Of a stretch of 64,000 nucleotides of DNA, positions 1 to 64,000 are shown piece after piece. Each line of letters starts with the position of its first letter. Positions within the stretch are counted from its first letter, which is position 1. The stretch spans positions 1 to 64,000 of the forward strand of contig CAIYOD010000167.1 of the NCBI GenBank assembly GCA_903927755.1, given 5' to 3'. The translations under genes and the position numbers were made by a program. The DNA comes from an uncultured Thermoleophilia bacterium. Lineage in GTDB: Bacteria; Actinomycetota; Thermoleophilia; UBA2241. The notes beneath the pieces are model-generated. The model saw nothing but the letters and a program-made list of their open reading frames with translations. It did not search any database and was not told the DNA's origin.

Positions 1-2
1 CC

Positions 3-386
3 GGCACCAGCGACGTGGCCGTCGCCGGCGAAGCGGTCGCGATGATCCGCGCCATGGGCGTCGACGCCCTGACCGCCTTCGACGTGGGCGTCGCCGGCCT
101 GCACCGGCTGTCGGCGCCGCTCGAGGAGATGCGCGCCGCCGGCGTGGGAGCGCTCGTCGTCGCGGCCGGCATGGAGGGCGCTCTGCCCTCCGTCGTGGCC
201 GGTCTCGCCTCGGTCCCGGTGATCGGCCTGCCGACCTCCAACGGGTACGGCTTCGGCGGCCGCGGCGAAGCGGCGCTCATGGGGATGCTGCAGAGCTGCA
301 GCCCCGGCCTCGCCGTCGTGAACATCGACAACGGTGTCGGCGCCGGCGCCACAGCTGCCCTCATCGCCCGCGGCGCCTCGGGATGA
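3..386 (+). CDS. larB: LarB-type nickel-pincer cofactor carboxylase, 3' part
   Basis: Only the C-terminal 127 codons are in the window; the frame is open to the left edge, so the gene starts upstream. The fragment opens with [11 protein letters not shown], then shows [28 protein letters not shown] and [15 protein letters not shown], the order seen at the C-terminus of LarB, a PurE/AIR-carboxylase-fold protein. LarB carboxylates and hydrolyses nicotinic acid adenine dinucleotide in synthesis of the nickel-pincer cofactor of lactate racemase and related enzymes. Its stop overlaps the next start (ATGA), so the two are probably co-translated. A plain PurE is less likely, because the window has a clear purE at 33 kb and the GTSD/NIDNG motifs are LarB-like. 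Confidence 0.85.
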
Positions 387-832
387 GCGACGTCCCTTTC
401 GTTCTGCGCGACCACCGCGAGCAGTTCTGGCGTCGCTGGGCCGAGTCGCTCGGCGAGGACGTCGCCACCGACTATCAGGAGATCATGAGCAGCCCGGTAG
501 GGGAGCGGTTCGTGCGCGCTTTCGTCGACGACCTCATCGCCTGGAGCGAGGCGGAGGAGTACGAGGCGCCCGCGCAGCTTCGCCAGTCGTGCGACCGCGT
601 CGCCGCCGACGCCGCGTATCGCCTGTCCCTGGGTTTCACGGCGCTCGACCTCGCGATGGCTTTGCAGGCGCTGCGGGGGGCGATCGTCGATGTGCTCCTC
701 GACGCGCTGGTGCTCGGGGAGCTGCCCTCGTTCGCCGAGACCCTCGAGCAGGTCAAGGCCGCCAACGTCTTCATCGACAGGCTGGTCGTGGCGGTCCTCG
801 GGGCCGATCCGGCGTCCGCCGGCGTCCGCTGA
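383..832 (+). CDS. RsbRD-N-like small protein
   Basis: A 149-residue soluble, mostly helical, acidic protein with no signal peptide or membrane segment. The opening ([16 protein letters not shown]) followed by a helix with [16 protein letters not shown] and a later [19 protein letters not shown] resembles the N-terminal sensory domain of RsbRD-type stress regulators and related histidine-kinase N-termini, where a helical bundle starts by binding a W-containing helix. That is inferred from pattern alone; no STAS or kinase domain follows. Its start overlaps the larB stop by 4 nt, which argues for shared translation, but a role in cofactor synthesis is not implied by the sequence. Confidence 0.6.
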
Positions 833-874
833 GCCGTCCCGGCGTCGCAGCCCGGCGGCCGCGGGCGGACCGGG

Positions 875-903
875 TTGCGCCTCCGCAGAGCCGCCACTAG
901 GCT
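875..903 (+). promoter_or_regulatory. Promoter of ddl, leaderless
   Basis: TTGCGC at 875-880 and TAGGCT at 898-903 are separated by 17 bp. The -10 ends 7 bases before the ATG at 911, so transcription would begin at or next to the start codon. No Shine-Dalgarno precedes the ATG, which agrees with a leaderless mRNA. Confidence 0.55.
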
Positions 904-910
904 TCTCTGC

Positions 911-1981
911 ATGCTGCGCTTGGCGCTCATCTTCGGCGGACGATCCGCCGAGCACGAGATCTCCCTCGCTTCGGCCCGTTTCGTCCACTCCATGCTCGAC
1001 CGGGACAAGTACGACGTCATCCCGGTCGGCATCACGCCGGCAGGCCGCTGGGTCGTGCCGGCGGACTTCGACGCCGCCACCACCGCCGGCCTCGACGCCG
1101 TCGAGTCGCAGGCCGCGCACCTCGTCTCCGACCCGACCCGTCCCGGCCTGGAGCTTGCCGACGGATCGTTCAGCGCCCTCGACTTCGCCTTCCCGATCAT
1201 GCACGGCACCTTTGCCGAGGACGGCACCATCCAGGGCCTGCTCGAGATGGCCGGCGTCGCCTACGCCGGATCCGGCGTCCTGGGCAGCTCCGTCGGGATG
1301 GACAAGGAGCTCATGAAGGCGGTCTTCGCGAACGCCGGCCTGCCCCAGATGGACTACCTGGCGCTGCGCGACGGCGCGGCCGTGGGGCCGGACGCGGTCG
1401 CCGCGGTGGAGGCGCGCCTCGACTATCCCGTGTTCGTCAAGCCGGCGAACCTCGGCTCGAGCGTGGGCATGACCAAGGCCCACGATCGTGCCGAGCTCGG
1501 TCCGGCGCTCGAGCTGGCTGCCGTCTACGACCGCAAGACGATCGTCGAGGCGACCTGCGACGGCCGGGAGCTCGAGTGCAGCCTGCTCGGCAACGACCAG
1601 CCGCGCGCGTCGATCCCGGGCGAGGTCATCCCGGCCAACGAGTTCTACGACTTCGAGTCCAAGTACACCGAGGGCAAGATGGCCTTCAAGATCCCCGCGG
1701 ACGTCTCGGACGCGCATCTGCGGACGGTCCAGGAGCTCGCGGTGGCGGCCTTCGAGGCCATCGACGCGAGCGGGTTCTCCCGCTGTGACTTCTTCCTGGA
1801 GACGGCCACGGACCGGGTCATCCTCAACGAGATCAACACGATCCCGGGCATGACCGCCATGAGCGGGTTCCCGCGGCTGTGGGCGGCGTCCGGCATCGAC
1901 GGCGCGGCGCTCATCGAGAAGATCGTGCGGCTGGGGCTCGAGCGCCACGAGCGGCTCGCCCGGCTCAAGATGGCGCGCTGA
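911..1981 (+). CDS. ddl: D-alanine--D-alanine ligase
   Basis: 356 residues, usual for the family. It makes the D-Ala-D-Ala dipeptide for peptidoglycan in the cytoplasm with ATP. The N-terminus LALIFGGRSAEHEISLASA is the standard Ddl opening; FVKPANLGSSVGM is the ATP-grasp strand; the omega loop EFYDFESKYTEG retains the Lys-Tyr pair of D-Ala-D-Ala (not D-Lac) ligases; LNEINTIPGMT carries the Mg ligands. The frame is open back to a TTG at 875, but the family start matches the ATG at 911, which also fits the leaderless promoter. It stands alone, convergent with the membrane protein that follows. Confidence 0.96.
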   Translation: MLRLALIFGGRSAEHEISLASARFVHSMLDRDKYDVIPVGITPAGRWVVPADFDAATTAGLDAVESQAAHLVSDPTRPGLELADGSFSALDFAFPIMHGTFAEDGTIQGLLEMAGVAYAGSGVLGSSVGMDKELMKAVFANAGLPQMDYLALRDGAAVGPDAVAAVEARLDYPVFVKPANLGSSVGMTKAHDRAELGPALELAAVYDRKTIVEATCDGRELECSLLGNDQPRASIPGEVIPANEFYDFESKYTEGKMAFKIPADVSDAHLRTVQELAVAAFEAIDASGFSRCDFFLETATDRVILNEINTIPGMTAMSGFPRLWAASGIDGAALIEKIVRLGLERHERLARLKMAR

Positions 1982-1996
1982 GCGCCGCTCCCGCTT

Positions 1997-2407
1997 CTAC
2001 TCGGCGCTTCCCGTGCGTACCGGGTGCGTGGTCCGCTCGACCCAATCCTTGAGCGGCGGGATCGCTCCGAGGAATCTGAACGCGTAGGTGTCGGCGCTCG
2101 CCTTGGCGGTGACGGTGAATCGCACCGTGCCGCCGTCGGTCTGCACGGCCTTGAAGTCGACCATCTCCAGGCCCGCCTTGACCATGTACTGTTCGGCGGC
2201 GAGCTTGGCCGCAGGGACGTTGAGGGTCTGGGCGTACTCGGTGAGCGCCTCGTCGGCGGCCTTGGTCGCGTCGTCGGCGGATTGGTAGGCGGCGAAGATC
2301 GCCATGCCGTCGAGGATGACGACCGCGATGACGGCGAGGATGACGGCGATCCACACGACTTCACGGATGAAGCCGTCCTGGTCACGCAGGCGTGCGCGCT
2401 GCGACAC
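1997..2407 (-). CDS. Small single-pass membrane protein
   Basis: 136 residues: a short charged N-terminus with RDQDGFIREV, one transmembrane helix at about residues 17-42 (WIAVILAVIAVVILDG), then an extracytoplasmic region of about 95 residues with alternating beta-type sequence. The layout resembles TadE/Flp-type pilus-associated small proteins of actinobacteria, but no pilus genes are near and the resemblance is not enough for a name. It starts with GTG behind a good GGGAGGACTC Shine-Dalgarno. The gene ends with TAG. Function unknown; probably a membrane-anchored exported domain. Confidence 0.7.
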   Translation of the reverse strand: MSQRARLRDQDGFIREVVWIAVILAVIAVVILDGMAIFAAYQSADDATKAADEALTEYAQTLNVPAAKLAAEQYMVKAGLEMVDFKAVQTDGGTVRFTVTAKASADTYAFRFLGAIPPLKDWVERTTHPVRTGSAE

Positions 2408-2470
2408 GAGTCCTCCCTGATGCGCCGGGTGCTCTGTTACCCCCCGGTATCGGCGGGATGCGCAAACAGT

Positions 2471-3280
2471 TTACTCCACCGGACCCGTGAGGCGGATGCA
2501 GAGGACGGCGAGGTCGTCGGCCGGGGCGCGCGCCGAGAACCGCTCGCCCGCGTCCACGAGCTTCGCGACGACGTCGGCGGGCGGCCGATCGTGGCAGTCG
2601 GCCAGCTCCGCGCCCATCCTTCCTTCGAAGAAGTGGCCCTCCTCGTCGCGCAACTCGGTGATGCCGTCGGTGAACACGACGATGAGGTCGCCTTCGGCGA
2701 GTTGCAGGATCTCGGTGGGGTACGGCTCGAGGGCCGCGTCGAGCTCGACGCCGATGGCCGGCTCGACCATCAGCAGCGGGCGCTCGACGCCGGCTGCGCG
2801 CACAAGGAACGGCGTCGGGTGTCCGGCGGTGGCCAGCTGGAGCAGTCCGGTGCGCGGGGTGAGCTGGCCGAACAGCACCGTGACGAAGCGGTCGTTGTCG
2901 GGGTCGAAGTCGGGCTGCTCTAGCAGCCCGTTGCGCAACTCCTGCAGGGCCTCGCCGGGGCGGGTGGGCCAGGACAGCTGGCCGCCGTGCACGGCGGCGC
3001 GCAGCATGAATTTCGTGACGAACGTCGTGGCCATGGCGTCCACGCCCTTGCCGGCGACGTCGCCGATGGCGAAGGCAAGGCCCCCTGAAGGTGGTCGCAC
3101 GTAGTAGTCCAGGAAGTCCCCTCCGCTGAGGACGCCCGCGCTCGCCGAGCGGTAGCTGAAGGCGATGTCCAGGCCGGGGAGCTCCGGCGGCACGGCCGGC
3201 AGCAGGCGACGCTGCAGGCGCTCGGCGACGTCGGCGAGCACGGCGAGAGGGTCGTCGTTGGGCGAGGCGGTCGAGGTCAT
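2471..3280 (-). CDS. PP2C/SpoIIE-type serine phosphatase
   Basis: 269 residues, a stand-alone SpoIIE/RsbU-like phosphatase domain. Metal-binding and catalytic blocks are all visible: SGGDFLDYY, AIGDVAGKGVDAM, LATAGHPTPFLV, VVFTDGITELRDEEG and APADDLAVLCIRL. Such enzymes dephosphorylate anti-sigma-factor antagonists or other phosphoserine/threonine proteins. There is no PAS, GAF or kinase domain, so the input must come from another protein. The upstream gene encodes a two-helix membrane protein and its stop overlaps this start by 4 nt, so the membrane protein is a candidate partner or anchor. The start at 3280 is preferred over longer in-frame starts because the extension is Arg-rich shadow sequence. 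Confidence 0.88.
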   Translation of the reverse strand: MTSTASPNDDPLAVLADVAERLQRRLLPAVPPELPGLDIAFSYRSASAGVLSGGDFLDYYVRPPSGGLAFAIGDVAGKGVDAMATTFVTKFMLRAAVHGGQLSWPTRPGEALQELRNGLLEQPDFDPDNDRFVTVLFGQLTPRTGLLQLATAGHPTPFLVRAAGVERPLLMVEPAIGVELDAALEPYPTEILQLAEGDLIVVFTDGITELRDEEGHFFEGRMGAELADCHDRPPADVVAKLVDAGERFSARAPADDLAVLCIRLTGPVE

Positions 3281-3819
3281 CGTCGCCGGCCCGCCGTCGA
3301 CCAGATCAGCAGCGTCTGGACTGCCAGTGCGACGACGGCGGCGATGAGCACGACGTCGAGGCGCACGCCGACCACCCCGACGAGGAAGACGAAGACGAAG
3401 GCCCACAGCAGCGCTCCCGGCAGCACCCGGGCGATGAACCGCCGCCGGAAGCTGAGGAACAGCAGCCGGCGCCGCATCCCGCTGCCGCGCGCGTTGTCGT
3501 CCAGGTAGCTCGAGCCCCTCGAGTGCAGCGTGCCGGTCAGGTCACTGCCGTCTTTCGAGTACACGCGGCACTGGAGCGGCATGCCCGCACGCTGGCGCAG
3601 CACGCTGTCCTGCGCGCGGGCGAAGTACTCGACGAGGGAGAAGAAGCGGTCATCGGCCGAGAGCTTGGGGTTCGCGAGGCGGACGTCGAGGTAGAGGCGG
3701 TCCTCAGCGGGGTCGTACTTGATCTCGCTGCGCCACCCGCTGCTGCTGAAGAAGTTGCCCAGGAACCGATCCAGGTCTCCAGGGATGTTCTCGACGTCCG
3801 GTCGCTCCATCAGGCCCAT
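3277..3819 (-). CDS. Membrane protein coupled to the PP2C phosphatase
   Basis: 180 residues. The first 115 are soluble and acidic, with a SSSGWRSEIKYD / DRLYLDVRLANPKLSADDRFFSL region; two transmembrane helices follow at about residues 130-175 (VLPGALLWAFVFVFLVGVVG and LDVVLIAAVVALAVQTLLIW). I do not recognise the family. The stop overlaps the start of the phosphatase gene by 4 nt, so the two are probably made together, and the soluble part could receive or deliver a signal to the phosphatase. A -10-like TAGAAT lies 6 bases before its ATG with no Shine-Dalgarno, so it may be translated from a leaderless mRNA. Confidence 0.72.
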   Translation of the reverse strand: MGLMERPDVENIPGDLDRFLGNFFSSSGWRSEIKYDPAEDRLYLDVRLANPKLSADDRFFSLVEYFARAQDSVLRQRAGMPLQCRVYSKDGSDLTGTLHSRGSSYLDDNARGSGMRRRLLFLSFRRRFIARVLPGALLWAFVFVFLVGVVGVRLDVVLIAAVVALAVQTLLIWSTAGRRR

Positions 3820-3825
3820 GTCTCG

Positions 3826-3831
3826 ATTCTA
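3826..3831 (-). promoter_or_regulatory. -10 element of a leaderless transcript
   Basis: TAGAAT on the minus strand ends 6 bases before the ATG at 3819. No recognisable Shine-Dalgarno lies between, so the mRNA probably starts at the start codon. The -35 region is not obvious. Confidence 0.45.
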
Positions 3832-3977
3832 CCCATCCCTTCCTTCATCGGCAGCCGCACGCTCCGAATGGAGTCCCGCCCGCCCGGCGTTCGAAGGGCC
3901 CGGGGTCAGTACGATAGAATCCCGTACTCGACGAGCGGCCGCAAGGACCGCGCATCCCGCGACGGACAGGAGCTCCA

Positions 3978-5243
3978 GTGAAGATCGCAGTCATCGGGCT
4001 GGGCTACGTCGGCCTGCCGCTGGCGATGGTGTTCGCCGAGGCCGGCATCGAGGTCGTCGGCATCGATGCCGTGGCCGCGCGCTGCGACGAGGTCAACGCC
4101 GGCCGCAGCTACATCCAGGACGTCCAGAGCGACGCGCTCAAGGCGATGGTCGACAAGGGGCTCATCCATGCCACCACCGACTATGCCGCCACCGAGGACT
4201 GCGACGCCGACATCATCTGCCTGCCGACGCCGCTCAACGCCAACCGCGAGCCGGACCTCACCCTGGTGAAGGACGCGACCGTGAAGCTGGCAGGGCACCT
4301 GCGGCGCGGCCAGCTCGTCACTCTGGAGAGCACGACCTACCCGGGCACCACGCGCGACGAGCTGGCGCCCCTTCTGGAGGCCGGCTCCGGCCTGACCGCC
4401 GGCGTCGACTTCCACCTCGCCTTCTCGCCCGAGCGCGTGGATCCCGGACGCACCGACTACACGACGAAGTCCACGCCCAAGGTGGTCGGCGGGCTCACGC
4501 CGGCGTGCACGGCGCGGGCGCTCGAGGTCTACGGACCCGCGCTCGACAACGTCGTCCCCGTCAGCACCCCAGAGGTCGCCGAGATGACCAAGCTGCTGGA
4601 GAACATCTTCCGCAGCGTCAACATCGCCCTGATGAACGAGCTCGCCATGCTCTGCGATCGCATGAAGATCGACGTGTGGGAGGTCATCGACGCGGCCGCC
4701 ACCAAGCCGTTCGGCTTCATGAAGTTCCAGCCGGGTCCGGGTCTCGGCGGCCACTGCATCCCGATCGATCCGTTCTACCTGAGCTGGAAGGCCCGCGAGT
4801 TCGACTTCTGGACGGAGTTCATCGAGCTGGCCGGCAAGGTCAACGAGAACATGCCGTACTTCTGCGTCGAGAAGCTCCACCGCGCTCTCAACACGCGCGG
4901 CAAGAGCCTCAACGGCGCCAAGCTGCTGGTGCTGGGCGTCGCCTACAAGGCCGACATCGACGACCTGCGCGAGTCGCCGGCGCTCAAGGTGATCCGCCTG
5001 CTGCGCGAGCATGGCGCCGACGTCGACTACCACGATCCGTACTGCGCCAAGTTGCCGGAATTCAACCTCGAGTCGATCGACCTCGAGGAGTACCGGCGCG
5101 TCGCCGGCTACGACGCCGTCGTCATCGTCACGGCGCACTCCGCGCTCGACTACCGCACGATCGTCCACGAGGCCGACCTTGTGGTCGACTTCCGCAACGC
5201 CACAGCCGGCATCCCCAGCGCCGGCAACGTCTGGAAACTCTGA
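3978..5243 (+). CDS. UDP-GlcNAc(A)-type nucleotide-sugar 6-dehydrogenase (WbpA-like)
   Basis: 421 residues. It oxidises the C6 of a UDP-hexose, most likely UDP-GlcNAc or UDP-ManNAc, to the uronic acid with two NAD. The Rossmann start IAVIGLGYVGLPLAMVFA, the ESTTYPGTT block, the SPERVDPG block and the catalytic-cysteine motif GPGLGGHCIPIDP are intact, and the C-terminal domain has GVAYKADIDDLRESPAL. It is the first of three genes: a Gfo/Idh/MocA oxidoreductase follows after 15 bp and a hexapeptide acyltransferase overlaps that. This order matches WbpA-WbpB-WbpD of the UDP-2,3-diacetamido-glucuronate pathway, so substrate UDP-GlcNAc is preferred over UDP-ManNAc. A TAGAAT at 3915-3920 may be its -10. 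Confidence 0.9.
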   Translation: MKIAVIGLGYVGLPLAMVFAEAGIEVVGIDAVAARCDEVNAGRSYIQDVQSDALKAMVDKGLIHATTDYAATEDCDADIICLPTPLNANREPDLTLVKDATVKLAGHLRRGQLVTLESTTYPGTTRDELAPLLEAGSGLTAGVDFHLAFSPERVDPGRTDYTTKSTPKVVGGLTPACTARALEVYGPALDNVVPVSTPEVAEMTKLLENIFRSVNIALMNELAMLCDRMKIDVWEVIDAAATKPFGFMKFQPGPGLGGHCIPIDPFYLSWKAREFDFWTEFIELAGKVNENMPYFCVEKLHRALNTRGKSLNGAKLLVLGVAYKADIDDLRESPALKVIRLLREHGADVDYHDPYCAKLPEFNLESIDLEEYRRVAGYDAVVIVTAHSALDYRTIVHEADLVVDFRNATAGIPSAGNVWKL

Positions 5244-5258
5244 CAGGGAGAAACACCC

Positions 5259-6287
5259 GTGACTGCTGACAAGGTCCGCGTCGGCGTGGTCGGGCTCGGC
5301 TATTGGGGCCCCAATCTCGCCCGCAACTTCGACCGCTTGCCAGGCGCCGAACTCGCCTACTGCTGCGACCTCGACGAGGCCAATCTGGCCAAGGCTCGCG
5401 GCCTCTATCCCACCACGATCGTCACCGACGACTACACGCAACTGCTCGCCGACGACGCGCTCGACGCGATCGTCGTCGCTACCTCGGTGCCGACGCACTA
5501 CGCGCTCGGCAAGAAGTCCCTCGAGGCCGGCAAGCATACGTTCATCGAGAAGCCGATCGCCCTCAAGGCCGCCGATGCCCAGGACCTCCTGGACACGGCC
5601 GACGAGTACGGGGTCAAGCTCATGGTCGGCCACCTGCTCGAGTACCACCCGGCCGTGGCCAAGATGAAAGAGCTCATCGACAGCGGCGAGCTCGGCAAGG
5701 TCTTCTACGCCTACGCCAATCGCCTGAACCTGGGCAAGGTGCGGACCGACGAGAACGCTCTCTGGAGCTTCGGTCCTCACGACATCTCGGTGCTCAACTA
5801 CCTCACCGGCGACGAGCCGGTGGAGGTCAGCGCCCGCGGCGAGTGCTACCTGCAAGACGACGTCGAGGATGTCGTCTTCGGCTACATCAAGTACAAGAGC
5901 GGCGTCGTCGGCCACCTGCACGTGAGCTGGCTCGACCCGCACAAGAGCCGCAAGATCACCGTGGTCGGCGAGAAGAAGATGGTCGTCTTCGACGACATGG
6001 AGTCGGAGCGCAAGATCACCGTCTATGACAAGGGCGCCACCACCACGCGCACCAAGTTCGAGACCTACGGCGAGTTCGTCACCCTGCACTTCGGCGACAT
6101 CCACATCCCCAAGATCGGCAACGACGAGCCGCTGCGCCTCGAGACCCAGCACTTCGTCGACTGCATCAACAACGACGAGACGCCGCGCAGCGACGGCCGC
6201 GACGCGCTCAACGTGGTCAAGGTGCTCGACGCCATGGAGATCAGCTTGCGCGAGGGCGGCCGCCCCGTGAAGACCACGGAGCTGTGA
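5259..6287 (+). CDS. Gfo/Idh/MocA oxidoreductase (WbpB/WlbA-like)
   Basis: 342 residues. The N-terminal NAD fold begins VGVVGLGYWGPNLARNF; EKPIALK is the family's Lys-Pro block and GHLLEYHPAV with the later GPHDISVLNYL carries the catalytic His region. In the Wbp/Wlb pathway this enzyme oxidises the 3-hydroxyl of UDP-GlcNAc-uronate to the 3-keto sugar, the substrate of an aminotransferase. The GTG start has a clear GGGAGAAA Shine-Dalgarno and lies 15 bp after the dehydrogenase. The pathway role is inferred from the neighbours; many family members act on other sugars. Confidence 0.85.
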   Translation: MTADKVRVGVVGLGYWGPNLARNFDRLPGAELAYCCDLDEANLAKARGLYPTTIVTDDYTQLLADDALDAIVVATSVPTHYALGKKSLEAGKHTFIEKPIALKAADAQDLLDTADEYGVKLMVGHLLEYHPAVAKMKELIDSGELGKVFYAYANRLNLGKVRTDENALWSFGPHDISVLNYLTGDEPVEVSARGECYLQDDVEDVVFGYIKYKSGVVGHLHVSWLDPHKSRKITVVGEKKMVVFDDMESERKITVYDKGATTTRTKFETYGEFVTLHFGDIHIPKIGNDEPLRLETQHFVDCINNDETPRSDGRDALNVVKVLDAMEISLREGGRPVKTTEL

Positions 6288-7003
6288 CCGTGGCCCTGCG
6301 CGCCAGCGACTTGGGCCACAACCTGCTCCTCGGCGACGGCGTCGTCGTCGGCGCGGACGTGGTGTTCGGCGCCAACGTCGTCGTGTACGAAGATACCGTC
6401 ATCGGCGCCGGCTGCTTCATCCAGGACGGCGCCGTGCTCGGCAAGGTGCCCAGCCTCTCGCCGACCAGTACCGCCAGGCGCGGCGAGCTGCCGCCGCTCA
6501 CGCTCGGCCCCGGCTGCGTGGTCAGCACCGGCGCCGTGGCTTACCGCGGCACCACGCTCGGCCCCGGCTGCATCCTCGGCGACTACGCCGGCGTGCGCGA
6601 GCGCTGCACCCTGGGCGAGAAGGTCGTGGTCGGGCGCAGCAGCGTCGTCGAGAACGACACGGTGATCGGCGACTTCACCAAGATCCAGACCAACGTGTAC
6701 ATCACCGCGTACATGACGATCGAGGAGCGGTGCTTCATCGCCCCGTGCGTGCAAACCACCAACGACAACTTCATGGGCCGCACCGAGAAGCGCCACAAGC
6801 TCATCAAGGGCGCGACCATCCGCCGCGGCGCCCGTATCGGCGGCGGTGTGGTGCTGTGTCCAGCCATCGAGATCGGCGAAGAAGCCTTCATCGCCGCCGG
6901 AGCCGTGGTGACCAAGGACGCGCCGGCCGGCAAGGTCCTCATGGGCTGCCCGGCGCGCGTCGTGCGCGACGTCAACGAGGACGAGCTGCTCGACAACCAG
7001 TAA
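6284..7003 (+). CDS. Hexapeptide-repeat N-acyltransferase (WbpD/WlbB-like)
   Basis: 239 residues of left-handed beta-helix hexapeptide repeats: two early coils (GDGVVVGADVVFGANVVV, EDTVIGAGCFI), a loop, then a long second set with VVVGRSSVVENDTVIGDFTKI. QTTNDNFMGRTEKRH is the active-site loop and GAVVTKDAPAGKVLMGCPARVV is the usual C-terminal coil. It would acetylate the 3-amino group of the UDP-sugar with acetyl-CoA. The GTG start overlaps the previous stop by 4 nt (GTGA). The aminotransferase (WbpE) that should act between this gene and the previous one is not in the window. A strong terminator follows. Confidence 0.85.
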   Translation: MTVALRASDLGHNLLLGDGVVVGADVVFGANVVVYEDTVIGAGCFIQDGAVLGKVPSLSPTSTARRGELPPLTLGPGCVVSTGAVAYRGTTLGPGCILGDYAGVRERCTLGEKVVVGRSSVVENDTVIGDFTKIQTNVYITAYMTIEERCFIAPCVQTTNDNFMGRTEKRHKLIKGATIRRGARIGGGVVLCPAIEIGEEAFIAAGAVVTKDAPAGKVLMGCPARVVRDVNEDELLDNQ

Positions 7004-7046
7004 CGGGCTCAGCCGGCGGCGCAGTCGCCGGCGACGAGATCGACGA

Positions 7047-7085
7047 GGGGGCGGGGCGCCGGCAGGCGCCCCGCCCCCGTTTCTT
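7047..7085 (+). terminator. Rho-independent terminator of the UDP-sugar operon
   Basis: A perfect 14-bp stem (7047-7060 with 7065-7078) closes a GGCA tetraloop and is followed by GTTTCTTT. It lies 44 bp after the acyltransferase stop. Confidence 0.88.
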
Positions 7086-7244
7086 TGACCGAGGCGGTTG
7101 TACAATCGCGGCAGCAAGACCCTGCCTTCGTCGTGTGGATGGAAGGGGGCGCCACAGCGATGACCTCTGTGCCGGCCGGCCGGTGATCTTCCCGCCGCGC
7201 CGGCTTCGTTCGTTCTGTGACTTCACTCATCAGGGGGGTGCACA

Positions 7245-8924
7245 GTGACGGAACCACCGCCTCAGGAGCACCACGCCCACCACCTGTTCCACGACGAGGT
7301 GGACGCGCAGCACAAGCGCGACACGGAGCAGCTGGCGAAATTCGGCTACAGCCAGGAGCTCAAGCGCTCACTCGGCTTCTTCTCCACCTTCGCCATCGCC
7401 TTCAGCTTCATCTCGGCGACCAACGGCTTCTACGCGCTTTTCTACTACGGTCTCGATGTCGGTGGCCCTGCCGGCCTCATCTGGCAGTGGCCGATCATCG
7501 TCTTCGGCCAGTTCATGGTCGCGCTGGTGTTCGCCGAGGCGGCCTCGCACTACCCGCTGGCCGGCGGCGTGTACCAGTGGGCCAAGCGGTTCATGGGTGG
7601 CGACTACGGCTGGTGGGTCGCCTGGGTGTTCGCCACCGCGCTCGTGGTCACGGTCGCAGCCGTCGCCTTCGGCGTGGCGCCCATCGTCTGCGCTCTCATG
7701 GGCTGGGATGCGAGCAACACGACGACGCTGCTCATCATCGCCATCTGCTACGCCGTGGGGCCGATGATCTTGAACGTCCTCAGCGTCAAGGTCACGGCCT
7801 TCTTCAACAACATCGGGACCGTCACCGAGATCATCGGGCTGGTCGTGATCGCGATCGCGCTGTACGCGGCCGTGATCTTCGGCAAGGCGGACCACCAGTC
7901 GCTCGGCGTGTTCTTCGACACGACGCCGGGCGCCGGAGAGGGCGCTCTCTTCGGCTACGGCAGCATCTTCCTCGCCTCGATGCTCACCGGCGCCTGGGTG
8001 CTGTACGGCTTCGACTCGGCCGGCGGCCTTGCCGAGGAGACGGTCAATCCTACCCGTGAGGTGCCGCGCGCCATGCTGTTCGCGATCGGCATCACCGCGA
8101 TCATCAGTGCGTTCTGGCTGGTGGCGATGGTTCTCGCCATCCCGGACGTCGCCGAGACGCAGGCGCAGGGCACGGGGGCGATCGCGTACATCTTCGACGC
8201 GCACTTCCCGACCTGGGTCACGGACGTCTTCCTGGTCTCCGTGTGCGTTGCCATCTTCGTCTGCTGCCTGGCGATCCAGGCCGCGACGACGCGGCTGCTC
8301 TACGCCTACGGCCGCGACAAGATGATCCCGGCCTCGAAGTTCTTCGCCTACGTGCACCCGAGCACGAGGACGCCGATGACCTCAGCGGTCTTCGTCGCCG
8401 TGGCGGCGATCGTGGTGCTCCTGTACGTGAACCTCGGCGGCAGCGACCCGTTCTTCGCTATCTACCGCGTCACCGCCTGGGCCACGGCCGGCACCTACAT
8501 CGCCTACCAGATGGTGGTGTTCGGCGGCCTCATCGCACGGGGCAGGGGTTGGCCGAAGGACAAGGCCTACTTCAACCTGGGCAAGTGGGGCTGGCCCGTC
8601 AACATCCTCGCCCTCGTCTACGGCGTCTTCATGATCATCAATCTGGTATGGCCGCGGACGCCCGACGCCGTGTGGTACGACAACTACCTCGTCATCGTCT
8701 CGCTGGTCGTCGTGGTCATCGGCGGCGCCATCATCTACGTGATCCAGAAGGCCCGCGGCGTCGACCTCAGCGCGACCATCCACGAGATCGACGAGTCGTC
8801 GGCCGAAGCCGGCGCGATGGAAGCCATGGCGGCCGGTGAGGCCGGCAAGGTCCTGCCCGGCGGCGTCAGCGAGATGGCTGCAACCGACGACGAGAGAAAG
8901 GGGGCCACACTCTCTGAGTTCTGA
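7245..8924 (+). CDS. APC-superfamily amino acid permease
   Basis: 559 residues with about 12 transmembrane helices between residues 40 and 500. The first helix region LGFFSTFAIAFSFISATNGF, YPLAGGVYQWAKRF, GGLAEETVNPTREVPRAM and TTRLLYAYGRDKMIPASKF are typical of the amino acid/choline (ACT) branch of APC permeases, which take up amino acids, GABA or choline-like amines. The His-rich N-terminal tail and the 55-residue acidic C-terminal tail are cytoplasmic. The GTG start follows GGGGGG at 7232-7237. A leader of about 140 nt lies upstream with TACAAT at 7101-7106 as a possible -10; no known riboswitch was recognised there. Substrate cannot be read from sequence. Confidence 0.88.
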   Translation: MTEPPPQEHHAHHLFHDEVDAQHKRDTEQLAKFGYSQELKRSLGFFSTFAIAFSFISATNGFYALFYYGLDVGGPAGLIWQWPIIVFGQFMVALVFAEAASHYPLAGGVYQWAKRFMGGDYGWWVAWVFATALVVTVAAVAFGVAPIVCALMGWDASNTTTLLIIAICYAVGPMILNVLSVKVTAFFNNIGTVTEIIGLVVIAIALYAAVIFGKADHQSLGVFFDTTPGAGEGALFGYGSIFLASMLTGAWVLYGFDSAGGLAEETVNPTREVPRAMLFAIGITAIISAFWLVAMVLAIPDVAETQAQGTGAIAYIFDAHFPTWVTDVFLVSVCVAIFVCCLAIQAATTRLLYAYGRDKMIPASKFFAYVHPSTRTPMTSAVFVAVAAIVVLLYVNLGGSDPFFAIYRVTAWATAGTYIAYQMVVFGGLIARGRGWPKDKAYFNLGKWGWPVNILALVYGVFMIINLVWPRTPDAVWYDNYLVIVSLVVVVIGGAIIYVIQKARGVDLSATIHEIDESSAEAGAMEAMAAGEAGKVLPGGVSEMAATDDERKGATLSEF

Positions 8925-8968
8925 CCAGCGGCAAGCCGCCCGTCGGGGCGGTGGGACGGAGGTGCGGG

Positions 8969-8993
8969 GGCGGCGGCCGGCAAGGCCGCCGCC
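8969..8993. terminator. GC hairpin after the permease gene
   Basis: A 10-bp stem (8969-8978 with 8984-8993, loop GGCAA) sits 44 bp after the permease stop. There is no T-run, so termination is only likely. The rest of 8925-9138 shows no gene; a possible -10 (AATACT) lies near 9097. Confidence 0.4.
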
Positions 8994-9138
8994 GTCGCGT
9001 ACGGGGGCGGCGGCCGGAGCAGCGCTATCCCGACGCGCCTGTGCAGGCCTGGTGACGCAGGGCTCCGCACTGCCTCCGGACCCGTTTCAGGATGGGAATA
9101 CTCCTGATTGACGACGCAACCGGAGTGCGAGGTCCACC

Positions 9139-9969
9139 ATGCCCGATGAAGTGCACGACGTGACGGAAGACGAGCCGACGGCCGCCGGGCACGGTCCCAC
9201 TGGCCCGCCGGCCGCGGGCCGGTCGCCTGGGCTCGAGGCGGGCCCGCCGCCCGAGGCCGAGCCGGCGCCCGAGGCAGGCCCGGCGCACGGCCCCGTGCGC
9301 TACACGCGCCGCCGTATGCTCATCCTCGGCGGCGCCTTCGCCGCGGGGGTCGCCGCCGTCATCGCCGGCCTCAAGGCCTTCGGCGGGTCGGCCACCGACA
9401 AGGTCGGCGGCGCGCTCAGCGACCAGTTCGGCTCCTTCCCCGTGCGCAGCATCGAGTCTGTGCCCGACGTCGCGGCGGAGGACTGGGTCGTCAAGGTCGA
9501 CGGGCTCGTGGACACACCGCTGACCATCGACCGTACCGCGTGGACGAGCCTCCAGCGGATGGACGAGACCGTGGACTTCCACTGCGTGGAGGGCTGGGGC
9601 GTGGACGACGTGCGCTGGGGCGGCGTGGCGCCGTCCGTGCTCCTCGATCAGGCCGGCGTCAAACAGGAGGCGAAGTACGCGGTCTTCTACGCTTATGGGG
9701 GCGACTACCTGAGCACGCTTCCGCTCGACCTGGTCCGCGATGCCGAGTCTATGCTCGCGGACTCACTCAGCGGAGCGCCGTTGCCGCCCAAGCACGGCGG
9801 GCCGCTGCGGCTGGTCGTGCCGAAGCAGCTCGGCTACAAGAGCGTGAAGTGGGTCGAGCGCATCGAGCTCAGCGACAAGATCAAGACCGGCTACTGGGAA
9901 GGCAACGGGTACCCCGAGGACGCCCCCGTCACGAGCAGTGTACGCGGAGGCTCACCGGCACGCGCCTGA
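9139..9969 (+). CDS. Sulfite-oxidase-type molybdopterin oxidoreductase, Tat-exported
   Basis: 276 residues. A Pro/Glu/Ala-rich tail of about 50 residues precedes TRRRMLILGGAFAAG, a Tat-type twin-arginine motif and hydrophobic helix, so the protein is probably membrane-anchored outside the cytoplasm. The remaining domain has VDGLVDTPLTI and FHCVEGWGVDDVRWGGV, in which the Cys is the molybdenum ligand of the sulfite-oxidase/MsrP family, then HGGPLRLVVPKQLGYKSVKWV. It lacks heme and dimerisation domains, so it resembles the minimal catalytic subunit (MsrP/YedY type). Substrate unknown: sulfite, sulfoxides or other oxyanions are possible. Confidence 0.88.
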   Translation: MPDEVHDVTEDEPTAAGHGPTGPPAAGRSPGLEAGPPPEAEPAPEAGPAHGPVRYTRRRMLILGGAFAAGVAAVIAGLKAFGGSATDKVGGALSDQFGSFPVRSIESVPDVAAEDWVVKVDGLVDTPLTIDRTAWTSLQRMDETVDFHCVEGWGVDDVRWGGVAPSVLLDQAGVKQEAKYAVFYAYGGDYLSTLPLDLVRDAESMLADSLSGAPLPPKHGGPLRLVVPKQLGYKSVKWVERIELSDKIKTGYWEGNGYPEDAPVTSSVRGGSPARA

Positions 9970-10011
9970 CCGCGCGGCGGGCGCGCCCGCGCGGCCACGG
10001 GCGCCCGTGTC

Positions 10012-10278
10012 TCAGAAGATACCGGTCACCTTGAGGTAGATCACCAGGCCGAGGACCAGCAGCAGGATCACCAGCACGATGATGCGCTGAGCGCTCCAGC
10101 GTGCTCGGCGCTCGCGCGGCGCCTTCCAGCTGGGCGTGGAGTTGTCGCCCCGGATCTGCCCGGCGCTCAGCTGCGGCCTCCCGATCGGCACGCCTTCGGT
10201 CGCCTGAGCCGTGGGGCCGAGGCCGCTGTCGAAGGGTCTGCCGTCGACTGTGCCTTCAATCGGCTTCTCATCGTTCAT
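10012..10278 (-). CDS. Small C-terminally anchored membrane protein
   Basis: 88 residues: a 60-residue polar, Gly/Pro-rich N-terminus and one C-terminal transmembrane helix (IIVLVILLLVLGLVIYLKV) ending a few residues before the stop. ATG at 10278 is chosen because an AAGGAG-type Shine-Dalgarno lies 9 bases upstream; the longer open frame is non-coding in character. The tail-anchored layout suggests a cytoplasmic domain held at the membrane, with no recognised family. It converges on the molybdopterin gene, and GC hairpins fill 9970-10009 between them. Confidence 0.65.
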   Translation of the reverse strand: MNDEKPIEGTVDGRPFDSGLGPTAQATEGVPIGRPQLSAGQIRGDNSTPSWKAPRERRARWSAQRIIVLVILLLVLGLVIYLKVTGIF

Positions 10279-10519
10279 CTGCCGGCGCTCCTTCCCGTCC
10301 GGATGAGTCACTCCAACGCTTTGACGAGCACCGCGACCAGTTTCGTCAGGCGGCGAGCCGTTCCTTGAACCGCACGCACGTCGGCCCGGGTTTGGCAAAG
10401 GACGGCCGGTGGGCACGATTCCTCCGCGGGCGGTCAGAGAGAGGCCGCCCGGCGCGTTACACTGGAGCCCGCGCCGACTCGTCTGCGCTCCCGATATTCG
10501 CCCCGTGAGGAGGCCGAGG

Positions 10520-10684
10520 ATGACCAAGTACATCTGCAGCGTGTGCGACTACATCTACGATCCCGAGGTCGGCGACCCCGACAACGGCATCGCGCCGGGC
10601 ACGGCGTTCGAGGACCTGCCGGATGACTGGGTCTGCCCCGAGTGCGGCGTGGAGAAGGACGAGTTCGAGGTCTTCGAGGGCTGA
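10520..10684 (+). CDS. Rubredoxin
   Basis: 54 residues, the usual length. Two CxxC knuckles ([18 protein letters not shown] and WVCPECGV) bind a single iron; the aromatic pattern [13 protein letters not shown] is diagnostic. Small soluble electron carrier for oxygen or superoxide reductases, or alkane/amine oxidation systems. ATG at 10520 follows GAGGAGGCCGAGG. No partner reductase is adjacent. The 241 bp upstream (10279-10519) hold no gene. Confidence 0.95.
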
Positions 10685-10696
10685 CGGATTCCGGCC

Positions 10697-11914
10697 TTAC
10701 CGGCTCGCGCTCGCCGGGACTGGCTTCAATCCCTCGGCGAACGCGATCAGCTCCTGGCGGGTGAGCGCGCCGGTGATGAACACCGCTCGGCGCGCGTCGC
10801 TCACGTAGAGCGACGGCCCCGACTCCTGGTACCAGGTGGAGGCCGTCGCTCCCTTGAGTGCTCCGTACTGCAGCGTGCTCTCCTGATACGACAGCTTGTC
10901 CGGCGCCGGCTCGCCCTCTTCGCCTGACACCTTCGCCCAGAGACCCATCGTCGCCGGTCCGACCTGTTCGACCGTGACCTGCGAGAGGCCGCGAGTGTAC
11001 AGTTCCAGGACCGCCGTCCCGGTCGAGGCGACCGGCACGCTGATCACCGTGTCGGAGAACCAACTGAGGGGACGCAGATCGTCGCGAGTGGTCGCGACGG
11101 CCTTGAGTCTGTAGCCGTCAGGCGCCAGGTCCGAGACGAGCGCGTCGTAGCCGGCCGCGGCCCCGGCTGCCGCTGCCGACGGCGCGTAGGAGTGGGTGTC
11201 GTCGTCGGTCGTCTTCACCTTCGTGCCCGCTGGCACCTCCACGCTGTAGCTCGCGCCGGCCGGCGGCGGCGAATCCCAGTCCACCTCGGCGGTGAACGTG
11301 GACTTCCCGTCGCTGCACCAGGTCACGATGCCGGTCTCCTGGTCGACGACGACGTCGATCTGCTTGCCGTCGACCGTCATGGCGGCCCGCCAGACGGTGC
11401 GGTCGCCATCCTTTAGCGGCTTGATGCCGACTGTTTCGTCGCCGTCTTCGACGGCCGAGCGCGCGACGGCGGCCAGACCCTGGTAGTCGAGGGGGCTGCG
11501 GGTGGCCACCCTCCAGACCGGGGGCCAGGCGCCGACGGTGCGCACTTCGGTGACGACCGGTCCGTGGCTCACGCGCATCGTCTCAGTCCGGGCCGCTGCG
11601 TCGTAGGCCGCTGCCGGCGGGCCCCCTCCGAGAACGACGGCGGTGGACTTCGCCTCGCCGCCGGCGTTGCCGCCGGCCACTGCGCTGAACGTGCCGGTCT
11701 GCCCGACGGACGTGCCGGGCGCCCGCCAGGTGTACGTCCCCTGGATCCCGCGCACGACGGGCGCCGTCGCGGCCGGGCCCGAGCGCAGGAAGAACATCCA
11801 CGCGAGGGCGAAGACGATGGCAAGCGCCACCAGCATGACGGCGAAGCTCGGCGGCCGGCGGGTGACGCGCCCCGCGCGGATCTCGCGGCTGGTGCGCTCG
11901 CTCGGGAGGGTCAT
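10697..11914 (-). CDS. Membrane-anchored MucB/LolA-like protein
   Basis: 405 residues. One transmembrane helix near residues 25-45 (FAVMLVALAIVFALAWMFFL) is followed by a large extracytoplasmic beta domain. The C-terminus GALTRQELIAFAEGLKPV closely parallels GDLTQDELARIAGSLVPI at the end of the protein at 23049-24482, which sits beside an ECF sigma gene, so both belong to one family resembling the MucB/RseB and outer-membrane lipoprotein-sorting folds. Its ATG overlaps the stop of the 47-residue membrane protein upstream (ATGA), so these two form an operon. It may be a sensor or lipid-binding protein; no sigma gene is adjacent. Confidence 0.65.
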   Translation of the reverse strand: MTLPSERTSREIRAGRVTRRPPSFAVMLVALAIVFALAWMFFLRSGPAATAPVVRGIQGTYTWRAPGTSVGQTGTFSAVAGGNAGGEAKSTAVVLGGGPPAAAYDAAARTETMRVSHGPVVTEVRTVGAWPPVWRVATRSPLDYQGLAAVARSAVEDGDETVGIKPLKDGDRTVWRAAMTVDGKQIDVVVDQETGIVTWCSDGKSTFTAEVDWDSPPPAGASYSVEVPAGTKVKTTDDDTHSYAPSAAAAGAAAGYDALVSDLAPDGYRLKAVATTRDDLRPLSWFSDTVISVPVASTGTAVLELYTRGLSQVTVEQVGPATMGLWAKVSGEEGEPAPDKLSYQESTLQYGALKGATASTWYQESGPSLYVSDARRAVFITGALTRQELIAFAEGLKPVPASASR

Positions 11915-12054
11915 TCCTTCTTCGATCCGTCGCCCCACAGGAAGAAGAGGGGCAGCAGCAGGATGCCGACGCCGAAGAGGCGGCGCGAGACGAAGAACGT
12001 CAGCGCCGCGATCAGCAGGGCGACGAGCAGGAGCGTCCAGGTGCGAGAAGACAT
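11911..12054 (-). CDS. 47-residue two-helix membrane protein
   Basis: A short protein made almost entirely of two hydrophobic segments (TWTLLLVALLIAALTFFV and GVGILLLPLFFLWG) with a charged GDGSKKE end. It is translationally coupled to the following membrane-anchored MucB-like gene by an ATGA overlap, which is the best reason to accept it as real. Function unknown; it may help the downstream protein fold or sense. No clear Shine-Dalgarno; TAGACG lies one base before the ATG. Confidence 0.6.
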   Translation of the reverse strand: MSSRTWTLLLVALLIAALTFFVSRRLFGVGILLLPLFFLWGDGSKKE

Positions 12055-12117
12055 ACGTCTAGCCTGCCCGCCGCGTGTCTGAGGCGCAAGCGCATCGTCG
12101 ACCGGCCGACGCCCGTC

Positions 12118-12146
12118 TTGCCCTCGCCTCCGCCCGCACGGACAAT
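12118..12146 (+). promoter_or_regulatory. Possible promoter of the mttB operon
   Basis: TTGCCC at 12118-12123 and GACAAT at 12141-12146 are 17 bp apart, 36 bases before the ATG at 12183. Both hexamers are imperfect. Confidence 0.35.
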
Positions 12147-12182
12147 GGAGCCCGGCATCATGGTCCAGTCCTGGAGGAAGCC

Positions 12183-12893
12183 ATGCCATCACCCCGGGCG
12201 CTCGCCGCCCTTCTCGTCCTGCTCGTCGCGCTCGGCGCCGGCGCGGCGGTGTGTCCCCCGACCGCCGGCGCCACCACGCGCGACGAGCTCATGAAGACGA
12301 GCCTGGTCGCCCTGCAGGGCGCCATCGAGAAGGACGCTGCCGCTCGCATGTTCGTCTACGCTCATCCCAAGTCGGTCTCTCCGTCGGGCGGCCTCGCCAT
12401 CGCCTTCTGGCCGCGCGATCCGTGGACCGGCAGACGTCTCATGCCGGGCGCCACGCAGGGTCACTACAGGTACGTCCGCGCCCACGACTACCGCAGCTAC
12501 GAGCTCATCGGCTACCTCAGCGGCGGACGGACGTTTGTCGTCAAGGGCCGCATGGCGCACACACCGACGCTGGCCTACGACCACCGCGGCGAGGAGGGGC
12601 TGAACCTCATCTTCCAGTACGTGAAGACGTGGTCGCGGGCCCACGATGGGCGGCTCCCCACGGCGGCGATGGTGTCACGCGACGGCGCGGTGGGCCGGCA
12701 GGGCGGCGACCTCCTCTGGCCGAGCAACCCGTGGGATCACAGACCGATGATGCAGCGCGACGATCCAGGCTCCTTCGCCTACGCGCGCTCCACAGACGGC
12801 AAGACGTTCACCCTGAACCTTCATCAGGCCCTCAGCGAGGACTACATCCTGCAGGGCACGGCAGCCAAAACGACCGCGGGAGACCGACTTTGA
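12183..12893 (+). CDS. Secreted two-repeat NPWTG-domain protein, coupled to mttB
   Basis: 236 residues with a signal peptide (about residues 1-30, ALAALLVLLVALGAGAAV) and two copies of a roughly 90-residue domain: a helix (DELMKTSLVALQGAIEKDAA), a loop, then a WPRDPWTGRRLMPG or WPSNPWDHRPMMQRD block leading into G-[HS]-[YF]-x-Y and a beta strand pair (SYELIGYLSGG). The pattern resembles the head of type II secretion pseudopilins (GspG, 'DPWG' and 'PG' blocks) but the N-terminal methylation signature is absent. Its stop overlaps the TTG start of mttB (TTGA), so a secreted protein and a cytoplasmic methyltransferase are coupled. Closest relative in the window is the three-repeat protein at 15241-16272. 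Function unknown. Confidence 0.78.
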   Translation: MPSPRALAALLVLLVALGAGAAVCPPTAGATTRDELMKTSLVALQGAIEKDAAARMFVYAHPKSVSPSGGLAIAFWPRDPWTGRRLMPGATQGHYRYVRAHDYRSYELIGYLSGGRTFVVKGRMAHTPTLAYDHRGEEGLNLIFQYVKTWSRAHDGRLPTAAMVSRDGAVGRQGGDLLWPSNPWDHRPMMQRDDPGSFAYARSTDGKTFTLNLHQALSEDYILQGTAAKTTAGDRL

Positions 12894-14359
12894 AGCGGAA
12901 CCTGTTCGCCGGCCGTCGCCGAAGCGGCGGCCTCAAGTTAGACGTCTTCACCGAAGACGAGATCCAGGACATCCATCTGTCCACGCTCGAGGTGCTCGAG
13001 CGCACGGGCGTGTGGGTGGAGCTCGACGAGGCGCTCGACATCTACAGCGACGGCGGCTGCGTCGTCGACCGGGAGTCGCACATCGTGCGCATCCCGCCGC
13101 ACATCGTCGAGGACGCCATCGCCAGCGCGCCGCCGACCGTGGTGCTCTGCGGCCGCGACCCGAAGAACGACATCTGCCTCGAGCCCGGGCGTGTCGGCTT
13201 CAGCAACTTCGGCGAGGGCATCAAGGTGATCGACCCGCGCACCGGCGAGCTGAGGGCCTCGACGAAGAAGGACCTCGGGGAGATCGCCCGGCTCGTGGAC
13301 GCGCTGGACGAGGTCGACGTGTTCGAGATGGCCGTCGTCTCCAGCGACCAGCCGCCGGAGTCGTTCTCGCTGCACAACCACGAGGCGGCCATCGTCAATC
13401 AGACGAAGCCGATCTCGGGCGGCGCCCAGGACGGCGACGCCGTCCACCGCACGGTGGACATGCTCGCCGCCGTCCAGGGCGGCAAGGATGCCGTGCGCGA
13501 GCGTCCCATGATGGTCATGGGCACCTGTCCCGTGAGCCCGCTGAAGCTCGTCAAGGACTTCTGCGAGATCGTCATCCAGTCGGCGCGCGTCGGCCTGCCG
13601 AGCTGCGTGCTCAGCATGGCGATGGCCGGCGGCTCGAGCCCCGTCACCCTCGCCGGCACGCTGGTCACCCACAATGCCGAGGTGCTCGCCGGGATCACGC
13701 TCGGCCAGCTCACGGTGCGTGGCAGCAAGCAGCTCTACGGCTCGTCGACGACGGCCATGGACCTGCGGCTCGTCGCCGCCTCGGTCGGCACGCCCGAGTG
13801 CGCGCTGATCAGCGCCGGCGCGGCGCAGCTCGCCAGGCAGTACCGCCTGCCGAGCTACATCGCCGGTGCGTAGGGGGACAGCAAGCTCAGTGACGTGCAG
13901 ACCGGTCACGAGAAGACCCTCACGGCCCTCATGGCAGCGTTGGCAGGGACCAACCTGATCTACGGCCTGGGAATGATCGAGTCAGGCGTCACGTTCGATT
14001 ACGCGCAGCTGGTCATCGACAACGAGATCGCGCGCATGGTCAAGCACGTCGTCGGCGGCGTGCGCGTCGACGACGAGTCTCTGGCGGTGGACGACATCGC
14101 CTCCGTCGGCTCGTTCGGCGACTTCCTCAGCCTGGATGCGACGATGCGCCACATGCGCGACACGTCACAGCCGGAGCTCATCGACCGTCGCGTGCGCGAG
14201 GACTGGGAGGCACGCGGCTCCAGCGACATGTACCAGCGCGCGATGGAGAAAGCGCGTGGCCTCCTCGAGACACACCGGCCCGAGCCGTTGCCGGACGACG
14301 TGCTGAAGCAGGTGCGGAGCATCGTCGACAAGGCGGACCGGGAGCGCGCCGCGAACTGA
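12890..14359 (+). CDS. mttB: Trimethylamine methyltransferase with in-frame UAG (pyrrolysine)
   Basis: One gene of 490 codons if TAG at 13871-13873 is read as an amino acid (residue 328). The N-terminus KRNLFAGRRRSGGLKLDVFT and EIQDIHLSTLEVLERTGVWV is the standard MttB opening. The text continues without frame change through the TAG: PSYIAGA, then the amber, then GDSKLSDVQTGHEKTLTALM, the conserved segment around pyrrolysine in trimethylamine:corrinoid methyltransferases. The reaction moves a methyl from trimethylamine to a Co(I) corrinoid protein. Start is the TTG at 12890, overlapping the previous stop, with GGGAG upstream. A single read-through product of 489 residues is expected; the usual length is about 490-500. 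No corrinoid protein gene is adjacent. A nonsense mutation is unlikely because mtbB at 16.4 kb shows the same thing at its own diagnostic position. Confidence 0.93.
13871..13873 (+). other. Amber codon read as pyrrolysine in mttB
   Basis: TAG in frame, codon 328 of mttB. Coding text is conserved on both sides. In the trimethylamine methyltransferase of methanogens the Pyl residue lies near position 334. Confidence 0.88.
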
Positions 14360-14434
14360 CGGCGGGCGCGCTCGCAGTGACGGACACGGCCGGCGGTCGA
14401 GGCTCTGCCTCCGCCGGTCTCATGCGCCAACGAA

Positions 14435-14471
14435 GACGGGGCGGGTGGCCCTTCCGGCCACCCGCCCCGTC
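14435..14471. terminator. Bidirectional terminator between mttB and the 14522 gene
   Basis: A perfect 16-bp stem (14435-14450 with 14456-14471) with loop CTTCC lies between two converging genes. The 3' flank is C-rich, not T-rich. Confidence 0.7.
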
Positions 14472-14521
14472 CCCGTCCCCGCGGTCAGCCCGGGGCTGCG
14501 CCCCCGCCGCTCGACTCCGGA

Positions 14522-15220
14522 TCAGCCCGGCGTCGCGGTGAGCCTGCTGATGAGTAGTGGCGTGAGGGGAGTAGGACTCCACCCGGTCGTGAGCATCACC
14601 CTGAGGGAGTAGGAGGCGCCGCCGACCGTGTAGCGGAAGCAGCCGGGCGTGTCGCCGGCGGCCATGTCGGCGCCTGTCCACGGGTTCTTCGGCCACGTGT
14701 AGCCGCTGAATGCGGCGGTCGGCGTCACGTCGGCCGCCGCCGGATACGTGCCGCCGTGCGCGGCCGCATACGCCTCGACGTACCGCTGCAGCAGGAGCAA
14801 GTCCTGCATGGAGGCCGTGTTCCGCTCCGTCTTCAGCCAAGGCGGCAGGGTCCCGCTGAAGGCGTACTTGCCGCTTGAGAGGTGCATGGTCAAGGTGTAG
14901 GCGGTGCCGCTGTTGCGGAGCGTGTAGGTGTAGGTGCCGCGCGAGGTGCCCGGCCCCATGAGCTTGCCGGTCCATGGATTCGACGGCCAGATGCGCGTCT
15001 TGTCCTCGAGCCCGCCGCCCTTCTTCACTGCGGCCTTGTCGGGGAACGTGAAGCCGTGCTTCATGCCGTAGGCGTTGATGTAGTTCTGGATCAGCAGGCC
15101 GCCGGCCTGCACCTGCTTGTCGACGAAGCCGACCGCCTCCGCCGGCCGTGGCGCGGCCGCGGCGAGGAGGAGGGCGAGTGCGGTCGTCGCCAGGACGACG
15201 GCGAGCATGCGTTTGATCAT
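14522..15220 (-). CDS. Secreted two-repeat NPWTG-domain protein
   Basis: 232 residues with a signal peptide (MLAVVLATTALALLLAAAA, cleavage near A-E-A). Two copies of the domain follow: repeat 1 has IWPSNPWTGKLMGPG and GTYTYTLRNSG, and repeat 2 has YTWPKNPWTGADMAAG and CFRYTVGGASYSLRV. Each copy begins with a helix of the type LLIQNYINAYGMKHG or LLLLQRYVEAYAAAHG followed by a Y/F-P. ATG at 15220 follows a GGAGG site. It is 20 bp downstream of the three-repeat protein at 15241-16272 on the same strand, so the two are probably one operon. Function unknown. Confidence 0.78.
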   Translation of the reverse strand: MIKRMLAVVLATTALALLLAAAAPRPAEAVGFVDKQVQAGGLLIQNYINAYGMKHGFTFPDKAAVKKGGGLEDKTRIWPSNPWTGKLMGPGTSRGTYTYTLRNSGTAYTLTMHLSSGKYAFSGTLPPWLKTERNTASMQDLLLLQRYVEAYAAAHGGTYPAAADVTPTAAFSGYTWPKNPWTGADMAAGDTPGCFRYTVGGASYSLRVMLTTGWSPTPLTPLLISRLTATPG

Positions 15221-15240
15221 GAGGAGGCCTCCCTTGGTGG

Positions 15241-16272
15241 TCACGGCTCCGGCGTGCCGGAGCTGCGCGCCGGCGCCGCCGGCGACGGCGCGAGGCCGCC
15301 GGCCTGGAAGTCGCCGGAGTGGAGATGGACGGTGAGCGTGTAGGCGCCGGCGGCGCCGGGTGAGTACGTGTAGGCGCCCGGGCCGGTGCCGGGCTGCATC
15401 TTGGCGCCGCTGGTCGGGTCCTGCGGCCAATCCGCGTGCGCCTCTCCGACCGCGGCGGCCGGCGCCATCTCCGCGATGGTCGGCAGCGTCCCGGCGTGTT
15501 GCAGGGAGTACTGGCCCACGTAGGCGGCGAGGATCTTGCCGCTGCGGCGCAGGATCTCGTCCTCCAGGCTGGTCAGCAGCTGCTGCCACGGGCTGGTGAC
15601 GGTCGTCCCGGTGAGCACGTAGTCGTTCTTGAGGGCGCGGTGCAGACGCAGCGTGAACGACTGCCGGTCGGCCGCGACCTCGTAGGAGAAGGAGCCGTGG
15701 TCGGCTCGCTGGGTCATGTTCGCGTGATCCCACGGATTGCTCGGCCAGTAGCGATGCTGGGGCTCCAGGCCCACGGCGCCGTCGGAGTCCACGTCGGCAG
15801 GCAGGGGATAGACCCCTTCGTGGCCGGCGGCATAGTCCTCTACGTACTGACGGATGAGGTTGATGCCCTCTTCGCTGCGGTGGTCGTAGGCGAGCATGAT
15901 GCTCTTGGGCATGCCGCCCGTGAGGACGACGACGCCGCCGTCCAGGTAGCCCACCAGCCGGTAGCGGCGGCGGTCGGCGCTGACGCGGTAGCGATAGTGG
16001 CCCCGGCCGACGCCGGGGGTCATGCGTGCACCGGTCCATGGGTCAGAGGGCCACCAGGAGGAGCTGCCGAGGTGGCCGGCGCGGACCTTGGTGGCGACGG
16101 GATAGGAGAAGTACCTGGCCGCGCCCTCACGGTCGATGAGCCCGCGGATGGCCATGAGGGCGTCGCGCATCTGCGTAGTGGGGGAGGCGGCGCGGGCCGG
16201 CGCGGCAGCGCCCGCGCCCAGACAGGCCGCCGTGAGCAGCACGGCGCAGAGGATGAGAGTGCGTCGGATCAT
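15241..16272 (-). CDS. Secreted three-repeat NPWTG-domain protein
   Basis: 343 residues, signal peptide at about 1-32 (TLILCAVLLTAACLGAGA). Three copies of the domain: WWPSDPWTGARMTPG with GHYRYRV, YWPSNPWDHANMTQRAD with GSFSYEV, and the diverged DWPQDPTSGAKMQPGTG with GAYTYSPG. The first two repeats align closely with the two repeats of the protein at 12183-12893 (shared YDHR-SEEG/GEEG and PSNPWDH), so one arose from the other and the third copy was added or lost. It runs divergently from mtbB. The 154-bp gap carries mtbB's likely promoter. It may be an exported, possibly surface-bound, protein; no enzymatic motif is visible. Confidence 0.78.
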   Translation of the reverse strand: MIRRTLILCAVLLTAACLGAGAAAPARAASPTTQMRDALMAIRGLIDREGAARYFSYPVATKVRAGHLGSSSWWPSDPWTGARMTPGVGRGHYRYRVSADRRRYRLVGYLDGGVVVLTGGMPKSIMLAYDHRSEEGINLIRQYVEDYAAGHEGVYPLPADVDSDGAVGLEPQHRYWPSNPWDHANMTQRADHGSFSYEVAADRQSFTLRLHRALKNDYVLTGTTVTSPWQQLLTSLEDEILRRSGKILAAYVGQYSLQHAGTLPTIAEMAPAAAVGEAHADWPQDPTSGAKMQPGTGPGAYTYSPGAAGAYTLTVHLHSGDFQAGGLAPSPAAPARSSGTPEP

Positions 16273-16360
16273 GTGGTCGGGCCCCTTCGTCCTCTCAAGT
16301 GTCGCTGCGTGTACGAGACGGGTCAACCGGGCTGTGCGTTCGCGGCCCGGCGCCTGCTGA

Positions 16361-16366
16361 TACGAT
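16361..16366 (+). promoter_or_regulatory. Possible -10 of mtbB
   Basis: TACGAT lies 60 bases before the mtbB GTG. A weak TTCGCG (16339-16344) is 16 bp upstream. This is only a candidate. Confidence 0.3.
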
Positions 16367-16426
16367 TCGCCCCGAGCGCCGCAGGGCCTGCGGCCGGCGC
16401 ACGACTTTCGAGGCGAGGAGCTGGCG

Positions 16427-17812
16427 GTGGAAGCGAAGGTCCCGACCCGCATGGGGGACGGCTACATGGTCGAGATGACGCGCAGCGAGCTGCGCGCCGA
16501 TCTCGAGGATGCGACGCAGGCGGCGGCGGGCAAGGCCAAGGTCCCGCCACTCGCCCAGGAGGAGCTCGACCACCTCCTCGACATCTACGCCTCGCGCGCG
16601 GCCTTCACCTCCGTCGACATCGGCGACCAGGTGGTCCTCAGCTGCGACGGTGGCGGCAGCAAGATGACCGGCACCGACCTCCTCGACCTGCTCGAGAGCG
16701 AGCAGCGGCTGGGCCAGGACATCCTCGAGCTCTGGCACATCGAGTACAGCTACAAGGCGATCAAGACGATTCTGCCGTTCCAGCAGCAGGTGATGCAGAA
16801 CTGCCAGTTGATGATGACGGCCCCGGTGCAGTACGGCGCCCAGCCCAATCTGGCCTTCTACAGCAAGCCCGACGGGCCGGCGGACAACTGGTTCGAGCTG
16901 CTGCCGCGCGGGGACATCGCCGGCGCCCGCGCGGCGATCGCCGAGGCCATGGACCACGCCACCAAGGACTTCATCTACGTGGGCGAGGGCATGCTGGACG
17001 CCGGCGCCGACGGCATGGACTTCGACACCACGGGAGGCGCCGGCGACGCCGACTTCTTCAGCACCCTGCGGGCGGTGAAGCACCTCCGCGCGAAGTACCC
17101 GGACGCCGGCATCGAGGTCGGCATGGCCGGCGAGTTCGTGATCGGCGTGCACGGCGAGCTCGAGTGGGAGGGCCGGCGGCTCGCCGGGTTGTGGCCGAAG
17201 GAGCAGCTCGAGGTGTGTCAGGACGCCGGCGCCACCATCTTCGGGCCGGCGGTGAACATCCGCACCGGCAAGAGCTGCGCCTGGAACGCGGCGTACTCGA
17301 TCACGGTGTGCAAGCCGGCGATGGACGTCGCCCGCATCCCCGTGCACCCCAACGTGGGCGAGGGCGTCGGCGGCGTGCCGGTGAACGGGTACCCGCCCGA
17401 GGACGCGGCGTCCCGGGCGGCCAAGGCTCACGTCGACATCCTCCGGTGCGACGGGTTGTAGGTGGGCTCGGGTGACTCCAGAGGCATGGATGTCACCCAC
17501 GCGCTCGCCGCGGGCATGGGCGGGATGCGTACGGCCGGAGACCTGGTCGCGCGCATGCAGATGGCCCGCGGGATGCGCCTCGAGCCGGCGAAGCGGTACG
17601 TCGCCGGCAAGCTCGGCTGCACGGTCCGCGATCTCAGTGACAGCTACGCGATGGAGCAGATCCGCGGCGAGAAGGGCCTCGGGCGGATCCTCGACCACTC
17701 CAACCTGCACCCGGGCGAGCCGAACGCGATGATGGCCAAGTTCCGCATCGCCGAACTGCTCGGCGTGCCGATCAGGTCGGTGGAGCGCTTTCGGGAGCTG
17801 GCGGGGCTGTAG
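16427..17812 (+). CDS. mtbB: Dimethylamine methyltransferase with in-frame UAG (pyrrolysine)
   Basis: One gene of 462 codons with TAG at codon 345 (17459-17461). Before the amber: EAKVPTRMGDGYMVEMTRSE opening and a TIM-barrel body ending NVGEGVGGVPVNGYPPEDAA, HVDILRCDGL. After it, in the same frame: GSGDSRGMDVTHALAAGMGG and MRTAGDLVARMQMARGMR, continuing to the C-terminus. This is the order around pyrrolysine in dimethylamine:corrinoid methyltransferase MtbB (about 467 residues, Pyl near 356). The product methylates a corrinoid protein from dimethylamine. GTG at 16427 follows GAGGAG. The gene itself ends with a second TAG at 17810-17812, so the same codon is sense and stop within one gene. 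Its last 41 bp overlap the 3' end of an opposing membrane-protein gene. Confidence 0.93.
17459..17461 (+). other. Amber codon read as pyrrolysine in mtbB
   Basis: TAG in frame at codon 345; conserved MtbB text resumes immediately (VGSGDSRGM). Read-through is needed to make a full-length enzyme. Confidence 0.88.
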
Positions 17813-18266
17813 TCAGGATCCACGCCACCAGCGCCGCCGCGATCCCGATGGGCACGAGCAGCACGCCGACCAGCGTCGTGAGGTACATGCCGACGCCCGG
17901 ATCCAGGAACCCGAGCTGGGAGGCGGCATCCTGGGCGACGGCGAACACGGCGACCCCGAGCGCCGCCACGAGCGCGCCCAGGTAGATCGAGACGCGGCGC
18001 GGGCGCATGCGCAGCATGATGGCGCCCACGATCAGCACGGCGACGGCCAGGCCGAGCGCCGGCCATCCCCAGCGTGTCTGCAGCACGCCGTTGAGTTCCT
18101 CACCTCCGCTGAAGCTGAAGTTGACCCAGCCCGGGGCGTCCTCGTTGACCCAGGGCAGGAAGACCCCCGCGACGAGCACGGCGCCGGCGACCATGATCAG
18201 GACGGCGTCGCCGATCCAGTCACGGCGCATCAGGCGGGGCTGCTTGAGACGGCTGGGTCGCTTCAT
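17772..18266 (-). CDS. Four-helix membrane protein
   Basis: 164 residues with about four transmembrane helices (GDAVLIMVAGAVLVAGVFL, WPALGLAVAVLIVGAIML, VSIYLGALVAALGVAVFAV, YLTTLVGVLLVPIGIAAALV) and a Pro-rich C-terminus. The first loop after helix 1 contains WVNEDAPGWVNFSFSGGEE, probably outside. No family recognised. ATG at 18266 is preceded by GATACT with 6 bases between and no Shine-Dalgarno, so a leaderless mRNA is likely. Its last 41 bp overlap the opposing mtbB gene tail to tail. Confidence 0.65.
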   Translation of the reverse strand: MKRPSRLKQPRLMRRDWIGDAVLIMVAGAVLVAGVFLPWVNEDAPGWVNFSFSGGEELNGVLQTRWGWPALGLAVAVLIVGAIMLRMRPRRVSIYLGALVAALGVAVFAVAQDAASQLGFLDPGVGMYLTTLVGVLLVPIGIAAALVAWILTTAPPAPESAPPT

Positions 18267-18272
18267 GGGTCC

Positions 18273-18278
18273 AGTATC
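18273..18278 (-). promoter_or_regulatory. -10 element of a leaderless transcript
   Basis: GATACT on the minus strand ends 6 bases before the ATG at 18266. Confidence 0.4.
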
Positions 18279-18316
18279 GCCCATCCGGCCGCCATCTTGA
18301 ACCTGCCGAGGAGCGC

Positions 18317-18345
18317 TTGAGGTCGCGTCGAAGGGTGCCGATAGA
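18317..18345 (+). promoter_or_regulatory. Possible promoter of the 18374 lipoprotein
   Basis: TTGAGG (18317-18322) and GATAGA (18340-18345) with exactly 17 bp between, 28 bases before the ATG. Confidence 0.4.
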
Positions 18346-18373
18346 GGTGGCATCGACCCTGGAGGCACGCGAC

Positions 18374-18757
18374 ATGAAACGGATCACGAGTGCGGCGCTC
18401 GTCGTGCTGCTGGCGCTTGGCCTGGCCGCGGCGCTCGCCGGCTGCGGACTGCAGGACCAGGCGGTGGAGAACACCAGCGGCAAGATCGACGTGGCCAAGG
18501 ACGCCGCCGTCAAGGCGCAGCTGATGATGATCAACACGGGCATCCAGGCATACGCGGCCACGAGCAGCATCGCGCCGGCTGAGGCGTCGCAGGCGACGCT
18601 GGGCAACTTCGTGGATCCCTGGCCCGTGAACCCCTTCTCCAACCAGCCGATGAAGCCCGGCACGGGCGTGGGAGACTACGTCTACACGTCCGGCGCCGGC
18701 ACTTCGTACACCCTGGCGGTGAACCTCTCCGACGGAAGCACCTACACCGCACCGTGA
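18374..18757 (+). CDS. Single-repeat NPWTG-family lipoprotein
   Basis: 127 residues. The signal peptide ends in a lipobox (LAGC, Cys at about residue 24). One copy of the domain follows: helix AAVKAQLMMINTGIQAYAAT, then DPWPVNPFSNQPMKPGTGVG, DYVYTSGAGTSYTLAVNLSDG. It is the shortest family member in the window and defines the minimal unit: about 75 residues from the helix to the end. ATG at 18374 has GGAGGCACGCGAC before it. It is predicted to sit on the outer face of the membrane. Function unknown. Confidence 0.78.
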   Translation: MKRITSAALVVLLALGLAAALAGCGLQDQAVENTSGKIDVAKDAAVKAQLMMINTGIQAYAATSSIAPAEASQATLGNFVDPWPVNPFSNQPMKPGTGVGDYVYTSGAGTSYTLAVNLSDGSTYTAP

Positions 18758-18808
18758 TTTGAGACCCCCGCCGGCTCTTGCTACTGTAGGGCGTCGAAAG
18801 GGGTCGTC

Positions 18809-19933
18809 GTGGTGGGATTCTCTGGGAGTGGCTGGCGCGTGAAACTCGTGTTCGTGGCGCTGGGCGTCGCGTGCCTGCTCGCCGTCTCCCTCCCCATCGC
18901 CCTCGGCGGAGACTCCACCCCGACGTGGCAGCTCAAGAGCTACTACAGTCGCGGCGTCGACCGCAGCTTCAAAGCCGATGTCTACGAGGAGATGGCGCGC
19001 GTGCCGCGCGTGCTGGTCTTCGGCGGTTCGCGCGGCCTGCGCATGGACCCGGCCGCCATCAAGAAGAAGACGGGCCTCACCGCCTTCAACTTCGCCTTTC
19101 ACAACGGCCGTCCGGAGGACGCCTGGGCGATCACCGACTGGGTGATCGACAGCCATCCCGACAAGCCGCCGACCGTCATCTGGTGCCTGCAGGCGACCAC
19201 TCTCGCGGACGTGCCCATGAACCCGGGCCTCATCGTCGACGAGCGGCTCTCGCAGGCGTTCCCCGAGTCGCTCGTCGCGGCCAAGACGGCCTGGGCCATG
19301 AAGCAGCACAAGCGCAACATCCTCTCCGGCCGCCGCTTCGGCCACGACGGGATGCTGTGGTGGAACGGCTACGACACGAAGCGCCAGGCGGGGCTCACGC
19401 TGCAGCAGTCCCTGGACGGCTACCTCGACGCCGACATGCTCGCCAAGGCGGGCAACGGCAAGATCCCGCACAACACCCGCGCCATGGCCTACTTCGTGCA
19501 GACGATCCGCCTGCTCAACAAGAACCACATCAAGCCGCTGATCGTCATCATGCCGTACCATCCCCGTGCGCTGAACGCGTTCCTCTCGGTGGGATGGGGC
19601 GCCAAGCAGCGGTGGCTGAACGGCTACCTCTCCAGGTTGTCGAAGCACCTGGACTTCAAGGTGCTCAACTGCCTGCACATCAGCACCTTCGGGGGCACGT
19701 CGGGGGGGTTCTACGACGGCGCGCACCTCACGGCGGACAACTCGCGCAGGCTCATCCGGTACTGCATCGCGCACGCGCCGGGCTGCTTCAAGCTGCCGAA
19801 GCCGCCGGCGCCGACGCCGAGCCCGTCGCCGAGTCCGAGCCCGAGCACCAGCGCCGTGCCGGCGCTCGTGCCGGCCCCGGAGTACACTCCGGTGCCCGAG
19901 GACACGAGCGCGCCCGCGGACTTCCTCGAGTGA
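18809..19933 (+). CDS. Membrane-anchored SGNH-fold protein
   Basis: 374 residues. An N-terminal transmembrane helix or uncleaved signal (LVFVALGVACLLAVSLPIAL) is followed by an SGNH-type domain: RVLVFGGSRGLRMDP around residue 75 has a Ser in a Gly-rich turn, and GFYDGAHLTADNSRRLI near residue 305 has the Asp-x-x-His pair of GDSL/SGNH hydrolases. Such domains act as esterases or as polysaccharide O-acetyltransferase partners (AlgX/AlgJ-like). The C-terminus is a Pro/Ser-rich spacer. GTG start at 18809 follows GAAAGGGG. The gap to the opposing flavoprotein gene has a hairpin at 19946-19966. Confidence 0.72.
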   Translation: MVGFSGSGWRVKLVFVALGVACLLAVSLPIALGGDSTPTWQLKSYYSRGVDRSFKADVYEEMARVPRVLVFGGSRGLRMDPAAIKKKTGLTAFNFAFHNGRPEDAWAITDWVIDSHPDKPPTVIWCLQATTLADVPMNPGLIVDERLSQAFPESLVAAKTAWAMKQHKRNILSGRRFGHDGMLWWNGYDTKRQAGLTLQQSLDGYLDADMLAKAGNGKIPHNTRAMAYFVQTIRLLNKNHIKPLIVIMPYHPRALNAFLSVGWGAKQRWLNGYLSRLSKHLDFKVLNCLHISTFGGTSGGFYDGAHLTADNSRRLIRYCIAHAPGCFKLPKPPAPTPSPSPSPSPSTSAVPALVPAPEYTPVPEDTSAPADFLE

Positions 19934-19945
19934 GTTGAGGGGGGC

Positions 19946-19966
19946 CCCGGGCGCGGAACGCCCGGG
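19946..19966. terminator. Hairpin between converging genes
   Basis: An 8-bp stem (19946-19953 with 19959-19966) closes loop CGGAA. Both flanking genes run into it. Confidence 0.5.
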
Positions 19967-19999
19967 CCGCCGCTCAGGGCGGGGCGCCCGGCCGCGGGC

Positions 20000-21376
20000 T
20001 CAGGCGCCGATCAGCTTCTTCACGTAGGTCGCCCGCTTGCTCGGGCGGCCCGTCCGCACCTCCACGTCGTCGGCGCTCCCCATGGCCTTCAGCGCCGCGT
20101 TCACGCCGATCCAGCGCAGCGGCTCCGGCTCCCACGCCTTGGAGTGATGGTTGACCCATGGCAGCACCGTGAGCTCCGTCTGCTGCCCCAGGATGAGGTC
20201 TCGCAGCGTGCGCCCGGCGAGGTTCGTCGTCGACACCCCGTCGCCGACGTAGGCGCCGGCCCAGGCCATACCTGAGTCCCGGTCCAGGCCGACCGACGTG
20301 TACCAGTCGCGGGGCGCGGCGATCGCCCCTCCCCAGTGGTGCGTGACCTTGGCGTCGCCGATGGCCGGGAAGAGCTCGCCGAGCAGTGCGTGCAGGTGGT
20401 CGCGAACGGCCGGGTCGCGCTCGAACTGCTCGCTGAGGCGCGAACCGAAGTGGTAGGGCGCGCCGCGCCCGCCGATGGCGATGCGGCCGTCGTCGGTGTG
20501 CATCGCGTAGAAGATGAGGAAGCGGAAGTCGCCGAAGACCTCCTGGCCGGTCCACCCGATCTCCTTCCAGAAGGAGTCGGGGAGCGGCTCGGTGCCGATC
20601 ATCAGCGAGTAGATGGGGACGAGCGTGCGCTCGTAGCCGGGCAACTCGGGGGTGAACGCCTCCGTGGCCCGCACGACGACGTCGGCGCGCACGTCACCGA
20701 ACACCGTAGACGCGACGTGCGGCTCGATGCGGGTGACCGGGGTGTGCTCGTAGATGGACACCCCCAGCTTCTCGACGACGTCGGCGAGCCCGCGGGCGAG
20801 GCGGGCCGGGTCGACGGCGGCGCCGTGCGGCGTGTAGCCGGCGCCGAGGCACCCGGCCACTCGGACGCGCTCGCGCAGGTCGGCGGCGCCGAGTACCCGG
20901 TAGTCCTCCTCCCCGAAGCCCCACTCGCGTTCGTACTCGACCGCCTCGTGCATCCGCAGGAGTTGCACCGGCGTCAGTGCGAGGTCCAGCTGACCGCCGA
21001 GGTGGAAGCGCGCGTCGATGCCCTCGTCGTCCACGACGCGCGCGATCTCGTACACCGTGTGGTGGAGAGCGCGCTGCTGGTCGACGACCGCCTGCCGGCC
21101 GTGCGTCCTGGCGGCGAGCTCCCGGGAGCCTGGGAAGGTGGTGTGGCACCAGCCGCCGTTGCGCCCGGAGGCGCCGAACCCGGCGATCTCGCGCTCCAGC
21201 ACCGCGATCCGAAGGTGCGGGTCCGCCAGCTTGAGGTAGTAGGCGGTCCACAGGCCGGTGAAGCCGGCGCCCACGATGGCGACGTCGACGTCGATGGGAC
21301 CGGGGAGGGAGGGGCGCGGGGCGAGCTCGCCGGGAACGCCGTCGAGCCACATGCTGCGGGCGCGGTAGTCGGTCAT
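20000..21376 (-). CDS. FAD-dependent amine/amino-acid oxidoreductase (DAO family)
   Basis: 458 residues. VDVAIVGAGFTGLWTAYYL is the FAD-binding start and GRNGGWCHTTFPGS the second flavin block found in PuuB-type gamma-glutamylputrescine oxidases; WAGAYVGDGVSTTNLAGR near the C-terminus closes the FAD site. It would oxidise a secondary amine or amino acid with oxygen or another acceptor. ATG at 21376 follows AAGGAG. No transporter or deaminase is adjacent, so the substrate is uncertain; the methylamine genes upstream suggest but do not prove an N-methyl substrate. Confidence 0.82.
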   Translation of the reverse strand: MTDYRARSMWLDGVPGELAPRPSLPGPIDVDVAIVGAGFTGLWTAYYLKLADPHLRIAVLEREIAGFGASGRNGGWCHTTFPGSRELAARTHGRQAVVDQQRALHHTVYEIARVVDDEGIDARFHLGGQLDLALTPVQLLRMHEAVEYEREWGFGEEDYRVLGAADLRERVRVAGCLGAGYTPHGAAVDPARLARGLADVVEKLGVSIYEHTPVTRIEPHVASTVFGDVRADVVVRATEAFTPELPGYERTLVPIYSLMIGTEPLPDSFWKEIGWTGQEVFGDFRFLIFYAMHTDDGRIAIGGRGAPYHFGSRLSEQFERDPAVRDHLHALLGELFPAIGDAKVTHHWGGAIAAPRDWYTSVGLDRDSGMAWAGAYVGDGVSTTNLAGRTLRDLILGQQTELTVLPWVNHHSKAWEPEPLRWIGVNAALKAMGSADDVEVRTGRPSKRATYVKKLIGA

Positions 21377-21492
21377 GTCTGGCTCCTTGGAGGGTGAGCC
21401 GATGCTAGCAAATGCGTCGGGGGCGCGGCAGCGGCCGGGTTTGCCTGGTGGAACAAAGGGTGCGACGAGGACTCGCCCGGGAGGTGAGCAGG

Positions 21493-22113
21493 ATGAGCGC
21501 GAGCAGGTTCGAGGAAGCCTACGAGGGAACGCCGCCCTGGGACATCGGCAGGGCACAGCCGGCGTTCGAGCGAGTCGTCGGCGCCGGGCTGGTTTCGGGG
21601 CCGGTGCTGGACGCGGGCTGTGGCACTGGGGAGAACGCACTGTTCTTCGCCTCCCGCGGCTTCCAGGCGGTCGGCGTGGACGCCGTGGAGGCGGCGGTGA
21701 CCGCCGCGCGCGCCAAGGCTGCGGCGCGCGGCGTGACGGCGGAGTTCCTGGTGCACGACGCCCTCGCCCTCGGTGAGCTCGGGCGGCGCTTCGGGACGGT
21801 CGTGGACTCCGGCCTCTTCCACACCTTCGATGACGGCGAGCGGCCCTTGTACGTCGCTTCGCTCGCCGCCGCCACAGCCCTCCGTGCTCGCGTGTTCGTC
21901 CTCTGCTTCAGCGAGCGCGAGCTCGGGGACGGTGGTCCGCGGCGCGTGACGCAGGCCGAGTTGCGCCAGGCGTTCGACGCACCGCCCTTCCGTGTGGTCG
22001 ACATCGAGACGGCGGAGATGGCGACGAACCTCGGCGGAGGCCGCAAGGCCTGGCTGGCGAGCATCGAACGGGTAGCCGCGCCGCGATCGTGGGCGGCCGT
22101 GGCGGAGGGCTAG
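21493..22113 (+). CDS. Class I SAM-dependent methyltransferase
   Basis: 206 residues. VLDAGCGTGENALFFASRG is motif I of SAM-binding methyltransferases, GVDAVEAAVTAAR is the next strand, and VDSGLFHTFDD the post-II region. The start FEEAYEGTPPWDIGRAQPAF resembles thiopurine/tellurite-type small-molecule methyltransferases. Acceptor unknown. ATG at 21493 follows GGAGGTGAGC. The gene ends with TAG and overlaps the end of the opposing quinone oxidoreductase by 4 bp, so the two stop codons share bases. Confidence 0.85.
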   Translation: MSASRFEEAYEGTPPWDIGRAQPAFERVVGAGLVSGPVLDAGCGTGENALFFASRGFQAVGVDAVEAAVTAARAKAAARGVTAEFLVHDALALGELGRRFGTVVDSGLFHTFDDGERPLYVASLAAATALRARVFVLCFSERELGDGGPRRVTQAELRQAFDAPPFRVVDIETAEMATNLGGGRKAWLASIERVAAPRSWAAVAEG

Positions 22114-23045
22114 GGGACGAGCACCAGCCGGCCGAGGGCCGGCCGCTCCATGAGCAGACGGTGTGCCCGTGGAGCCTCCGCGAGGGGGAGCTCGCGGCCC
22201 ACCACGGGCCTCAGGACGCCGCTGTTCAGGCCGGCGTCCACGGCGGCGCGGGCGGCCTCCACCTCGTGCGGCCGCGCGTTGGGCAGGCGCATGCCGAGGA
22301 TCGCGCCCTCGGCGTTCATGAGGTCGCGGGCGTCGATCTCCACCGGCCCGCGACTGCCCACCACCATCACCCGCCCGCGCGGCGCGAGCGCCTTGAGGTC
22401 GGCGCCGAGGTTGGCGTTGGCGAGGAACTCGACGATGAGGTCGAACCCGCGTCCGCCGGTGTGCTCGATCGCCGCCTCGAGGTGCGACGGGTCGCGGTGG
22501 TCGAGCACGCGCACGTCGCCCTGCGCCGCGACCAGCTCGCGGCCGGCCTCGCTGCCAGCCGTACCGGTGACCTCGAGGCCGGCGGCCAGCGCCAGCTGCA
22601 TCGTGGGCAGGCCGACGCCGCCGGACGCGCCGTGGATCAGCACACGCTCGCCGGCGACGGCGAGGGCGCGCTGGAACAGCGCGCGGTAGGCGGTCGTGTA
22701 CGGGATGCCCAGAGCCGCGCCCTGCGCGTAGGAGAGGCCGTCCGGCAGCGGCCGGACGTCCTCCTCGCGGCACAGGGCGTACTCCGCGTACGTGCCGCCG
22801 AGCGACCCCGTGACGTAGACGCGCTCGCCGGTGTCCATGCGCACGCCGGCGCCGTCGGCGCCCGGGGTGTAGGGGAGGGTGGGCAGCTCGCTGTAGGCGC
22901 CCGCCCTGACATAGGTCTCCGCGGGATTGACTCCCGCCGCCTGGACGCGGACCAGCACCTCGCCCTCAACGGGCTCCGGTTTCGGTAGCTCTTCCAGCAG
23001 GAGGACATCGGGATCACCGAACTCGTGGACGCGGACGGCGCGCAT
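22110..23045 (-). CDS. Zinc-independent quinone oxidoreductase (QOR/MDR family)
   Basis: 311 residues, a medium-chain dehydrogenase/reductase. The start RAVRVHEFGDPDVLLLEELP, AAGVNPAETYVRAGAY and the NADPH motif VLIHGASGGVGLPTMQLA are typical of the NADPH:quinone reductase group; the structural-zinc cysteines are absent. Reduces quinones or enones with NADPH. ATG at 23045 follows AGGAGACTGAGCC. Ends with TAG. Confidence 0.9.
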   Translation of the reverse strand: MRAVRVHEFGDPDVLLLEELPKPEPVEGEVLVRVQAAGVNPAETYVRAGAYSELPTLPYTPGADGAGVRMDTGERVYVTGSLGGTYAEYALCREEDVRPLPDGLSYAQGAALGIPYTTAYRALFQRALAVAGERVLIHGASGGVGLPTMQLALAAGLEVTGTAGSEAGRELVAAQGDVRVLDHRDPSHLEAAIEHTGGRGFDLIVEFLANANLGADLKALAPRGRVMVVGSRGPVEIDARDLMNAEGAILGMRLPNARPHEVEAARAAVDAGLNSGVLRPVVGRELPLAEAPRAHRLLMERPALGRLVLVP

Positions 23046-23048
23046 GGC

Positions 23049-24482
23049 TCAGTCTCCTATGGGTACCAGGGAGCCGGCGATGCGCGCCAGCTCGTCCTGG
23101 GTGAGGTCGCCGGCCACGCTCACCGAGACGCGCCGGTCGGCGCCGGTGCTGACGTAGACGTGCGGCCAATCCGGCAGACCGAGGACGAGACTGGCCGTCT
23201 CGCCGCGCAGGCTGCCCGAGGTCAATCGGATCCGGGTGGACTCGCTGAGCGCCACGGAGTCCTCGTCGAACGGGTCGTCGGAGCCGGGCGGATTGTCGGC
23301 GCGCCAGCGACTGACGATGCAGATGCGGTCGAAGCCGCGCCGGTAGGTCAGGACGACGGTGAGCGAGCCGACCTCTCCGGCACGGACTGGACGATACGCC
23401 CCCAGGAAGGCGCCGTTGACGGCGCCGGTGACGCCGCTGAGCCGGTAGCCGCGAGGGACCCACGTCGTTGCGTAAGGAGTGAAGCTCGTGGCCGCCCGGC
23501 GGCCGAGGGCGGCGGCCTGCGGCAGGGTGATGCGGCGGAAGCGCTCGCTCATCGGCAGCAACTTGTCCTGGACGTCCGCGGCGAGTGTGAAGCGGCTGCG
23601 CGGGACGTCTCCGCCGACGCGCACGTTCTCGATGCGCGTGCCGCTCACGTCGCCGTCGCTGGTCCAGTGTTCCACAGCCAGCGGATAGCCGGACTCCGTG
23701 TCGACGACGATGCGGGCGCTGCCGTCGCTGCCGCCGCCCGTGAGCGGCTCGGGTACGGTGACGGACCAGGCCCTGCGGCCCTCCCACGTCACCGGGGTCA
23801 CGGGCACGTCGGGGTCGAGCTCGGCGATCACGGCGCGGGCGTAGGCGGCCACGCTTCTGTCGAGCACCTGCGAGGCGCCCATCCAGGGGCTGAAGAACGG
23901 CCCCGGGTCCGGCAGGTCGCGAGCCACTTCGGAGTACAGCGCCTCTCCGTCGCGGAAGACGTAGCGGCGGGCCACGCGCTTGACCGCGTCGTAGGTGTAC
24001 GTGACGTCCTCGTCGCTCTGCTCGATGCGGTAGTCGCCACGTGAGGTGAAGATGAACGACCCTACGCGATGGGAGTACGGCCGGCCCCGCGCCGAGCCGT
24101 ACTCGACGACGTCGCCGCTGATGCTGTTCAGGCTGGCAAGCGCGTGCTGGACTTGCGCCAGCACGGCGTGGGCCGTGGCGGGCGGCGGCGTGGACTGCCG
24201 GACGCCGGGCACGCCCGCCCAGGTGACCGCCACGGCGGCGGCGATCGCCGCCGCCACGGCGGCTACGGCTGCAAGGCGGATGCCGCGACGGCGCGGCGGC
24301 GGCGCCGGAGGCACCCGCCGCGCCCGGAAGCGGCTGTGCGGCGCCGGCGGGCGCCCGTCCGAGCCGGCGAGCTTGCGCATGCGCTCGCGCACGCGTTCGA
24401 AGTGGTCCGGGGCGTGCGCCGGGACCGGCGCTTCGCGCAGTTCGCGCCCGAGGTCGTCGTCCCAGCTGCGGCGGCCGCTCAC
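23049..24482 (-). CDS. Membrane anti-sigma/MucB-like partner of the ECF sigma
   Basis: 477 residues. A charged N-terminal segment of about 65 residues, one transmembrane helix (RLAAVAAVAAAIAAAVAVTW), then a large extracytoplasmic domain with a MucB/LolA-like pattern and a C-terminus GDLTQDELARIAGSLVPI. Its GTG overlaps the stop of the ECF sigma gene (GTGA, 24479-24482), the usual arrangement for a sigma and its membrane anti-sigma or co-sensor. The first 60 residues lack a zinc-anti-sigma H-x3-C-x2-C motif, so sigma binding would need another fold. It is a paralogue of the protein at 10697-11914. Confidence 0.72.
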   Translation of the reverse strand: MSGRRSWDDDLGRELREAPVPAHAPDHFERVRERMRKLAGSDGRPPAPHSRFRARRVPPAPPPRRRGIRLAAVAAVAAAIAAAVAVTWAGVPGVRQSTPPPATAHAVLAQVQHALASLNSISGDVVEYGSARGRPYSHRVGSFIFTSRGDYRIEQSDEDVTYTYDAVKRVARRYVFRDGEALYSEVARDLPDPGPFFSPWMGASQVLDRSVAAYARAVIAELDPDVPVTPVTWEGRRAWSVTVPEPLTGGGSDGSARIVVDTESGYPLAVEHWTSDGDVSGTRIENVRVGGDVPRSRFTLAADVQDKLLPMSERFRRITLPQAAALGRRAATSFTPYATTWVPRGYRLSGVTGAVNGAFLGAYRPVRAGEVGSLTVVLTYRRGFDRICIVSRWRADNPPGSDDPFDEDSVALSESTRIRLTSGSLRGETASLVLGLPDWPHVYVSTGADRRVSVSVAGDLTQDELARIAGSLVPIGD

Positions 24483-25051
24483 GAGGTCTGCTCCCTGACG
24501 TAGGCGGGCTCGCAGAGCAGCGTGCGCAGCCGTGCCCTCGCCGCGGCCAGGCGCGACGACACCGTCCCCTCGGGGACGCCCACGACTTCCGCCGCGGTGC
24601 GGTAGTCGTACCCGTACTGATGCACGAGGATGACGAGGACGCGCTGCTCCACCGGGAGCCGGTCGAGCGCGTCCTCGAGCTCCGCCCAGCGCGTCACGAT
24701 GTCGCAAGGGTCGTCGTCACAGGTGGCCTGCGCCAGCGAATCCTCGTTGGTCAGCAGCTGGAAGCGGCGCTCCCGCCGCAGGTAGTCGAGGCACGTGGTG
24801 TAAGTGATCCGGTAGAGCCACGTGCCGACCTCGCTGTCGCCGCGGAAGCCGCGCAGCGACTGGTAGGCCTTGATGGAGGCGTCCTGGAGGGCGTCGTCCA
24901 TGAGCACGGGGTCGCGGAGCATGCGGAACGCGAGGGCGCGCAGGCGGCTGTCGTAGTGCTTGAGCATGCGTACGAACGCCTCACCGTCGCCGCGGCGAGC
25001 GGCAGACACGGTCTGCTCGTCGATCTCGCGTTCTGCCGGGTCGTAGGTCAC
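24479..25051 (-). CDS. ECF-subfamily RNA polymerase sigma factor
   Basis: 190 residues. Region 2 has EAFVRMLKHYDSRLRALAFRM, DDALQDASIKAYQSL and FRGDSEVGTWLYRITYTTCL; region 4 has RLPVEQRVLVILVHQ and AAEVVGVPEGTVSSRLAAAR. These are the core -10 and -35 binding helices of ECF sigmas. It directs RNA polymerase to a small regulon, likely released by the membrane partner encoded next. GTG at 25051. The 210 bp before the next gene hold a strong hairpin at 25180-25213. Confidence 0.93.
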   Translation of the reverse strand: MTYDPAEREIDEQTVSAARRGDGEAFVRMLKHYDSRLRALAFRMLRDPVLMDDALQDASIKAYQSLRGFRGDSEVGTWLYRITYTTCLDYLRRERRFQLLTNEDSLAQATCDDDPCDIVTRWAELEDALDRLPVEQRVLVILVHQYGYDYRTAAEVVGVPEGTVSSRLAAARARLRTLLCEPAYVREQTS

Positions 25052-25179
25052 GGGCTCGCATCCTGGCCCCTCGCCGTCGGCTGTGGGCCTGCTCTCGAGA
25101 TTAGACGGCGCGGCGGCGAGGATCCGTCGTCATCGCCGTCGCGGCGTCCGGCGCGCTCGCCGATTCTACAGCCGCAGCG

Positions 25180-25213
25180 AGCGGGCCGCCCGCCGGATGG
25201 CGGGCGGCCCGCT
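25180..25213. terminator. 15-bp hairpin downstream of the 25262 gene
   Basis: Perfect 15-bp stem (25180-25194 with 25199-25213), loop GGAT. It follows the minus-strand gene that ends at 25262. No T-run. Confidence 0.6.
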
Positions 25214-25261
25214 GACCTGCGCTTTGCGTGCCGCCTCACCTTCGGCGGGCGGCCGCCGGCG

Positions 25262-26305
25262 TCACGGCACCGAGTAGGTGAGGCCGTTGCTGAGGTAGCC
25301 GGTGAGCTTGTACGACTGGCCGCCGCTCATCTGCTCGTACACGTAGCTGCCCGGCGAGGTGCCCGGCGACATCGGCTGACTGGTGTAGGGGTTGGTCGGC
25401 CAGGGGCTCACGTACTGCGAGATGCCGCCGCCCTCCACGACGTCCTGCGGCGGCGGGTACAGGTTGTTGTTGTCCGCCGCCCAGGCCACGATGCCCACCT
25501 GCAGCTTGGCGATGTTGGCCTGGGCCTGCTGATCCGCCGTCGGCGATGCGGACGTGCTGGGGCTGGGAGTGGCCGTCGTCGTCGGTGACGGAGATACGGT
25601 CGGGGACGGCGACTCGGTCGGGGAAGGCGTGGCGCTCGGGGTCGCCGGCAGGAGGACGTCGACGCGCACGAAGGCGACAGGGGCGAGCTCGAGGCTGCCC
25701 GCGGAGAACTGCAGCGTCAAGGAGTCGTTCGCACTGTCGTGCGTGAGGGTCCCGTCGACACTGCCGGTGACGCCGGTGAGGCCCAGCGCGGACGCCTTGA
25801 CCGACACCTGCAGTTCGTCGTCCACGAGGTCGGCGTTGGTCGATCCGGCCTGCTGCATCTGCGGGTCGTATTGGGTGATCTTGAACTGGTCGCCCGACTG
25901 CTTGATGACCAGGCCGCCGCCCGTACCTGCCTCCGGCGCCCAGTTGCCGATGAAGACCTCGCCGGCCGTGGACGTGGAGTCCTGCGGCCGGAGGTAGAAG
26001 TACCACAGCGCGGCCGCGGCGGCGACGATCGCCAGCACGACGATCAGCCAGACCCACCAGGGCACGCCGCCGCTATCGTCAGAGCTGCGGCCGCGCGACA
26101 TGAGGAGCGTGGGCTGGTTGGGCGGCGGCGGCTCGCCCGTGCCCGCCGTCGGCATCACCCGCGTGGCGCCGGTGTCGGCGCCGGGCATGACCTGCGTCTC
26201 GCCTTCGCCCGCCGCCGGCATCACGCGCGTCGCGTCGTCGGGAGGAGTCACCCGGGTCAGCTCGGTGTCATCGTCCGGCAGCCTGCCGGTGGTCTCGTCG
26301 TCCAT
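25262..26305 (-). CDS. Membrane protein with TRVMP repeats, GxW domain and NPWTG domain
   Basis: 347 residues in four parts: a cytoplasmic tail of about 75 residues with repeated T-[RQ]-V-[MT]-P motifs (LTRVTPP, ATRVMPA, TQVMPG, TRVMPT), one transmembrane helix (VWLIVVLAIVAAAAALWYFY), an extracytoplasmic domain beginning EVFIGNWAPEAG, then a Pro/Ser/Thr linker and a C-terminal NPWTG-family domain (WPTNPYTSQPMSPGTSPG, SYVYEQMSGGQSYKLTGYL). The repeated Thr motifs look like sites for a Ser/Thr kinase, which is inference. The domain after the helix is shared with the proteins at 29095 and 31642. GGGAGGGCGAGG precedes the ATG. Confidence 0.75.
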   Translation of the reverse strand: MDDETTGRLPDDDTELTRVTPPDDATRVMPAAGEGETQVMPGADTGATRVMPTAGTGEPPPPNQPTLLMSRGRSSDDSGGVPWWVWLIVVLAIVAAAAALWYFYLRPQDSTSTAGEVFIGNWAPEAGTGGGLVIKQSGDQFKITQYDPQMQQAGSTNADLVDDELQVSVKASALGLTGVTGSVDGTLTHDSANDSLTLQFSAGSLELAPVAFVRVDVLLPATPSATPSPTESPSPTVSPSPTTTATPSPSTSASPTADQQAQANIAKLQVGIVAWAADNNNLYPPPQDVVEGGGISQYVSPWPTNPYTSQPMSPGTSPGSYVYEQMSGGQSYKLTGYLSNGLTYSVP

Positions 26306-26372
26306 CCTCGCCCTCCCAAGCCGGGTGAAGCTTGTCTGCGGTCAGTGGTTCGACTCTACTACTTTGCCCCAT

Positions 26373-27662
26373 TCAGCCGGTTCCCTGTTCCAGAGCGGCC
26401 CAGAGATCGAAGAAGGTGGGGCAGGTCTTGGCCACGCAGCCGGGGTCCTCGATCACGATGCCCGGGACGCGCAGCCCGAGGACGGAGAACGCCATGGCGA
26501 TGCGGTGGTCGCCGTGCGGATCGATCACGGCGCCGCGCGGAGTGCAGGGGAACACGCGCAGCCAGTCGGGGCCGGACTCGGTCTTGACACCGGTCCGCAG
26601 CAGGTTCTGCTCCATCGCGGCGATGCGGTCCGACTCCTTGAGGCGGACGTTGCCGATGCCGGTGATCGTCACCGGTGATGTCGCCAGCGGCGCGATGGCG
26701 GCGAGCGTCATGAACGTGTCGGAGATGTCGGCCATGTCGACGGTGAGGCCGGCCGGCGCAGCAGGGCCGGTCACGCGCACGCCCTCGGGCGCGTCGTCCA
26801 CCGTGCAGCCCATCGCCTCCAGCACGTCGAGGAACGCGACGTCGCCCTGTAGGGCATGGGCTCGGTGCAGGCCGAGCACCTGGACGGTCCCGCCGGTGGC
26901 CGCGGCGGCGAAGAAGTAGGACGCCGTGGAGGCGTCGGGCTCGACGTCGTACTCGCGGCCGGCGTAGGCGCCGGGCGCGAGTACGTAGTGATCGTCCGTT
27001 GCCGAAAGCGCCCCCGCGCCGAACTGCTCCATCATGCGCAGGGTCATGGCGACGTAGGGCCGGCTCACCAGGCCGTCGACGCGCAGGTCGAGAGGCCCGC
27101 GGCCGAGCGGCGCCGCCAGAAGCAGCGCCGAGATGAACTGGCTCGAGGTGTCGCCGGGCAGGCGCAGGCTGCCCCCGGCGAGGCCGCGAGCCAGCAGCGT
27201 CAGCGGCAGACCGGTGGCGCCATCGGGCTCCATGCGCGCGCCCTGCGCGCGCAGCGCCTGGAGCAGGAGGCCGAGGGGCCGGCGCCGCAACTGCGGCGCT
27301 GCGTCGAAGCGGTAGACGCCCTCGCCGGCCGCGGCCGCGGCAAGGAGGAACCGCGCCGCGGTCCCCGCCTCGGCGCAGAAGACGTCGGCCTCGGCCGCTG
27401 GGAAGCGGCCGCCGGCGCCGTCGACGACCACGTCGTCGCCCTGCCGCTCGACGGCGACGCCGAGGCTGCTCAGTCCGCCGGCGAACGCGTTGGCGTCACC
27501 GGCGTCCAGCGCGCCGTGCAGCACCGACCGGCCGGTCGCGAGGCCGGCCAGGAGCAGCGCGCGATTGGTCACGCTCTTCGAGCCCGGCACGCGTACGCGC
27601 ACGTCGAGGCCGGGCCTTGCGGGCCGGATGGCGCGGGGGGTGCTGGCGCGGACGGCGGTCAT
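26373..27662 (-). CDS. aroA: 3-phosphoshikimate 1-carboxyvinyltransferase (EPSP synthase)
   Basis: 429 residues. Joins shikimate-3-phosphate and phosphoenolpyruvate in the chorismate pathway. PGSKSVTNRALLLAGL, CAEAGTAARFLLA, GDTSSQFISALLLAAP, NVRLKESDRIAAM and DPHGDHRIAMAFSVLGL are the family's substrate-binding blocks, all intact. I prefer the ATG at 27662 over the one at 27671, because TATCAT (27670-27675) is a good -10 exactly 7 bases before it and no Shine-Dalgarno is present. The cytochrome c gene ends just upstream. Confidence 0.95.
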   Translation of the reverse strand: MTAVRASTPRAIRPARPGLDVRVRVPGSKSVTNRALLLAGLATGRSVLHGALDAGDANAFAGGLSSLGVAVERQGDDVVVDGAGGRFPAAEADVFCAEAGTAARFLLAAAAAGEGVYRFDAAPQLRRRPLGLLLQALRAQGARMEPDGATGLPLTLLARGLAGGSLRLPGDTSSQFISALLLAAPLGRGPLDLRVDGLVSRPYVAMTLRMMEQFGAGALSATDDHYVLAPGAYAGREYDVEPDASTASYFFAAAATGGTVQVLGLHRAHALQGDVAFLDVLEAMGCTVDDAPEGVRVTGPAAPAGLTVDMADISDTFMTLAAIAPLATSPVTITGIGNVRLKESDRIAAMEQNLLRTGVKTESGPDWLRVFPCTPRGAVIDPHGDHRIAMAFSVLGLRVPGIVIEDPGCVAKTCPTFFDLWAALEQGTG

Positions 27663-27669
27663 CGCCCGC

Positions 27670-27675
27670 ATGATA
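27670..27675 (-). promoter_or_regulatory. -10 element of leaderless aroA
   Basis: TATCAT ends 7 bases before the ATG at 27662. It overlaps the alternative upstream ATG (27671), which would then not be in the mRNA. Confidence 0.45.
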
Positions 27676-27684
27676 TCGCAGGGC

Positions 27685-28059
27685 CTACTGCAGGCCGCCC
27701 GCCACGTACTGCGCCAGGGCGTCGATCTGGGCGGGCGTCAGCTGCCCTGAGAAGGCCGGCATCCCGCCGCCGCCGCTCTCGATCTGCGCCTTGATGCCGG
27801 CGGCGTCGTCCTCGCCGTCGATCGGCGGGGCGCTCCCGCCGCCGCCGTCCGCGCCGTGACAGCCGGAGCAGGTGTCGGCGTAGAGCGTCGCGGCCTCGCC
27901 GCTGGAAGCTCCCCCCGGCGTCGCGGTCTCGGCCGGCGTCTCCTGCGTCGCGACCGGCGCAGGCGCCGTGCTGCTCGCGTCGGAGGATGGATCGCCACAG
28001 GCGATGACGACGGTCGCCAGCAGTACAGCCAGCGTCAGGGCCAGGATCGAGCGTCCCAT
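27685..28059 (-). CDS. Lipoprotein cytochrome c
   Basis: 124 residues. Signal peptide with lipobox (VVIACG), a Ser/Thr/Pro/Ala-rich spacer, then a c-type cytochrome domain: YADTCSGCHGADGGGG binds heme, and GGMPAFSGQLT supplies the distal Met; the last helix is IDALAQYVAGGL. Class I single-heme carrier on the outer membrane face. ATG at 28059 follows AAGGAGCCCGC. It is the only cytochrome in the window. Ends with TAG. Confidence 0.92.
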   Translation of the reverse strand: MGRSILALTLAVLLATVVIACGDPSSDASSTAPAPVATQETPAETATPGGASSGEAATLYADTCSGCHGADGGGGSAPPIDGEDDAAGIKAQIESGGGGMPAFSGQLTPAQIDALAQYVAGGLQ

Positions 28060-28162
28060 GCGGGCTCCTTTCGTGGGGCGTCGGATGGGGACGTGATTCC
28101 CCGGCGGTGGTGGCGACAACCGTGATGGGCCGGACCGCGCCGGCAGCCGGCCCTCCGGTCGG

Positions 28163-29098
28163 TCAGCCGCTCAGTCGCCTGGCGTACAGCTCGTAGGCGG
28201 AGCTCGCCTGCATGCCGGCGCGCTCGTAGAGCCGCAAGGGCCTGGTCTCGCCCTCGGCGTCCACACCCAGGTCGACGCGAAGCTGTCCGCGCGCCGCGAA
28301 CGCGGCGAGGGCCTGCGCCAGCAGCGCGGCGCCGAGGCCGCGGCGCCGCCACGGACGGCGCACCCCGAGCCCCTGGACCCAGCCGAGGTCGCCGTGGTCG
28401 TAGGCGATGAGGCCGCCGGCCGCTTCATCGCCATCCCAGGCGAGCCACCAGAGGTCCGGGTCGAAGTTCGCATGCCCGAGCAGCCGGGTCCGCCAGGCCG
28501 CGAAGGGCTCGTCGCTCTGGCGGAAGTGGTCCGCGAAGGCCTCGGTCATGGTGTCGTGCATGGTGCGCTCGTCGGCCTCGAGCCGGAACGGCCGGAGCTC
28601 GAGGCCCTCCGGCGCAACGACCGGGGGCGTGCCGTCGGCGAGGTCCGCGGTCATGCGGTAGACGGTGCGCTTCAGTGCGTAGCCGTGCCGGCGCAGCAGG
28701 TCCCGCTTGCCGCGGTTGCCCGCGACGCAGAAGACGTCCAGGCGCGCATCCGTGTAACCGCGCTCCACCGCCAGCTGTGCCGCGCGCCGCTCGGCGAGCC
28801 CGAGCAGCCGACCGCCGAGCTCGGGCTCGTGGTGCTCCGGGTGCACCCAGAGGTCGGCCTCGAGCTCGCCGGTGCGGAACTGGTCGCCGGCGTAGGCGTA
28901 GCCCACCAGTCCTGATGCGCCCTCCGCGACCCAGGCGTCGCGCCCGAGGTCGAAGCCCTCCATCGACCAGTCGTTCTCGAGGTCCTCGAGCGTGCTGTCG
29001 GGCTCGCCCACGTCCGCGACGTCGCAGGCGCTCAGGAGGTCGACGATCTCCGGAGCGTCGCCCCTCGTCGCGGGCCTGATACGACTGGGGGCGTTCAC
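28163..29098 (-). CDS. Tandem GNAT acetyltransferase
   Basis: 311 residues, two GNAT folds. The first (residues about 5-150) opens RIRPATRGDAPEIVDLLSAC and has LWVHPEHHEPELGGRLL; the second (155-311) has LELRPFRLEADE and GLGVRRPWRRRGLGAALLAQAL, the acetyl-CoA pyrophosphate loop R-x-x-G-[LI]-G-x-A. The layout resembles MshD-type enzymes, but the acceptor is unknown. GTG at 29098 overlaps the stop of the upstream zinc-ribbon protein (GTGA), so they are co-translated. Confidence 0.85.
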   Translation of the reverse strand: MNAPSRIRPATRGDAPEIVDLLSACDVADVGEPDSTLEDLENDWSMEGFDLGRDAWVAEGASGLVGYAYAGDQFRTGELEADLWVHPEHHEPELGGRLLGLAERRAAQLAVERGYTDARLDVFCVAGNRGKRDLLRRHGYALKRTVYRMTADLADGTPPVVAPEGLELRPFRLEADERTMHDTMTEAFADHFRQSDEPFAAWRTRLLGHANFDPDLWWLAWDGDEAAGGLIAYDHGDLGWVQGLGVRRPWRRRGLGAALLAQALAAFAARGQLRVDLGVDAEGETRPLRLYERAGMQASSAYELYARRLSG

Positions 29099-29793
29099 GT
29101 ACCGGCGGCTGCGACCTTGGCCATGGGGTAGGTCTGGTCGTAGTCCTCCCCCGATGGCGAGCTCCCGATGATCTGGAGGTTGAGATTCTCCGCATCAACG
29201 CTGCTGAAGATCATCCGGAAATCTCCGGCGAGCGCCTCGAGCATCGCCTTGAACTGGTCGGCGCTCGTCTCTCCGGCCATCTGCGAGAAGTCGTCCAGGG
29301 TGATCACGAGGTCTTCGCCGTCGAGGTGCGCCGGCACGGTCACCTTCTGGCCCTGCTGCGATCCGCTGATCGTGACGGCGAAGGCGTCGTCCTTCTTCGC
29401 GATCGTGGCAGTGGCGATGCCCGTCTGGGTCGTCGCGGTCCACGTACCGAGGAACTCCTCACCGGTCGTAGCCGGCCCTCGCAGGACGAAGAACCACACG
29501 AGGACGATGGCGAGCACCGCGACGGCGGCGATGATGACGACGAGCTTGAGCAGGCCGGAGGAGTCGCTGCTCGCCGCAGCGGCTGCTGCTGCCGGCTGCG
29601 CCCCGTAGTCGCCGCTCCAGCCCGAGGGTGCGCCGTACGCGTCGGCGGGCGCTCCCGAGCTGCCGCCGTAGGCGGCGTGGGGGTCGCCGGCGCCGGGCGC
29701 GGCCATGCCGGCGCCCGCGACCGGCGCGCCGCACGCGCCGCAGGTCCAGTCGCCTTCTTTGAGTGGAGCGTTGCAGCTCGGGCACTCGGCCAT
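29095..29793 (-). CDS. Zinc-ribbon membrane protein with GxW domain
   Basis: 232 residues. N-terminal CxxC-x10-CxxC ribbon (CPSCNAPLKEGDWTCGACG), a Gly/Ala/Pro/Tyr-rich linker, one transmembrane helix (LLKLVVIIAAVAVLAIVLVWFFV), and an extracytoplasmic domain that starts EEFLGTWTATTQTGIATA. That domain resembles those after the membrane segment in the proteins at 25262 and 31642 (F-x-G-x-W start, then an I-x-K-x-[GD]-D-x-[YF]-x-[VI] strand). GGAGGGACC precedes the ATG. It lies just after purB. Function unknown; the ribbon is probably cytoplasmic. Confidence 0.7.
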   Translation of the reverse strand: MAECPSCNAPLKEGDWTCGACGAPVAGAGMAAPGAGDPHAAYGGSSGAPADAYGAPSGWSGDYGAQPAAAAAAASSDSSGLLKLVVIIAAVAVLAIVLVWFFVLRGPATTGEEFLGTWTATTQTGIATATIAKKDDAFAVTISGSQQGQKVTVPAHLDGEDLVITLDDFSQMAGETSADQFKAMLEALAGDFRMIFSSVDAENLNLQIIGSSPSGEDYDQTYPMAKVAAAGT

Positions 29794-29801
29794 GGTCCCT
29801 C

Positions 29802-31103
29802 CTAGAACTCGAGCTTCTCCAGCCGGGCGAAGATCACGTCGCGACCGGCCCGGTACTGGTCCGGGTCCATGGCCGCGTCGAGCTCCTCCGGCGACATCAC
29901 GGCCATGGCTTCGTCGTTCTGCTTGATGAGCATCCCGAAGTCGACGCCCTCGCGCCACGCGTGCATGGCGGAGTCCTGCACGACGCGGTAGGCGTCCTCG
30001 CGCAGCATGCCCTTGTCGACCAGGGCGAGCAGGACCGATCCGCTGAAGACCAGACGGTAGCTCTGGTTCAGGTTCGCCAGCATGCGCTCCTCGTCGACGA
30101 CGAGGTTGTCCACGAGCTTCGTGAACTTCTGCAGCATGTAGTCGAGCAGGATGGTGCTGTCGGGGAGGACGATGCGCTCGGCGGAGCTGTGGCTGATGTC
30201 GCGTTCGTGCCACAGCGCGACGTTCTCCATGCCGACCATCGCGTTGCCGCGGAGCACGCGCGCGCAGCCTGCCATGCGCTCGCTCAGGATGGGATTGCGC
30301 TTGTGCGGCATCGCCGACGAGCCCTTCTGGCCCTTGCCGAAGGCCTCCTCGGCCTCGCGGACCTCGGTGCGCTGCAGGTGCCGCACCTCGGTGGCGAACT
30401 TCTCGATGCTCGAGCCGACGATGGCGATGCAGGCGAGGAAGGCTGCGTGCCGGTCGCGCTGGACGACCTGGTTGCTGATGGGCTCCCGGCCCAGCCCGAG
30501 CTCTTCGCAGACGAGGTCCTCGACGCGCGGGTCGATGTTGTTGTAGGCGCCGACGGCGCCGCTCATCTTGCCGACCCCGGCATTGATGGTGACCATGCGC
30601 ATGCGCTTGAGGTGGCGGCTGACCTCGAAGGCCCAGATGCCGAGCTTCATGCCGAAGGTGATCGGCTCGGCATGGATGCCGTGCGTGCGCCCGACCTCCA
30701 CGGCGTCCCGGAACTCGAAGGCGCGCCGCTGCAGCACCTCGCCCAGCGCGACGAGGTCGCGCTCGAGGAGCAGGCCGGCGCGCTTGATCTGCAGCGCCAG
30801 TGCGGTGTCCAGCATGTCGCTGCTCGTCATCCCGTAGTGCACGTACTTGCTGGCGTCGCCGACGTACTCGGCCACGTTGGTGAGGAAGGCGATGACGTCG
30901 TGGTTGGTCGTCGCTTCGATCTCGTTGACGCGGGCGACGTCGAACGCGGCCTTGGCCTCGATCTCGGCGACGGCGTCGTCGGGGATCCTGCCGAGCTTGT
31001 TCCAGGCCTTCACGGCGGCGATCTCCACGTCGAGCCAGGCCTGCATCCTGGCCTCGTCGGTCCAGATCGCGCCCATCTCGGGGAGCGTGTAGCGCTCGAT
31101 CAT
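29802..31103 (-). CDS. purB: Adenylosuccinate lyase
   Basis: 433 residues. Cleaves SAICAR and adenylosuccinate in purine synthesis. HYGMTSSDMLDTALALQ, RTHGIHAEPITFGMKLG and the signature GSSAMPHKRNPILSE are intact. The start follows GGAGGACACACCG. It ends with TAG, which matters because the organism appears to read TAG as pyrrolysine elsewhere. Eight bases separate it from the zinc-ribbon gene. Confidence 0.96.
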   Translation of the reverse strand: MIERYTLPEMGAIWTDEARMQAWLDVEIAAVKAWNKLGRIPDDAVAEIEAKAAFDVARVNEIEATTNHDVIAFLTNVAEYVGDASKYVHYGMTSSDMLDTALALQIKRAGLLLERDLVALGEVLQRRAFEFRDAVEVGRTHGIHAEPITFGMKLGIWAFEVSRHLKRMRMVTINAGVGKMSGAVGAYNNIDPRVEDLVCEELGLGREPISNQVVQRDRHAAFLACIAIVGSSIEKFATEVRHLQRTEVREAEEAFGKGQKGSSAMPHKRNPILSERMAGCARVLRGNAMVGMENVALWHERDISHSSAERIVLPDSTILLDYMLQKFTKLVDNLVVDEERMLANLNQSYRLVFSGSVLLALVDKGMLREDAYRVVQDSAMHAWREGVDFGMLIKQNDEAMAVMSPEELDAAMDPDQYRAGRDVIFARLEKLEF

Positions 31104-31341
31104 CGGTGTGTCCTCCGCCGCCGCCGCGTCACGGCCCGCCTGCGTGTGCCGGCGGTCCGTCTGTCGTCGCCGCGATTCTCTCACACCACCGGCCGCGGAC
31201 GGGACGGGAGGAGTGTGCCGGAGGGCGCCGGCGGGGCCGTGCCGGCCCGGCGCCCCCCTCTGGCGCGAGGGCGTCACCCGGTGCAGAATCCGAAGTGCAG
31301 CGTCGGCTGCTACGGAAGGACGACACAGGGACGGTGGCGAG

Positions 31342-31614
31342 ATGACGACGGACGAGGAACTGCGCAAGCACGCGATCAAGGCGATCAAGAAGAAGCGCGA
31401 CTTCTGGAACCACGTCATCGCCTACTGCATCATCAACATCTTCCTCGTCGTCATCTGGTACTGGAACGGCGCGGGGTACTTCTGGCCGGGCTGGGTGCTG
31501 GCGGGATGGGGCATCGGCCTCGCCTTCAACGCCTGGGAGGCCTACGGCCGGGGCAGTCGCGCGATCGGCGAGGACGAGATCCAGCGGGAGATCGAGCGGC
31601 AGCGGCGCGGCTGA
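31342..31614 (+). CDS. 2TM-domain protein
   Basis: 90 residues: a charged N-terminal helix (DEELRKHAIKAIKKKRDFWN), two transmembrane helices (HVIAYCIINIFLVVIWYW and WPGWVLAGWGIGLAFNAWEA) and a charged C-terminus with EDEIQREIERQ. This matches the small 2TM domain found alone or fused to histidine kinases. ATG at 31342; it sits alone on the plus strand among minus-strand genes. The 238 bp upstream, shared with purB, hold no other gene. Confidence 0.8.
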   Translation: MTTDEELRKHAIKAIKKKRDFWNHVIAYCIINIFLVVIWYWNGAGYFWPGWVLAGWGIGLAFNAWEAYGRGSRAIGEDEIQREIERQRRG

Positions 31615-31641
31615 GGGGCGTCCCCGGCCGCGCCGCCGCGG

Positions 31642-32313
31642 TCACTTGCCCATGGTGCTGCCGTCGGAGAGGTACGCGACGAGCGAGTACTTCTTGCCCC
31701 CGTCCAGCAGGCTGTACGTGTAGTCGCCCTTGTTCTCGCCGGGCTGCATCGGCTGGCCGGTGAACAGGTTGACCGGCCAGCGGATCATCTGAGCCAGCAT
31801 GCCGGAGGACGTGACCTCCTTGGGCGGCGGATACGTCTTGCCGCCGCCGGCCTTCCACATGGCGAGGCCGCGCCTGATGGCGATCAGCCCGTAGGCGGTG
31901 GCGGCGTCGGCATATCCGGTCTCGTCGGTGCGCGACAGCGAGGACGAGACCGGCGTCTTGAACATCTCACCCGAGAACTCCATGAGGAGCTTGTCGTCGG
32001 GCTGCGGCGTGAACTTCATGGTCACGGCGTGCGAGTCGACGATCAGGCTGTCGCCCTCCTTCACCGCGTCTCCCGCCGGCACGTCCGGGTTGGCGAGCAC
32101 CGTGTAGGTCTCGCCGTCCTTCTGGATCTGCACCAGCGTCATCTGAGCCCCGCCGCCGCCGACCCAGAACCCGACGAGGGGATCGGCGGAAGACGTGGAG
32201 GCGGAGTCGCCGCAGGCGGCGATGGTCGCCGCGAGCAGCGCGGCGACCAGGACGCCCAGCAGCACCAGTGGCGCGCGCCGCCGGCGGACCCGGATCCGGC
32301 GCGCGTCAGCCAC
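31642..32313 (-). CDS. Lipoprotein with GxW and NPWTG domains
   Basis: 223 residues. Signal peptide with lipobox-like ATIAACG. The middle domain begins DPLVGFWVGGGGAQMTLV, as in the proteins at 25262 and 29095, and the C-terminal domain is of the NPWTG family: helix AYGLIAIRRGLAMWKAGGGK, TYPPPKEV, IRWPVNLFTGQPMQPGENKG, DYTYSLLDGGKKYSLVAYLSDG. The GTG start overlaps the end of the RidA gene by 8 nt, so it is probably in the purD-purE-ridA transcription unit. Function unknown. Confidence 0.76.
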   Translation of the reverse strand: MADARRIRVRRRRAPLVLLGVLVAALLAATIAACGDSASTSSADPLVGFWVGGGGAQMTLVQIQKDGETYTVLANPDVPAGDAVKEGDSLIVDSHAVTMKFTPQPDDKLLMEFSGEMFKTPVSSSLSRTDETGYADAATAYGLIAIRRGLAMWKAGGGKTYPPPKEVTSSGMLAQMIRWPVNLFTGQPMQPGENKGDYTYSLLDGGKKYSLVAYLSDGSTMGK

Positions 32314-32686
32314 GGTACGCGACCGCCTCGATCTCGACGTGAAGGTCCTTGGGGAGGCGCGCCACCTCGACGGTGGAGCGCGCCGGGTACGGCTCGTCGA
32401 AGAACTCGCCGTACACCTCGTTGACGGCGGCGAACTCGTCCATGTCCTTGAGGAAGATGGTCGTCTTGATCACGTGGCCGAGCGTGAGGCCTGCGGCTTC
32501 CAGCGTGCCGCGCAGGTTCTCGAGCGCCTTGCGCGCCTGGTCCTTGGGCGTGTAGCCGACGATCTTGCCGTCCTTGTCGAGCGGGATGTGGCCGGAGACG
32601 AAGACGAAGTCGCCGGCGCCGACGGCGGGCGAGTACGGCCCGACGGCCGGTGCGCCGTCCGGGGATGCGAAGACCTGCTTCTCCAT
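32306..32686 (-). CDS. RidA-family enamine/imine deaminase
   Basis: 126 residues. Hydrolyses reactive 2-aminoacrylate-type enamines formed by PLP enzymes. VGPYSPAVGAGDFVFVSG, ALENLRGTLEAAGL and PYPARSTVEVARLPKD are present; the Arg in PARST is the family's substrate-carboxylate binder. Start at 32686 behind AAAGGA. It lies downstream of purE and purD and of a second, degenerate RidA at 32839. Confidence 0.92.
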   Translation of the reverse strand: MEKQVFASPDGAPAVGPYSPAVGAGDFVFVSGHIPLDKDGKIVGYTPKDQARKALENLRGTLEAAGLTLGHVIKTTIFLKDMDEFAAVNEVYGEFFDEPYPARSTVEVARLPKDLHVEIEAVAYRG

Positions 32687-32714
32687 AGGGGTGTCCTTTC
32701 TTGTGGGGCCGGCG

Positions 32715-32831
32715 TCAGGCGAACAGCGCGCGCACGGCGACGTAGGCGAGGGCGACGGCGATGACGAGCACCACGATGTAGAGGAAGCCCGAGATGGTCC
32801 GAGGGCTGGGCGGCTGGTCGTTTCTCGGCAT
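32715..32831 (-). CDS. 38-residue membrane protein
   Basis: A short protein with one transmembrane helix (FLYIVVLVIAVALAYVAVRA) after a polar MPRNDQPPSPRTIS start. Its ATG is 7 bp after the end of the second RidA gene, and the RidA gene follows after 28 bp, so it is placed as part of the operon. No Shine-Dalgarno stands out; hence moderate confidence. Function unknown. Confidence 0.45.
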   Translation of the reverse strand: MPRNDQPPSPRTISGFLYIVVLVIAVALAYVAVRALFA

Positions 32832-32838
32832 GCGTCTC

Positions 32839-33219
32839 TCAGTAGCGTTGCGCGATGGCGGCGACCTGGAGCCGCGCACCGCCGGGCAACCATGGTACAC
32901 CGGCGAGCGTGACGGCGGGGTACGGCGGGGAGAACCCCGCCTCGAGCGCCGCATCGACGGCCGCCCTGTCGGCCTGGTCCACGAGATGGATCTGGAGGCT
33001 CACGACGTCGTCGAGCGACAGTCCGGTGGAGCGCAGCTGGTGACCGAGGTTCTCGAGTGCCCTCTCGGCCTGTTCGGCGGCTGTCGCGCCCACCGGTTCG
33101 CCGTGCGCGTCGAGCGGCAGTTGCCCCGAGATGAAGACGAAGTGACCCGAGGAGATGCCGGGAGAAGCGGCGCCGAGCGGGCTCGGCGCCATGGCCGATC
33201 TGATCGCGTGTCTGCTCAT
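32839..33219 (-). CDS. RidA-like protein lacking the active-site arginine
   Basis: 126 residues with the RidA core: SGHFVFISGQLPLDAHGEPVG, ALENLGHQLRSTGLSLDD, and a C-terminal strand. The segment corresponding to PARST in the neighbouring RidA reads PAVTLAG, so the substrate-binding Arg is replaced by Val. The imine-deaminase activity may be lost, or the protein binds a different ligand, as in several RidA subfamilies without the Arg. ATG at 33219; the upstream AACACT is only a weak -10 match. Same strand as purE, 26 bp downstream of it. Confidence 0.8.
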   Translation of the reverse strand: MSRHAIRSAMAPSPLGAASPGISSGHFVFISGQLPLDAHGEPVGATAAEQAERALENLGHQLRSTGLSLDDVVSLQIHLVDQADRAAVDAALEAGFSPPYPAVTLAGVPWLPGGARLQVAAIAQRY

Positions 33220-33245
33220 GCGGGGAGTGTTCCCCGCCGGCGGGC

Positions 33246-33695
33246 TCAGAGATCCAGGATCTTGGCCGCCAGGATCGCCGCGTTGCGGGCGCCGTTGATG
33301 GCGACACAGGCTACCGGCACGCCGGGCGGCATCTGCACGATGCTGAGCAGCGAATCGAGGCCGCCCAGGTCGCTCGTCTTGATCGGCACACCGATCACGG
33401 GGAGGTTGGTGTAGGCGGCCATGACGCCGGGGAGGGCCGCCGCCTTGCCGGCGCCGGCGATCAGGATCTTGATGCCGCGGCTCTGGGCGGTCTTGGCGTA
33501 GTGCGCCACCTTGTCGGGGTCGCGGTGCGCCGAGAGGACGTTGATCTCGTACTTGATCTTGCGCTCGTCGAGCTCGCCGGCGGCCTTCTGCATGACCTCG
33601 CGGTCGCTCTCGCTGCCCATGACGATGCCGACGAGCACAGGCTCCATCTGGATGCCCTGCAGGATCGTCTCGACCTCGGTCCTGGTCTCTTCCAC
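33246..33695 (-). CDS. purE: N5-carboxyaminoimidazole ribonucleotide mutase
   Basis: 149 residues. Converts N5-CAIR to CAIR in purine synthesis. [57 protein letters not shown] and [19 protein letters not shown] are the PurE blocks. GTG at 33695 is chosen because AAAGGAG is 8 bases upstream; a shorter start at MEPVLVG would also be in frame. No purK is adjacent. It is 46 bp downstream of purD. Confidence 0.95.
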
Positions 33696-33741
33696 GTCAG
33701 TTCTCCTTTGATGGCGGCGCGGCCCGCTGGCGTCGCGCGGC

Positions 33742-35058
33742 TCAGCCGGCAAAGCCGGCCGGGAACAGGTCGAGCTCGCCGGCGCGTGCCTTGACGGCCC
33801 GCTCGGCGATGTCGGGACGCACCTGCATGCCGTCGAAGGCGATCTTGCCGACGGCCTCGTAGGCGCGCTCGCGGGCGGCGGCGAATCCGTCTCCGAGCGC
33901 GCTGACCGCCAGGACGCGGCCACCGGCCGTGACGACCTGGCCGTCCTGCAGCGCCGTGCCGGCGTGGTAGACGGTGACGCCGTCCAGGGCGGCCGCGTCG
34001 TCCAGGCCGGTGATGACGTCTCCCTTGTGGCTGCTCGCCGGGTAGCCGGCCGAGGCGAGCACGACGGTCACGCAGTCCTGCGGCTTCCAGAGCACCTTCG
34101 AGCCGCCGAGCTCGCCGTTGGCGGCGGCGGCGCAGTGCTCGAGCAGGTCGGAGTCCAGCCGCGGCAGCACCGCCTGCGTCTCGGGGTCGCCGAAGCGGAC
34201 GTTGAACTCGAGCACCTTGACGCCGGCGTCGGTCACGATCAGGCCGGCGTACAGCACGCCGCGGTAGGAGACGCCGCGTTTGCGGAGCGCCGCGACGACC
34301 GGGTCGACCACGTGCTCCATCGCGGCGTCGATGGCCTTCTGCTCGAACCCCGGCACCGGGCAGTAACTGCCCATGCCGCCGGTGTTGGGCCCCTGGTCGC
34401 CGGCGAAGATTCGCTTGTAGTCCTGCGCCGGCGCGAGCGGGACCGCCGTCCCGCCGTCGCAGAGGACGAGCAGTGAAACCTCGGAGCCGGTGAGGTACTC
34501 CTCGGTGATGAGGACGTCGCCGGCGCCGCCGAACTCGCGCGCCACGAAACAGGCGTGCACCGCCTCGCGCGCCTCAGCCTTGTCCTTGCAGATGAGCACG
34601 CCCTTGCCGGCGGCCAGGCCGTCGGCCTTGACGACCAGCGGGTAGTCCTCGCGACCCTCCACGTCCAGCAGGGCGGACTCCAGCCGTTCGTGCCGGCGGT
34701 ACGCGCCGGTGGCGACGCCGCCGTCGGCCATCACCTCTTTGGCGAAGACCTTGCTGCCCTCGAGCTGCGACGCTTCCTTGTTGGGTCCGAAGACCGCGAG
34801 GCCGTGCTCCTCGAACAGGTCGGTCAGGCCCGCGACGAGCGGGGCCTCCGGTCCGATGACGGTGAGGTCGACCTCCTCGCGGCTGGCGAAATCGAGCAGC
34901 GTGGGGAGGTCGTCGGCGGAGATCGGCACGTTGTCGGCCTCGGCGGCGGTGCCGGTGTTTCCCGGGGCGCAGAAGATGCGGTCTGCGAGCGGGGACTGGG
35001 CGAAGGAATGGACGAGGGCGTGCTCTCTGCCGCCGCCGCCCACCACGAGCACGCGCAT
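33742..35058 (-). CDS. purD: Phosphoribosylamine--glycine ligase
   Basis: 438 residues. Joins phosphoribosylamine and glycine with [21 protein letters not shown] at the N-terminus and an ATP-grasp body with [46 protein letters not shown] and [16 protein letters not shown]. Start follows CGGAGGCCTC. First gene of the purD-purE-ridA run. Confidence 0.97.
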
Positions 35059-35188
35059 GAGGCCTCCGACTGGTGTTCACGCTGGCGCCGGGCGGCGCTG
35101 GCGCCGGCCCGGCCCGACGCCCGCAAGTCTACTCGGGCCGGGCACGCCGGGGAAGGGCCGCGGGCGCGACCGGCCCGAGGCGCGGACG

Positions 35189-35194
35189 TATACT
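35189..35194 (+). promoter_or_regulatory. Possible -10 of the 35248 hydrolase
   Basis: TATACT 53 bases before the ATG. The sequence after it (CTGGGCG) resembles what follows the TATACT in front of the paralogue at 38042. Confidence 0.4.
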
Positions 35195-35247
35195 CTGGGC
35201 GCTGCAGGCGTAGGCGGGGGCGTCACGCCCTGGGAGAGGGGGCCATC

Positions 35248-36486
35248 ATGTCCACAGTCATTGGGTCGCTCCGGCGCGCGGTCGCTCCGGCGGCGCTTGC
35301 CGTGCTCGCGACGGCGCTCCTGGGCCTTGCGCCGGCGGGACCGGCCGTGGCGGCCGAGGCCGCCGCTCCGCTGCGGGCGCTTCCTGTCGGCACAAATCAG
35401 ACCTATGCGGTGCCGTACTTCGCCTGGAACGGCAAGCCGCGGACCGCGGTCGTCGTGCTTCCCCGCGGCTACGTCCCCGGAGCCGCCGACGAGGCGCTGC
35501 CCTGCATCGTCGAGGCGCGCGGCCGCAACTACGCGGCGGCCTCCCACGCGCGGCACTGGCGGGACCTGCCGACCACGCGAGGGTTCATCGTCATCTGCGC
35601 GGACAGCGCCGGACGCCGCGACCCACAGAACTCCTGGAGCGTCGCCGGCCAGATCGACGATCTCGCCGAGTTGCCCGCCGTCATCGAGGCCAGCATCCCC
35701 TGGGTGAAGATCGACAGACGGCGGCTCTACGTCGCCGGCCCCAGCATGGGTGGCACCGAGACGCTCATGGCGCTCGCGCTGCATCCGGACGTCTTCGCCG
35801 CCGCCCTCTGCGTGGATGGCGTGGCGGACCTCGCCGCCCGCTATCGCGAATTCGGCCTCGTCGACCGTCTGGACGATCGCCTCCTCATGCGTGCGGAGAT
35901 CGGCGGCACGCCAGGCCGGGTCCCCTTCAAGTACGCGACGCGGAGCCCCAGCAGCTACGCCGCCACGCTCGCCCTGTGCGGGGTGCCGCTGGCGATCTGG
36001 TGGAGCGTCGACGACACGCTGGTGATCAACCAGGCGACCACCCAGACGGGGAAGCTGTACGACCGCATCCGCGCTCTGGCGCCGGAATCCCCGGTCGTCC
36101 AGCGCATCGGGTCCGGACGCCACAGCACCATGCTGCTGACCGATCCCGGCGCCGTCGTGGACTACCTCTGTCCGGCGGGCATCTGGCGGACGCGGGCGGA
36201 CGATCCGCCGGCGAAATGGACGTTCAAGGAGTCACGGCCGCTCACGCACGTGTGGGGCTACACCGTCACGGCGCCGCGGGGACTGACCCGGTTCTATCGG
36301 CTCGTCGTCGAGGGGGACCTGCTCACCGTCGACACGCCGGCGCTCCTCACGGTCTCCGTGCCGTACGCCGGCGCGGGGCCGGCGAACGTGGTGCTCAACG
36401 GCGTGGCGACGACGGTAGCTCCCGTCGACGGCGCCCTTTCGATCTCCGTCCCGGCCGGCAAGTCGACGGTGCTCGTCGACCCTTGA
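35248..36486 (+). CDS. Secreted alpha/beta-hydrolase-type protein with C-terminal beta domain
   Basis: 412 residues. Signal peptide 1-35 (ALAVLATALLGLAPAGPAVA). Body: VPYFAWNGKPRTAVVVLPRGY, the nucleophile motif GPSMGGTETL (Ser in G-x-S-x-G), a possible acid in IWWSVDDTLV and His in GSGRHSTMLL, then a C-terminal beta domain with TAPRGLTRFYRLVVEGDLL. It resembles exported esterases/peptidases of the feruloyl-esterase or PHB-depolymerase type. The paralogue at 38042 has the same order, with a sialate-O-acetylesterase-type gene between them on the other strand, so polysaccharide substrates are plausible. Confidence 0.82.
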   Translation: MSTVIGSLRRAVAPAALAVLATALLGLAPAGPAVAAEAAAPLRALPVGTNQTYAVPYFAWNGKPRTAVVVLPRGYVPGAADEALPCIVEARGRNYAAASHARHWRDLPTTRGFIVICADSAGRRDPQNSWSVAGQIDDLAELPAVIEASIPWVKIDRRRLYVAGPSMGGTETLMALALHPDVFAAALCVDGVADLAARYREFGLVDRLDDRLLMRAEIGGTPGRVPFKYATRSPSSYAATLALCGVPLAIWWSVDDTLVINQATTQTGKLYDRIRALAPESPVVQRIGSGRHSTMLLTDPGAVVDYLCPAGIWRTRADDPPAKWTFKESRPLTHVWGYTVTAPRGLTRFYRLVVEGDLLTVDTPALLTVSVPYAGAGPANVVLNGVATTVAPVDGALSISVPAGKSTVLVDP

Positions 36487-36493
36487 GACCCGG

Positions 36494-37969
36494 TCAGGGG
36501 ACGGCGACCGGGTAGTCCACGAAGAGCTCGGCCGGCAGGCGCCACGGGCCCGAGTCGTGCGGCACCGGGTTCACGGCTCCGAGGTGGCCCTCGCCGAGCG
36601 ACACGCGCAGGGCTCCGACCGCCTCCCGGGCGAGCTGCAGCCGCAGTTCGGACGGGCCTGCCGCGCGGACCTGCGTCACGACGATGGCGCCGTCGTCGTC
36701 GTCGCGCACCGTGAACGCCGGCGCAACGTCGCCCGCGGGAAGGCTGAGCGGCAGGGCGTCGTCGGCGAAGCGCAGCGTGATCGACGGACCGGCGGGGTCA
36801 TAGGTCGCGCCGGCGAGCCGCGGGCCGCGGCCGTCTCCCTTTCCGTAGCAGCCGGCCGCCAGGGCGCACCACCAGCGGCCGGAGACCGTGGCCAGCTGCT
36901 CCGGGGTGCGGTAGTGCACGCGGTCATCGGTGGCGGTGTGCAAGAGGATGTCGTACAGCGCCGGGCCGGGCGCGACCACGTCGCTCCACTCCCAGGAGTC
37001 CAGCTGGGCCGTGCGGATCCCGTCCAGGAACGGCGCCGCCGGCGGGGTGCTCTGCCGCCAGCGGATCTCGCCGATCTGACAGACGACGAGGCGTACGCCG
37101 AGGTCGCGCTGCGTCGCCTCGGCGAGCGCCTGCAGCTGCGATTTGTAGGTCGCCGCGTCGACCTGGCCGGAGCCCGCGTCCCACTCTCCCTGCCACAGCA
37201 GCACCGCCCGGACGGCGCCGCCGGCCTGCGTCACGCGGCGCAGCATGTTGCCGTAGAGCGTGTCCGGATCGTCCGGCCAGGTCTCGTCGCACAGCCAGTC
37301 GGCGAGGCTGGAGCCGGAGTAGGGCACGGGGATGAAGGCGACCGGGACGCGAGCGCTTCGCATGATCCGCGTCGCCAGCAGGGGCCAGACGCTGCCGCTG
37401 GCCCGCGTCGGGTCGTCGCGGCTGATGCTGTCCAGTTGCCCGGAGGGGCTGTCCACGGGGTCCTTGAGGACCTTCCAGCGGCAGTCGTTGCCGAACATGC
37501 TGGGCGTGAAGGTCCTGCTCTGCCAGACTTGCATGACCGGCGCTCTGCCACAGGCGTTGCTCTGTCCGGCGATCACGAAGATGTCGCCCACACCGACGTA
37601 CCGGTGGGAGTCCTGCACGGCGGGGTGCGCCTCGAGCCGCACGGACAACGTCCCCTGGCCCGGGATCAGCCCAGAGAGGACGCCCGAGAAGCGACCGCCG
37701 CGCGGGCGTGGGTCGATGGTCGTCCAGCGCCCGCCGTTCCAGCGCGCCTGCACGGCGCCCCGTCCGCTCACCGACCCGGTGAGCGCGAAGGCGCCGGTGC
37801 CGTCGTCGCCGCGCTGCACGATCTGGTGCGCTCGGGGCTTCGTGAGGTTGATGCGGCGCTTCGCCGCGTCTGACGACGGCGCGACCGCGCCTGCGAGGAG
37901 CGCGGCGAGCACCACGAGCAAGAGGAGCGCGGCCCCGCGCGGCGCCCTGGAGAGTCTGGGCTTCGCCAT
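36494..37969 (-). CDS. Secreted sialate-O-acetylesterase-like SGNH protein
   Basis: 491 residues with a signal peptide (AALLLLVVLAALLAGAVA). The SASA-type domain has VFVIAGQSNACGRAPVM (catalytic Ser in GQSN), SGSSLADWLCDET and VLLWQGEWDAGSG, matching the WxQGE block of sialate O-acetylesterases. A beta N-terminal domain precedes it and another follows. It removes acyl groups from carbohydrates, by inference. TATACT lies 7 bases before the ATG with no Shine-Dalgarno, so the gene may be leaderless; the same palindromic AGTATACT serves the divergent hydrolase gene. Confidence 0.82.
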   Translation of the reverse strand: MAKPRLSRAPRGAALLLLVVLAALLAGAVAPSSDAAKRRINLTKPRAHQIVQRGDDGTGAFALTGSVSGRGAVQARWNGGRWTTIDPRPRGGRFSGVLSGLIPGQGTLSVRLEAHPAVQDSHRYVGVGDIFVIAGQSNACGRAPVMQVWQSRTFTPSMFGNDCRWKVLKDPVDSPSGQLDSISRDDPTRASGSVWPLLATRIMRSARVPVAFIPVPYSGSSLADWLCDETWPDDPDTLYGNMLRRVTQAGGAVRAVLLWQGEWDAGSGQVDAATYKSQLQALAEATQRDLGVRLVVCQIGEIRWRQSTPPAAPFLDGIRTAQLDSWEWSDVVAPGPALYDILLHTATDDRVHYRTPEQLATVSGRWWCALAAGCYGKGDGRGPRLAGATYDPAGPSITLRFADDALPLSLPAGDVAPAFTVRDDDDGAIVVTQVRAAGPSELRLQLAREAVGALRVSLGEGHLGAVNPVPHDSGPWRLPAELFVDYPVAVP

Positions 37970-37976
37970 GCCGTGC

Positions 37977-37984
37977 AGTATACT
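37977..37984. promoter_or_regulatory. Shared palindromic -10 for divergent genes
   Basis: AGTATACT reads TATACT on both strands: 7 bases before the ATG at 37969 (minus) and 57 before the GTG at 38042 (plus). No convincing -35 on either strand. Confidence 0.4.
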
Positions 37985-38041
37985 CGGGCGGAGGCGATCC
38001 GGCTTCGCACGGCCGCGCCGGGAACGAGCCAGGGGGGCAGC

Positions 38042-39319
38042 GTGCGCAGCAGACAACATGGGCGCGGCATCCTCGGTGTGCTCGCCATCGTCGTGTTCGC
38101 GGCGTTGCTCGGCGCAGCGTCGCTGTGGGGTGGGCCGGCCTCTGCGGCTGCGTCGGCCGGCAACCTCCTCGCGGCCTTACCGTCTCCGTCCCCCTCCGTA
38201 AGCCCGTCACCGCCGCCGACGCCGGTCGTGCAGACGATCGCGGTCCCCTACACGGCGTGGAACGGCGCCTCGCTCACCGCCACGCTCGTGTTGCCGCTCG
38301 GCTATTCGGCCGAGAACGCGACAGCGCTCCCGTGCATCGTCCAGCCCCACGGGCGCGGCTCGCGGCCGCAGTACGCGGCGACCGTGTGGGGCGACCTGCC
38401 GACACGCTACGGGTTCGCCGTCATCTGCCCGGATGCGGCCGCACGGGACGGCTCCGCGAACTCCTGGGCCTTCCCCGGCCAGATCGACGACATCGTCGCC
38501 ATGCCGGACACCGTCGAAGCCGCCGTGCCGTGGGTCAGGTTCGACCGCCGACGCCTCTACCTGGTCGGCTCGAGCATGGGGGGGCAGGAGTCCCTGGTCG
38601 GCCTGGCGCGCGCGCCCGACCGCTTCGCCGCCGTCGCCGCCTACGATGGCGCCGCGGATCTCGCGGCGCGCTACAAGGACATGGGCGCCGCCGGCCAGTC
38701 CAAGGACCAGGCCAAGCTGCGACGCGAGCTTCAGGGCGTGCCTGCGCGGCGGCCGTTCGAGTACGGGCAGCGCAGCCCGTCGTCGTTCTGCCAGACGCTG
38801 GCGACGTGCGGCGTGCCGCTGTGCGTCGTGTGGAGCACCGAGGACCAGGTCGTGACGCGAAGCGCCGTCACCCAGTTCGGCCGCTTGTGCCGGCGCCTCC
38901 GCGCGCTTGCGCCGGCGATGCCGCTCACCGAGGTGGTCACCGCGCTCCCGCACGGTCGGGCGCTGCGCGACGGCCCTATGGCCCTCGTCGACTTCCTGGC
39001 TCCCGGCGGCGTCTGGCGCACGCGACAAGAGAAGGCGCCGGAGACCTGGGCGTACGCGGGCTGGCAGCAGTCCGTCGACGTGTGGGGTTGGCGGCTGGCG
39101 GTGCCCGGCGCGACGGGGACCCGCTGGTGGCGGGTCGGTGTGGCCGGGGACACGATCACCGTGAGCACGCCGTCCTACCTGCGCCTCAGCCTGCCGTGGA
39201 GTGACGATGCCGCCGTACGCGTCGTGGTCAACGGCCGGACGCGCCGGGTGCTCCCGCGGGATGGCCGGCTCACGCTCGCCTTCCTCGCGGGCGACGGCGT
39301 CGCCGTCATCCGCCGGTAG
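38042..39319 (+). CDS. Secreted alpha/beta-hydrolase-type protein, paralogue of 35248
   Basis: 425 residues. Signal peptide (GVLAIVVFAALLGAASLWG) and a PSPSPSVSPSPPPTP spacer before the domain. VPYTAWNGASLTATLVLPLGY, GSSMGGQESL (nucleophile Ser), CVVWSTEDQVV and ALPHGRALRDGP match the order of the 35248 protein; the C-terminal beta domain has WGWRLAVPGATGTRWWRV. The two are clear duplicates. GTG at 38042 follows GGGGGG. Ends with TAG. Confidence 0.82.
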   Translation: MRSRQHGRGILGVLAIVVFAALLGAASLWGGPASAAASAGNLLAALPSPSPSVSPSPPPTPVVQTIAVPYTAWNGASLTATLVLPLGYSAENATALPCIVQPHGRGSRPQYAATVWGDLPTRYGFAVICPDAAARDGSANSWAFPGQIDDIVAMPDTVEAAVPWVRFDRRRLYLVGSSMGGQESLVGLARAPDRFAAVAAYDGAADLAARYKDMGAAGQSKDQAKLRRELQGVPARRPFEYGQRSPSSFCQTLATCGVPLCVVWSTEDQVVTRSAVTQFGRLCRRLRALAPAMPLTEVVTALPHGRALRDGPMALVDFLAPGGVWRTRQEKAPETWAYAGWQQSVDVWGWRLAVPGATGTRWWRVGVAGDTITVSTPSYLRLSLPWSDDAAVRVVVNGRTRRVLPRDGRLTLAFLAGDGVAVIRR

Positions 39320-39331
39320 TCGGCGCCGCCG

Positions 39332-40108
39332 TCAGATCGACTTCTGGTACACGCGGAACGCGCGCGTCGCCAGCCAGGTGCAGACGAGGGTGAAGAGCGC
39401 GAGCCAGCCCATCCGGCTGAGCACGACGCCCCAGTCGGGACTCGACGCCAGGCCCTCCCGGCCGGCGTTGACCGCCCACTCCACCGGGTTGTAGGTGGCC
39501 ACGGACTGCATCCACCCGGGCATGAGCGCCCGGGCCATGAACACCGAGCTGAGGAACGTGAGCGGCAGCAGCACGAAGTTGCTCACGGCGACCATCGTCT
39601 CGACCCGCCGGGAGAGCACGCCGATGGCGTTGCTCAGCGCGCCGACGCCGGTGCCGAGCAGCACGGCGCAGATCGTGAGCGCCGCGATCCCGGCGACCCC
39701 GCCCGGGTACTCGGCGCCGACGATGAGGCCGAGCACGACGATGATCACCGACTGGATGATGCCGACGATGGCGCCCTGGACGAGGCGCCCGGCGATGAGC
39801 GAGCTCCTGCTCGCCGGGCTCACCAGGAACCTGTCGATCACGCCGCGGTCGATGTCCTCGATGAGGTCCATGCCGCTCCAGCCGGCGCTGAACAGGCAGG
39901 TCATGACGACGATGCCCGGCGTCAGGAAGTCGATGTAGCTGCCGGCGCCGAACCCGGGGATCTCGACGATCTTGCGGAAGAGGGCGCCGTAGAGCAGCAG
40001 CCACACCACCGGCTGCACCAGCGAGATGAGGATCCAGGCGGGCTGCCGAAGGAGGTTGCGGAAGTGCCGCTGCGTCATGAACAGGGTGTCGGTGAGCACG
40101 TGGGTCAT
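39332..40108 (-). CDS. ABC-2 type permease (DrrB-like)
   Basis: 258 residues, six transmembrane helices. LLYGALFRKIVEIPGFGAGS, FLTPGIVVMTCLFSAGWSGM and DRFLVSPASRSSLIAGR are typical of DrrB-type drug or lipid exporter permeases. The ATG overlaps the stop of the ATPase gene (ATGA). Substrate unknown; the divergent MarR-type regulator suggests a drug or toxic compound. Confidence 0.88.
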   Translation of the reverse strand: MTHVLTDTLFMTQRHFRNLLRQPAWILISLVQPVVWLLLYGALFRKIVEIPGFGAGSYIDFLTPGIVVMTCLFSAGWSGMDLIEDIDRGVIDRFLVSPASRSSLIAGRLVQGAIVGIIQSVIIVVLGLIVGAEYPGGVAGIAALTICAVLLGTGVGALSNAIGVLSRRVETMVAVSNFVLLPLTFLSSVFMARALMPGWMQSVATYNPVEWAVNAGREGLASSPDWGVVLSRMGWLALFTLVCTWLATRAFRVYQKSI

Positions 40109-41076
40109 GGCCGCTTTGCCTCCTGGTCGGCCTCGCTGAAGGCTCGGCCGGCGTACTGCAGGTACACGTCGTCCAATGACGGGCGCGAGACGGTCACCGA
40201 GGCGACCCTGACGCCCTCCGCCTCGAGGGCGGCGAGCACGGCGGGCACGGAGCGCGCGCCGCTGTCGGCCCGCGCGCGCAGCGTGCGGGCCTCCACGGCG
40301 ACGTCGTACAGCTCGGGCACCGTGTCGAGCGCGCGGCGGACCTCGCCGTCGAGCACCTGCTCCTCGAGTTCCACGACGATCGCGTCGCCGCGCAGCTCTC
40401 CCTTGAGCTCGTCCGGAGTGCCCTCGGCGACCACCTTCCCCCGGTCGACGATGGCGAGGCGGCGGGCGAGGCTGTCGGCCTCTTCCAGATAGTGCGTGGT
40501 CATGAGGATCGTCAGCCCTTCGTCACCGGCGAGGCGCGCGATCTCGGACCACATGTCCACGCGCGCCTCCGGGTCCAGGCCCGTGGTCGGCTCGTCGAGA
40601 AAGAGGACCTGCGGCCGGTGCATGAGGCCGACGGCGACGTCCAGCTTGCGCTGCATGCCGCCGGAATAGCCCTTGACGACGCGGTCGGCGGCGTCGGAGA
40701 GGCCGAAGCGCTCGATGAGCTCCTGCGCCCGCGAGCGCAGCACGCCGCCGCGCATGCCGTACACGCGGCCCTGCAGCAGGAGGTTCTCGCGCCCGGTCGC
40801 CTGCAGGTCGAGCCCGGACTTCTGCGCGACGCAGCCGATGGCCAGCCGCACCCTAGCCGGGTGCCTCAACACGTCGTGGCCGGCCACGAAGGCCTCTCCG
40901 GCGTCCGGCCGCGACAGCGTCGTCAGGATCTTGACAGCGGTCGACTTGCCGGCGCCGTTCGGCCCCAGCAGACCGAACACCGACCCTGTCTCGGCGGCGA
41001 GGCTCACGCCGTCCAGAGCGCGCACGTCGCCGCGGTACGTCTTCACCAGCCCGCGGGCCTCGATCGCGTTGTCCAT
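40105..41076 (-). CDS. ABC transporter ATP-binding protein (DrrA-like)
   Basis: 323 residues. Walker A GLLGPNGAGKST, signature YSGGMQRKLDVAVGL, Walker B VLFLDEPTTGLDPEARVDMW and switch TTHYLEEADSLA are intact. A C-terminal domain of about 90 residues is present, as in daunorubicin-type exporters. ATG at 41076 follows GGAGGAAGGACGG. Expressed from a promoter that overlaps that of the MarR gene. Confidence 0.92.
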   Translation of the reverse strand: MDNAIEARGLVKTYRGDVRALDGVSLAAETGSVFGLLGPNGAGKSTAVKILTTLSRPDAGEAFVAGHDVLRHPARVRLAIGCVAQKSGLDLQATGRENLLLQGRVYGMRGGVLRSRAQELIERFGLSDAADRVVKGYSGGMQRKLDVAVGLMHRPQVLFLDEPTTGLDPEARVDMWSEIARLAGDEGLTILMTTHYLEEADSLARRLAIVDRGKVVAEGTPDELKGELRGDAIVVELEEQVLDGEVRRALDTVPELYDVAVEARTLRARADSGARSVPAVLAALEAEGVRVASVTVSRPSLDDVYLQYAGRAFSEADQEAKRP

Positions 41077-41149
41077 CGGTTCCGTCCTTCCTCCCGCTCG
41101 ACGCCGTCCCATCTGGGGGCGCCGGTTCACTTGCCGTTCAACGGGAGTG

Positions 41150-41198
41150 AGTGTAGCGCTGATAATTAGATTGTCAAATGATTAGGTTGTGGTATCAT
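41150..41198. promoter_or_regulatory. Divergent promoters with superimposed -35 elements
   Basis: Plus strand: TTGTCA (41171-41176), 16 bp, TATCAT (41193-41198) for the MarR gene. Minus strand: TTGACA (41172-41177), 16 bp, TACACT (41150-41155) for the ABC genes. The two -35 hexamers share one TTGTCAA palindrome in an unusually AT-rich patch, so both promoters cannot be occupied at once. Confidence 0.7.
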
Positions 41199-41290
41199 CA
41201 TCACAGCGAACGACCGCTGCCTGCCGGCCCTGCTCTGTACGGGGCGCGCGGGTCCTTGCCAGAGTGGTCCCGTCCTGCCGGGAGGTAGTG

Positions 41291-42442
41291 ATGAACGACG
41301 ATCAGACAGACAGCGCTGCCCTCGTCGACGAGGTCGGCGTCGAGCTCGACGAACTGCGCCGCGCCGGCGACCAGCTGGACGAGGCCGTCGCGCTCCAGTT
41401 CGGCCTCAACCGCACCGACCTCCGCTGCCTCGGCATCCTGTACCGGCGCGGCCGCGTGACCGCCGGCGAGCTCGCCGAAGAGAGCGGCCTCACGCCGGGA
41501 GCGATCACCACGGTGCTCGACCGGCTGGAGCGGGGCGGGTACGCCAACCGCGTGCCCGACCCCGCGGACAGGCGTCGCGTGCTGGTGGTCTCCACCGTCG
41601 CGACGCGCGAGATCGGGGCGCGCATCCAGGGCGAGGTGGAGCTCGCCTGCCGGCGGCTCCTCGAGGGCCGAGAGGCGGCCGAGCTCACGTGCATCCGTGA
41701 CTTCCTGCGCGGCACGCGCGGCGTGTACGAGGCGCAGATCGCCGCGCTCACCGCGGAGGGCGCCCCGGGCGCGCCGCCGCGCGAGGGCGGCGTCAAGGTC
41801 GAACTGGCGCTCGAGATCGGCGGCAAGGACGGACCGGCGCAGAGCTCCGCTCCTCTGGGCAGCGCCTCCGCGGGCCGCCTCGAGTTCACCAAAGGCGCCG
41901 CGAAGGTGTCCCTCAAGGGTGACCCGGCGCTGACCGACCTGTATCAGGCCAGCTTCGTCGGCCCGGTGCCCGAGATCACCGTCAACGGCAATACGGTCGT
42001 CGTGCAGCAGCGCCGCCGCTTCCGGCCGTTCGACTGGCGCGCCCAGTCCGCCGACTTCACGCTCTCGACCGCCGTTCCCTGGGACATCTCACTGCGCGGC
42101 GGCATGTGGAAGCTCGCCGCCGACCTCAGCGCGCTGCGCGTCACGGGTCTGGAGGTGACCGGCGGCGCCAGCGACATCGAGATCCGGCTGCCCGCGCCCG
42201 TGGGCACGGTGCCGGTGCGGGTGAGCGGTGGCGCCAGCACGGTCACGCTGCTCCGCCCCCGCGGATCGGAGGCTCGCGCGGAGGTCTCCGGCGGCGCGAG
42301 CCAGCTCGCCTTCGACGACCAGCGCCTCGGCGCGGTCGGCGGCCGCACGGTCCTGGCCTCCGGCGGGTTCGCCGACGCCGCCGATCGCTACGAGATCCGC
42401 TTCACCGGCGGCGCCAGCCAGGTCACCGTCGCGACGTACTGA
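41291..42442 (+). CDS. MarR-type regulator fused to a repetitive beta domain
   Basis: 383 residues. Residues about 1-155 are a MarR winged helix: LRCLGILYRRGRVTAGELAEE, GLTPGAITTVLDRLERGGYA, VPDPADRRRVLVV. A linker follows, then a region with four GGAS motifs (residues about 291, 313, 334, 373: TGGASDIEI, SGGASTVTL, SGGASQLAF, TGGASQVTV), which resembles the Toastrack/LiaF-type beta domain normally found outside the membrane. Fusion to a DNA-binding domain with no transmembrane helix is unusual. It is divergent from the ABC exporter and probably controls it. Shine-Dalgarno GGGAGGTAGTG before the ATG. Confidence 0.83.
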   Translation: MNDDQTDSAALVDEVGVELDELRRAGDQLDEAVALQFGLNRTDLRCLGILYRRGRVTAGELAEESGLTPGAITTVLDRLERGGYANRVPDPADRRRVLVVSTVATREIGARIQGEVELACRRLLEGREAAELTCIRDFLRGTRGVYEAQIAALTAEGAPGAPPREGGVKVELALEIGGKDGPAQSSAPLGSASAGRLEFTKGAAKVSLKGDPALTDLYQASFVGPVPEITVNGNTVVVQQRRRFRPFDWRAQSADFTLSTAVPWDISLRGGMWKLAADLSALRVTGLEVTGGASDIEIRLPAPVGTVPVRVSGGASTVTLLRPRGSEARAEVSGGASQLAFDDQRLGAVGGRTVLASGGFADAADRYEIRFTGGASQVTVATY

Positions 42443-42460
42443 GGTGAGCGTGGAAACGCC

Positions 42461-42502
42461 GAAGGCCGCGGCGGCTCCCGTCAGGGGACCGCCGCGGCCT
42501 TC
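42461..42502. terminator. Bidirectional terminator between the MarR gene and purA
   Basis: Perfect 14-bp stem (42461-42474 with 42489-42502) with a 14-nt loop between converging genes. Confidence 0.7.
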
Positions 42503-42515
42503 GCACTGCCGTCCG

Positions 42516-45072
<2,557 letters not shown>

Positions 45073-45074
45073 AC

Positions 45075-46226
45075 GTGGAGCGGCTTGCGGCGATCGTCCT
45101 CGCGGCCGGCCGGTCCTCGCGCATGGGCGACCTCAAGCCGCTGCTTGAGGTCGAGGGGCGCACGCTGCTCGAGTGGGCGGCCGGCGCCTTCTCCGGCGCC
45201 GGTGTGGATGACATCGTCGTCGTGACGGGACATCACGGCGACGAGGTGGCGGCCGTCGCGGCCCGGGCCGGCGCCGTCGCGGTCGTCAATCCCGGCTTCG
45301 ACGACGGCATGTTCTCGTCGGTCCGCGCCGGGGTGGAGGCTCTGGACCCTGGCGTCGAGCGGTTCTTCCTGCTCCCGGCCGACGTGCCCCTTGTGCGACC
45401 GGAGACGATCGGGAGGCTGGCACGGGCCGGCAGGCGTCAGATCGGCGGCGACGGCGGCGTGGCGACGGCGCCGGAGGTGCTGTATCCGGCGGTCGCCGGC
45501 GTGACCGGCCATCCGCCGCTTCTCGCCGCCTCGCTGCGCGCGGAGATTCTCGCGTGCGGCTCGGCCGGCCAGGACGGGGGTCTGCGCGCTCTGCTCATGG
45601 GCCACATCGCGCGCTCCACGATCGTCGAGGTCGACGACCATGGCGTGCTGCTCGACGCGGACACGCCGGAGGATCTCGTCCTGCTCCGGGCGCGCGCGGC
45701 GGGCGAAGGACTCCCGGATGAGGCCCGCTGTCTGGACCTGCTCGTGGAGAATCAGGTGTCCGAGCGGCGGCTGGCGCATTCGCGCGCCGTGGCGGCGGTG
45801 GCGCTGGCGCTCGCCGCCGCCCTCAACGAGCGCGGGCAGCACCTGTGCGAGCCACTCGTGCTCGCGGGCGGACTGGTGCACGACGTCGCCCGCTCGCAGC
45901 TGCGTCACCCCGACGCAGGCGCGGACCTGCTCGAGGGGCTGGGCTACCCGCGCGTGGCGGCCGTGGTGCGCCAGCACATGGAGCTTCCCCGGGGAACCGG
46001 GGAGGACGTGGACGAGGCGCAGGTCGTGTTCCTCGCCGACAAGCTCGTCCAGGGCGATCGCCGCGTTGGGCTGCAGGAGCGGTTCGCCGTCCGCCTCGTG
46101 CGCCACCGTGGCGACCCGGACGCCCTCGCGGCCGTGCGCAGGCGCAAGGCGCAGGCGGAGGCAGTGCTCGCGAACGTGGAGACGCTGCTCGGCCGGCCGC
46201 TGGACGACGTCCTGCCGACCTTCTAG
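45075..46226 (+). CDS. MobA-like nucleotidyltransferase fused to an HD domain
   Basis: 383 residues. The N-terminal 195 residues are a MobA/MocA-type NTP transferase: LAAIVLAAGRSSRMGDLKPL, LLPADVPLVRPETIG, and DADTPEDLVLL. The rest is an HD phosphohydrolase: SRAVAAVALALAAAL, VLAGGLVHDVARSQ (HD pair), VVRQHMELP. The first half would make a CMP or GMP derivative of molybdopterin; the HD half is often linked to such clusters. The downstream product is unknown. GTG at 45075, 2 bp after xdhC. Ends with TAG. Confidence 0.85.
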   Translation: MERLAAIVLAAGRSSRMGDLKPLLEVEGRTLLEWAAGAFSGAGVDDIVVVTGHHGDEVAAVAARAGAVAVVNPGFDDGMFSSVRAGVEALDPGVERFFLLPADVPLVRPETIGRLARAGRRQIGGDGGVATAPEVLYPAVAGVTGHPPLLAASLRAEILACGSAGQDGGLRALLMGHIARSTIVEVDDHGVLLDADTPEDLVLLRARAAGEGLPDEARCLDLLVENQVSERRLAHSRAVAAVALALAAALNERGQHLCEPLVLAGGLVHDVARSQLRHPDAGADLLEGLGYPRVAAVVRQHMELPRGTGEDVDEAQVVFLADKLVQGDRRVGLQERFAVRLVRHRGDPDALAAVRRRKAQAEAVLANVETLLGRPLDDVLPTF

Positions 46227-46248
46227 CTCGGCGTCCGGCCGGGACCGG

Positions 46249-47709
46249 CTAGACCGTCAGCCCGGCCGGCTCCTCGCCGGCCGCGGCCTTCTTCTCCGGC
46301 CCGCCGTCGCCCTCGATCCCGAGGATGCTCCGCGCCGCGATCACGCCCGCGGCAGAGGCCTGGATCAGGCCGCGGGTGATCCCCGCGCCGTCGCCGATGG
46401 CGTACAGGTTCCTGACCGGCGTCTGCAGGCCGTCGTCGAGCTCCGGCCGCGCCGAGTAGAACTTGACCTCCACGCCGTAGAGCAGCGTGTCGCGCCCGTT
46501 CACGCCCGGCGCGATCTTGTCCATCGCCGCCAGCATCTCGAGGATGTCGGTGAGGTGGCGATAGGGCAGCACGAAGGCGAGGTCGCCGGCGGTGGCGCCC
46601 TGCAGCGTCGGCTGCACGGTGCCCCGACGGATGCGGTCCATGGTGCTGCGGTGACCCTGGTGCAGGTCGCCGAGGCGCTGGACGATGATGTCCTCGCCGA
46701 GCACGTTGGCCAGCCGGGCGATGCTCTTGCCGTAGGCGATGGGGTCGTCGAACGGTTCGGTGAAGTCGGTGCTGACCAGCAGGGCGAAATTGGTGCGATC
46801 CGTCTTGAAGTCGGCGTAGCTGTGGCCGTTGACGGTGACCACGTCGCCGTAGTTCTCCAGCGAGACGGCGCCGTAGGGGTTCATGCAGAAGGTGCGCACC
46901 GGATCGTCGAAGCGCGGCGTGTAGTAGATGAGCTTGCTCTCGTAGAGGGCGGTCGTGAGGGGTTCCATGACCGCCGCCGAGACCTCGACCCTCACCCCTA
47001 TGTCCACCGGGTTGGTGCGCATTGCGATGTGCAGGCGCTTGCACTCCTCCATGAGCCAGGCGGCGCCGTCGCGGCCGGGCGACGCGATGACGGCGTCGGC
47101 CGTGAGCCGCGTGCCGTCCTCGAGCACGACGCCGGTGGCGCGCAAGTCGCTCTCGCCGGCGGGCTTCTCCGCGAGGATGCGGTCGACGCGGCTGCGGGTG
47201 AGCACCTCGACCTGGGTCTCGAGCTCCGCGCGCATGCGCGTGAGGATGTCGTAGGAGCGCTCGGTGCCCATGTGGCGCACCGGCGACTCGACGAGTGTCA
47301 TGCCGTGGAGGAGCGCCTCCTTGCGGAACTTCTCGAACTTCTTGCCGCCGCCGTGGACCTCGTCGGGCGCGCCGTACTCTCGCCAGACGCCGTCCACGTA
47401 GCCGATGAGCTCGGTGAGGCGTTCCCGGCCGACGAACCGGTCCAGCCAGCCGCCCACGTCCGGGGTCAGCGTGAGCTTGCCGTCGCTGAAGGCTCCTGCG
47501 CCGCCCCAGCCGCAGGTGATGTCGCAGGGTTCGCAACCGGCGCAGACGCCGCTCTTGCGCGCCGGGCAGGCGCGGCGGCTGATGTCGGGACCGCGTTCGA
47601 CGACGAGGACTTTGGCGCCGTTGCGGCGCACGAGCTCGAGTGCGGCGAAGATCCCGGCGGGGCCGGCGCCGACGACGATGACATCGTAGTGAGAGCGCGC
47701 AGTGTCCAT
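46249..47709 (-). CDS. FAD-dependent dehydrogenase of the COG2509 type
   Basis: 486 residues. YDVIVVGAGPAGIFAALELVR is the FAD fold. CAGCEPCDITCGWGGAGAFSDG near residue 60 contains a Cys-rich segment and the GGAGAFSDGKL block typical of this family; NLYAIGDGAGITRGLIQASA near the C-terminus closes the FAD site. The physiological substrate is unknown. It converges with the MobA-HD gene, so the cofactor relation is not proven. Start at 47709 (ATG) with no clear Shine-Dalgarno; ends with TAG. Confidence 0.82.
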   Translation of the reverse strand: MDTARSHYDVIVVGAGPAGIFAALELVRRNGAKVLVVERGPDISRRACPARKSGVCAGCEPCDITCGWGGAGAFSDGKLTLTPDVGGWLDRFVGRERLTELIGYVDGVWREYGAPDEVHGGGKKFEKFRKEALLHGMTLVESPVRHMGTERSYDILTRMRAELETQVEVLTRSRVDRILAEKPAGESDLRATGVVLEDGTRLTADAVIASPGRDGAAWLMEECKRLHIAMRTNPVDIGVRVEVSAAVMEPLTTALYESKLIYYTPRFDDPVRTFCMNPYGAVSLENYGDVVTVNGHSYADFKTDRTNFALLVSTDFTEPFDDPIAYGKSIARLANVLGEDIIVQRLGDLHQGHRSTMDRIRRGTVQPTLQGATAGDLAFVLPYRHLTDILEMLAAMDKIAPGVNGRDTLLYGVEVKFYSARPELDDGLQTPVRNLYAIGDGAGITRGLIQASAAGVIAARSILGIEGDGGPEKKAAAGEEPAGLTV

Positions 47710-47853
47710 AGGCAGGCAGGTGGGGGAGGTCGACGAAAGGGTGATGGTTCCCTTGCCGAGGATAGCGGTGCCGCGAACGCCTGACAAACGTCACGCGTCT
47801 CAGAGACCGGGAGAGGGACCGGGATCCGGGCCGGCGCAGAGACGGAGGACGAC

Positions 47854-48300
47854 ATGGAGAGAAGCGTGCGCAGAGCGATCGCGACGAGCGCGGCGGTGCT
47901 GGCGCTGGCCGCGCTGGGGGCCGCGGCGCTTGTCGGCTGCGGGAGCGGCGAGTCGGCCGAGGCGAGCTCGCCGGCGACCATCCGGGCCACGCCGGCCGCG
48001 AAGACCGGGACGACGGTGGACGCCAAGGTCGGCGACACGGTGATCCTGTCGTTCAAGGCGAACGTCACGACCGGGTACGAGTGGACCTTCACCGCGGGTG
48101 ACACGTTCACGATCGAGAAGAGCGAGTACGTGCCCGATCCGAATCCCGACCAGCTGGCCGGCAAGGGCGGCACCCAGGTCGTGACGCTCACGGTGACCAA
48201 GGCCGGCGAGTCCGACCTGACGGGCACGTACGCGCGGAGCTGGGAGACGCCGGCGCCGGGCGCCGGCGCCGACATGACGGTGACGGTCAGGAGCGAGTAG
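47854..48300 (+). CDS. Chagasin-type (I42) cysteine-peptidase inhibitor lipoprotein
   Basis: 148 residues. Signal peptide with lipobox (ALVGC). The Ig-like inhibitor domain has the three binding loops of chagasin: NVTTGYEW (N-x-T-T-G-Y), GKGGTQVVTL (G-x-G-G) and YARSWE (R-x-W). It would inhibit papain-like cysteine peptidases outside the cell. Start at 47854 follows GGAGGACGAC. A hairpin terminator follows at 48408. Ends with TAG. Confidence 0.88.
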   Translation: MERSVRRAIATSAAVLALAALGAAALVGCGSGESAEASSPATIRATPAAKTGTTVDAKVGDTVILSFKANVTTGYEWTFTAGDTFTIEKSEYVPDPNPDQLAGKGGTQVVTLTVTKAGESDLTGTYARSWETPAPGAGADMTVTVRSE

Positions 48301-48407
48301 TCGAGGTCGCTGCCCGGCGGAGGAGCCGGCAGCACTGCCGCACGGGGACGCCGTGCCGGGCGGGGGCGCGCCGGCGTGGCAGCGGCAGGGGGGCGGGGAC
48401 AAGGCGG

Positions 48408-48435
48408 GGCGGGCGGCCTGCGAGGGCCGCCCGCC
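48408..48435 (+). terminator. Terminator after the chagasin-type gene
   Basis: 11-bp stem (48408-48418 with 48425-48435), 6-nt loop, followed by TGTTCC. The 235-bp gap before the next gene holds this and a possible promoter with GATACTCT near 48493. Confidence 0.65.
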
Positions 48436-48535
48436 TGTTCCCCGCTGGGGCCGGGTTGCGGCGCAGCCTTGCCAGCCCGGCCGCCGGGTCGATACTCTCC
48501 GGATCGACGCTTCTTCGCGACGACCCGAGGTGAAC

Positions 48536-49039
48536 ATGGACGACCCGGTCCTGAGCCGGCGCAGCATCCGCAAGTACACCGACCAACCGGTCGACGACGC
48601 GACCGTGGAGCGGCTGCTCCGCGCCGGCATGGCGGCTCCGTCCGCCGGCAACCAGCAGCCGTGGCGGTTCGTCGTGATCCGCGACCGCGCGACGCTGACG
48701 CAGATCACGGAGTGGCACCCCTACGCCAAGATGCTTCCGTTGGCGCCCGTTGCCGTCCTCGTCTGCGGCGACGCGGGCGAGGCCAAGTGGGCGGTGCTGT
48801 GGGCTCAGGACTGCTCCGCCTGCGTCGAGAACATGCTCATCGAAGCCGAGCTGCTCGGCCTGGGGGCCGTGTGGCTCGGCATCCACCCACTGCCGGAGCG
48901 CGAGGAGGCGCTGCGCGGGCTGCTCGGCATCCCCGAGACGGTCGTGCCGTTCGCCATCGTCCCGTTCGGCTGGCCGCAGGAGCGCAAGGCGCCCTCCGAC
49001 CGCTACGACGAGGGCCGCGTGCACTTCGAGCGCTGGTGA
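48536..49039 (+). CDS. Nitroreductase-family flavoprotein
   Basis: 167 residues. RRSIRKYTDQPVDDATVERLL and MAAPSAGNQQPWRFVVI are the FMN-binding start; ACVENMLIEAELLGLGAVWLG is the second FMN block; KAPSDRYDEGRVHFERW is the C-terminal R-x-x-x-E-E/D region. Reduces quinones, nitro compounds or flavins with NAD(P)H. ATG at 48536 follows CGAGGTGAAC; a GTG 6 bp earlier is also in frame. Alone in its orientation with the redox run downstream. Confidence 0.9.
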   Translation: MDDPVLSRRSIRKYTDQPVDDATVERLLRAGMAAPSAGNQQPWRFVVIRDRATLTQITEWHPYAKMLPLAPVAVLVCGDAGEAKWAVLWAQDCSACVENMLIEAELLGLGAVWLGIHPLPEREEALRGLLGIPETVVPFAIVPFGWPQERKAPSDRYDEGRVHFERW

Positions 49040-49241
49040 CGGCGGGTGGCCTGCGCCCCAACCCGCCTCCACCCCGATCCTCCAGCCGCGGAGTCGACAG
49101 TTTGTGTCGCCTTGAGCGCGGGTACCTTTGCCACTCGACCCGTGCTGCGGCGGGCGCCGCCCTCCGGCCTGGCGCCGGCGAGACAGGCCCCGCCCCACGG
49201 GTCGTTTACCGCAAGGCATCGACGGAGCGAAGGGGTGAGCC

Positions 49242-49562
49242 GTGACAGGACCTTCCTGGGTCCCGACCATCGACGACGCAAGAGTCCGTGACGGCGCGTA
49301 CGTCGCCGTCTACCCAAAGGGCCTCGGGGTACTGCTGGCGCGCATCGACGGCGACCTCTTCGCGGTCGCCAACAAGTGCGCGCACATGGGCTGTCCGCTC
49401 GAAGGCGGCAAGCTCGACGGCCCCGTCCTGACGTGTCCGTGCCACGACTGGCGTTTCGACCTGCGCACCGGCGTGTTCCTCGACGCGCCCGAGCTGGCGC
49501 TGGCGACCTATCCCGTGAAGGTGGAAGACGGCAAGATCCACGTCGAAGTAGGGGGGGCGTGA
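49242..49562 (+). CDS. Rieske [2Fe-2S] ferredoxin
   Basis: 106 residues. CAHMGCPLEGG and CPCHDWRFDLRTG give the two Cys and two His ligands of a Rieske cluster. The domain is complete without an oxygenase. The cytoplasmic protein is likely an electron carrier. GTG at 49242 follows AAGGGGTGAGCC. It is first of a run of five redox genes with almost no gaps (Rieske, glutaredoxin, FTR beta, Rieske, then SOD after 72 bp). Confidence 0.93.
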   Translation: MTGPSWVPTIDDARVRDGAYVAVYPKGLGVLLARIDGDLFAVANKCAHMGCPLEGGKLDGPVLTCPCHDWRFDLRTGVFLDAPELALATYPVKVEDGKIHVEVGGA

Positions 49563-49564
49563 CG

Positions 49565-49825
49565 ATGCCGGACGAGGTGACCGTCTATGCGCTCAGCACC
49601 TGTCCCTGGTGCCGCAAGACCAAGCAGTGGTTCGACGACAGCAAGATCCCCTACGAGGCGGTCGACGTCGACACCCTGCCCGACGAGGAGCAGGACGCCG
49701 TCGCCGACAAGGCCTACGAGCTCAGCGGCGGTCGCCGGTTCCCCGTCGTCGTGATCAACGGCGAGGTGATCGTCGGCTTCAGTCCCGACAAGTTCCTGGA
49801 ACATCTCAAGGGTTGGGGAGGGTGA
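49565..49825 (+). CDS. Glutaredoxin-like protein
   Basis: 86 residues. STCPWCRKTKQWF contains the CxxC active site and FPVVVINGEVIVGF the cis-Pro loop of glutaredoxins; it is close to mycoredoxin-size proteins. It would reduce disulfides or mixed thiols in the cytoplasm. ATG at 49565 is 2 bp after the Rieske gene. Immediately downstream is a ferredoxin:thioredoxin reductase catalytic chain, which suggests the latter reduces this protein. Confidence 0.92.
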   Translation: MPDEVTVYALSTCPWCRKTKQWFDDSKIPYEAVDVDTLPDEEQDAVADKAYELSGGRRFPVVVINGEVIVGFSPDKFLEHLKGWGG

Positions 49826-49827
49826 CC

Positions 49828-50154
49828 ATGGGCAGCGAAGCGCGCAAAGAGTCCCTCCGCTACCTGTTCGACCGCGTGGTGCAGCCGCTCGGCTACAAGT
49901 TCACGCCCGACGAGGAGCTTGCCGACTTCCTGCTCGAGCAGGAGGTCAAGCTGGAGCAGGACCTCGGCGCGCCGTTCTGCCCCTGTCAGGGGCGCACCGG
50001 CGTGCGCGCCGAGGACATGCTGATCTGCTGTCCGTGCATCCCCTTCCACCGCGAGCACTTCGACGCGATGAAGCGCTGCTGGTGCGGCCTCTTCGTCCAC
50101 CTGGACGTCACCGACCCGGACAGCCTGCCCCAGTTCCCGCCGGACGAGGTCTGA
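49828..50154 (+). CDS. Ferredoxin:thioredoxin reductase catalytic (beta) chain
   Basis: 108 residues. The signature CPC, CPC and CWC is present in order (FCPCQGRTG, CCPCIPFHREHF, CWCGLF): these supply the [4Fe-4S] cluster and redox-active disulfide of FTR. The enzyme transfers electrons from ferredoxin to thioredoxin or glutaredoxin. No variable alpha chain is present. ATG at 49828; GTG 6 bp earlier in frame. Next to a glutaredoxin and between two Rieske proteins, so the electron donor may be a Rieske ferredoxin, by inference. Confidence 0.9.
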   Translation: MGSEARKESLRYLFDRVVQPLGYKFTPDEELADFLLEQEVKLEQDLGAPFCPCQGRTGVRAEDMLICCPCIPFHREHFDAMKRCWCGLFVHLDVTDPDSLPQFPPDEV

Positions 50155-50156
50155 CC

Positions 50157-50552
50157 ATGTGGCACGAAGTAGCGAAGCTCGACGACATCGCCGCCGGCGG
50201 CATGAAGTACGTGCGCGCCGGCGAGCAAGACCGCGAGATCTGTCTGTGTGAGTACGACGGCTCCATCTATGCCGTGAGTCGCCGCTGCGGCCACGAGAAC
50301 GCGCCGCTCGCCGACGGCGCGCTCGAGGGCTGGATCGTCACCTGCCCGCTGCACAACGCGCAGTTCGACATCCGCAGCGGCAAGAACCTCAGCTGGCCCA
50401 TCGACCACGACATGGGCCCCGAAGCGGAGATCCCCGAGCCTGTACAGCGCTGGTTCAAGCTGGAGAAGCGCCTGCAATGGAAGACGAGGGTGCACGACCT
50501 GCACACGTACGAGGTGCGCGTGCGGGACGGCGCCATCGAAGTCGACGTGTGA
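50157..50552 (+). CDS. Second Rieske [2Fe-2S] protein
   Basis: 131 residues. CGHENAPLADG and CPLHNAQFDIRSG carry the C-x-H and C-x2-H ligands of a Rieske cluster. The C-terminus has an extra alpha region (LEKRLQWKTRVHDLHTYEV) not seen in the first Rieske gene. ATG at 50157 is 2 bp after the FTR gene. Likely electron carrier; partner unknown. Confidence 0.92.
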   Translation: MWHEVAKLDDIAAGGMKYVRAGEQDREICLCEYDGSIYAVSRRCGHENAPLADGALEGWIVTCPLHNAQFDIRSGKNLSWPIDHDMGPEAEIPEPVQRWFKLEKRLQWKTRVHDLHTYEVRVRDGAIEVDV

Positions 50553-50624
50553 CCGATGCCACCATCCGGCCCCGCGGGGCCGTAGCAGCACCGTAAGAGA
50601 TCTCATTCGACCACAGGAGGAACG

Positions 50625-51224
<600 letters not shown>

Positions 51225-51309
51225 CGACGCCGCCGTGACGGCGAGCAAGTGACAGACGGGAGGGACCCCGCCGGCCCGGGGCACGGCGCCGGGCGGGTTC
51301 GGAGACCCG

Positions 51310-51346
51310 AAGGGCCGGCGGATGCGAAGCGCATCCGCCGGCCCTT
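51310..51346. terminator. Strong terminator after SOD, convergent with rsgA
   Basis: 17-bp stem (51310-51326 with 51330-51346), loop AAG, between two converging genes. Confidence 0.8.
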
Positions 51347-51391
51347 GCAGCGTACGGACGGCGTGGCGGAGTCGCCCGGCCTCCCGCGCGT

Positions 51392-52561
51392 CTACATCGG
51401 CCCGAAGCCGGGGGTCTCGAGCCACCGGGGCGCGTCGCCGTCGCCGCCGAGCAGCTTGACGTAGCTCTCGTAGCGGCTGCGCGGGATCGCGCCGTCCTCG
51501 ACGGCGAGGCGCACGGCGCAGCCGGGCTCGTGCACGTGCGTGCAGTCGCGATAGCGGCAGCCGGCGGCGAGCGGCGCGAACTCGGTGAACCCGGCGGCGA
51601 TGGCCGCCGGGTCGTCGTCCTCGACGCTGAACCTGCGGATGCCCGGCGTGTCGATCACGCGGATGCCGCCGGGGAGCTCGTAGAGCGCCGACGCCGTCGT
51701 CGTGTGGCGGCCGCGGCCGTCGCCGCTGCGCACCTCGCCGACCCGGGCGGCGGCGTCTACGTCGAGCGCGTTGAGCAGCGACGACTTGCCGACGCCGCTC
51801 TGACCGACGAACACGCAGGTGTTGCCGGCGAGCGCCGCGCGGATCTCCTCGATCCCCTCGTTGCGCTCGACACTGCAGGGCAGTACCGGCATGCCGAGCG
51901 CATGGTACGGCTGAAGTCGTGCCAGCAGGTCGTGCCGCCGGTCGTCGTCGACGAGGTCGATCTTGTTGACGACCAGCACGGGCCGAGCGCCGGAGTGCTC
52001 CACGGCGATCAGGTAGCGGTCGATGAGCCGCGGATGCAGCGGTGGCGCCTCCGCGGCGACGACGACCACGACGACGTCGACGTTGGCGGCGATGGCCCGC
52101 CGCCGCTGCGCCACATGCGGATCGGCGCGCACGAGCAGGCTGCGGCGAGGCAGCACCGCGATCACGCGGCGGCTGTCGCCCCGCCGCTCGACGAGCACGT
52201 CGTCGCCGGTCGCCAGGTCGCTCTGCTGCCGTGCGGCGAGGTCGGTCGAGAGGGTCGCCCCGACTTCGCCGCCGTCGAGCAGCACGGTACAGGCGCCGGC
52301 GACGATGCCGGTCACGATGCCTCGTTCGGCGCCGGCCGCCGCGGCGGCCTGCAGCTCGGCGTCAGTCGGTCCGTCGTCGCCGAGCTCCGGGGCGACCAGT
52401 TCGAACAGGAACTCGTCGAGCTCCGGCCGGCGCGCGCCGGGTTTCTGCGTCCGCAGCGCCGCCTGGCGCAGCTTGGTCGCCCTTTTCGTGAGCCTGAGTC
52501 GCTCGCCGTTGTCGAGCTCGGCGAGCATCGTCTTGAGTCTTCTGCGTTGCTTCTTATCCAT
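51392..52561 (-). CDS. rsgA: Small-subunit ribosome biogenesis GTPase
   Basis: 389 residues. A circularly permuted GTPase that acts in late 30S maturation. The order of G motifs (NKIDL, then FVGQSGVGKSSLLNAL, then DTPGIRRF) is permuted as expected, and the C-terminal zinc finger CRYRDCTHVHEPGCAV is intact. It has an N-terminal extension of about 100 residues with a basic start (DKKQRRRLKTMLAELDN) before the OB domain, longer than in well-studied RsgA. ATG at 52561. Ends with TAG. The 877 bp upstream hold only short peptides. Confidence 0.93.
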   Translation of the reverse strand: MDKKQRRRLKTMLAELDNGERLRLTKRATKLRQAALRTQKPGARRPELDEFLFELVAPELGDDGPTDAELQAAAAAGAERGIVTGIVAGACTVLLDGGEVGATLSTDLAARQQSDLATGDDVLVERRGDSRRVIAVLPRRSLLVRADPHVAQRRRAIAANVDVVVVVVAAEAPPLHPRLIDRYLIAVEHSGARPVLVVNKIDLVDDDRRHDLLARLQPYHALGMPVLPCSVERNEGIEEIRAALAGNTCVFVGQSGVGKSSLLNALDVDAAARVGEVRSGDGRGRHTTTASALYELPGGIRVIDTPGIRRFSVEDDDPAAIAAGFTEFAPLAAGCRYRDCTHVHEPGCAVRLAVEDGAIPRSRYESYVKLLGGDGDAPRWLETPGFGPM

Positions 52562-52755
52562 CGCTGGATGAGTCCTTCCGGTGAGGTCCGTCACGACCGG
52601 GCGCGGGGAGAGCGCGACACGCAGTCGCTCCCGGGCCGGCGGTGCGCGCAGCAACGCCGGCGAGCGCCCGGGGCGTCACCCACAACGGAGGAAGAACGAA
52701 GACGACCGCCTCGCGGGCGGCCGGGGAAACCGCAGCGTTCAGGCGATCCCGGATG

Positions 52756-52815
52756 CTACGAGCGGGCCCTCACGAGGGGTGACGCGAAGATGCCGTTGAC
52801 GGACGGGGCAGTCAT
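52756..52815 (-). CDS. 19-residue microprotein A
   Basis: A 19-residue peptide, MTAPSVNGIFASPLVRARS, with AGGAGG 6 bases before the ATG, a strong Shine-Dalgarno. It shares 11 of 19 positions, the same length and the same flanking CACGAGGAGG with microprotein B at 53214-53273. The shared core is A-S-x-L-V-R-A-x-S. It is too short for the usual gene finders. No hydrophobic stretch, Cys or known leader motif. Function unknown: a leader peptide, a regulatory microprotein or a modified-peptide precursor are possible. It lies upstream of rsgA on the same strand. Ends with TAG. Confidence 0.5.
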   Translation of the reverse strand: MTAPSVNGIFASPLVRARS

Positions 52816-52844
52816 CACATTCCTCCTCGTGGTTCGTGGGACAC

Positions 52845-52857
52845 TACTTGCCAAGTA
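52845..52857. promoter_or_regulatory. 13-bp palindrome upstream of microprotein A
   Basis: TACTTG-C-CAAGTA, a perfect dyad with one central base, lies 30 bp upstream of the peptide start. A candidate operator; no regulator is identified. Confidence 0.35.
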
Positions 52858-52871
52858 TGGCCGTCCGACGC

Positions 52872-53054
52872 TCAGGACGCAAGGTCGCCTGAGCGCCGGA
52901 CGGCCGGCGGGCTCATCGCCGGCCTGCGCCGAGCGTGTTCATGGCGCGCAGGCTGGCGGAAGCCCCGCGGGCCCCGGCGGCGCGCTCGAGCGAGACGCTC
53001 TCGTCGCCGGCCGGCGAAGGCCTGGAGCCGTTGCCGTACGTGTACGTGATCCAT
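52872..53054 (-). other. Ambiguous small coding segment between microproteins
   Basis: ATG at 53054 with AAAGGA upstream opens a 60-residue Arg-rich frame (MDHVHVRQRLQAFAG...). The frame with strongly GC-rich third positions is a different one: 53050-52913, 45 residues with TYTYGNGSRPSPAGDES, which lacks an ordinary start codon and would begin at ATC or by a shift. Either could be real. No family recognised. Confidence 0.25.
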
Positions 53055-53213
53055 CGCTGGTGTGTCCTTTCGGGACGGTGGGTGAACGGTGTGCGCGCCG
53101 GCGCACGCGAAGGCATCGTCCGGCGTAGGGCCCACCAAGGCGAAGGAGTGGATCAGGAGGAGCCGGCGCCCGGAGGGCAGCCGGCCGGAGCGCCGCTCAG
53201 AAAGAGCGAGTGC

Positions 53214-53273
53214 TCAGGACAGGGCCCTCACGAGGAACGATGCGGTCGTGCCGCTGGCGGTCTTGGCTGTCAT
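53214..53273 (-). CDS. 19-residue microprotein B
   Basis: MTAKTASGTTASFLVRALS, 19 residues, with AGGAGG 7 bases before the ATG. It is paralogous to microprotein A, with the identical flank CACGAGGAGG and the shared GGGCCCTCACGAGG at its 3' part. A promoter-like TTGCAT, 18 bp, TACACT lies upstream. Both lie upstream of rsgA on its strand, divergent from mscL. The region has no other clear gene. Confidence 0.5.
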   Translation of the reverse strand: MTAKTASGTTASFLVRALS

Positions 53274-53315
53274 CTGTTCGCCTCCTCGTGAGTCGTGGTG
53301 GTCGTGAGCCGCGAG

Positions 53316-53345
53316 AGTGTACCCCAAGCGCGGCCTGCCATGCAA
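53316..53345 (-). promoter_or_regulatory. Promoter of microprotein B
   Basis: TTGCAT (53340-53345), 18 bp, TACACT (53316-53321) on the minus strand. The start would be near 53309, about 36 nt before the ATG. Confidence 0.5.
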
Positions 53346-53438
53346 TGGTTCGTTCCAATCGCGGGCCGTTGGGCCTCGGGGGGTAGACTCATGCGGACGA
53401 TGCGCCGGACGCGGCGCGACTCCACAAGGGGAGGCTCG

Positions 53439-53861
53439 ATGTTCAAGGGATTCCGCGAGTTCATCATGCGTGGCAACGTCGTCGATCTGGCCGTCGCCGT
53501 CGTCATCGGCGCCGCCTTCGGGGCCGTGGTCAAAGCATTCGTCGACAACATCCTCACGCCGATCATCGCCGCCGTGTTCGGCCAGCCCGACTTCTCGAAC
53601 CTGGTGTTCACGATCAACGGAAGCGTCTTCAGGTACGGGCTCTTCATCAACGCCCTGATCTCGTTCCTGCTGATCGCAGCAGCCATCTACTACGTCGTCA
53701 TCGTGCCGATGAACCACCTCGCCGAGCGCCGCAAGCGCGGACAGGACCCGGAGACCAAGGAGTGCCCGGAGTGCCTGAGTGAGATCCCTCACAAGGCGCG
53801 CAAGTGCGCCCAGTGCGGCTCCGAGCAGCACGACGCGGCGGCGGGCGCAGGGGCCGTCTGA
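53439..53861 (+). CDS. mscL: Large-conductance mechanosensitive channel with C-terminal zinc ribbon
   Basis: 140 residues. [21 protein letters not shown] and [21 protein letters not shown] form TM1 and the gate; [21 protein letters not shown] is TM2. The C-terminus is extended by a [19 protein letters not shown] ribbon (CxxC-x11-CxxC) that ordinary MscL lacks. It releases solutes on hypo-osmotic shock. ATG at 53439 follows AAGGGGAGGC. The extra ribbon would be cytoplasmic, where the MscL C-terminal helices bundle. Confidence 0.93.
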
Positions 53862-53888
53862 CACGTCGCGCCGCCGGGTCGGCTTGAA

Positions 53889-53928
53889 GCGGGCGCGAGC
53901 GTCGGCACGAGCCGACAAGCGCGCCCGC
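53889..53928 (+). terminator. Hairpin after mscL
   Basis: Two nested stems: GCGGGCGC with GCGCCCGC (8 bp) outside and GTCGGC with GCCGAC (6 bp) inside. No T-run. Confidence 0.45.
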
Positions 53929-53941
53929 CTGTGGTACTCTC

Positions 53942-53973
53942 CGGGCTCGCCCGGCGCAGTGCCGGCGAGCCCG
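53942..53973 (+). promoter_or_regulatory. Leader hairpin upstream of the PEPCK-like gene
   Basis: 10-bp stem (53942-53951 with 53964-53973) plus an inner GGC/GCC, just after TACTCT (53935-53940), a possible -10. The hairpin would lie at the very start of the mRNA, 20 bp before the ATG. Confidence 0.4.
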
Positions 53974-53992
53974 AAAGACCCCCGGAGACAGG

Positions 53993-55756
53993 ATGTCCCT
54001 GCAGCGACTCGATGTCGACGACCGCCAGGCCGTCATGTACTCGGAGGGCTCCGTGTGCGCGAGCACGCAGGAGCTCGTCGAGAGCGGCACGTTCGCGCGC
54101 GTGCTGGGCCTCTACCTCGACCGGCTCGAGGCGCGCGACCCGCGGGCGCTCGCCGAGCTCGGCCTGGCGGATCGCGAGACGCTCCTCGACCTGATCCGCC
54201 TGCTGGCCAACAACCCGATCGAGCGCGTGTCTCTCACGGCCGTCGCGCCCGGCGACCTGGTCTCACGGCGCGAGCAGCTGCACGAGTTCGTCGAGGGCCT
54301 CTACGACTTCTGGCGCCGCTGGGACAGGTTCCTCGTCGTGCGCGCCGACGTGCCGCCGGCGCCCGGCGACAAGCGTCCGCTGCGCGGCTTCACCGAGGCG
54401 GTCGAGTCGCTCGCCCGGTTGGTGCGGGCGCTCTACCGCGACGTCGCCGAGAACATCACCGGCACCAGGCCGCGCGTGCTGCGCCAGGTCGCGGCCGGCG
54501 CGGAGGTCGGCGTCTACGCCGTGCGCCACAAGTGGCCGGTGCCGGCTCGCTATCGCGAGCTGCTCACCGGCATCCCGTTCGTCCACGACCTGCTGCTCTA
54601 TCCTCCGCTGCTGCTGGACCCGCCGATGAACACGCGCACGGGGCAGTTCACCGAGGTCGAGCAGAACCCGCTGGATGGGCTCAAGCTGGAGCGCGAGGAC
54701 TGGCTCTGCTACCCGGCGCTGGTGGGGCGGACGGTCGTCTTCGTCTACTTCCACCGCCGCTTCATGGGCCTCGGCCTGAGTCTCGCGAACCTGTTCGAGG
54801 TCGCCTCGGACGAGGAGATCGCCGCCGGCCCCGACGCCGTGTACCTCTACGGCGTCCCCCCGGCGGCGCTCGCCCGCTTCGGCGACCTGCCCACCGTCTT
54901 CCACGACGACCGCCGAGGGCGCCTGCTGGTGGCGGCGGTCCCGCTGGAGGACCGCTTCGGCTACTTCGGCTACCTCAAGAAGATGGTGCTCACGCTGCAC
55001 AACGTCGCCGCCATGGACCGCGGCGTCATGCCCTTCCACGGCGCCTACGCACGGCTGACCCTCACCGACGGCAGCCGTGCGACGGTGCTCCTCATCGGCG
55101 ACACCGCGACCGGCAAGAGCGAGACCCTCGAGGCGCTGCGTGTGGCGGGAGAGGGCCGCGTCCGCGACGTGCGCATCATCGCCGACGACATGGGTTCGCT
55201 GGAGGTCGGCTCCGGCGGCCGGGTGCTCGGCTTCGGCACCGAGATCGGCGCGTTCGTGCGTCTCGACGACCTGCAGCAGGGGTACGCCTTCGGCCAGCTC
55301 GACCGCTCCATCATCATGAGCCCGAACAAGGTCAACGCCCGCGTCGTCCTCCCGGTGACCACCCTGGAGGACGTGCTGCACGGCTACCCGGTAGACATCC
55401 TGCTGTACGCCAACAACCACGAGGCGGTCGACGCCGCGCATCCGGTGGTCGACCACCTCACGGACGAGGCGACGGCGCTCGGCGTGTTCCGCGAGGGCGC
55501 CGCCATGAGCAAAGGCACGACCACCGCGGTCGGCATCACCAACAGCTACTTCGCCAATCCGTTCGGTCCGGCGCAGCGCCGGGAGCAGCACGAGGCGCTG
55601 GCCGCCTCGACGTTCGCGGCGGCGTTCCGGGCCGGCGTGTTCGTCGGGCAGCTGCGCACGCAACTGGGGCTGCCTGGCAAGGAGTCCGCCGGCCCCCGCG
55701 CCGCCGCCGACGCCCTTCTCGACCTCATCGCCTCGAAAGGAGCGAGCCGATCATGA
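53993..55756 (+). CDS. PEPCK-like P-loop protein of unknown function
   Basis: 587 residues. The C-terminal half has [18 protein letters not shown], a P-loop of the phosphoenolpyruvate-carboxykinase/HPr-kinase type, and [12 protein letters not shown] with Asp residues for metal binding. The N-terminal 320 residues have no match I recognise; [14 protein letters not shown] comes just before the P-loop. The PEPCK oxaloacetate-binding loops are not visible. The stop overlaps the purC start (ATGA), so the two are co-translated. It may be a kinase or PEPCK homologue with changed substrate. Confidence 0.68.
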
Positions 55757-56625
55757 CGACGCTGTACGAGTCCAACGAGACCGCCTGGAACCTTCTCAGT
55801 CGCGGCAAGGTGCGTGACGTCTACGAGTACGCCCCCAACCAGATGCTGATCGTCACCAGCGACCGCCTCTCCGCGTTCGACGTCATTCTGCCCACGCCGA
55901 TCCCCGACAAGGGCGTCGTGCTCACGCAGATCGCCAACTTCTGGTTCCAGCAGACCGACAGCATCATCCCCAACCACCTCGTCGACCCGGATCCGTTCAG
56001 CACCGACGCCGAGCGCAAGCACCTCGCCGGCCGGTCGATCGTGGTGCACAAGGCCGAGGCGCTGCCGGTGGAGGCCATCGTCCGCGGCTACCTCACCGGC
56101 TCGGGACGTAAGGATTACGAGAAGACCGGCACCGTGTGCGGCATCGAGCTGCCGGAGGGCCTCGTCGAGGCGAGCCGGCTGCCCGAGCCCATCTACACGC
56201 CGTCGACCAAGGCCGCGATCGGCGACCACGACGAGAACGTCTCGTTCGACAAGACCGTCGACCTCATCGGCACGGAGCTGGCGGAGAAGGTGCGGGACAT
56301 GGCGCTGGAGCTGTACCGGTTCGGCGCCGGGTATGCGCTGGAGCGCGGCATCATCATCGCCGACACCAAGTTCGAGTTCGGCATCCTCGACGGTGAGCTG
56401 ATCCTGATCGACGAGGCCATGACGCCGGACTCGTCGCGCTTCTGGCCGGCCGACGGCTACGAGGCCGGCAAGAGCCAGCCGAGCTACGACAAGCAATACG
56501 TGCGCGACTACCTCGAGACGCTCGACTGGGACAAGACGGCGCCCGGTCCCGAGCTGCCGCCGGAGGTGGCGGCGAAGACCTCCGAGAAGTATCTGGAGGC
56601 GTGGCGCCGCCTGACGAAGTCGTGA
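55753..56625 (+). CDS. purC: SAICAR synthetase
   Basis: 290 residues. Joins CAIR and aspartate with ATP in purine synthesis. [73 protein letters not shown] and [18 protein letters not shown] are the family blocks. ATG overlaps the previous stop. Overlaps the next gene by 4 nt. Confidence 0.97.
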
Positions 56626-57383
56626 GCAGCAGCGGCGGCTCTGGCGGGAGCCGCGGCTCGGGCAGCCCCTTCGGCCCGCCCGAGCCCGACATCCCGCAGG
56701 CCTCGCTGCACTGGGACAGGCGATACGGGGGCGACGAGCGCATCTGGGGCGACGGTCCCAGCGAGCTCGCTCGCCTCGCCGTCGCCCGCCTGCGCCCGTA
56801 CGCCTCGCCGGAGCTCTCGATCCTCGACGTCGGCTGCGGCTACGGCCGCGACGCGCGGTATCTCGCGGCCGAGCTCCGCTGCCACGCGCTCGGCATCGAC
56901 GGCTCGCCGGCGGCGATCGAGGCGGCGCGCAAGGAACACGCCTCGGCGCTGCGCCGCTCCCGGGAGGCGCAGTTCGACGTCGAGTATCTCGTGAGCGACG
57001 TCGCCACGCTGGCCGCCGATTCCGAGCACGCCGGTCGCTACGACATCGTCTTCACCTGCAACGTCTACCACCTGCTGGGGCCGATCGGCCGCCGGGAGTT
57101 CGCGGCGGCGCTCGCCGCCGTCACCCGACCCGGCGGCCTCCTCTTCCTGAGCACCATGTCGCCGCGCGACCCGGAGCACTACGCCAAGGGCGAGCCGGTC
57201 TCCGGCGAGGAGCGCAGCTGGGTCGACAGGGTGTACCTGCACTTCTGCACGGCCGAGGAGCTCACCCGTGACTTCTCCGGGTTCGAGATCCTCGATCTGG
57301 ACGAGCGCAGCTACGACGAGCCGCATCCCGGCGCGGCGACGCACCACCACACGAGTTGGTTCCTGGAGGGGCGCCGACGCTGA
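56622..57383 (+). CDS. Class I SAM-dependent methyltransferase
   Basis: 253 residues from the GTG at 56622. The start is Ser/Gly-rich, then [40 protein letters not shown] (SAM motif I), [17 protein letters not shown] and [19 protein letters not shown]. Substrate unknown. The GTG overlaps the purC stop (GTGA); a GTG at 56601 also opens the frame but leaves the GGAGG site 1 base away, too close. Related to the methyltransferase at 21493 only by fold. Confidence 0.83.
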
Positions 57384-57424
57384 GCCTGCGGCTCGCCGGC
57401 GCGGAGCACTGAGGGGCCGCTGCG

Positions 57425-57853
57425 CTACGTCGCCCGGAACGGGTTGACGACGCGCAGCGGCCCGAACGCGCGCCCGTCCTGGAAGTCCTCGCTGTACAGC
57501 GTCCGGCAGCCCCCAGTGAGCGCGGCCTCCACGATGAGGGCGTCCCAGAACGAGATCGAGTCTTTCGTAGTGCGGTCCATCGCCTTGAGCAGCATGGGGG
57601 CCTCGAGGCGCACCAGGTTCTGACCCGCGAACTCCTGGGCGGCGAGCCGCGCAGTGCTCGCTGCGAGGGGATGCATCACGGTGCGGGTCGTGACCGCGTA
57701 GAACTCCTGCATGACCTGCGTGCTCAGCGTCGCCGAAGCGTCGGCACAGGCGTCGACGTACAGTCTCTCGGCGACCTGCTGCTTTGCCGGGTCATCCACG
57801 CTGAACAGATAGACGAGGACGTTGGTGTCGAAGAAGACGGGCGTCGCGGCCAT
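57425..57853 (-). CDS. vapC: PIN-domain ribonuclease toxin
   Basis: 142 residues. PVFFDTNVLVYLFSVDDPAK (first acidic residue, D9), MQEFYAVTTR (Glu), ISFWDALIVEAALTGGCRTLYSEDFQDG (last Asp pair) are the PIN-domain metal sites. Toxins of this class cleave RNA, often tRNA or rRNA. Its ATG is 1 nt from the end of the antitoxin gene (TGATG). Ends with TAG. Confidence 0.9.
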   Translation of the reverse strand: MAATPVFFDTNVLVYLFSVDDPAKQQVAERLYVDACADASATLSTQVMQEFYAVTTRTVMHPLAASTARLAAQEFAGQNLVRLEAPMLLKAMDRTTKDSISFWDALIVEAALTGGCRTLYSEDFQDGRAFGPLRVVNPFRAT

Positions 57854-58092
57854 CAGCGCCGGTGCCTGTCGTAGAGGTCTTCTCGCTTCCAGGTGATCGG
57901 CCCCACCTCCGTGGCGTGTTCGTGCGCCAGTGCGATGAGCCGCTTCGCCGACTCCAGCCGCGCCGATGCGTTGCCGGTGTACTCGCGCAGGAACTCGCGC
58001 AGGACCGCGTTGACGGAGGTCCCGTCCTCGACGGCCTTGAGACGAGCGTTCTTGAGGATGTCGTCCTCGATCGCGATCGTCAGGTTCGCCAT
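57853..58092 (-). CDS. vapB: VapB-type ribbon-helix-helix antitoxin
   Basis: 79 residues. ANLTIAIEDDILKNARLKA and VNAVLREFLREYTGN are the ribbon-helix-helix fold used to bind operator DNA and the toxin. The C-terminal half with EHATEVGPITWKREDLYDRH neutralises the PIN domain. AGAAGGAGGCTGGAG precedes the ATG. A promoter with an inverted repeat lies upstream. Confidence 0.88.
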   Translation of the reverse strand: MANLTIAIEDDILKNARLKAVEDGTSVNAVLREFLREYTGNASARLESAKRLIALAHEHATEVGPITWKREDLYDRHRR

Positions 58093-58110
58093 CTCCAGCC
58101 TCCTTCTCAG

Positions 58111-58153
58111 GCTACCACAGGACCAGTGTAGCACGGGTTCACGGGTGTCTGAA
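58111..58153 (-). promoter_or_regulatory. vapBC promoter and likely operator
   Basis: TTCAGA (58148-58153), 17 bp, TACACT (58125-58130) on the minus strand. An inverted repeat GCTAC-N12-GTAGC (58111-58132) covers the -10, fitting autoregulation by the antitoxin. Confidence 0.55.
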
Positions 58154-58168
58154 TGGGAGCTTGGAGTG

Positions 58169-59389
58169 TCAGGGAGCAACGATCTTGTACACCGGCCCGC
58201 CGAGCGAGACGATGTACAACTCGCCGCGGGCGTCCTGCCCGAACGACGCGACCAGCGTGACCTGACCGTCGGCCCCGGAGAGCGCGCGCCGCGCGCCGCC
58301 GGGCCCCTTCTTCGCCCACACGTGCCCGGACCCGAAGTCCGCGAACAGGTAGAACCCGCGCAGCGCGGGGATGGCGGAGCCGCGATACACGTAGCCGCCG
58401 GTCACCGAGGATCCGAGTTCGCGTCCGTACTGCGCGACCGGCCACGTCAGCGACGCCTTGTTCAGCTTTGCTGCCACCTGCGCGTCGTAGACGTGCGTGC
58501 CCTCGTACCCGTTCCAGCCGAGATTGGCGCCGGCGGGCCTCCCGGCCCTCAGGTAGTCGATCTCCTCATAGGCGTTCTGGCCGACGTCCCCGATCCAGAG
58601 CGCGCCGGTCGAGCGGTCGAAGGAGAAGCGCCACGGGTTGCGCAGCCCCTTGGCGTAGGTCGTCACCCTCACCGGCGAGACGTTCACGTTGAGACGCAGC
58701 AGCTTGCCGAGGCGGCTGCGCGGGTCCTGGGCGCGCCGCTGGGGGTCGCCGCCGCTGCCACCGTCACCCATGCCCACGAACAGCAGCCCGCCGGGGCCGA
58801 ACTGCAGCTGGCCGCCGTTGTGATTGGCGTAGGGCTGGTCGACGCGCAGCAGCACCTTGGCGCTGGACGGCGCGGCGATGTCGGGATCCGCACTCGAGGC
58901 CTGATAGCGGACCACTCGCGTGTCGCCGGCGACGTTCGTGTAGTTCACGTAGAAGCGCCGGTTGGTCGCGAAGCGCGGGTCGAACGCCATGGAGAGCAGG
59001 CCCTGCTCGCCGTCGCTGGAGACCAGGCGTGAGATGTCGAGGAAGGGCGTGGCCAGCTCGGAGCCGTTCTTGACGATGCGGATGCGCCCCATCTTCTCGA
59101 CGACGAACAGCCGTGATGTGTCTCCGGGCGGCGATGTGAGGTAGACGGGCTGGTCGAACGTCCCCATGGGCTTCAGTGAGACTGCGGGCGGTCTGGTGAC
59201 GGCTGAGGCGGCCGCCGTCGACGTGGCCCGGGCCGGCGCGCCGGGGGTTTCGCCGCCGGCCGGCTTGCTGCCGGCGGTCGGCATGGGGATCGAGGCCGCA
59301 GTCGTAGGGCTCGGACCCTGGAGGAGGACCAGCGCTCCGAGACCGACCAGCACGGCCGCTCCCACGATCATGACGATGAAGCTTCGCAT
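58169..59389 (-). CDS. PQQ-type soluble aldose-sugar dehydrogenase
   Basis: 406 residues. An N-terminal membrane segment (FIVMIVGAAVLVGLGALVLL) and a Thr/Ala/Pro spacer precede a six-bladed propeller: MGTFDQPVYLTSPPGDTS, SFDRSTGALWIGDVGQNAYE and the YANHNGGQLQFGPGGLLFVGMGDGG loop with the catalytic His region, typical of YliI/sorbosone dehydrogenases. It oxidises sugars outside the cell with PQQ. ATG at 59389 is chosen (short basic start and TM helix); a GTG at 59452 would extend it by 21 residues. Confidence 0.88.
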   Translation of the reverse strand: MRSFIVMIVGAAVLVGLGALVLLQGPSPTTAASIPMPTAGSKPAGGETPGAPARATSTAAASAVTRPPAVSLKPMGTFDQPVYLTSPPGDTSRLFVVEKMGRIRIVKNGSELATPFLDISRLVSSDGEQGLLSMAFDPRFATNRRFYVNYTNVAGDTRVVRYQASSADPDIAAPSSAKVLLRVDQPYANHNGGQLQFGPGGLLFVGMGDGGSGGDPQRRAQDPRSRLGKLLRLNVNVSPVRVTTYAKGLRNPWRFSFDRSTGALWIGDVGQNAYEEIDYLRAGRPAGANLGWNGYEGTHVYDAQVAAKLNKASLTWPVAQYGRELGSSVTGGYVYRGSAIPALRGFYLFADFGSGHVWAKKGPGGARRALSGADGQVTLVASFGQDARGELYIVSLGGPVYKIVAP

Positions 59390-59510
59390 GGTCTGGTCAT
59401 TCCGCGCGTCGCCACGCTCGTAACCTCGGAATGCCGAATCGGCGCCGCTCACCGTCGTCAGACGGCGGTGCGGCCGGCCGGCGAGCGGCGAGGCGCCAGA
59501 GGGTGAGGCG

Positions 59511-60335
59511 TCAGAGGTAGGTCGCGCGGAAGGCGGTCGCGCTCGCGGCCTCGGCCGCCTCGACCAGCGCGCGCACCTTCGTGAGCACCTGCTCGTGCAC
59601 CAGGAGGCGCACCTCGTCGACGCGCTCCACGGGGACGATGCCGCGGACGCTGCTGGTGAGCAGCACGCCGTCGTCCGGGCGCAGGTCGGCGACGCGCGCC
59701 CACGCCTCGACGACGGGGATGCCGGCGGCGGTCGCCAGCTGCTCCACCTTGGCGCGCAGCACGCCCGGCAGGATGTCGCCCTCGGCCGGCGGGGTGATGA
59801 GGCCGCCGGCGCGCACGACGAAGACGTTCGACGTCGCGCCCTCGAAGATCCGGCCCTCGCCGTCGACGAGGATGGCGTCGTCCACGCCGGCGGCTCGCGC
59901 CGCCCGCTGGGCGAAGGTGGACTGCATCACGGTCATGGCCTTGTACTGGGCGCTGACGCGCACCCCTCGGTAGGAGATGACGCGGAGCGGCCGCGGCGGG
60001 AAGTCGCGCCGGTCGGTCTGGATGAGCAGAGACGGGCTGCCGTCCGGCGCCCCGGCCGTGACGAGAAGACGGCATGAGTTGTGGCCGCCGCCGTTGGCTT
60101 CGCTGAGGCGGCAGACCTGCTCTGCCAGCTCGGGCCTGTCGATGTCCTTGTCGAGCCCGAGCGCCGCGATGCCCTGCACGAGACGGGCGATGTGCTCCTC
60201 GAAGAAGATGGGCACGCCGTCGGCGAGCTTGATGGTCTCGTACAGGCCGAGGCCGTGGGTGAGCGCGCGGTCGGTGGCCGGGAGCGTCGCCTCGGCTTCG
60301 CTCATGAGTACGCCGTTGAGGATGAGCATGGTCAC
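59511..60335 (-). CDS. pabC: Class IV aminotransferase, likely aminodeoxychorismate lyase
   Basis: 274 residues from the GTG at 60335. Fold-type IV PLP enzyme: TDRALTHGLGLYETIKLADG, the PLP-Lys region SAQYKAMTVMQSTFAQRAAR (K in QYKAM), FEGATSNVFVVRAGGL and LLTSSVRGIVPVERVDEV. TAGAAT lies 6 bases before the GTG with no Shine-Dalgarno, so the mRNA is probably leaderless; an ATG 6 bp further in is also possible. It sits beside a PabB/TrpE-type gene, which favours aminodeoxychorismate lyase over a branched-chain or D-amino acid aminotransferase. Confidence 0.82.
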   Translation of the reverse strand: MTMLILNGVLMSEAEATLPATDRALTHGLGLYETIKLADGVPIFFEEHIARLVQGIAALGLDKDIDRPELAEQVCRLSEANGGGHNSCRLLVTAGAPDGSPSLLIQTDRRDFPPRPLRVISYRGVRVSAQYKAMTVMQSTFAQRAARAAGVDDAILVDGEGRIFEGATSNVFVVRAGGLITPPAEGDILPGVLRAKVEQLATAAGIPVVEAWARVADLRPDDGVLLTSSVRGIVPVERVDEVRLLVHEQVLTKVRALVEAAEAASATAFRATYL

Positions 60336-60341
60336 GAAGAG

Positions 60342-60347
60342 ATTCTA
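60342..60347 (-). promoter_or_regulatory. -10 element of leaderless pabC
   Basis: TAGAAT ends 6 bases before the GTG at 60335. Confidence 0.45.
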
Positions 60348-60407
60348 TCGCTCCGGAGGACAGGCGTGTCTCCGCCGCGTTCGCCGCGGCGTCACATCAG
60401 GGCCGGC

Positions 60408-61907
60408 TCATCCCGCCCGTTCGGCGATGCTCGCGCTCACGGCCCGGAGCATGCCCGCAGCCTTGTGCAGCGTCTCCCGGTACTCGCGCTCGGGCACCGA
60501 GTCGGCGACGATGCCACCTCCGGCCTGCAGGAAGAGCCGGTCGCCCTTGCGCACCAGGGTCCTGATGATGATGTTCAGGTCCAACTGCCGCGCCGCGATC
60601 CAGCCGAACGAGCCGGTGTACGGTCCGCGCCGCACCGTCTCGAGCTCGTCGACGATCTCCATGCAGCGCACCTTGGGGCAGCCGGTGATCGTCCCTCCGG
60701 GGAACATCGCCTTGACCAGGTCCACTGCGTCGCGCGACGGGTGCAGATGGCCACGGACGTTGCTCACGATATGGATGACGTGGCTGTAGAACTCGTTGAC
60801 CATGAGCTCGTCCACACGCACGGTGCCGTACTCGCAGACCTTGCCGAGGTCGTTGCGCTCCAGGTCGACCAGCATGATGTGCTCCGCCCTGTCCTTTGGG
60901 TCGAGGTTGAGCTCGTCGGTGAGGTCCTCTGGGGTGAGCGAGCCGCGCGGGCGGGTGCCGGCGATGGGGCGGGTCTCCGCCCAGCCCTCGGCGTCGAGGG
61001 AGACGAGACGCTCGGGCGAAGAGCTGATCAGCTCGTAGTCGCCGAAGTGGAGGTAACCGGCGAACGGGCTGGGGTTCACGGTGCGCAGCGTGTCGTAGAG
61101 GTGCAGGCTCGGCAGGGCGTAGCAGAGGTCGAGTCGCTGGCTGAGGTTGGCCTGGAAGATGTCGCCGGCGAAGACGTACTCGCGCGTCCGGCGTACGACC
61201 TCCTGATACGCCGCCTGCGTGAAGGTGCTGCGGAACACGGGGAGGTCGTTGCCGTGGAGCGCGGCGGGGGAGGGGCGGCGCGCGGCCTCGAGGGCCGCGC
61301 CCACGCGCGCCGCCGAGGCCGCCGCCGCGTCGTCGTCGGCGGCGAGGCGGTCGACCAGCACCGCCTCGCCCGAGGCGATGTCGTAGCGCAGCAGCCTGCC
61401 CGGCAGGAAGACGTCGATGTCGGGGATGCCGAGGTCGTCGCGTACGCCGTCGGGCAGATGCTCGAGGTAGCGCACGGCGTCATAGCTGAGCAGGCCGACG
61501 AGCGCCTCCGCCTCGGGAAGCCCGTCGTCCGGGCCGGCGGGGTCGGCTGCGCCGCCCGCCGCCGGGTTTCCGCCCGCGAGTCCGGGCAGCGCCGCCAGGC
61601 GTGCGGCCCGGCGCAGCGCCTCGAACGGTGCGAGCGCGGTGAGGGCGCCGGCCTGGTCCGCGAGGGCGCGGGCCTGCGGCCCGCCCTCGCGGCGTACGCC
61701 GGCGCCCGCGGTCACGCTCACGACCCCGTTTCGCGCCCGCAGCCGGAAGACGGGGTCCCAGGCGAGGTAGTGCCGGCGGGCGAGTCGCAGGGACCCGCCG
61801 GCAGAATCGAGCAGCACGACTGGGGCCTCGTCCTCGAGCCCCAGCGCGCGCAGCAGCGCGACCGGATCGAGCTCGGAGATCTGGAAACGGGTGACGGCCG
61901 GGGTCAT
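60408..61907 (-). CDS. pabB: Aminodeoxychorismate/anthranilate synthase component I
   Basis: 499 residues. YVFAGDIFQANLSQRLDL, ISSSPERLVSLDAEGWAETR, RPIAGTRPRGSL, DLERNDLGKVCEYGTVRV and FPGGTITGCPKVRCMEIVDEL are the chorismate-binding blocks. It makes aminodeoxychorismate (with an amidotransferase not seen here) for folate. The catalytic Lys found in many PabB proteins (PIKGT) is Ala here (PIAGT), as in TrpE, so the assignment rests on the pabC neighbour. TAGACT lies 7 bases before the ATG with no Shine-Dalgarno: a leaderless start is likely. A long Ala/Gly-rich insertion is present near residues 110-130. Confidence 0.82.
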   Translation of the reverse strand: MTPAVTRFQISELDPVALLRALGLEDEAPVVLLDSAGGSLRLARRHYLAWDPVFRLRARNGVVSVTAGAGVRREGGPQARALADQAGALTALAPFEALRRAARLAALPGLAGGNPAAGGAADPAGPDDGLPEAEALVGLLSYDAVRYLEHLPDGVRDDLGIPDIDVFLPGRLLRYDIASGEAVLVDRLAADDDAAAASAARVGAALEAARRPSPAALHGNDLPVFRSTFTQAAYQEVVRRTREYVFAGDIFQANLSQRLDLCYALPSLHLYDTLRTVNPSPFAGYLHFGDYELISSSPERLVSLDAEGWAETRPIAGTRPRGSLTPEDLTDELNLDPKDRAEHIMLVDLERNDLGKVCEYGTVRVDELMVNEFYSHVIHIVSNVRGHLHPSRDAVDLVKAMFPGGTITGCPKVRCMEIVDELETVRRGPYTGSFGWIAARQLDLNIIIRTLVRKGDRLFLQAGGGIVADSVPEREYRETLHKAAGMLRAVSASIAERAG

Positions 61908-61914
61908 GGGCCCC

Positions 61915-61920
61915 AGTCTA
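61915..61920 (-). promoter_or_regulatory. -10 element of leaderless pabB
   Basis: TAGACT ends 7 bases before the ATG at 61907. Confidence 0.5.
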
Positions 61921-61968
61921 CAGAGCGGTGAGCCTACGGCGCACCGCTCGATGATTCGCCTGCGGCGA

Positions 61969-63345
61969 TCATTCGTCGTCGTACCCGTAGTCCTCGGTCT
62001 GGCGCAGGGTACGGAACTGCGTGTAGTCGCGCACGAAGCCGAGGCGTACAAGGCCGGTGGGGCCGTTGCGGTGCTTGGCGATCTTGACCTTGACCACGCC
62101 CTTGGAGGCCGGGTCGCTGGGGTCCTCGTAGATGAACATCACCATGTCGGCGTCCTGCTCGATGGCGCCCGACTCGCGCAGGTCCGCGAGCTGTGGTTCT
62201 TTGTCGGCGCGCGCCTCGGGAGAGCGGTTGAGCTGCGAGACGGCGATGACCGGTACGGAGAGCTCGCGCGCGAGCTGCTTCATGGCGCGGGAGATGTTGC
62301 TGACCTCCTGCTGGCGGTTGTCCGCGCGGCTGTCGCCGGCCATGAGCTGCAGGTAGTCGACGATGACGAGACTGAGCGGCGTCTTGGACTGCAGGCGCCG
62401 CGCCTTGGCGCGGAGCTCGAACATGTTGAGGCCGGCGGTGTCGTCGATGAAGATGTCGGCCTTCTCGAGCAGGCCGGCCGCCTGGACGAGCTTGGCGTGG
62501 TCGTCCGGCGAGAGGCTGCCGGTGCGGAGCTTGTGGGAGCTGACGCGCGCCGAGGAGCACATGAGGCGTTCGCCCAGCTCATCGGCGCTCATCTCCAGGC
62601 TGAAGATGGCTACCGCGCGCTTGCCGCCGCCGGGCGCGACGCCCTCGGTGGCGATGTGCTGCGCGATGTTGAGCGCGAGGCTCGTCTTGCCGACGCCGGG
62701 GCGCGCCGCGAGGACGATGAGGTTGGCCTTCTGGAACCCGCCCGTGAGCCTGTCGATGCCCTCGAACCCGGTCGCGACGCCGGTGATGCCGCGCTCGCCG
62801 TCGAGCGTGGCGAGGTGCTCGAAGTTGCGCACGAGCACCTGCTTGATGTGCTCGAACTCGGCGACGCTGCGCTGCTGCTGGATGGCGAACACCTTCTGCT
62901 CGCAGCGGTCGAGCAGGTCGCTGGGGTCGCCCGGATGCTGGTAGCCGAGCTCCGCGATCTCGTTGCCGACCCGGATGAGCGATCGCAGCACGCTCTGTTC
63001 GCGCACGATGCTGGCGTAGTGCGCGGCGTTGGCCGCGGCCGGCACGAACTCGGCCAGTGTGTGGACGAAGTCGCGCCCCCCGGCGCGCTCGAGCATGCCC
63101 TCGCGCTCGAGCTGGGCGCTGATGGTGACGACGTCGACCTCCTCGCCGCGCTCGAACAGTGTGAGCACGCCGCGGAAGATGAGGCGGTGCGTATCGCGGT
63201 AGAAGTCGTCGGCGGTGAGCAGTTCGGCGACCGCGGTGATGGCGTTGGGGTTGACCAGCATGGCGCCGAGCACCGACTGCTCCGCCTCGAGGTTGTGCGG
63301 CGGCAGATGCGGACTTGCGGGCGGCTCGATGCGCTCGACGGCCAT
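61969..63345 (-). CDS. dnaB: Replicative DNA helicase
   Basis: 458 residues. N-terminal domain PPHNLEAEQSVLGAMLVNP, then RecA-type ATPase: AARPGVGKTSLALNIA (Walker A), AIFSLEMSADELGERL, VIVDYLQLMAG (Walker B), SQLNRSPEARADKEPQLADL and RESGAIEQDADMVMFI. Unwinds DNA at the fork. No intein is present. ATG at 63345 follows GGAGAGCC. rplI lies directly upstream, the common order. TAGACT near 63377 could be a -10. Confidence 0.97.
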   Translation of the reverse strand: MAVERIEPPASPHLPPHNLEAEQSVLGAMLVNPNAITAVAELLTADDFYRDTHRLIFRGVLTLFERGEEVDVVTISAQLEREGMLERAGGRDFVHTLAEFVPAAANAAHYASIVREQSVLRSLIRVGNEIAELGYQHPGDPSDLLDRCEQKVFAIQQQRSVAEFEHIKQVLVRNFEHLATLDGERGITGVATGFEGIDRLTGGFQKANLIVLAARPGVGKTSLALNIAQHIATEGVAPGGGKRAVAIFSLEMSADELGERLMCSSARVSSHKLRTGSLSPDDHAKLVQAAGLLEKADIFIDDTAGLNMFELRAKARRLQSKTPLSLVIVDYLQLMAGDSRADNRQQEVSNISRAMKQLARELSVPVIAVSQLNRSPEARADKEPQLADLRESGAIEQDADMVMFIYEDPSDPASKGVVKVKIAKHRNGPTGLVRLGFVRDYTQFRTLRQTEDYGYDDE

Positions 63346-63576
63346 GGCTCTCCGGGATGGTCGGTGACGTAGGACCAGCAGTCTACTTGCTGGCGCGGAC
63401 GGGTTCCACGGGCGCGGCATGCTCTGTCAGGCGTAGTCTCAACCTCAACTTGACACTGAGAGAAGAGGGAGGAACAGTCGAGGGTACTCCTCGACGAGGG
63501 CGCCTACCGGCCCTTCCGGTAGTGCCGGGCCAGGGTGTCGATCGCGGGTCTGATGAATGACGGACCCGCGGATGCG

Positions 63577-63621
63577 CGAAGCCCCGGGGGAAGCGCTCGT
63601 CGCGCCTCGCCCGGGGCTTCG
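63577..63621 (-). terminator. Hairpin between rplI and dnaB
   Basis: 12-bp stem (63577-63588 with 63610-63621), 21-nt loop, 27 bp past the rplI stop. A second 8-bp hairpin (63543-63550 with 63563-63570) follows. The remaining 63346-63542 holds no gene and contains tandem CTCAAC copies near 63440. Confidence 0.55.
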
Positions 63622-63647
63622 GGTCTTGTGTCTTCAGCAGCGCGCCG

Positions 63648-64000
63648 TCAGGCGGGCGCGACGATGGTCTTGACGGTGGCGACGAAGCCTTCGGCGACCT
63701 CGACGTCGACCATGAAGGTGCCGATCTCCTTGATCGGCTCCTCCAGCAGGATCTTGCGCTTGTCGATCGTGATGCCGCGCGCGTCCTTGATGGCGTCGGC
63801 CACATCGGCGGCCGTGATGCTGCCGAACAGGCGGTCGCCCTCGCCGGCCTTGGCGGCAAGCGTGATGACGGTCTTGTTGAGCGTGGCGGTGAACTCCTCG
63901 GCCTGGACGGCCATGCGGGCCTCGCGCGCCTTGCGCTCTTCTTCACGACGGCGGAACTCGACGATCTTGCCCGGGGTCGCCGGTTCAGCCATCTTGCGGG
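63648..64000 (-). CDS. rplI: Ribosomal protein bL9, 3' part
   Basis: The reading frame is open to the right edge; the visible part corresponds to residues after the N-terminal domain. RKMAEPATPGK is the junction at the end of the N-terminal domain of L9, then a long helix (REEERKAREARMAVQAEEF) and the C-terminal domain (AKAGEGDRLFGSITAADVAD, DKRKILLEEPIKEIG). It is a structural protein of the large ribosomal subunit. The Met at 63992 is internal, not the start. Confidence 0.94.
   Translation of the reverse strand, partial: RKMAEPATPGKIVEFRRREEERKAREARMAVQAEEFTATLNKTVITLAAKAGEGDRLFGSITAADVADAIKDARGITIDKRKILLEEPIKEIGTFMVDVEVAEGFVATVKTIVAPA

Follow-up and report, generated by a model that had tools for sequence, protein, structure and literature searches.

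Candidate nucleotide signals around UAG codons predicted to encode pyrrolysine in mttB and mtbB of a Thermoleophilia family

A gene for a trimethylamine methyltransferase that is interrupted by one TAG raises the question of whether this codon is read as pyrrolysine (Pyl) and, beyond this, how the cell distinguishes a sense UAG from its ordinary UAG stops. The latter is an old question: in a review from 2021 (PMC8211752), cis signals for Pyl are described as not found and the sparing of ordinary UAG stops as unexplained. We analysed such a locus in a window of 64,000 nucleotides (CAIYOD010000167.1, contig C167 of genome G000) from an uncultured Thermoleophilia bacterium, whose MAG comprises 3.54 Mb and is 86.9% complete, together with the remainder of this genome and its relatives. 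The features of the window are collected in Table 1.

Table 1. Positions of the methyltransferase genes, predicted sense UAG codons and candidate RNA features within the window.
Feature	Positions	Strand	Evidence or remark
mttB, trimethylamine--corrinoid methyltransferase	12890..14359	+	TIGR02369 701.8 bits; one in-frame TAG
Sense UAG of mttB (predicted pyrrolysine 328)	13871..13873	+	opposite modified residue X of 7xcl_A
PYLIS_3 match	13871..13970	+	Rfam RF02510, 64.8 bits vs gathering 38
mttB downstream hairpin GTTGG-CAGGGA-CCAAC (candidate)	13939..13954	+	inside constrained motif GCG TTG GCA GG, codons +22 to +25
mtbB, dimethylamine--corrinoid methyltransferase	16427..17812	+	one in-frame TAG; PF09505 511 bits
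-1 codon TTG (Leu) before mtbB sense UAG	17456..17458	+	TTG at 42/44 Leu sites, family mtbB
Sense UAG of mtbB (predicted pyrrolysine)	17459..17461	+	same column in 11/11 mtbB of genome
PYLIS_2 match	17459..17558	+	Rfam RF02509, 60.7 bits vs gathering 36
mtbB downstream hairpin, 11 pairs, AGAC loop	17527..17554	+	covariation; all 11 pairs form in window copy

The initial annotation had described two mttB halves that share one frame and are split solely by the TAG, with IAGA before and GDSKLSDVQTGHEK after it, and this is how the sequence reads. When the frame, with TTG as predicted start, is read through its single TAG (codon 328), 489 residues are obtained: the joined protein is assigned to MTTB in Pfam and reaches 701.8 bits against the TIGR02369 equivalog of NCBIfam, for which the cut-off is 525. 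The solved MttB (PDB 7xcl/7xcm) aligns to it end to end over residues 2–484, with residue X of 7xcl_A falling on the TAG column, and this column is identical in all five TAG-bearing mttB genes of the genome. The window also holds a second UAG gene, mtbB, which the initial annotation had missed along with the RNA-level signals described below. Its product scores 391.2 bits against TIGR02368 (cut-off 369.1) and matches PF09505, the Dimeth_Pyl family; since its terminator is TAG as well as its internal predicted sense codon, UAG would have both meanings inside one gene. Across the genome we found approximately 36 full-length MttB-family genes, five of them with one TAG, and 11 mtbB genes, all with exactly one in-frame TAG. 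Each of these 16 TAGs is the sole in-frame stop of its gene and lies in the Pyl column of its family, and the in-frame stop is TAG in all 16 genes even though TGA makes up ~78% of ordinary stops. The TIGR02369 score, the alignment on residue X and the recurrence in 16 genes together indicate that the TAG of the window mttB is not there by chance. This gene is a new member of an already known enzyme kind: it shares the full-length match, the Pyl column and a score above the cut-off with Pyl-dependent MttB (TIGR02369; 7xcl/7xcm), and differs from the known enzyme in its GC-rich actinobacterial genome and in the mtbB that forms the second UAG gene of the window. No mttC was recognised beside the window copy of mttB. 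Around mttB and mtbB lie three secreted-looking proteins (12075–12893 on the forward strand, overlapping the mttB start by 4 bases; 14522–15244 and 15241–16272 on the reverse strand) that have a common repeated W(P)SNPWTG-type motif, and for which no Pfam match was obtained.

The machinery for Pyl is encoded on another contig of the same genome (C89), which carries pylSc, pylSn, tRNA-Pyl (anticodon CTA), pylD, pylC and pylB with a corrinoid protein gene among them; the nearest PDB structures to PylSc are 3dsq and 2zni. In common with the bacterial split pyl system to which these structures belong are the split synthetase, a tRNA-Pyl with CUA anticodon and pylB/C/D, here in one ~8 kb region, whilst the other family of the class that has pyl genes shows a compact pylT-pylSn-pylSc-pylB order and a separate PylSc lineage. 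The pyl region (L010:2712-10845) uses both strands and is interleaved with corrinoid, radical SAM, putative lipoprotein and nitroreductase-like genes; pylSc and pylD themselves terminate with TAG. Given that the pyl genes sit on a different contig and the MAG is 86.9% complete, they could have been binned in error, although pylSn is present in 13 further family genomes. With regard to partner proteins, the genome contains 19 TIGR02370 matches to corrinoid proteins, three of which are over the cut-off, and RamA-like/RACo-type reductive activases (PF14574, 339 bits). A further RACo-type activase match (L176; G000:C65:11799-12542) has one in-frame TGA. The sole MtmB-family gene of the genome (L178:3734-5095; G000:C39:10733-12094; PF05369, 223.7 bits) has no in-frame stop and is thus apparently a non-Pyl homologue.

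Neither an absence of pyl genes nor a stop outside the Pyl column was found, and frame, column and pyl set all support the 489-residue enzyme that the initial annotation predicted to be made by UAG decoding. We are therefore highly confident, on the basis of sequence comparison, that the UAGs of both window genes are decoded as Pyl: pyrrolysine in their products is a prediction, with translation as Pyl very likely, and trimethylamine and dimethylamine are their putative substrates. In the mechanism that we propose, PylB, PylC and PylD would make Pyl, the split synthetase PylSc+PylSn would charge tRNA-Pyl(CUA) with it and the charged tRNA would compete with release factor 1 at UAG. Pyrrolysine at the in-frame UAG would then be the catalytic residue of MttB and MtbB as corrinoid-dependent methyltransferases, from which the methyl group would pass to partner corrinoid proteins with genes at other sites of the genome. 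UAG would stay an ordinary stop at ~20% of genes, and signals acting in cis on the mRNA at sense UAGs (a UUR or otherwise constrained upstream codon and a hairpin ~70–95 nt downstream) may favour Pyl insertion over termination.

The supposition of an actinobacterial genome was borne out by the nearest named relatives: the nearest named PylSc sequences come from Thermoleophilia and Actinomycetota MAGs, and Zod_maxbin.0406_1, JPNA_maxbin.076, palsa_647 and UBA6103 match members of the family row for row in searches. All 15 genomes of the family, which are Thermoleophilia-type MAGs, have both a UAG mttB and a UAG mtbB; pylSn was detected in 14 of them and, within the class, in five genomes from a second family, making 19 of the 399 genomes sampled. 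Of the family MttB proteins over the cut-off, 57 of 58 have one TAG, none has TGA or TAA and the exception has Val, whilst every full-length MtbB listed in the family has one TAG. In a PylSc tree of 43 rows, the Actinomycetota sequences of the group fall into a single supported clade, with the four rows of the other family in a clade of their own, which argues against one recent common source for the two families. In a genome of this other family, the pylSn match falls into two pieces that lie in different frames, as a frameshift would produce (L044, L045; G080:C1:102946-103187). Pyl decoding in such genomes had been called rarely described, which is fair, although it is not undescribed: the accessible text of PMC10805028 (2023) reports expression of mttB and mtbB with Pyl by Actinobacteriota MAGs from Stordalen Mire, and hence novelty at the level of the phylum is partly taken. 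These MAGs share phylum and gene types with the present genome, and the matching searches place palsa_647 in this family; what is given here for the present genome, and is not described in that text as far as it is accessible, are the pyl genes, the copy numbers and the nucleotide context.

How, then, is UAG used elsewhere in this genome? Among ~405 genes called with a simple gene caller over 513 kb, ordinary stops are TGA in 77.5%, TAG in 19.8% (80/405) and TAA in 2.7%, and the TAG share in class members without Pyl lies between 16 and 47%: no depletion of UAG is apparent among the ordinary stops of these genes. In-frame back-up stops in the next five codons occur after TAG (6/80) at no higher rate than after TGA (21/314). 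A scan of the same ~513 kb for further genes in which UAG is read returned other genes that end in TAG and are followed by coding-like sequence, which looks like neighbouring genes in frame. In three such genes (L187:10323-11723, reverse strand; L232:42-3116, forward strand; L192:2735-4210, reverse strand) a long in-frame coding-like sequence follows the TAG, which is probably an in-frame neighbouring gene.

The comparison of sense UAGs with ordinary UAG stops covered the -1 codon. At the sites of the family in which the -1 residue is Leu, TTG is used in 56 of 57 cases, compared to 4.3% of the 3,265 Leu codons that these genes contain, and none of the nine Leu codons before ordinary UAG stops in the genome is TTG. 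For mtbB, the -1 codons are TTG (42), TAC (7) and CTG (2) in this family, TTA in 16/16 sequences of the other family of the class and TTG (34), TTA (12) and CTG (2) in other phyla. In case of mttB, the UUR rule holds only where the -1 residue is Leu: the window copy has Ala (GCG) at this position and mttB of other phyla mostly has Gly. A pair scan found no partner base for the -1 wobble position. UUR in place of other Leu codons, in mtbB and Thermoleophilia mttB, could form the upstream part of a cis code, and we hold this part to be evenly balanced together with the code as a whole.

Downstream of the UAG, a codon-by-codon test over 732 mtbB columns ranked the +26 Gly (GGA in 47/47) and the -1 Leu at the top, and GGA also encodes this Gly in 114 of 115 mtbB sequences from several phyla. 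In a pair scan from -24 to +126 the leading pairs were 68-95, 74-89 and 71-92, all of them third codon positions on one diagonal, on which 77-86 also lies; two well-aligned upstream control stretches gave no diagonal with more than one third-position pair. The controls were confined to -330 to -30, as the regions from -600 to -300 and from +126 to +276 gave numerous scattered pairs, which is probably due to insertions and deletions that disrupt the ungapped frames. In 80 mtbB representatives the resulting 11-pair hairpin is paired in 90.8% of cells, and its covariation score of 0.300 compares to 0.112±0.010 for shuffled alignments (reached by 0/500) and to at most 0.113 when the structure is slid along the sequence. 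RNAalifold recovers the inner six pairs unaided, and Rfam PYLIS_2 draws the inner part as its second hairpin, which is thereby supported by covariation; the first hairpin of PYLIS_2 is paired about as often as column composition predicts and is unsupported in these sequences. As conservation, the mtbB nucleotide signal is strongly supported as real, and the third-position covariation of its hairpin extends over several phyla.

For mttB, codons +22 to +25 read GCG TTG GCA GG in most members of the family, with the +24 Ala being GCA in 35/35, and this stretch can fold as GTTGGC-AGGN-GCCAAC (GTTAGC-AGGC-GCTAAC in Desulfosporosinus-type sequences). Double-sided base changes occur in 13 cells versus 4.7 in shuffled alignments (0/500), the covariation score is modest (0.154 versus 0.124, reached by 10/500 shuffles) and RNAalifold returned no consensus structure for mttB. 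The association of the motif with UAG is clearer: amongst MttB genes of the Thermoleophilia class with Leu-Ala at +23/+24, TTR+GCA is used in 41/47 with TAG and 0/18 without, and outside the class in 23/32 with TAG and 1/9 without, where the sequences are related and probabilities from such simple counts are indicative rather than exact p-values. In genome G078, two adjacent genes read GCG TTG GCA GGT GCC AAC in the TAG copy and GCG CTC GCG GGG GCC AAC in the Val copy. This Val copy (L177:759-2159; G078:C191), which lies beside the TAG copy, belongs to the Pyl-MttB clade and is devoid of the downstream nucleotide motif. Over mttB codons +20 to +28 (L270, L267), class-mates from the other family and Desulfosporosinus are nearly identical across ~27 bases surrounding the hairpin despite the differing composition of their genomes. 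Thus, the mttB hairpin is less certain than that of mtbB, whilst the link of the mttB motif to UAG is strong.

In the window, Rfam matches are limited to PYLIS_3 at the sense UAG of mttB and PYLIS_2 at that of mtbB. Both genes score above gathering (RF02510 and RF02509), although the models contain neither the proposed mttB hairpin nor the -1 UUR rule. In 84 mttB sequences, all eight pairs of PYLIS_3 are about as frequent as column composition predicts, and since its pairs lack support from base changes, the PYLIS_3 match is largely one of sequence similarity. Archaeal sequences entered the comparison as Rfam consensus lines. An earlier study (PMC3639795, 2013), in a literature covered here mostly outside subscription journals, found no significant structure in mttB. 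Over the 99 nt that follow the UAG, folding energy is slightly low against synonymous sampling (mean z of -0.54 and -0.80), which is not decisive. A CsrA-type GGA site was considered for the loop and dropped, given that most of the loops in mttB read AGGC, AGGG or AGGT.

What these signals do can be viewed in several ways. Bacterial sense UAGs may carry a cis code, composed of a constrained -1 codon and a stem-loop with a loop starting A-G, that is lacking at ordinary UAGs and would raise Pyl insertion; we judge the case for this code to be finely poised. Two points favour the signals as promoting insertion: they go together with the UAG, and replacement of the PYLIS in mtmB is reported to have led to less full-length and more amber-truncated product (PMC2933860). 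The main alternative, which we regard as possible on a tentative basis, is that the downstream RNA element regulates the mRNA (stability, attenuation or protection of a ribosome-free stretch) and not Pyl insertion. The offsets of 68 to 95 lie beyond the mRNA covered by a ribosome at the UAG and would suit such a role, and it is precisely a halt at UAG that would call for regulation of this kind; in addition, other systems are reported to insert at UAG with no cis element (PMC8211752), and in earlier work, as cited in the accessible text of PMC8211752 and PMC2933860, no cis element was found to be required for Pyl insertion in the systems that had been examined. Against this stand the mtmB replacement and the lack of the signature in MttB paralogues that have identical residues but no Pyl, the tandem neighbour among them, which shows that the signature follows the UAG. 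Counting against a role in insertion, the hairpin at 68–95 nt downstream would be outside the ribosome with the UAG in the A site.

It is unlikely that competition alone suppresses UAG whenever tRNA-Pyl is expressed, with the conservation near UAG being inherited or codon-usage noise. Ordinary stops free of UAG depletion, and an Acetohalobium pyl system that is switched by growth condition (PMC11467909), would fit such a scheme, but noise of this type does not account for the TTG bias at -1 and its lack before ordinary UAG stops, for mtbB covariation above all 500 shuffles and every slid structure, or for the near-invariant +26 GGA across several phyla; relatedness among the sequences inflates simple probabilities here as well. 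A broken gene in which the TAG stems from a nonsense mutation or an error of sequencing, for which the in-frame stop is the sole argument, is highly improbable given that 16 genes of this genome and the family as a whole share the TAG column, that coding constraint persists past the TAG and that the pyl set is present.

The preferred reading, a cis code that raises Pyl insertion, offers candidates that are specific and testable: they comprise one codon and one hairpin, and defined base changes should break and restore the latter. Should the signals act in this way, the sequence itself would allow gene finders to separate the two kinds of UAG, and the element could be built into engineered Pyl systems to increase insertion at selected positions. 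The signals thus bear on how the cell distinguishes sense UAGs from ordinary UAG stops, whilst the large set of predicted Pyl methylamine enzymes in this actinobacterial family is relevant to the turnover of methylamines in anoxic soils and sediments.
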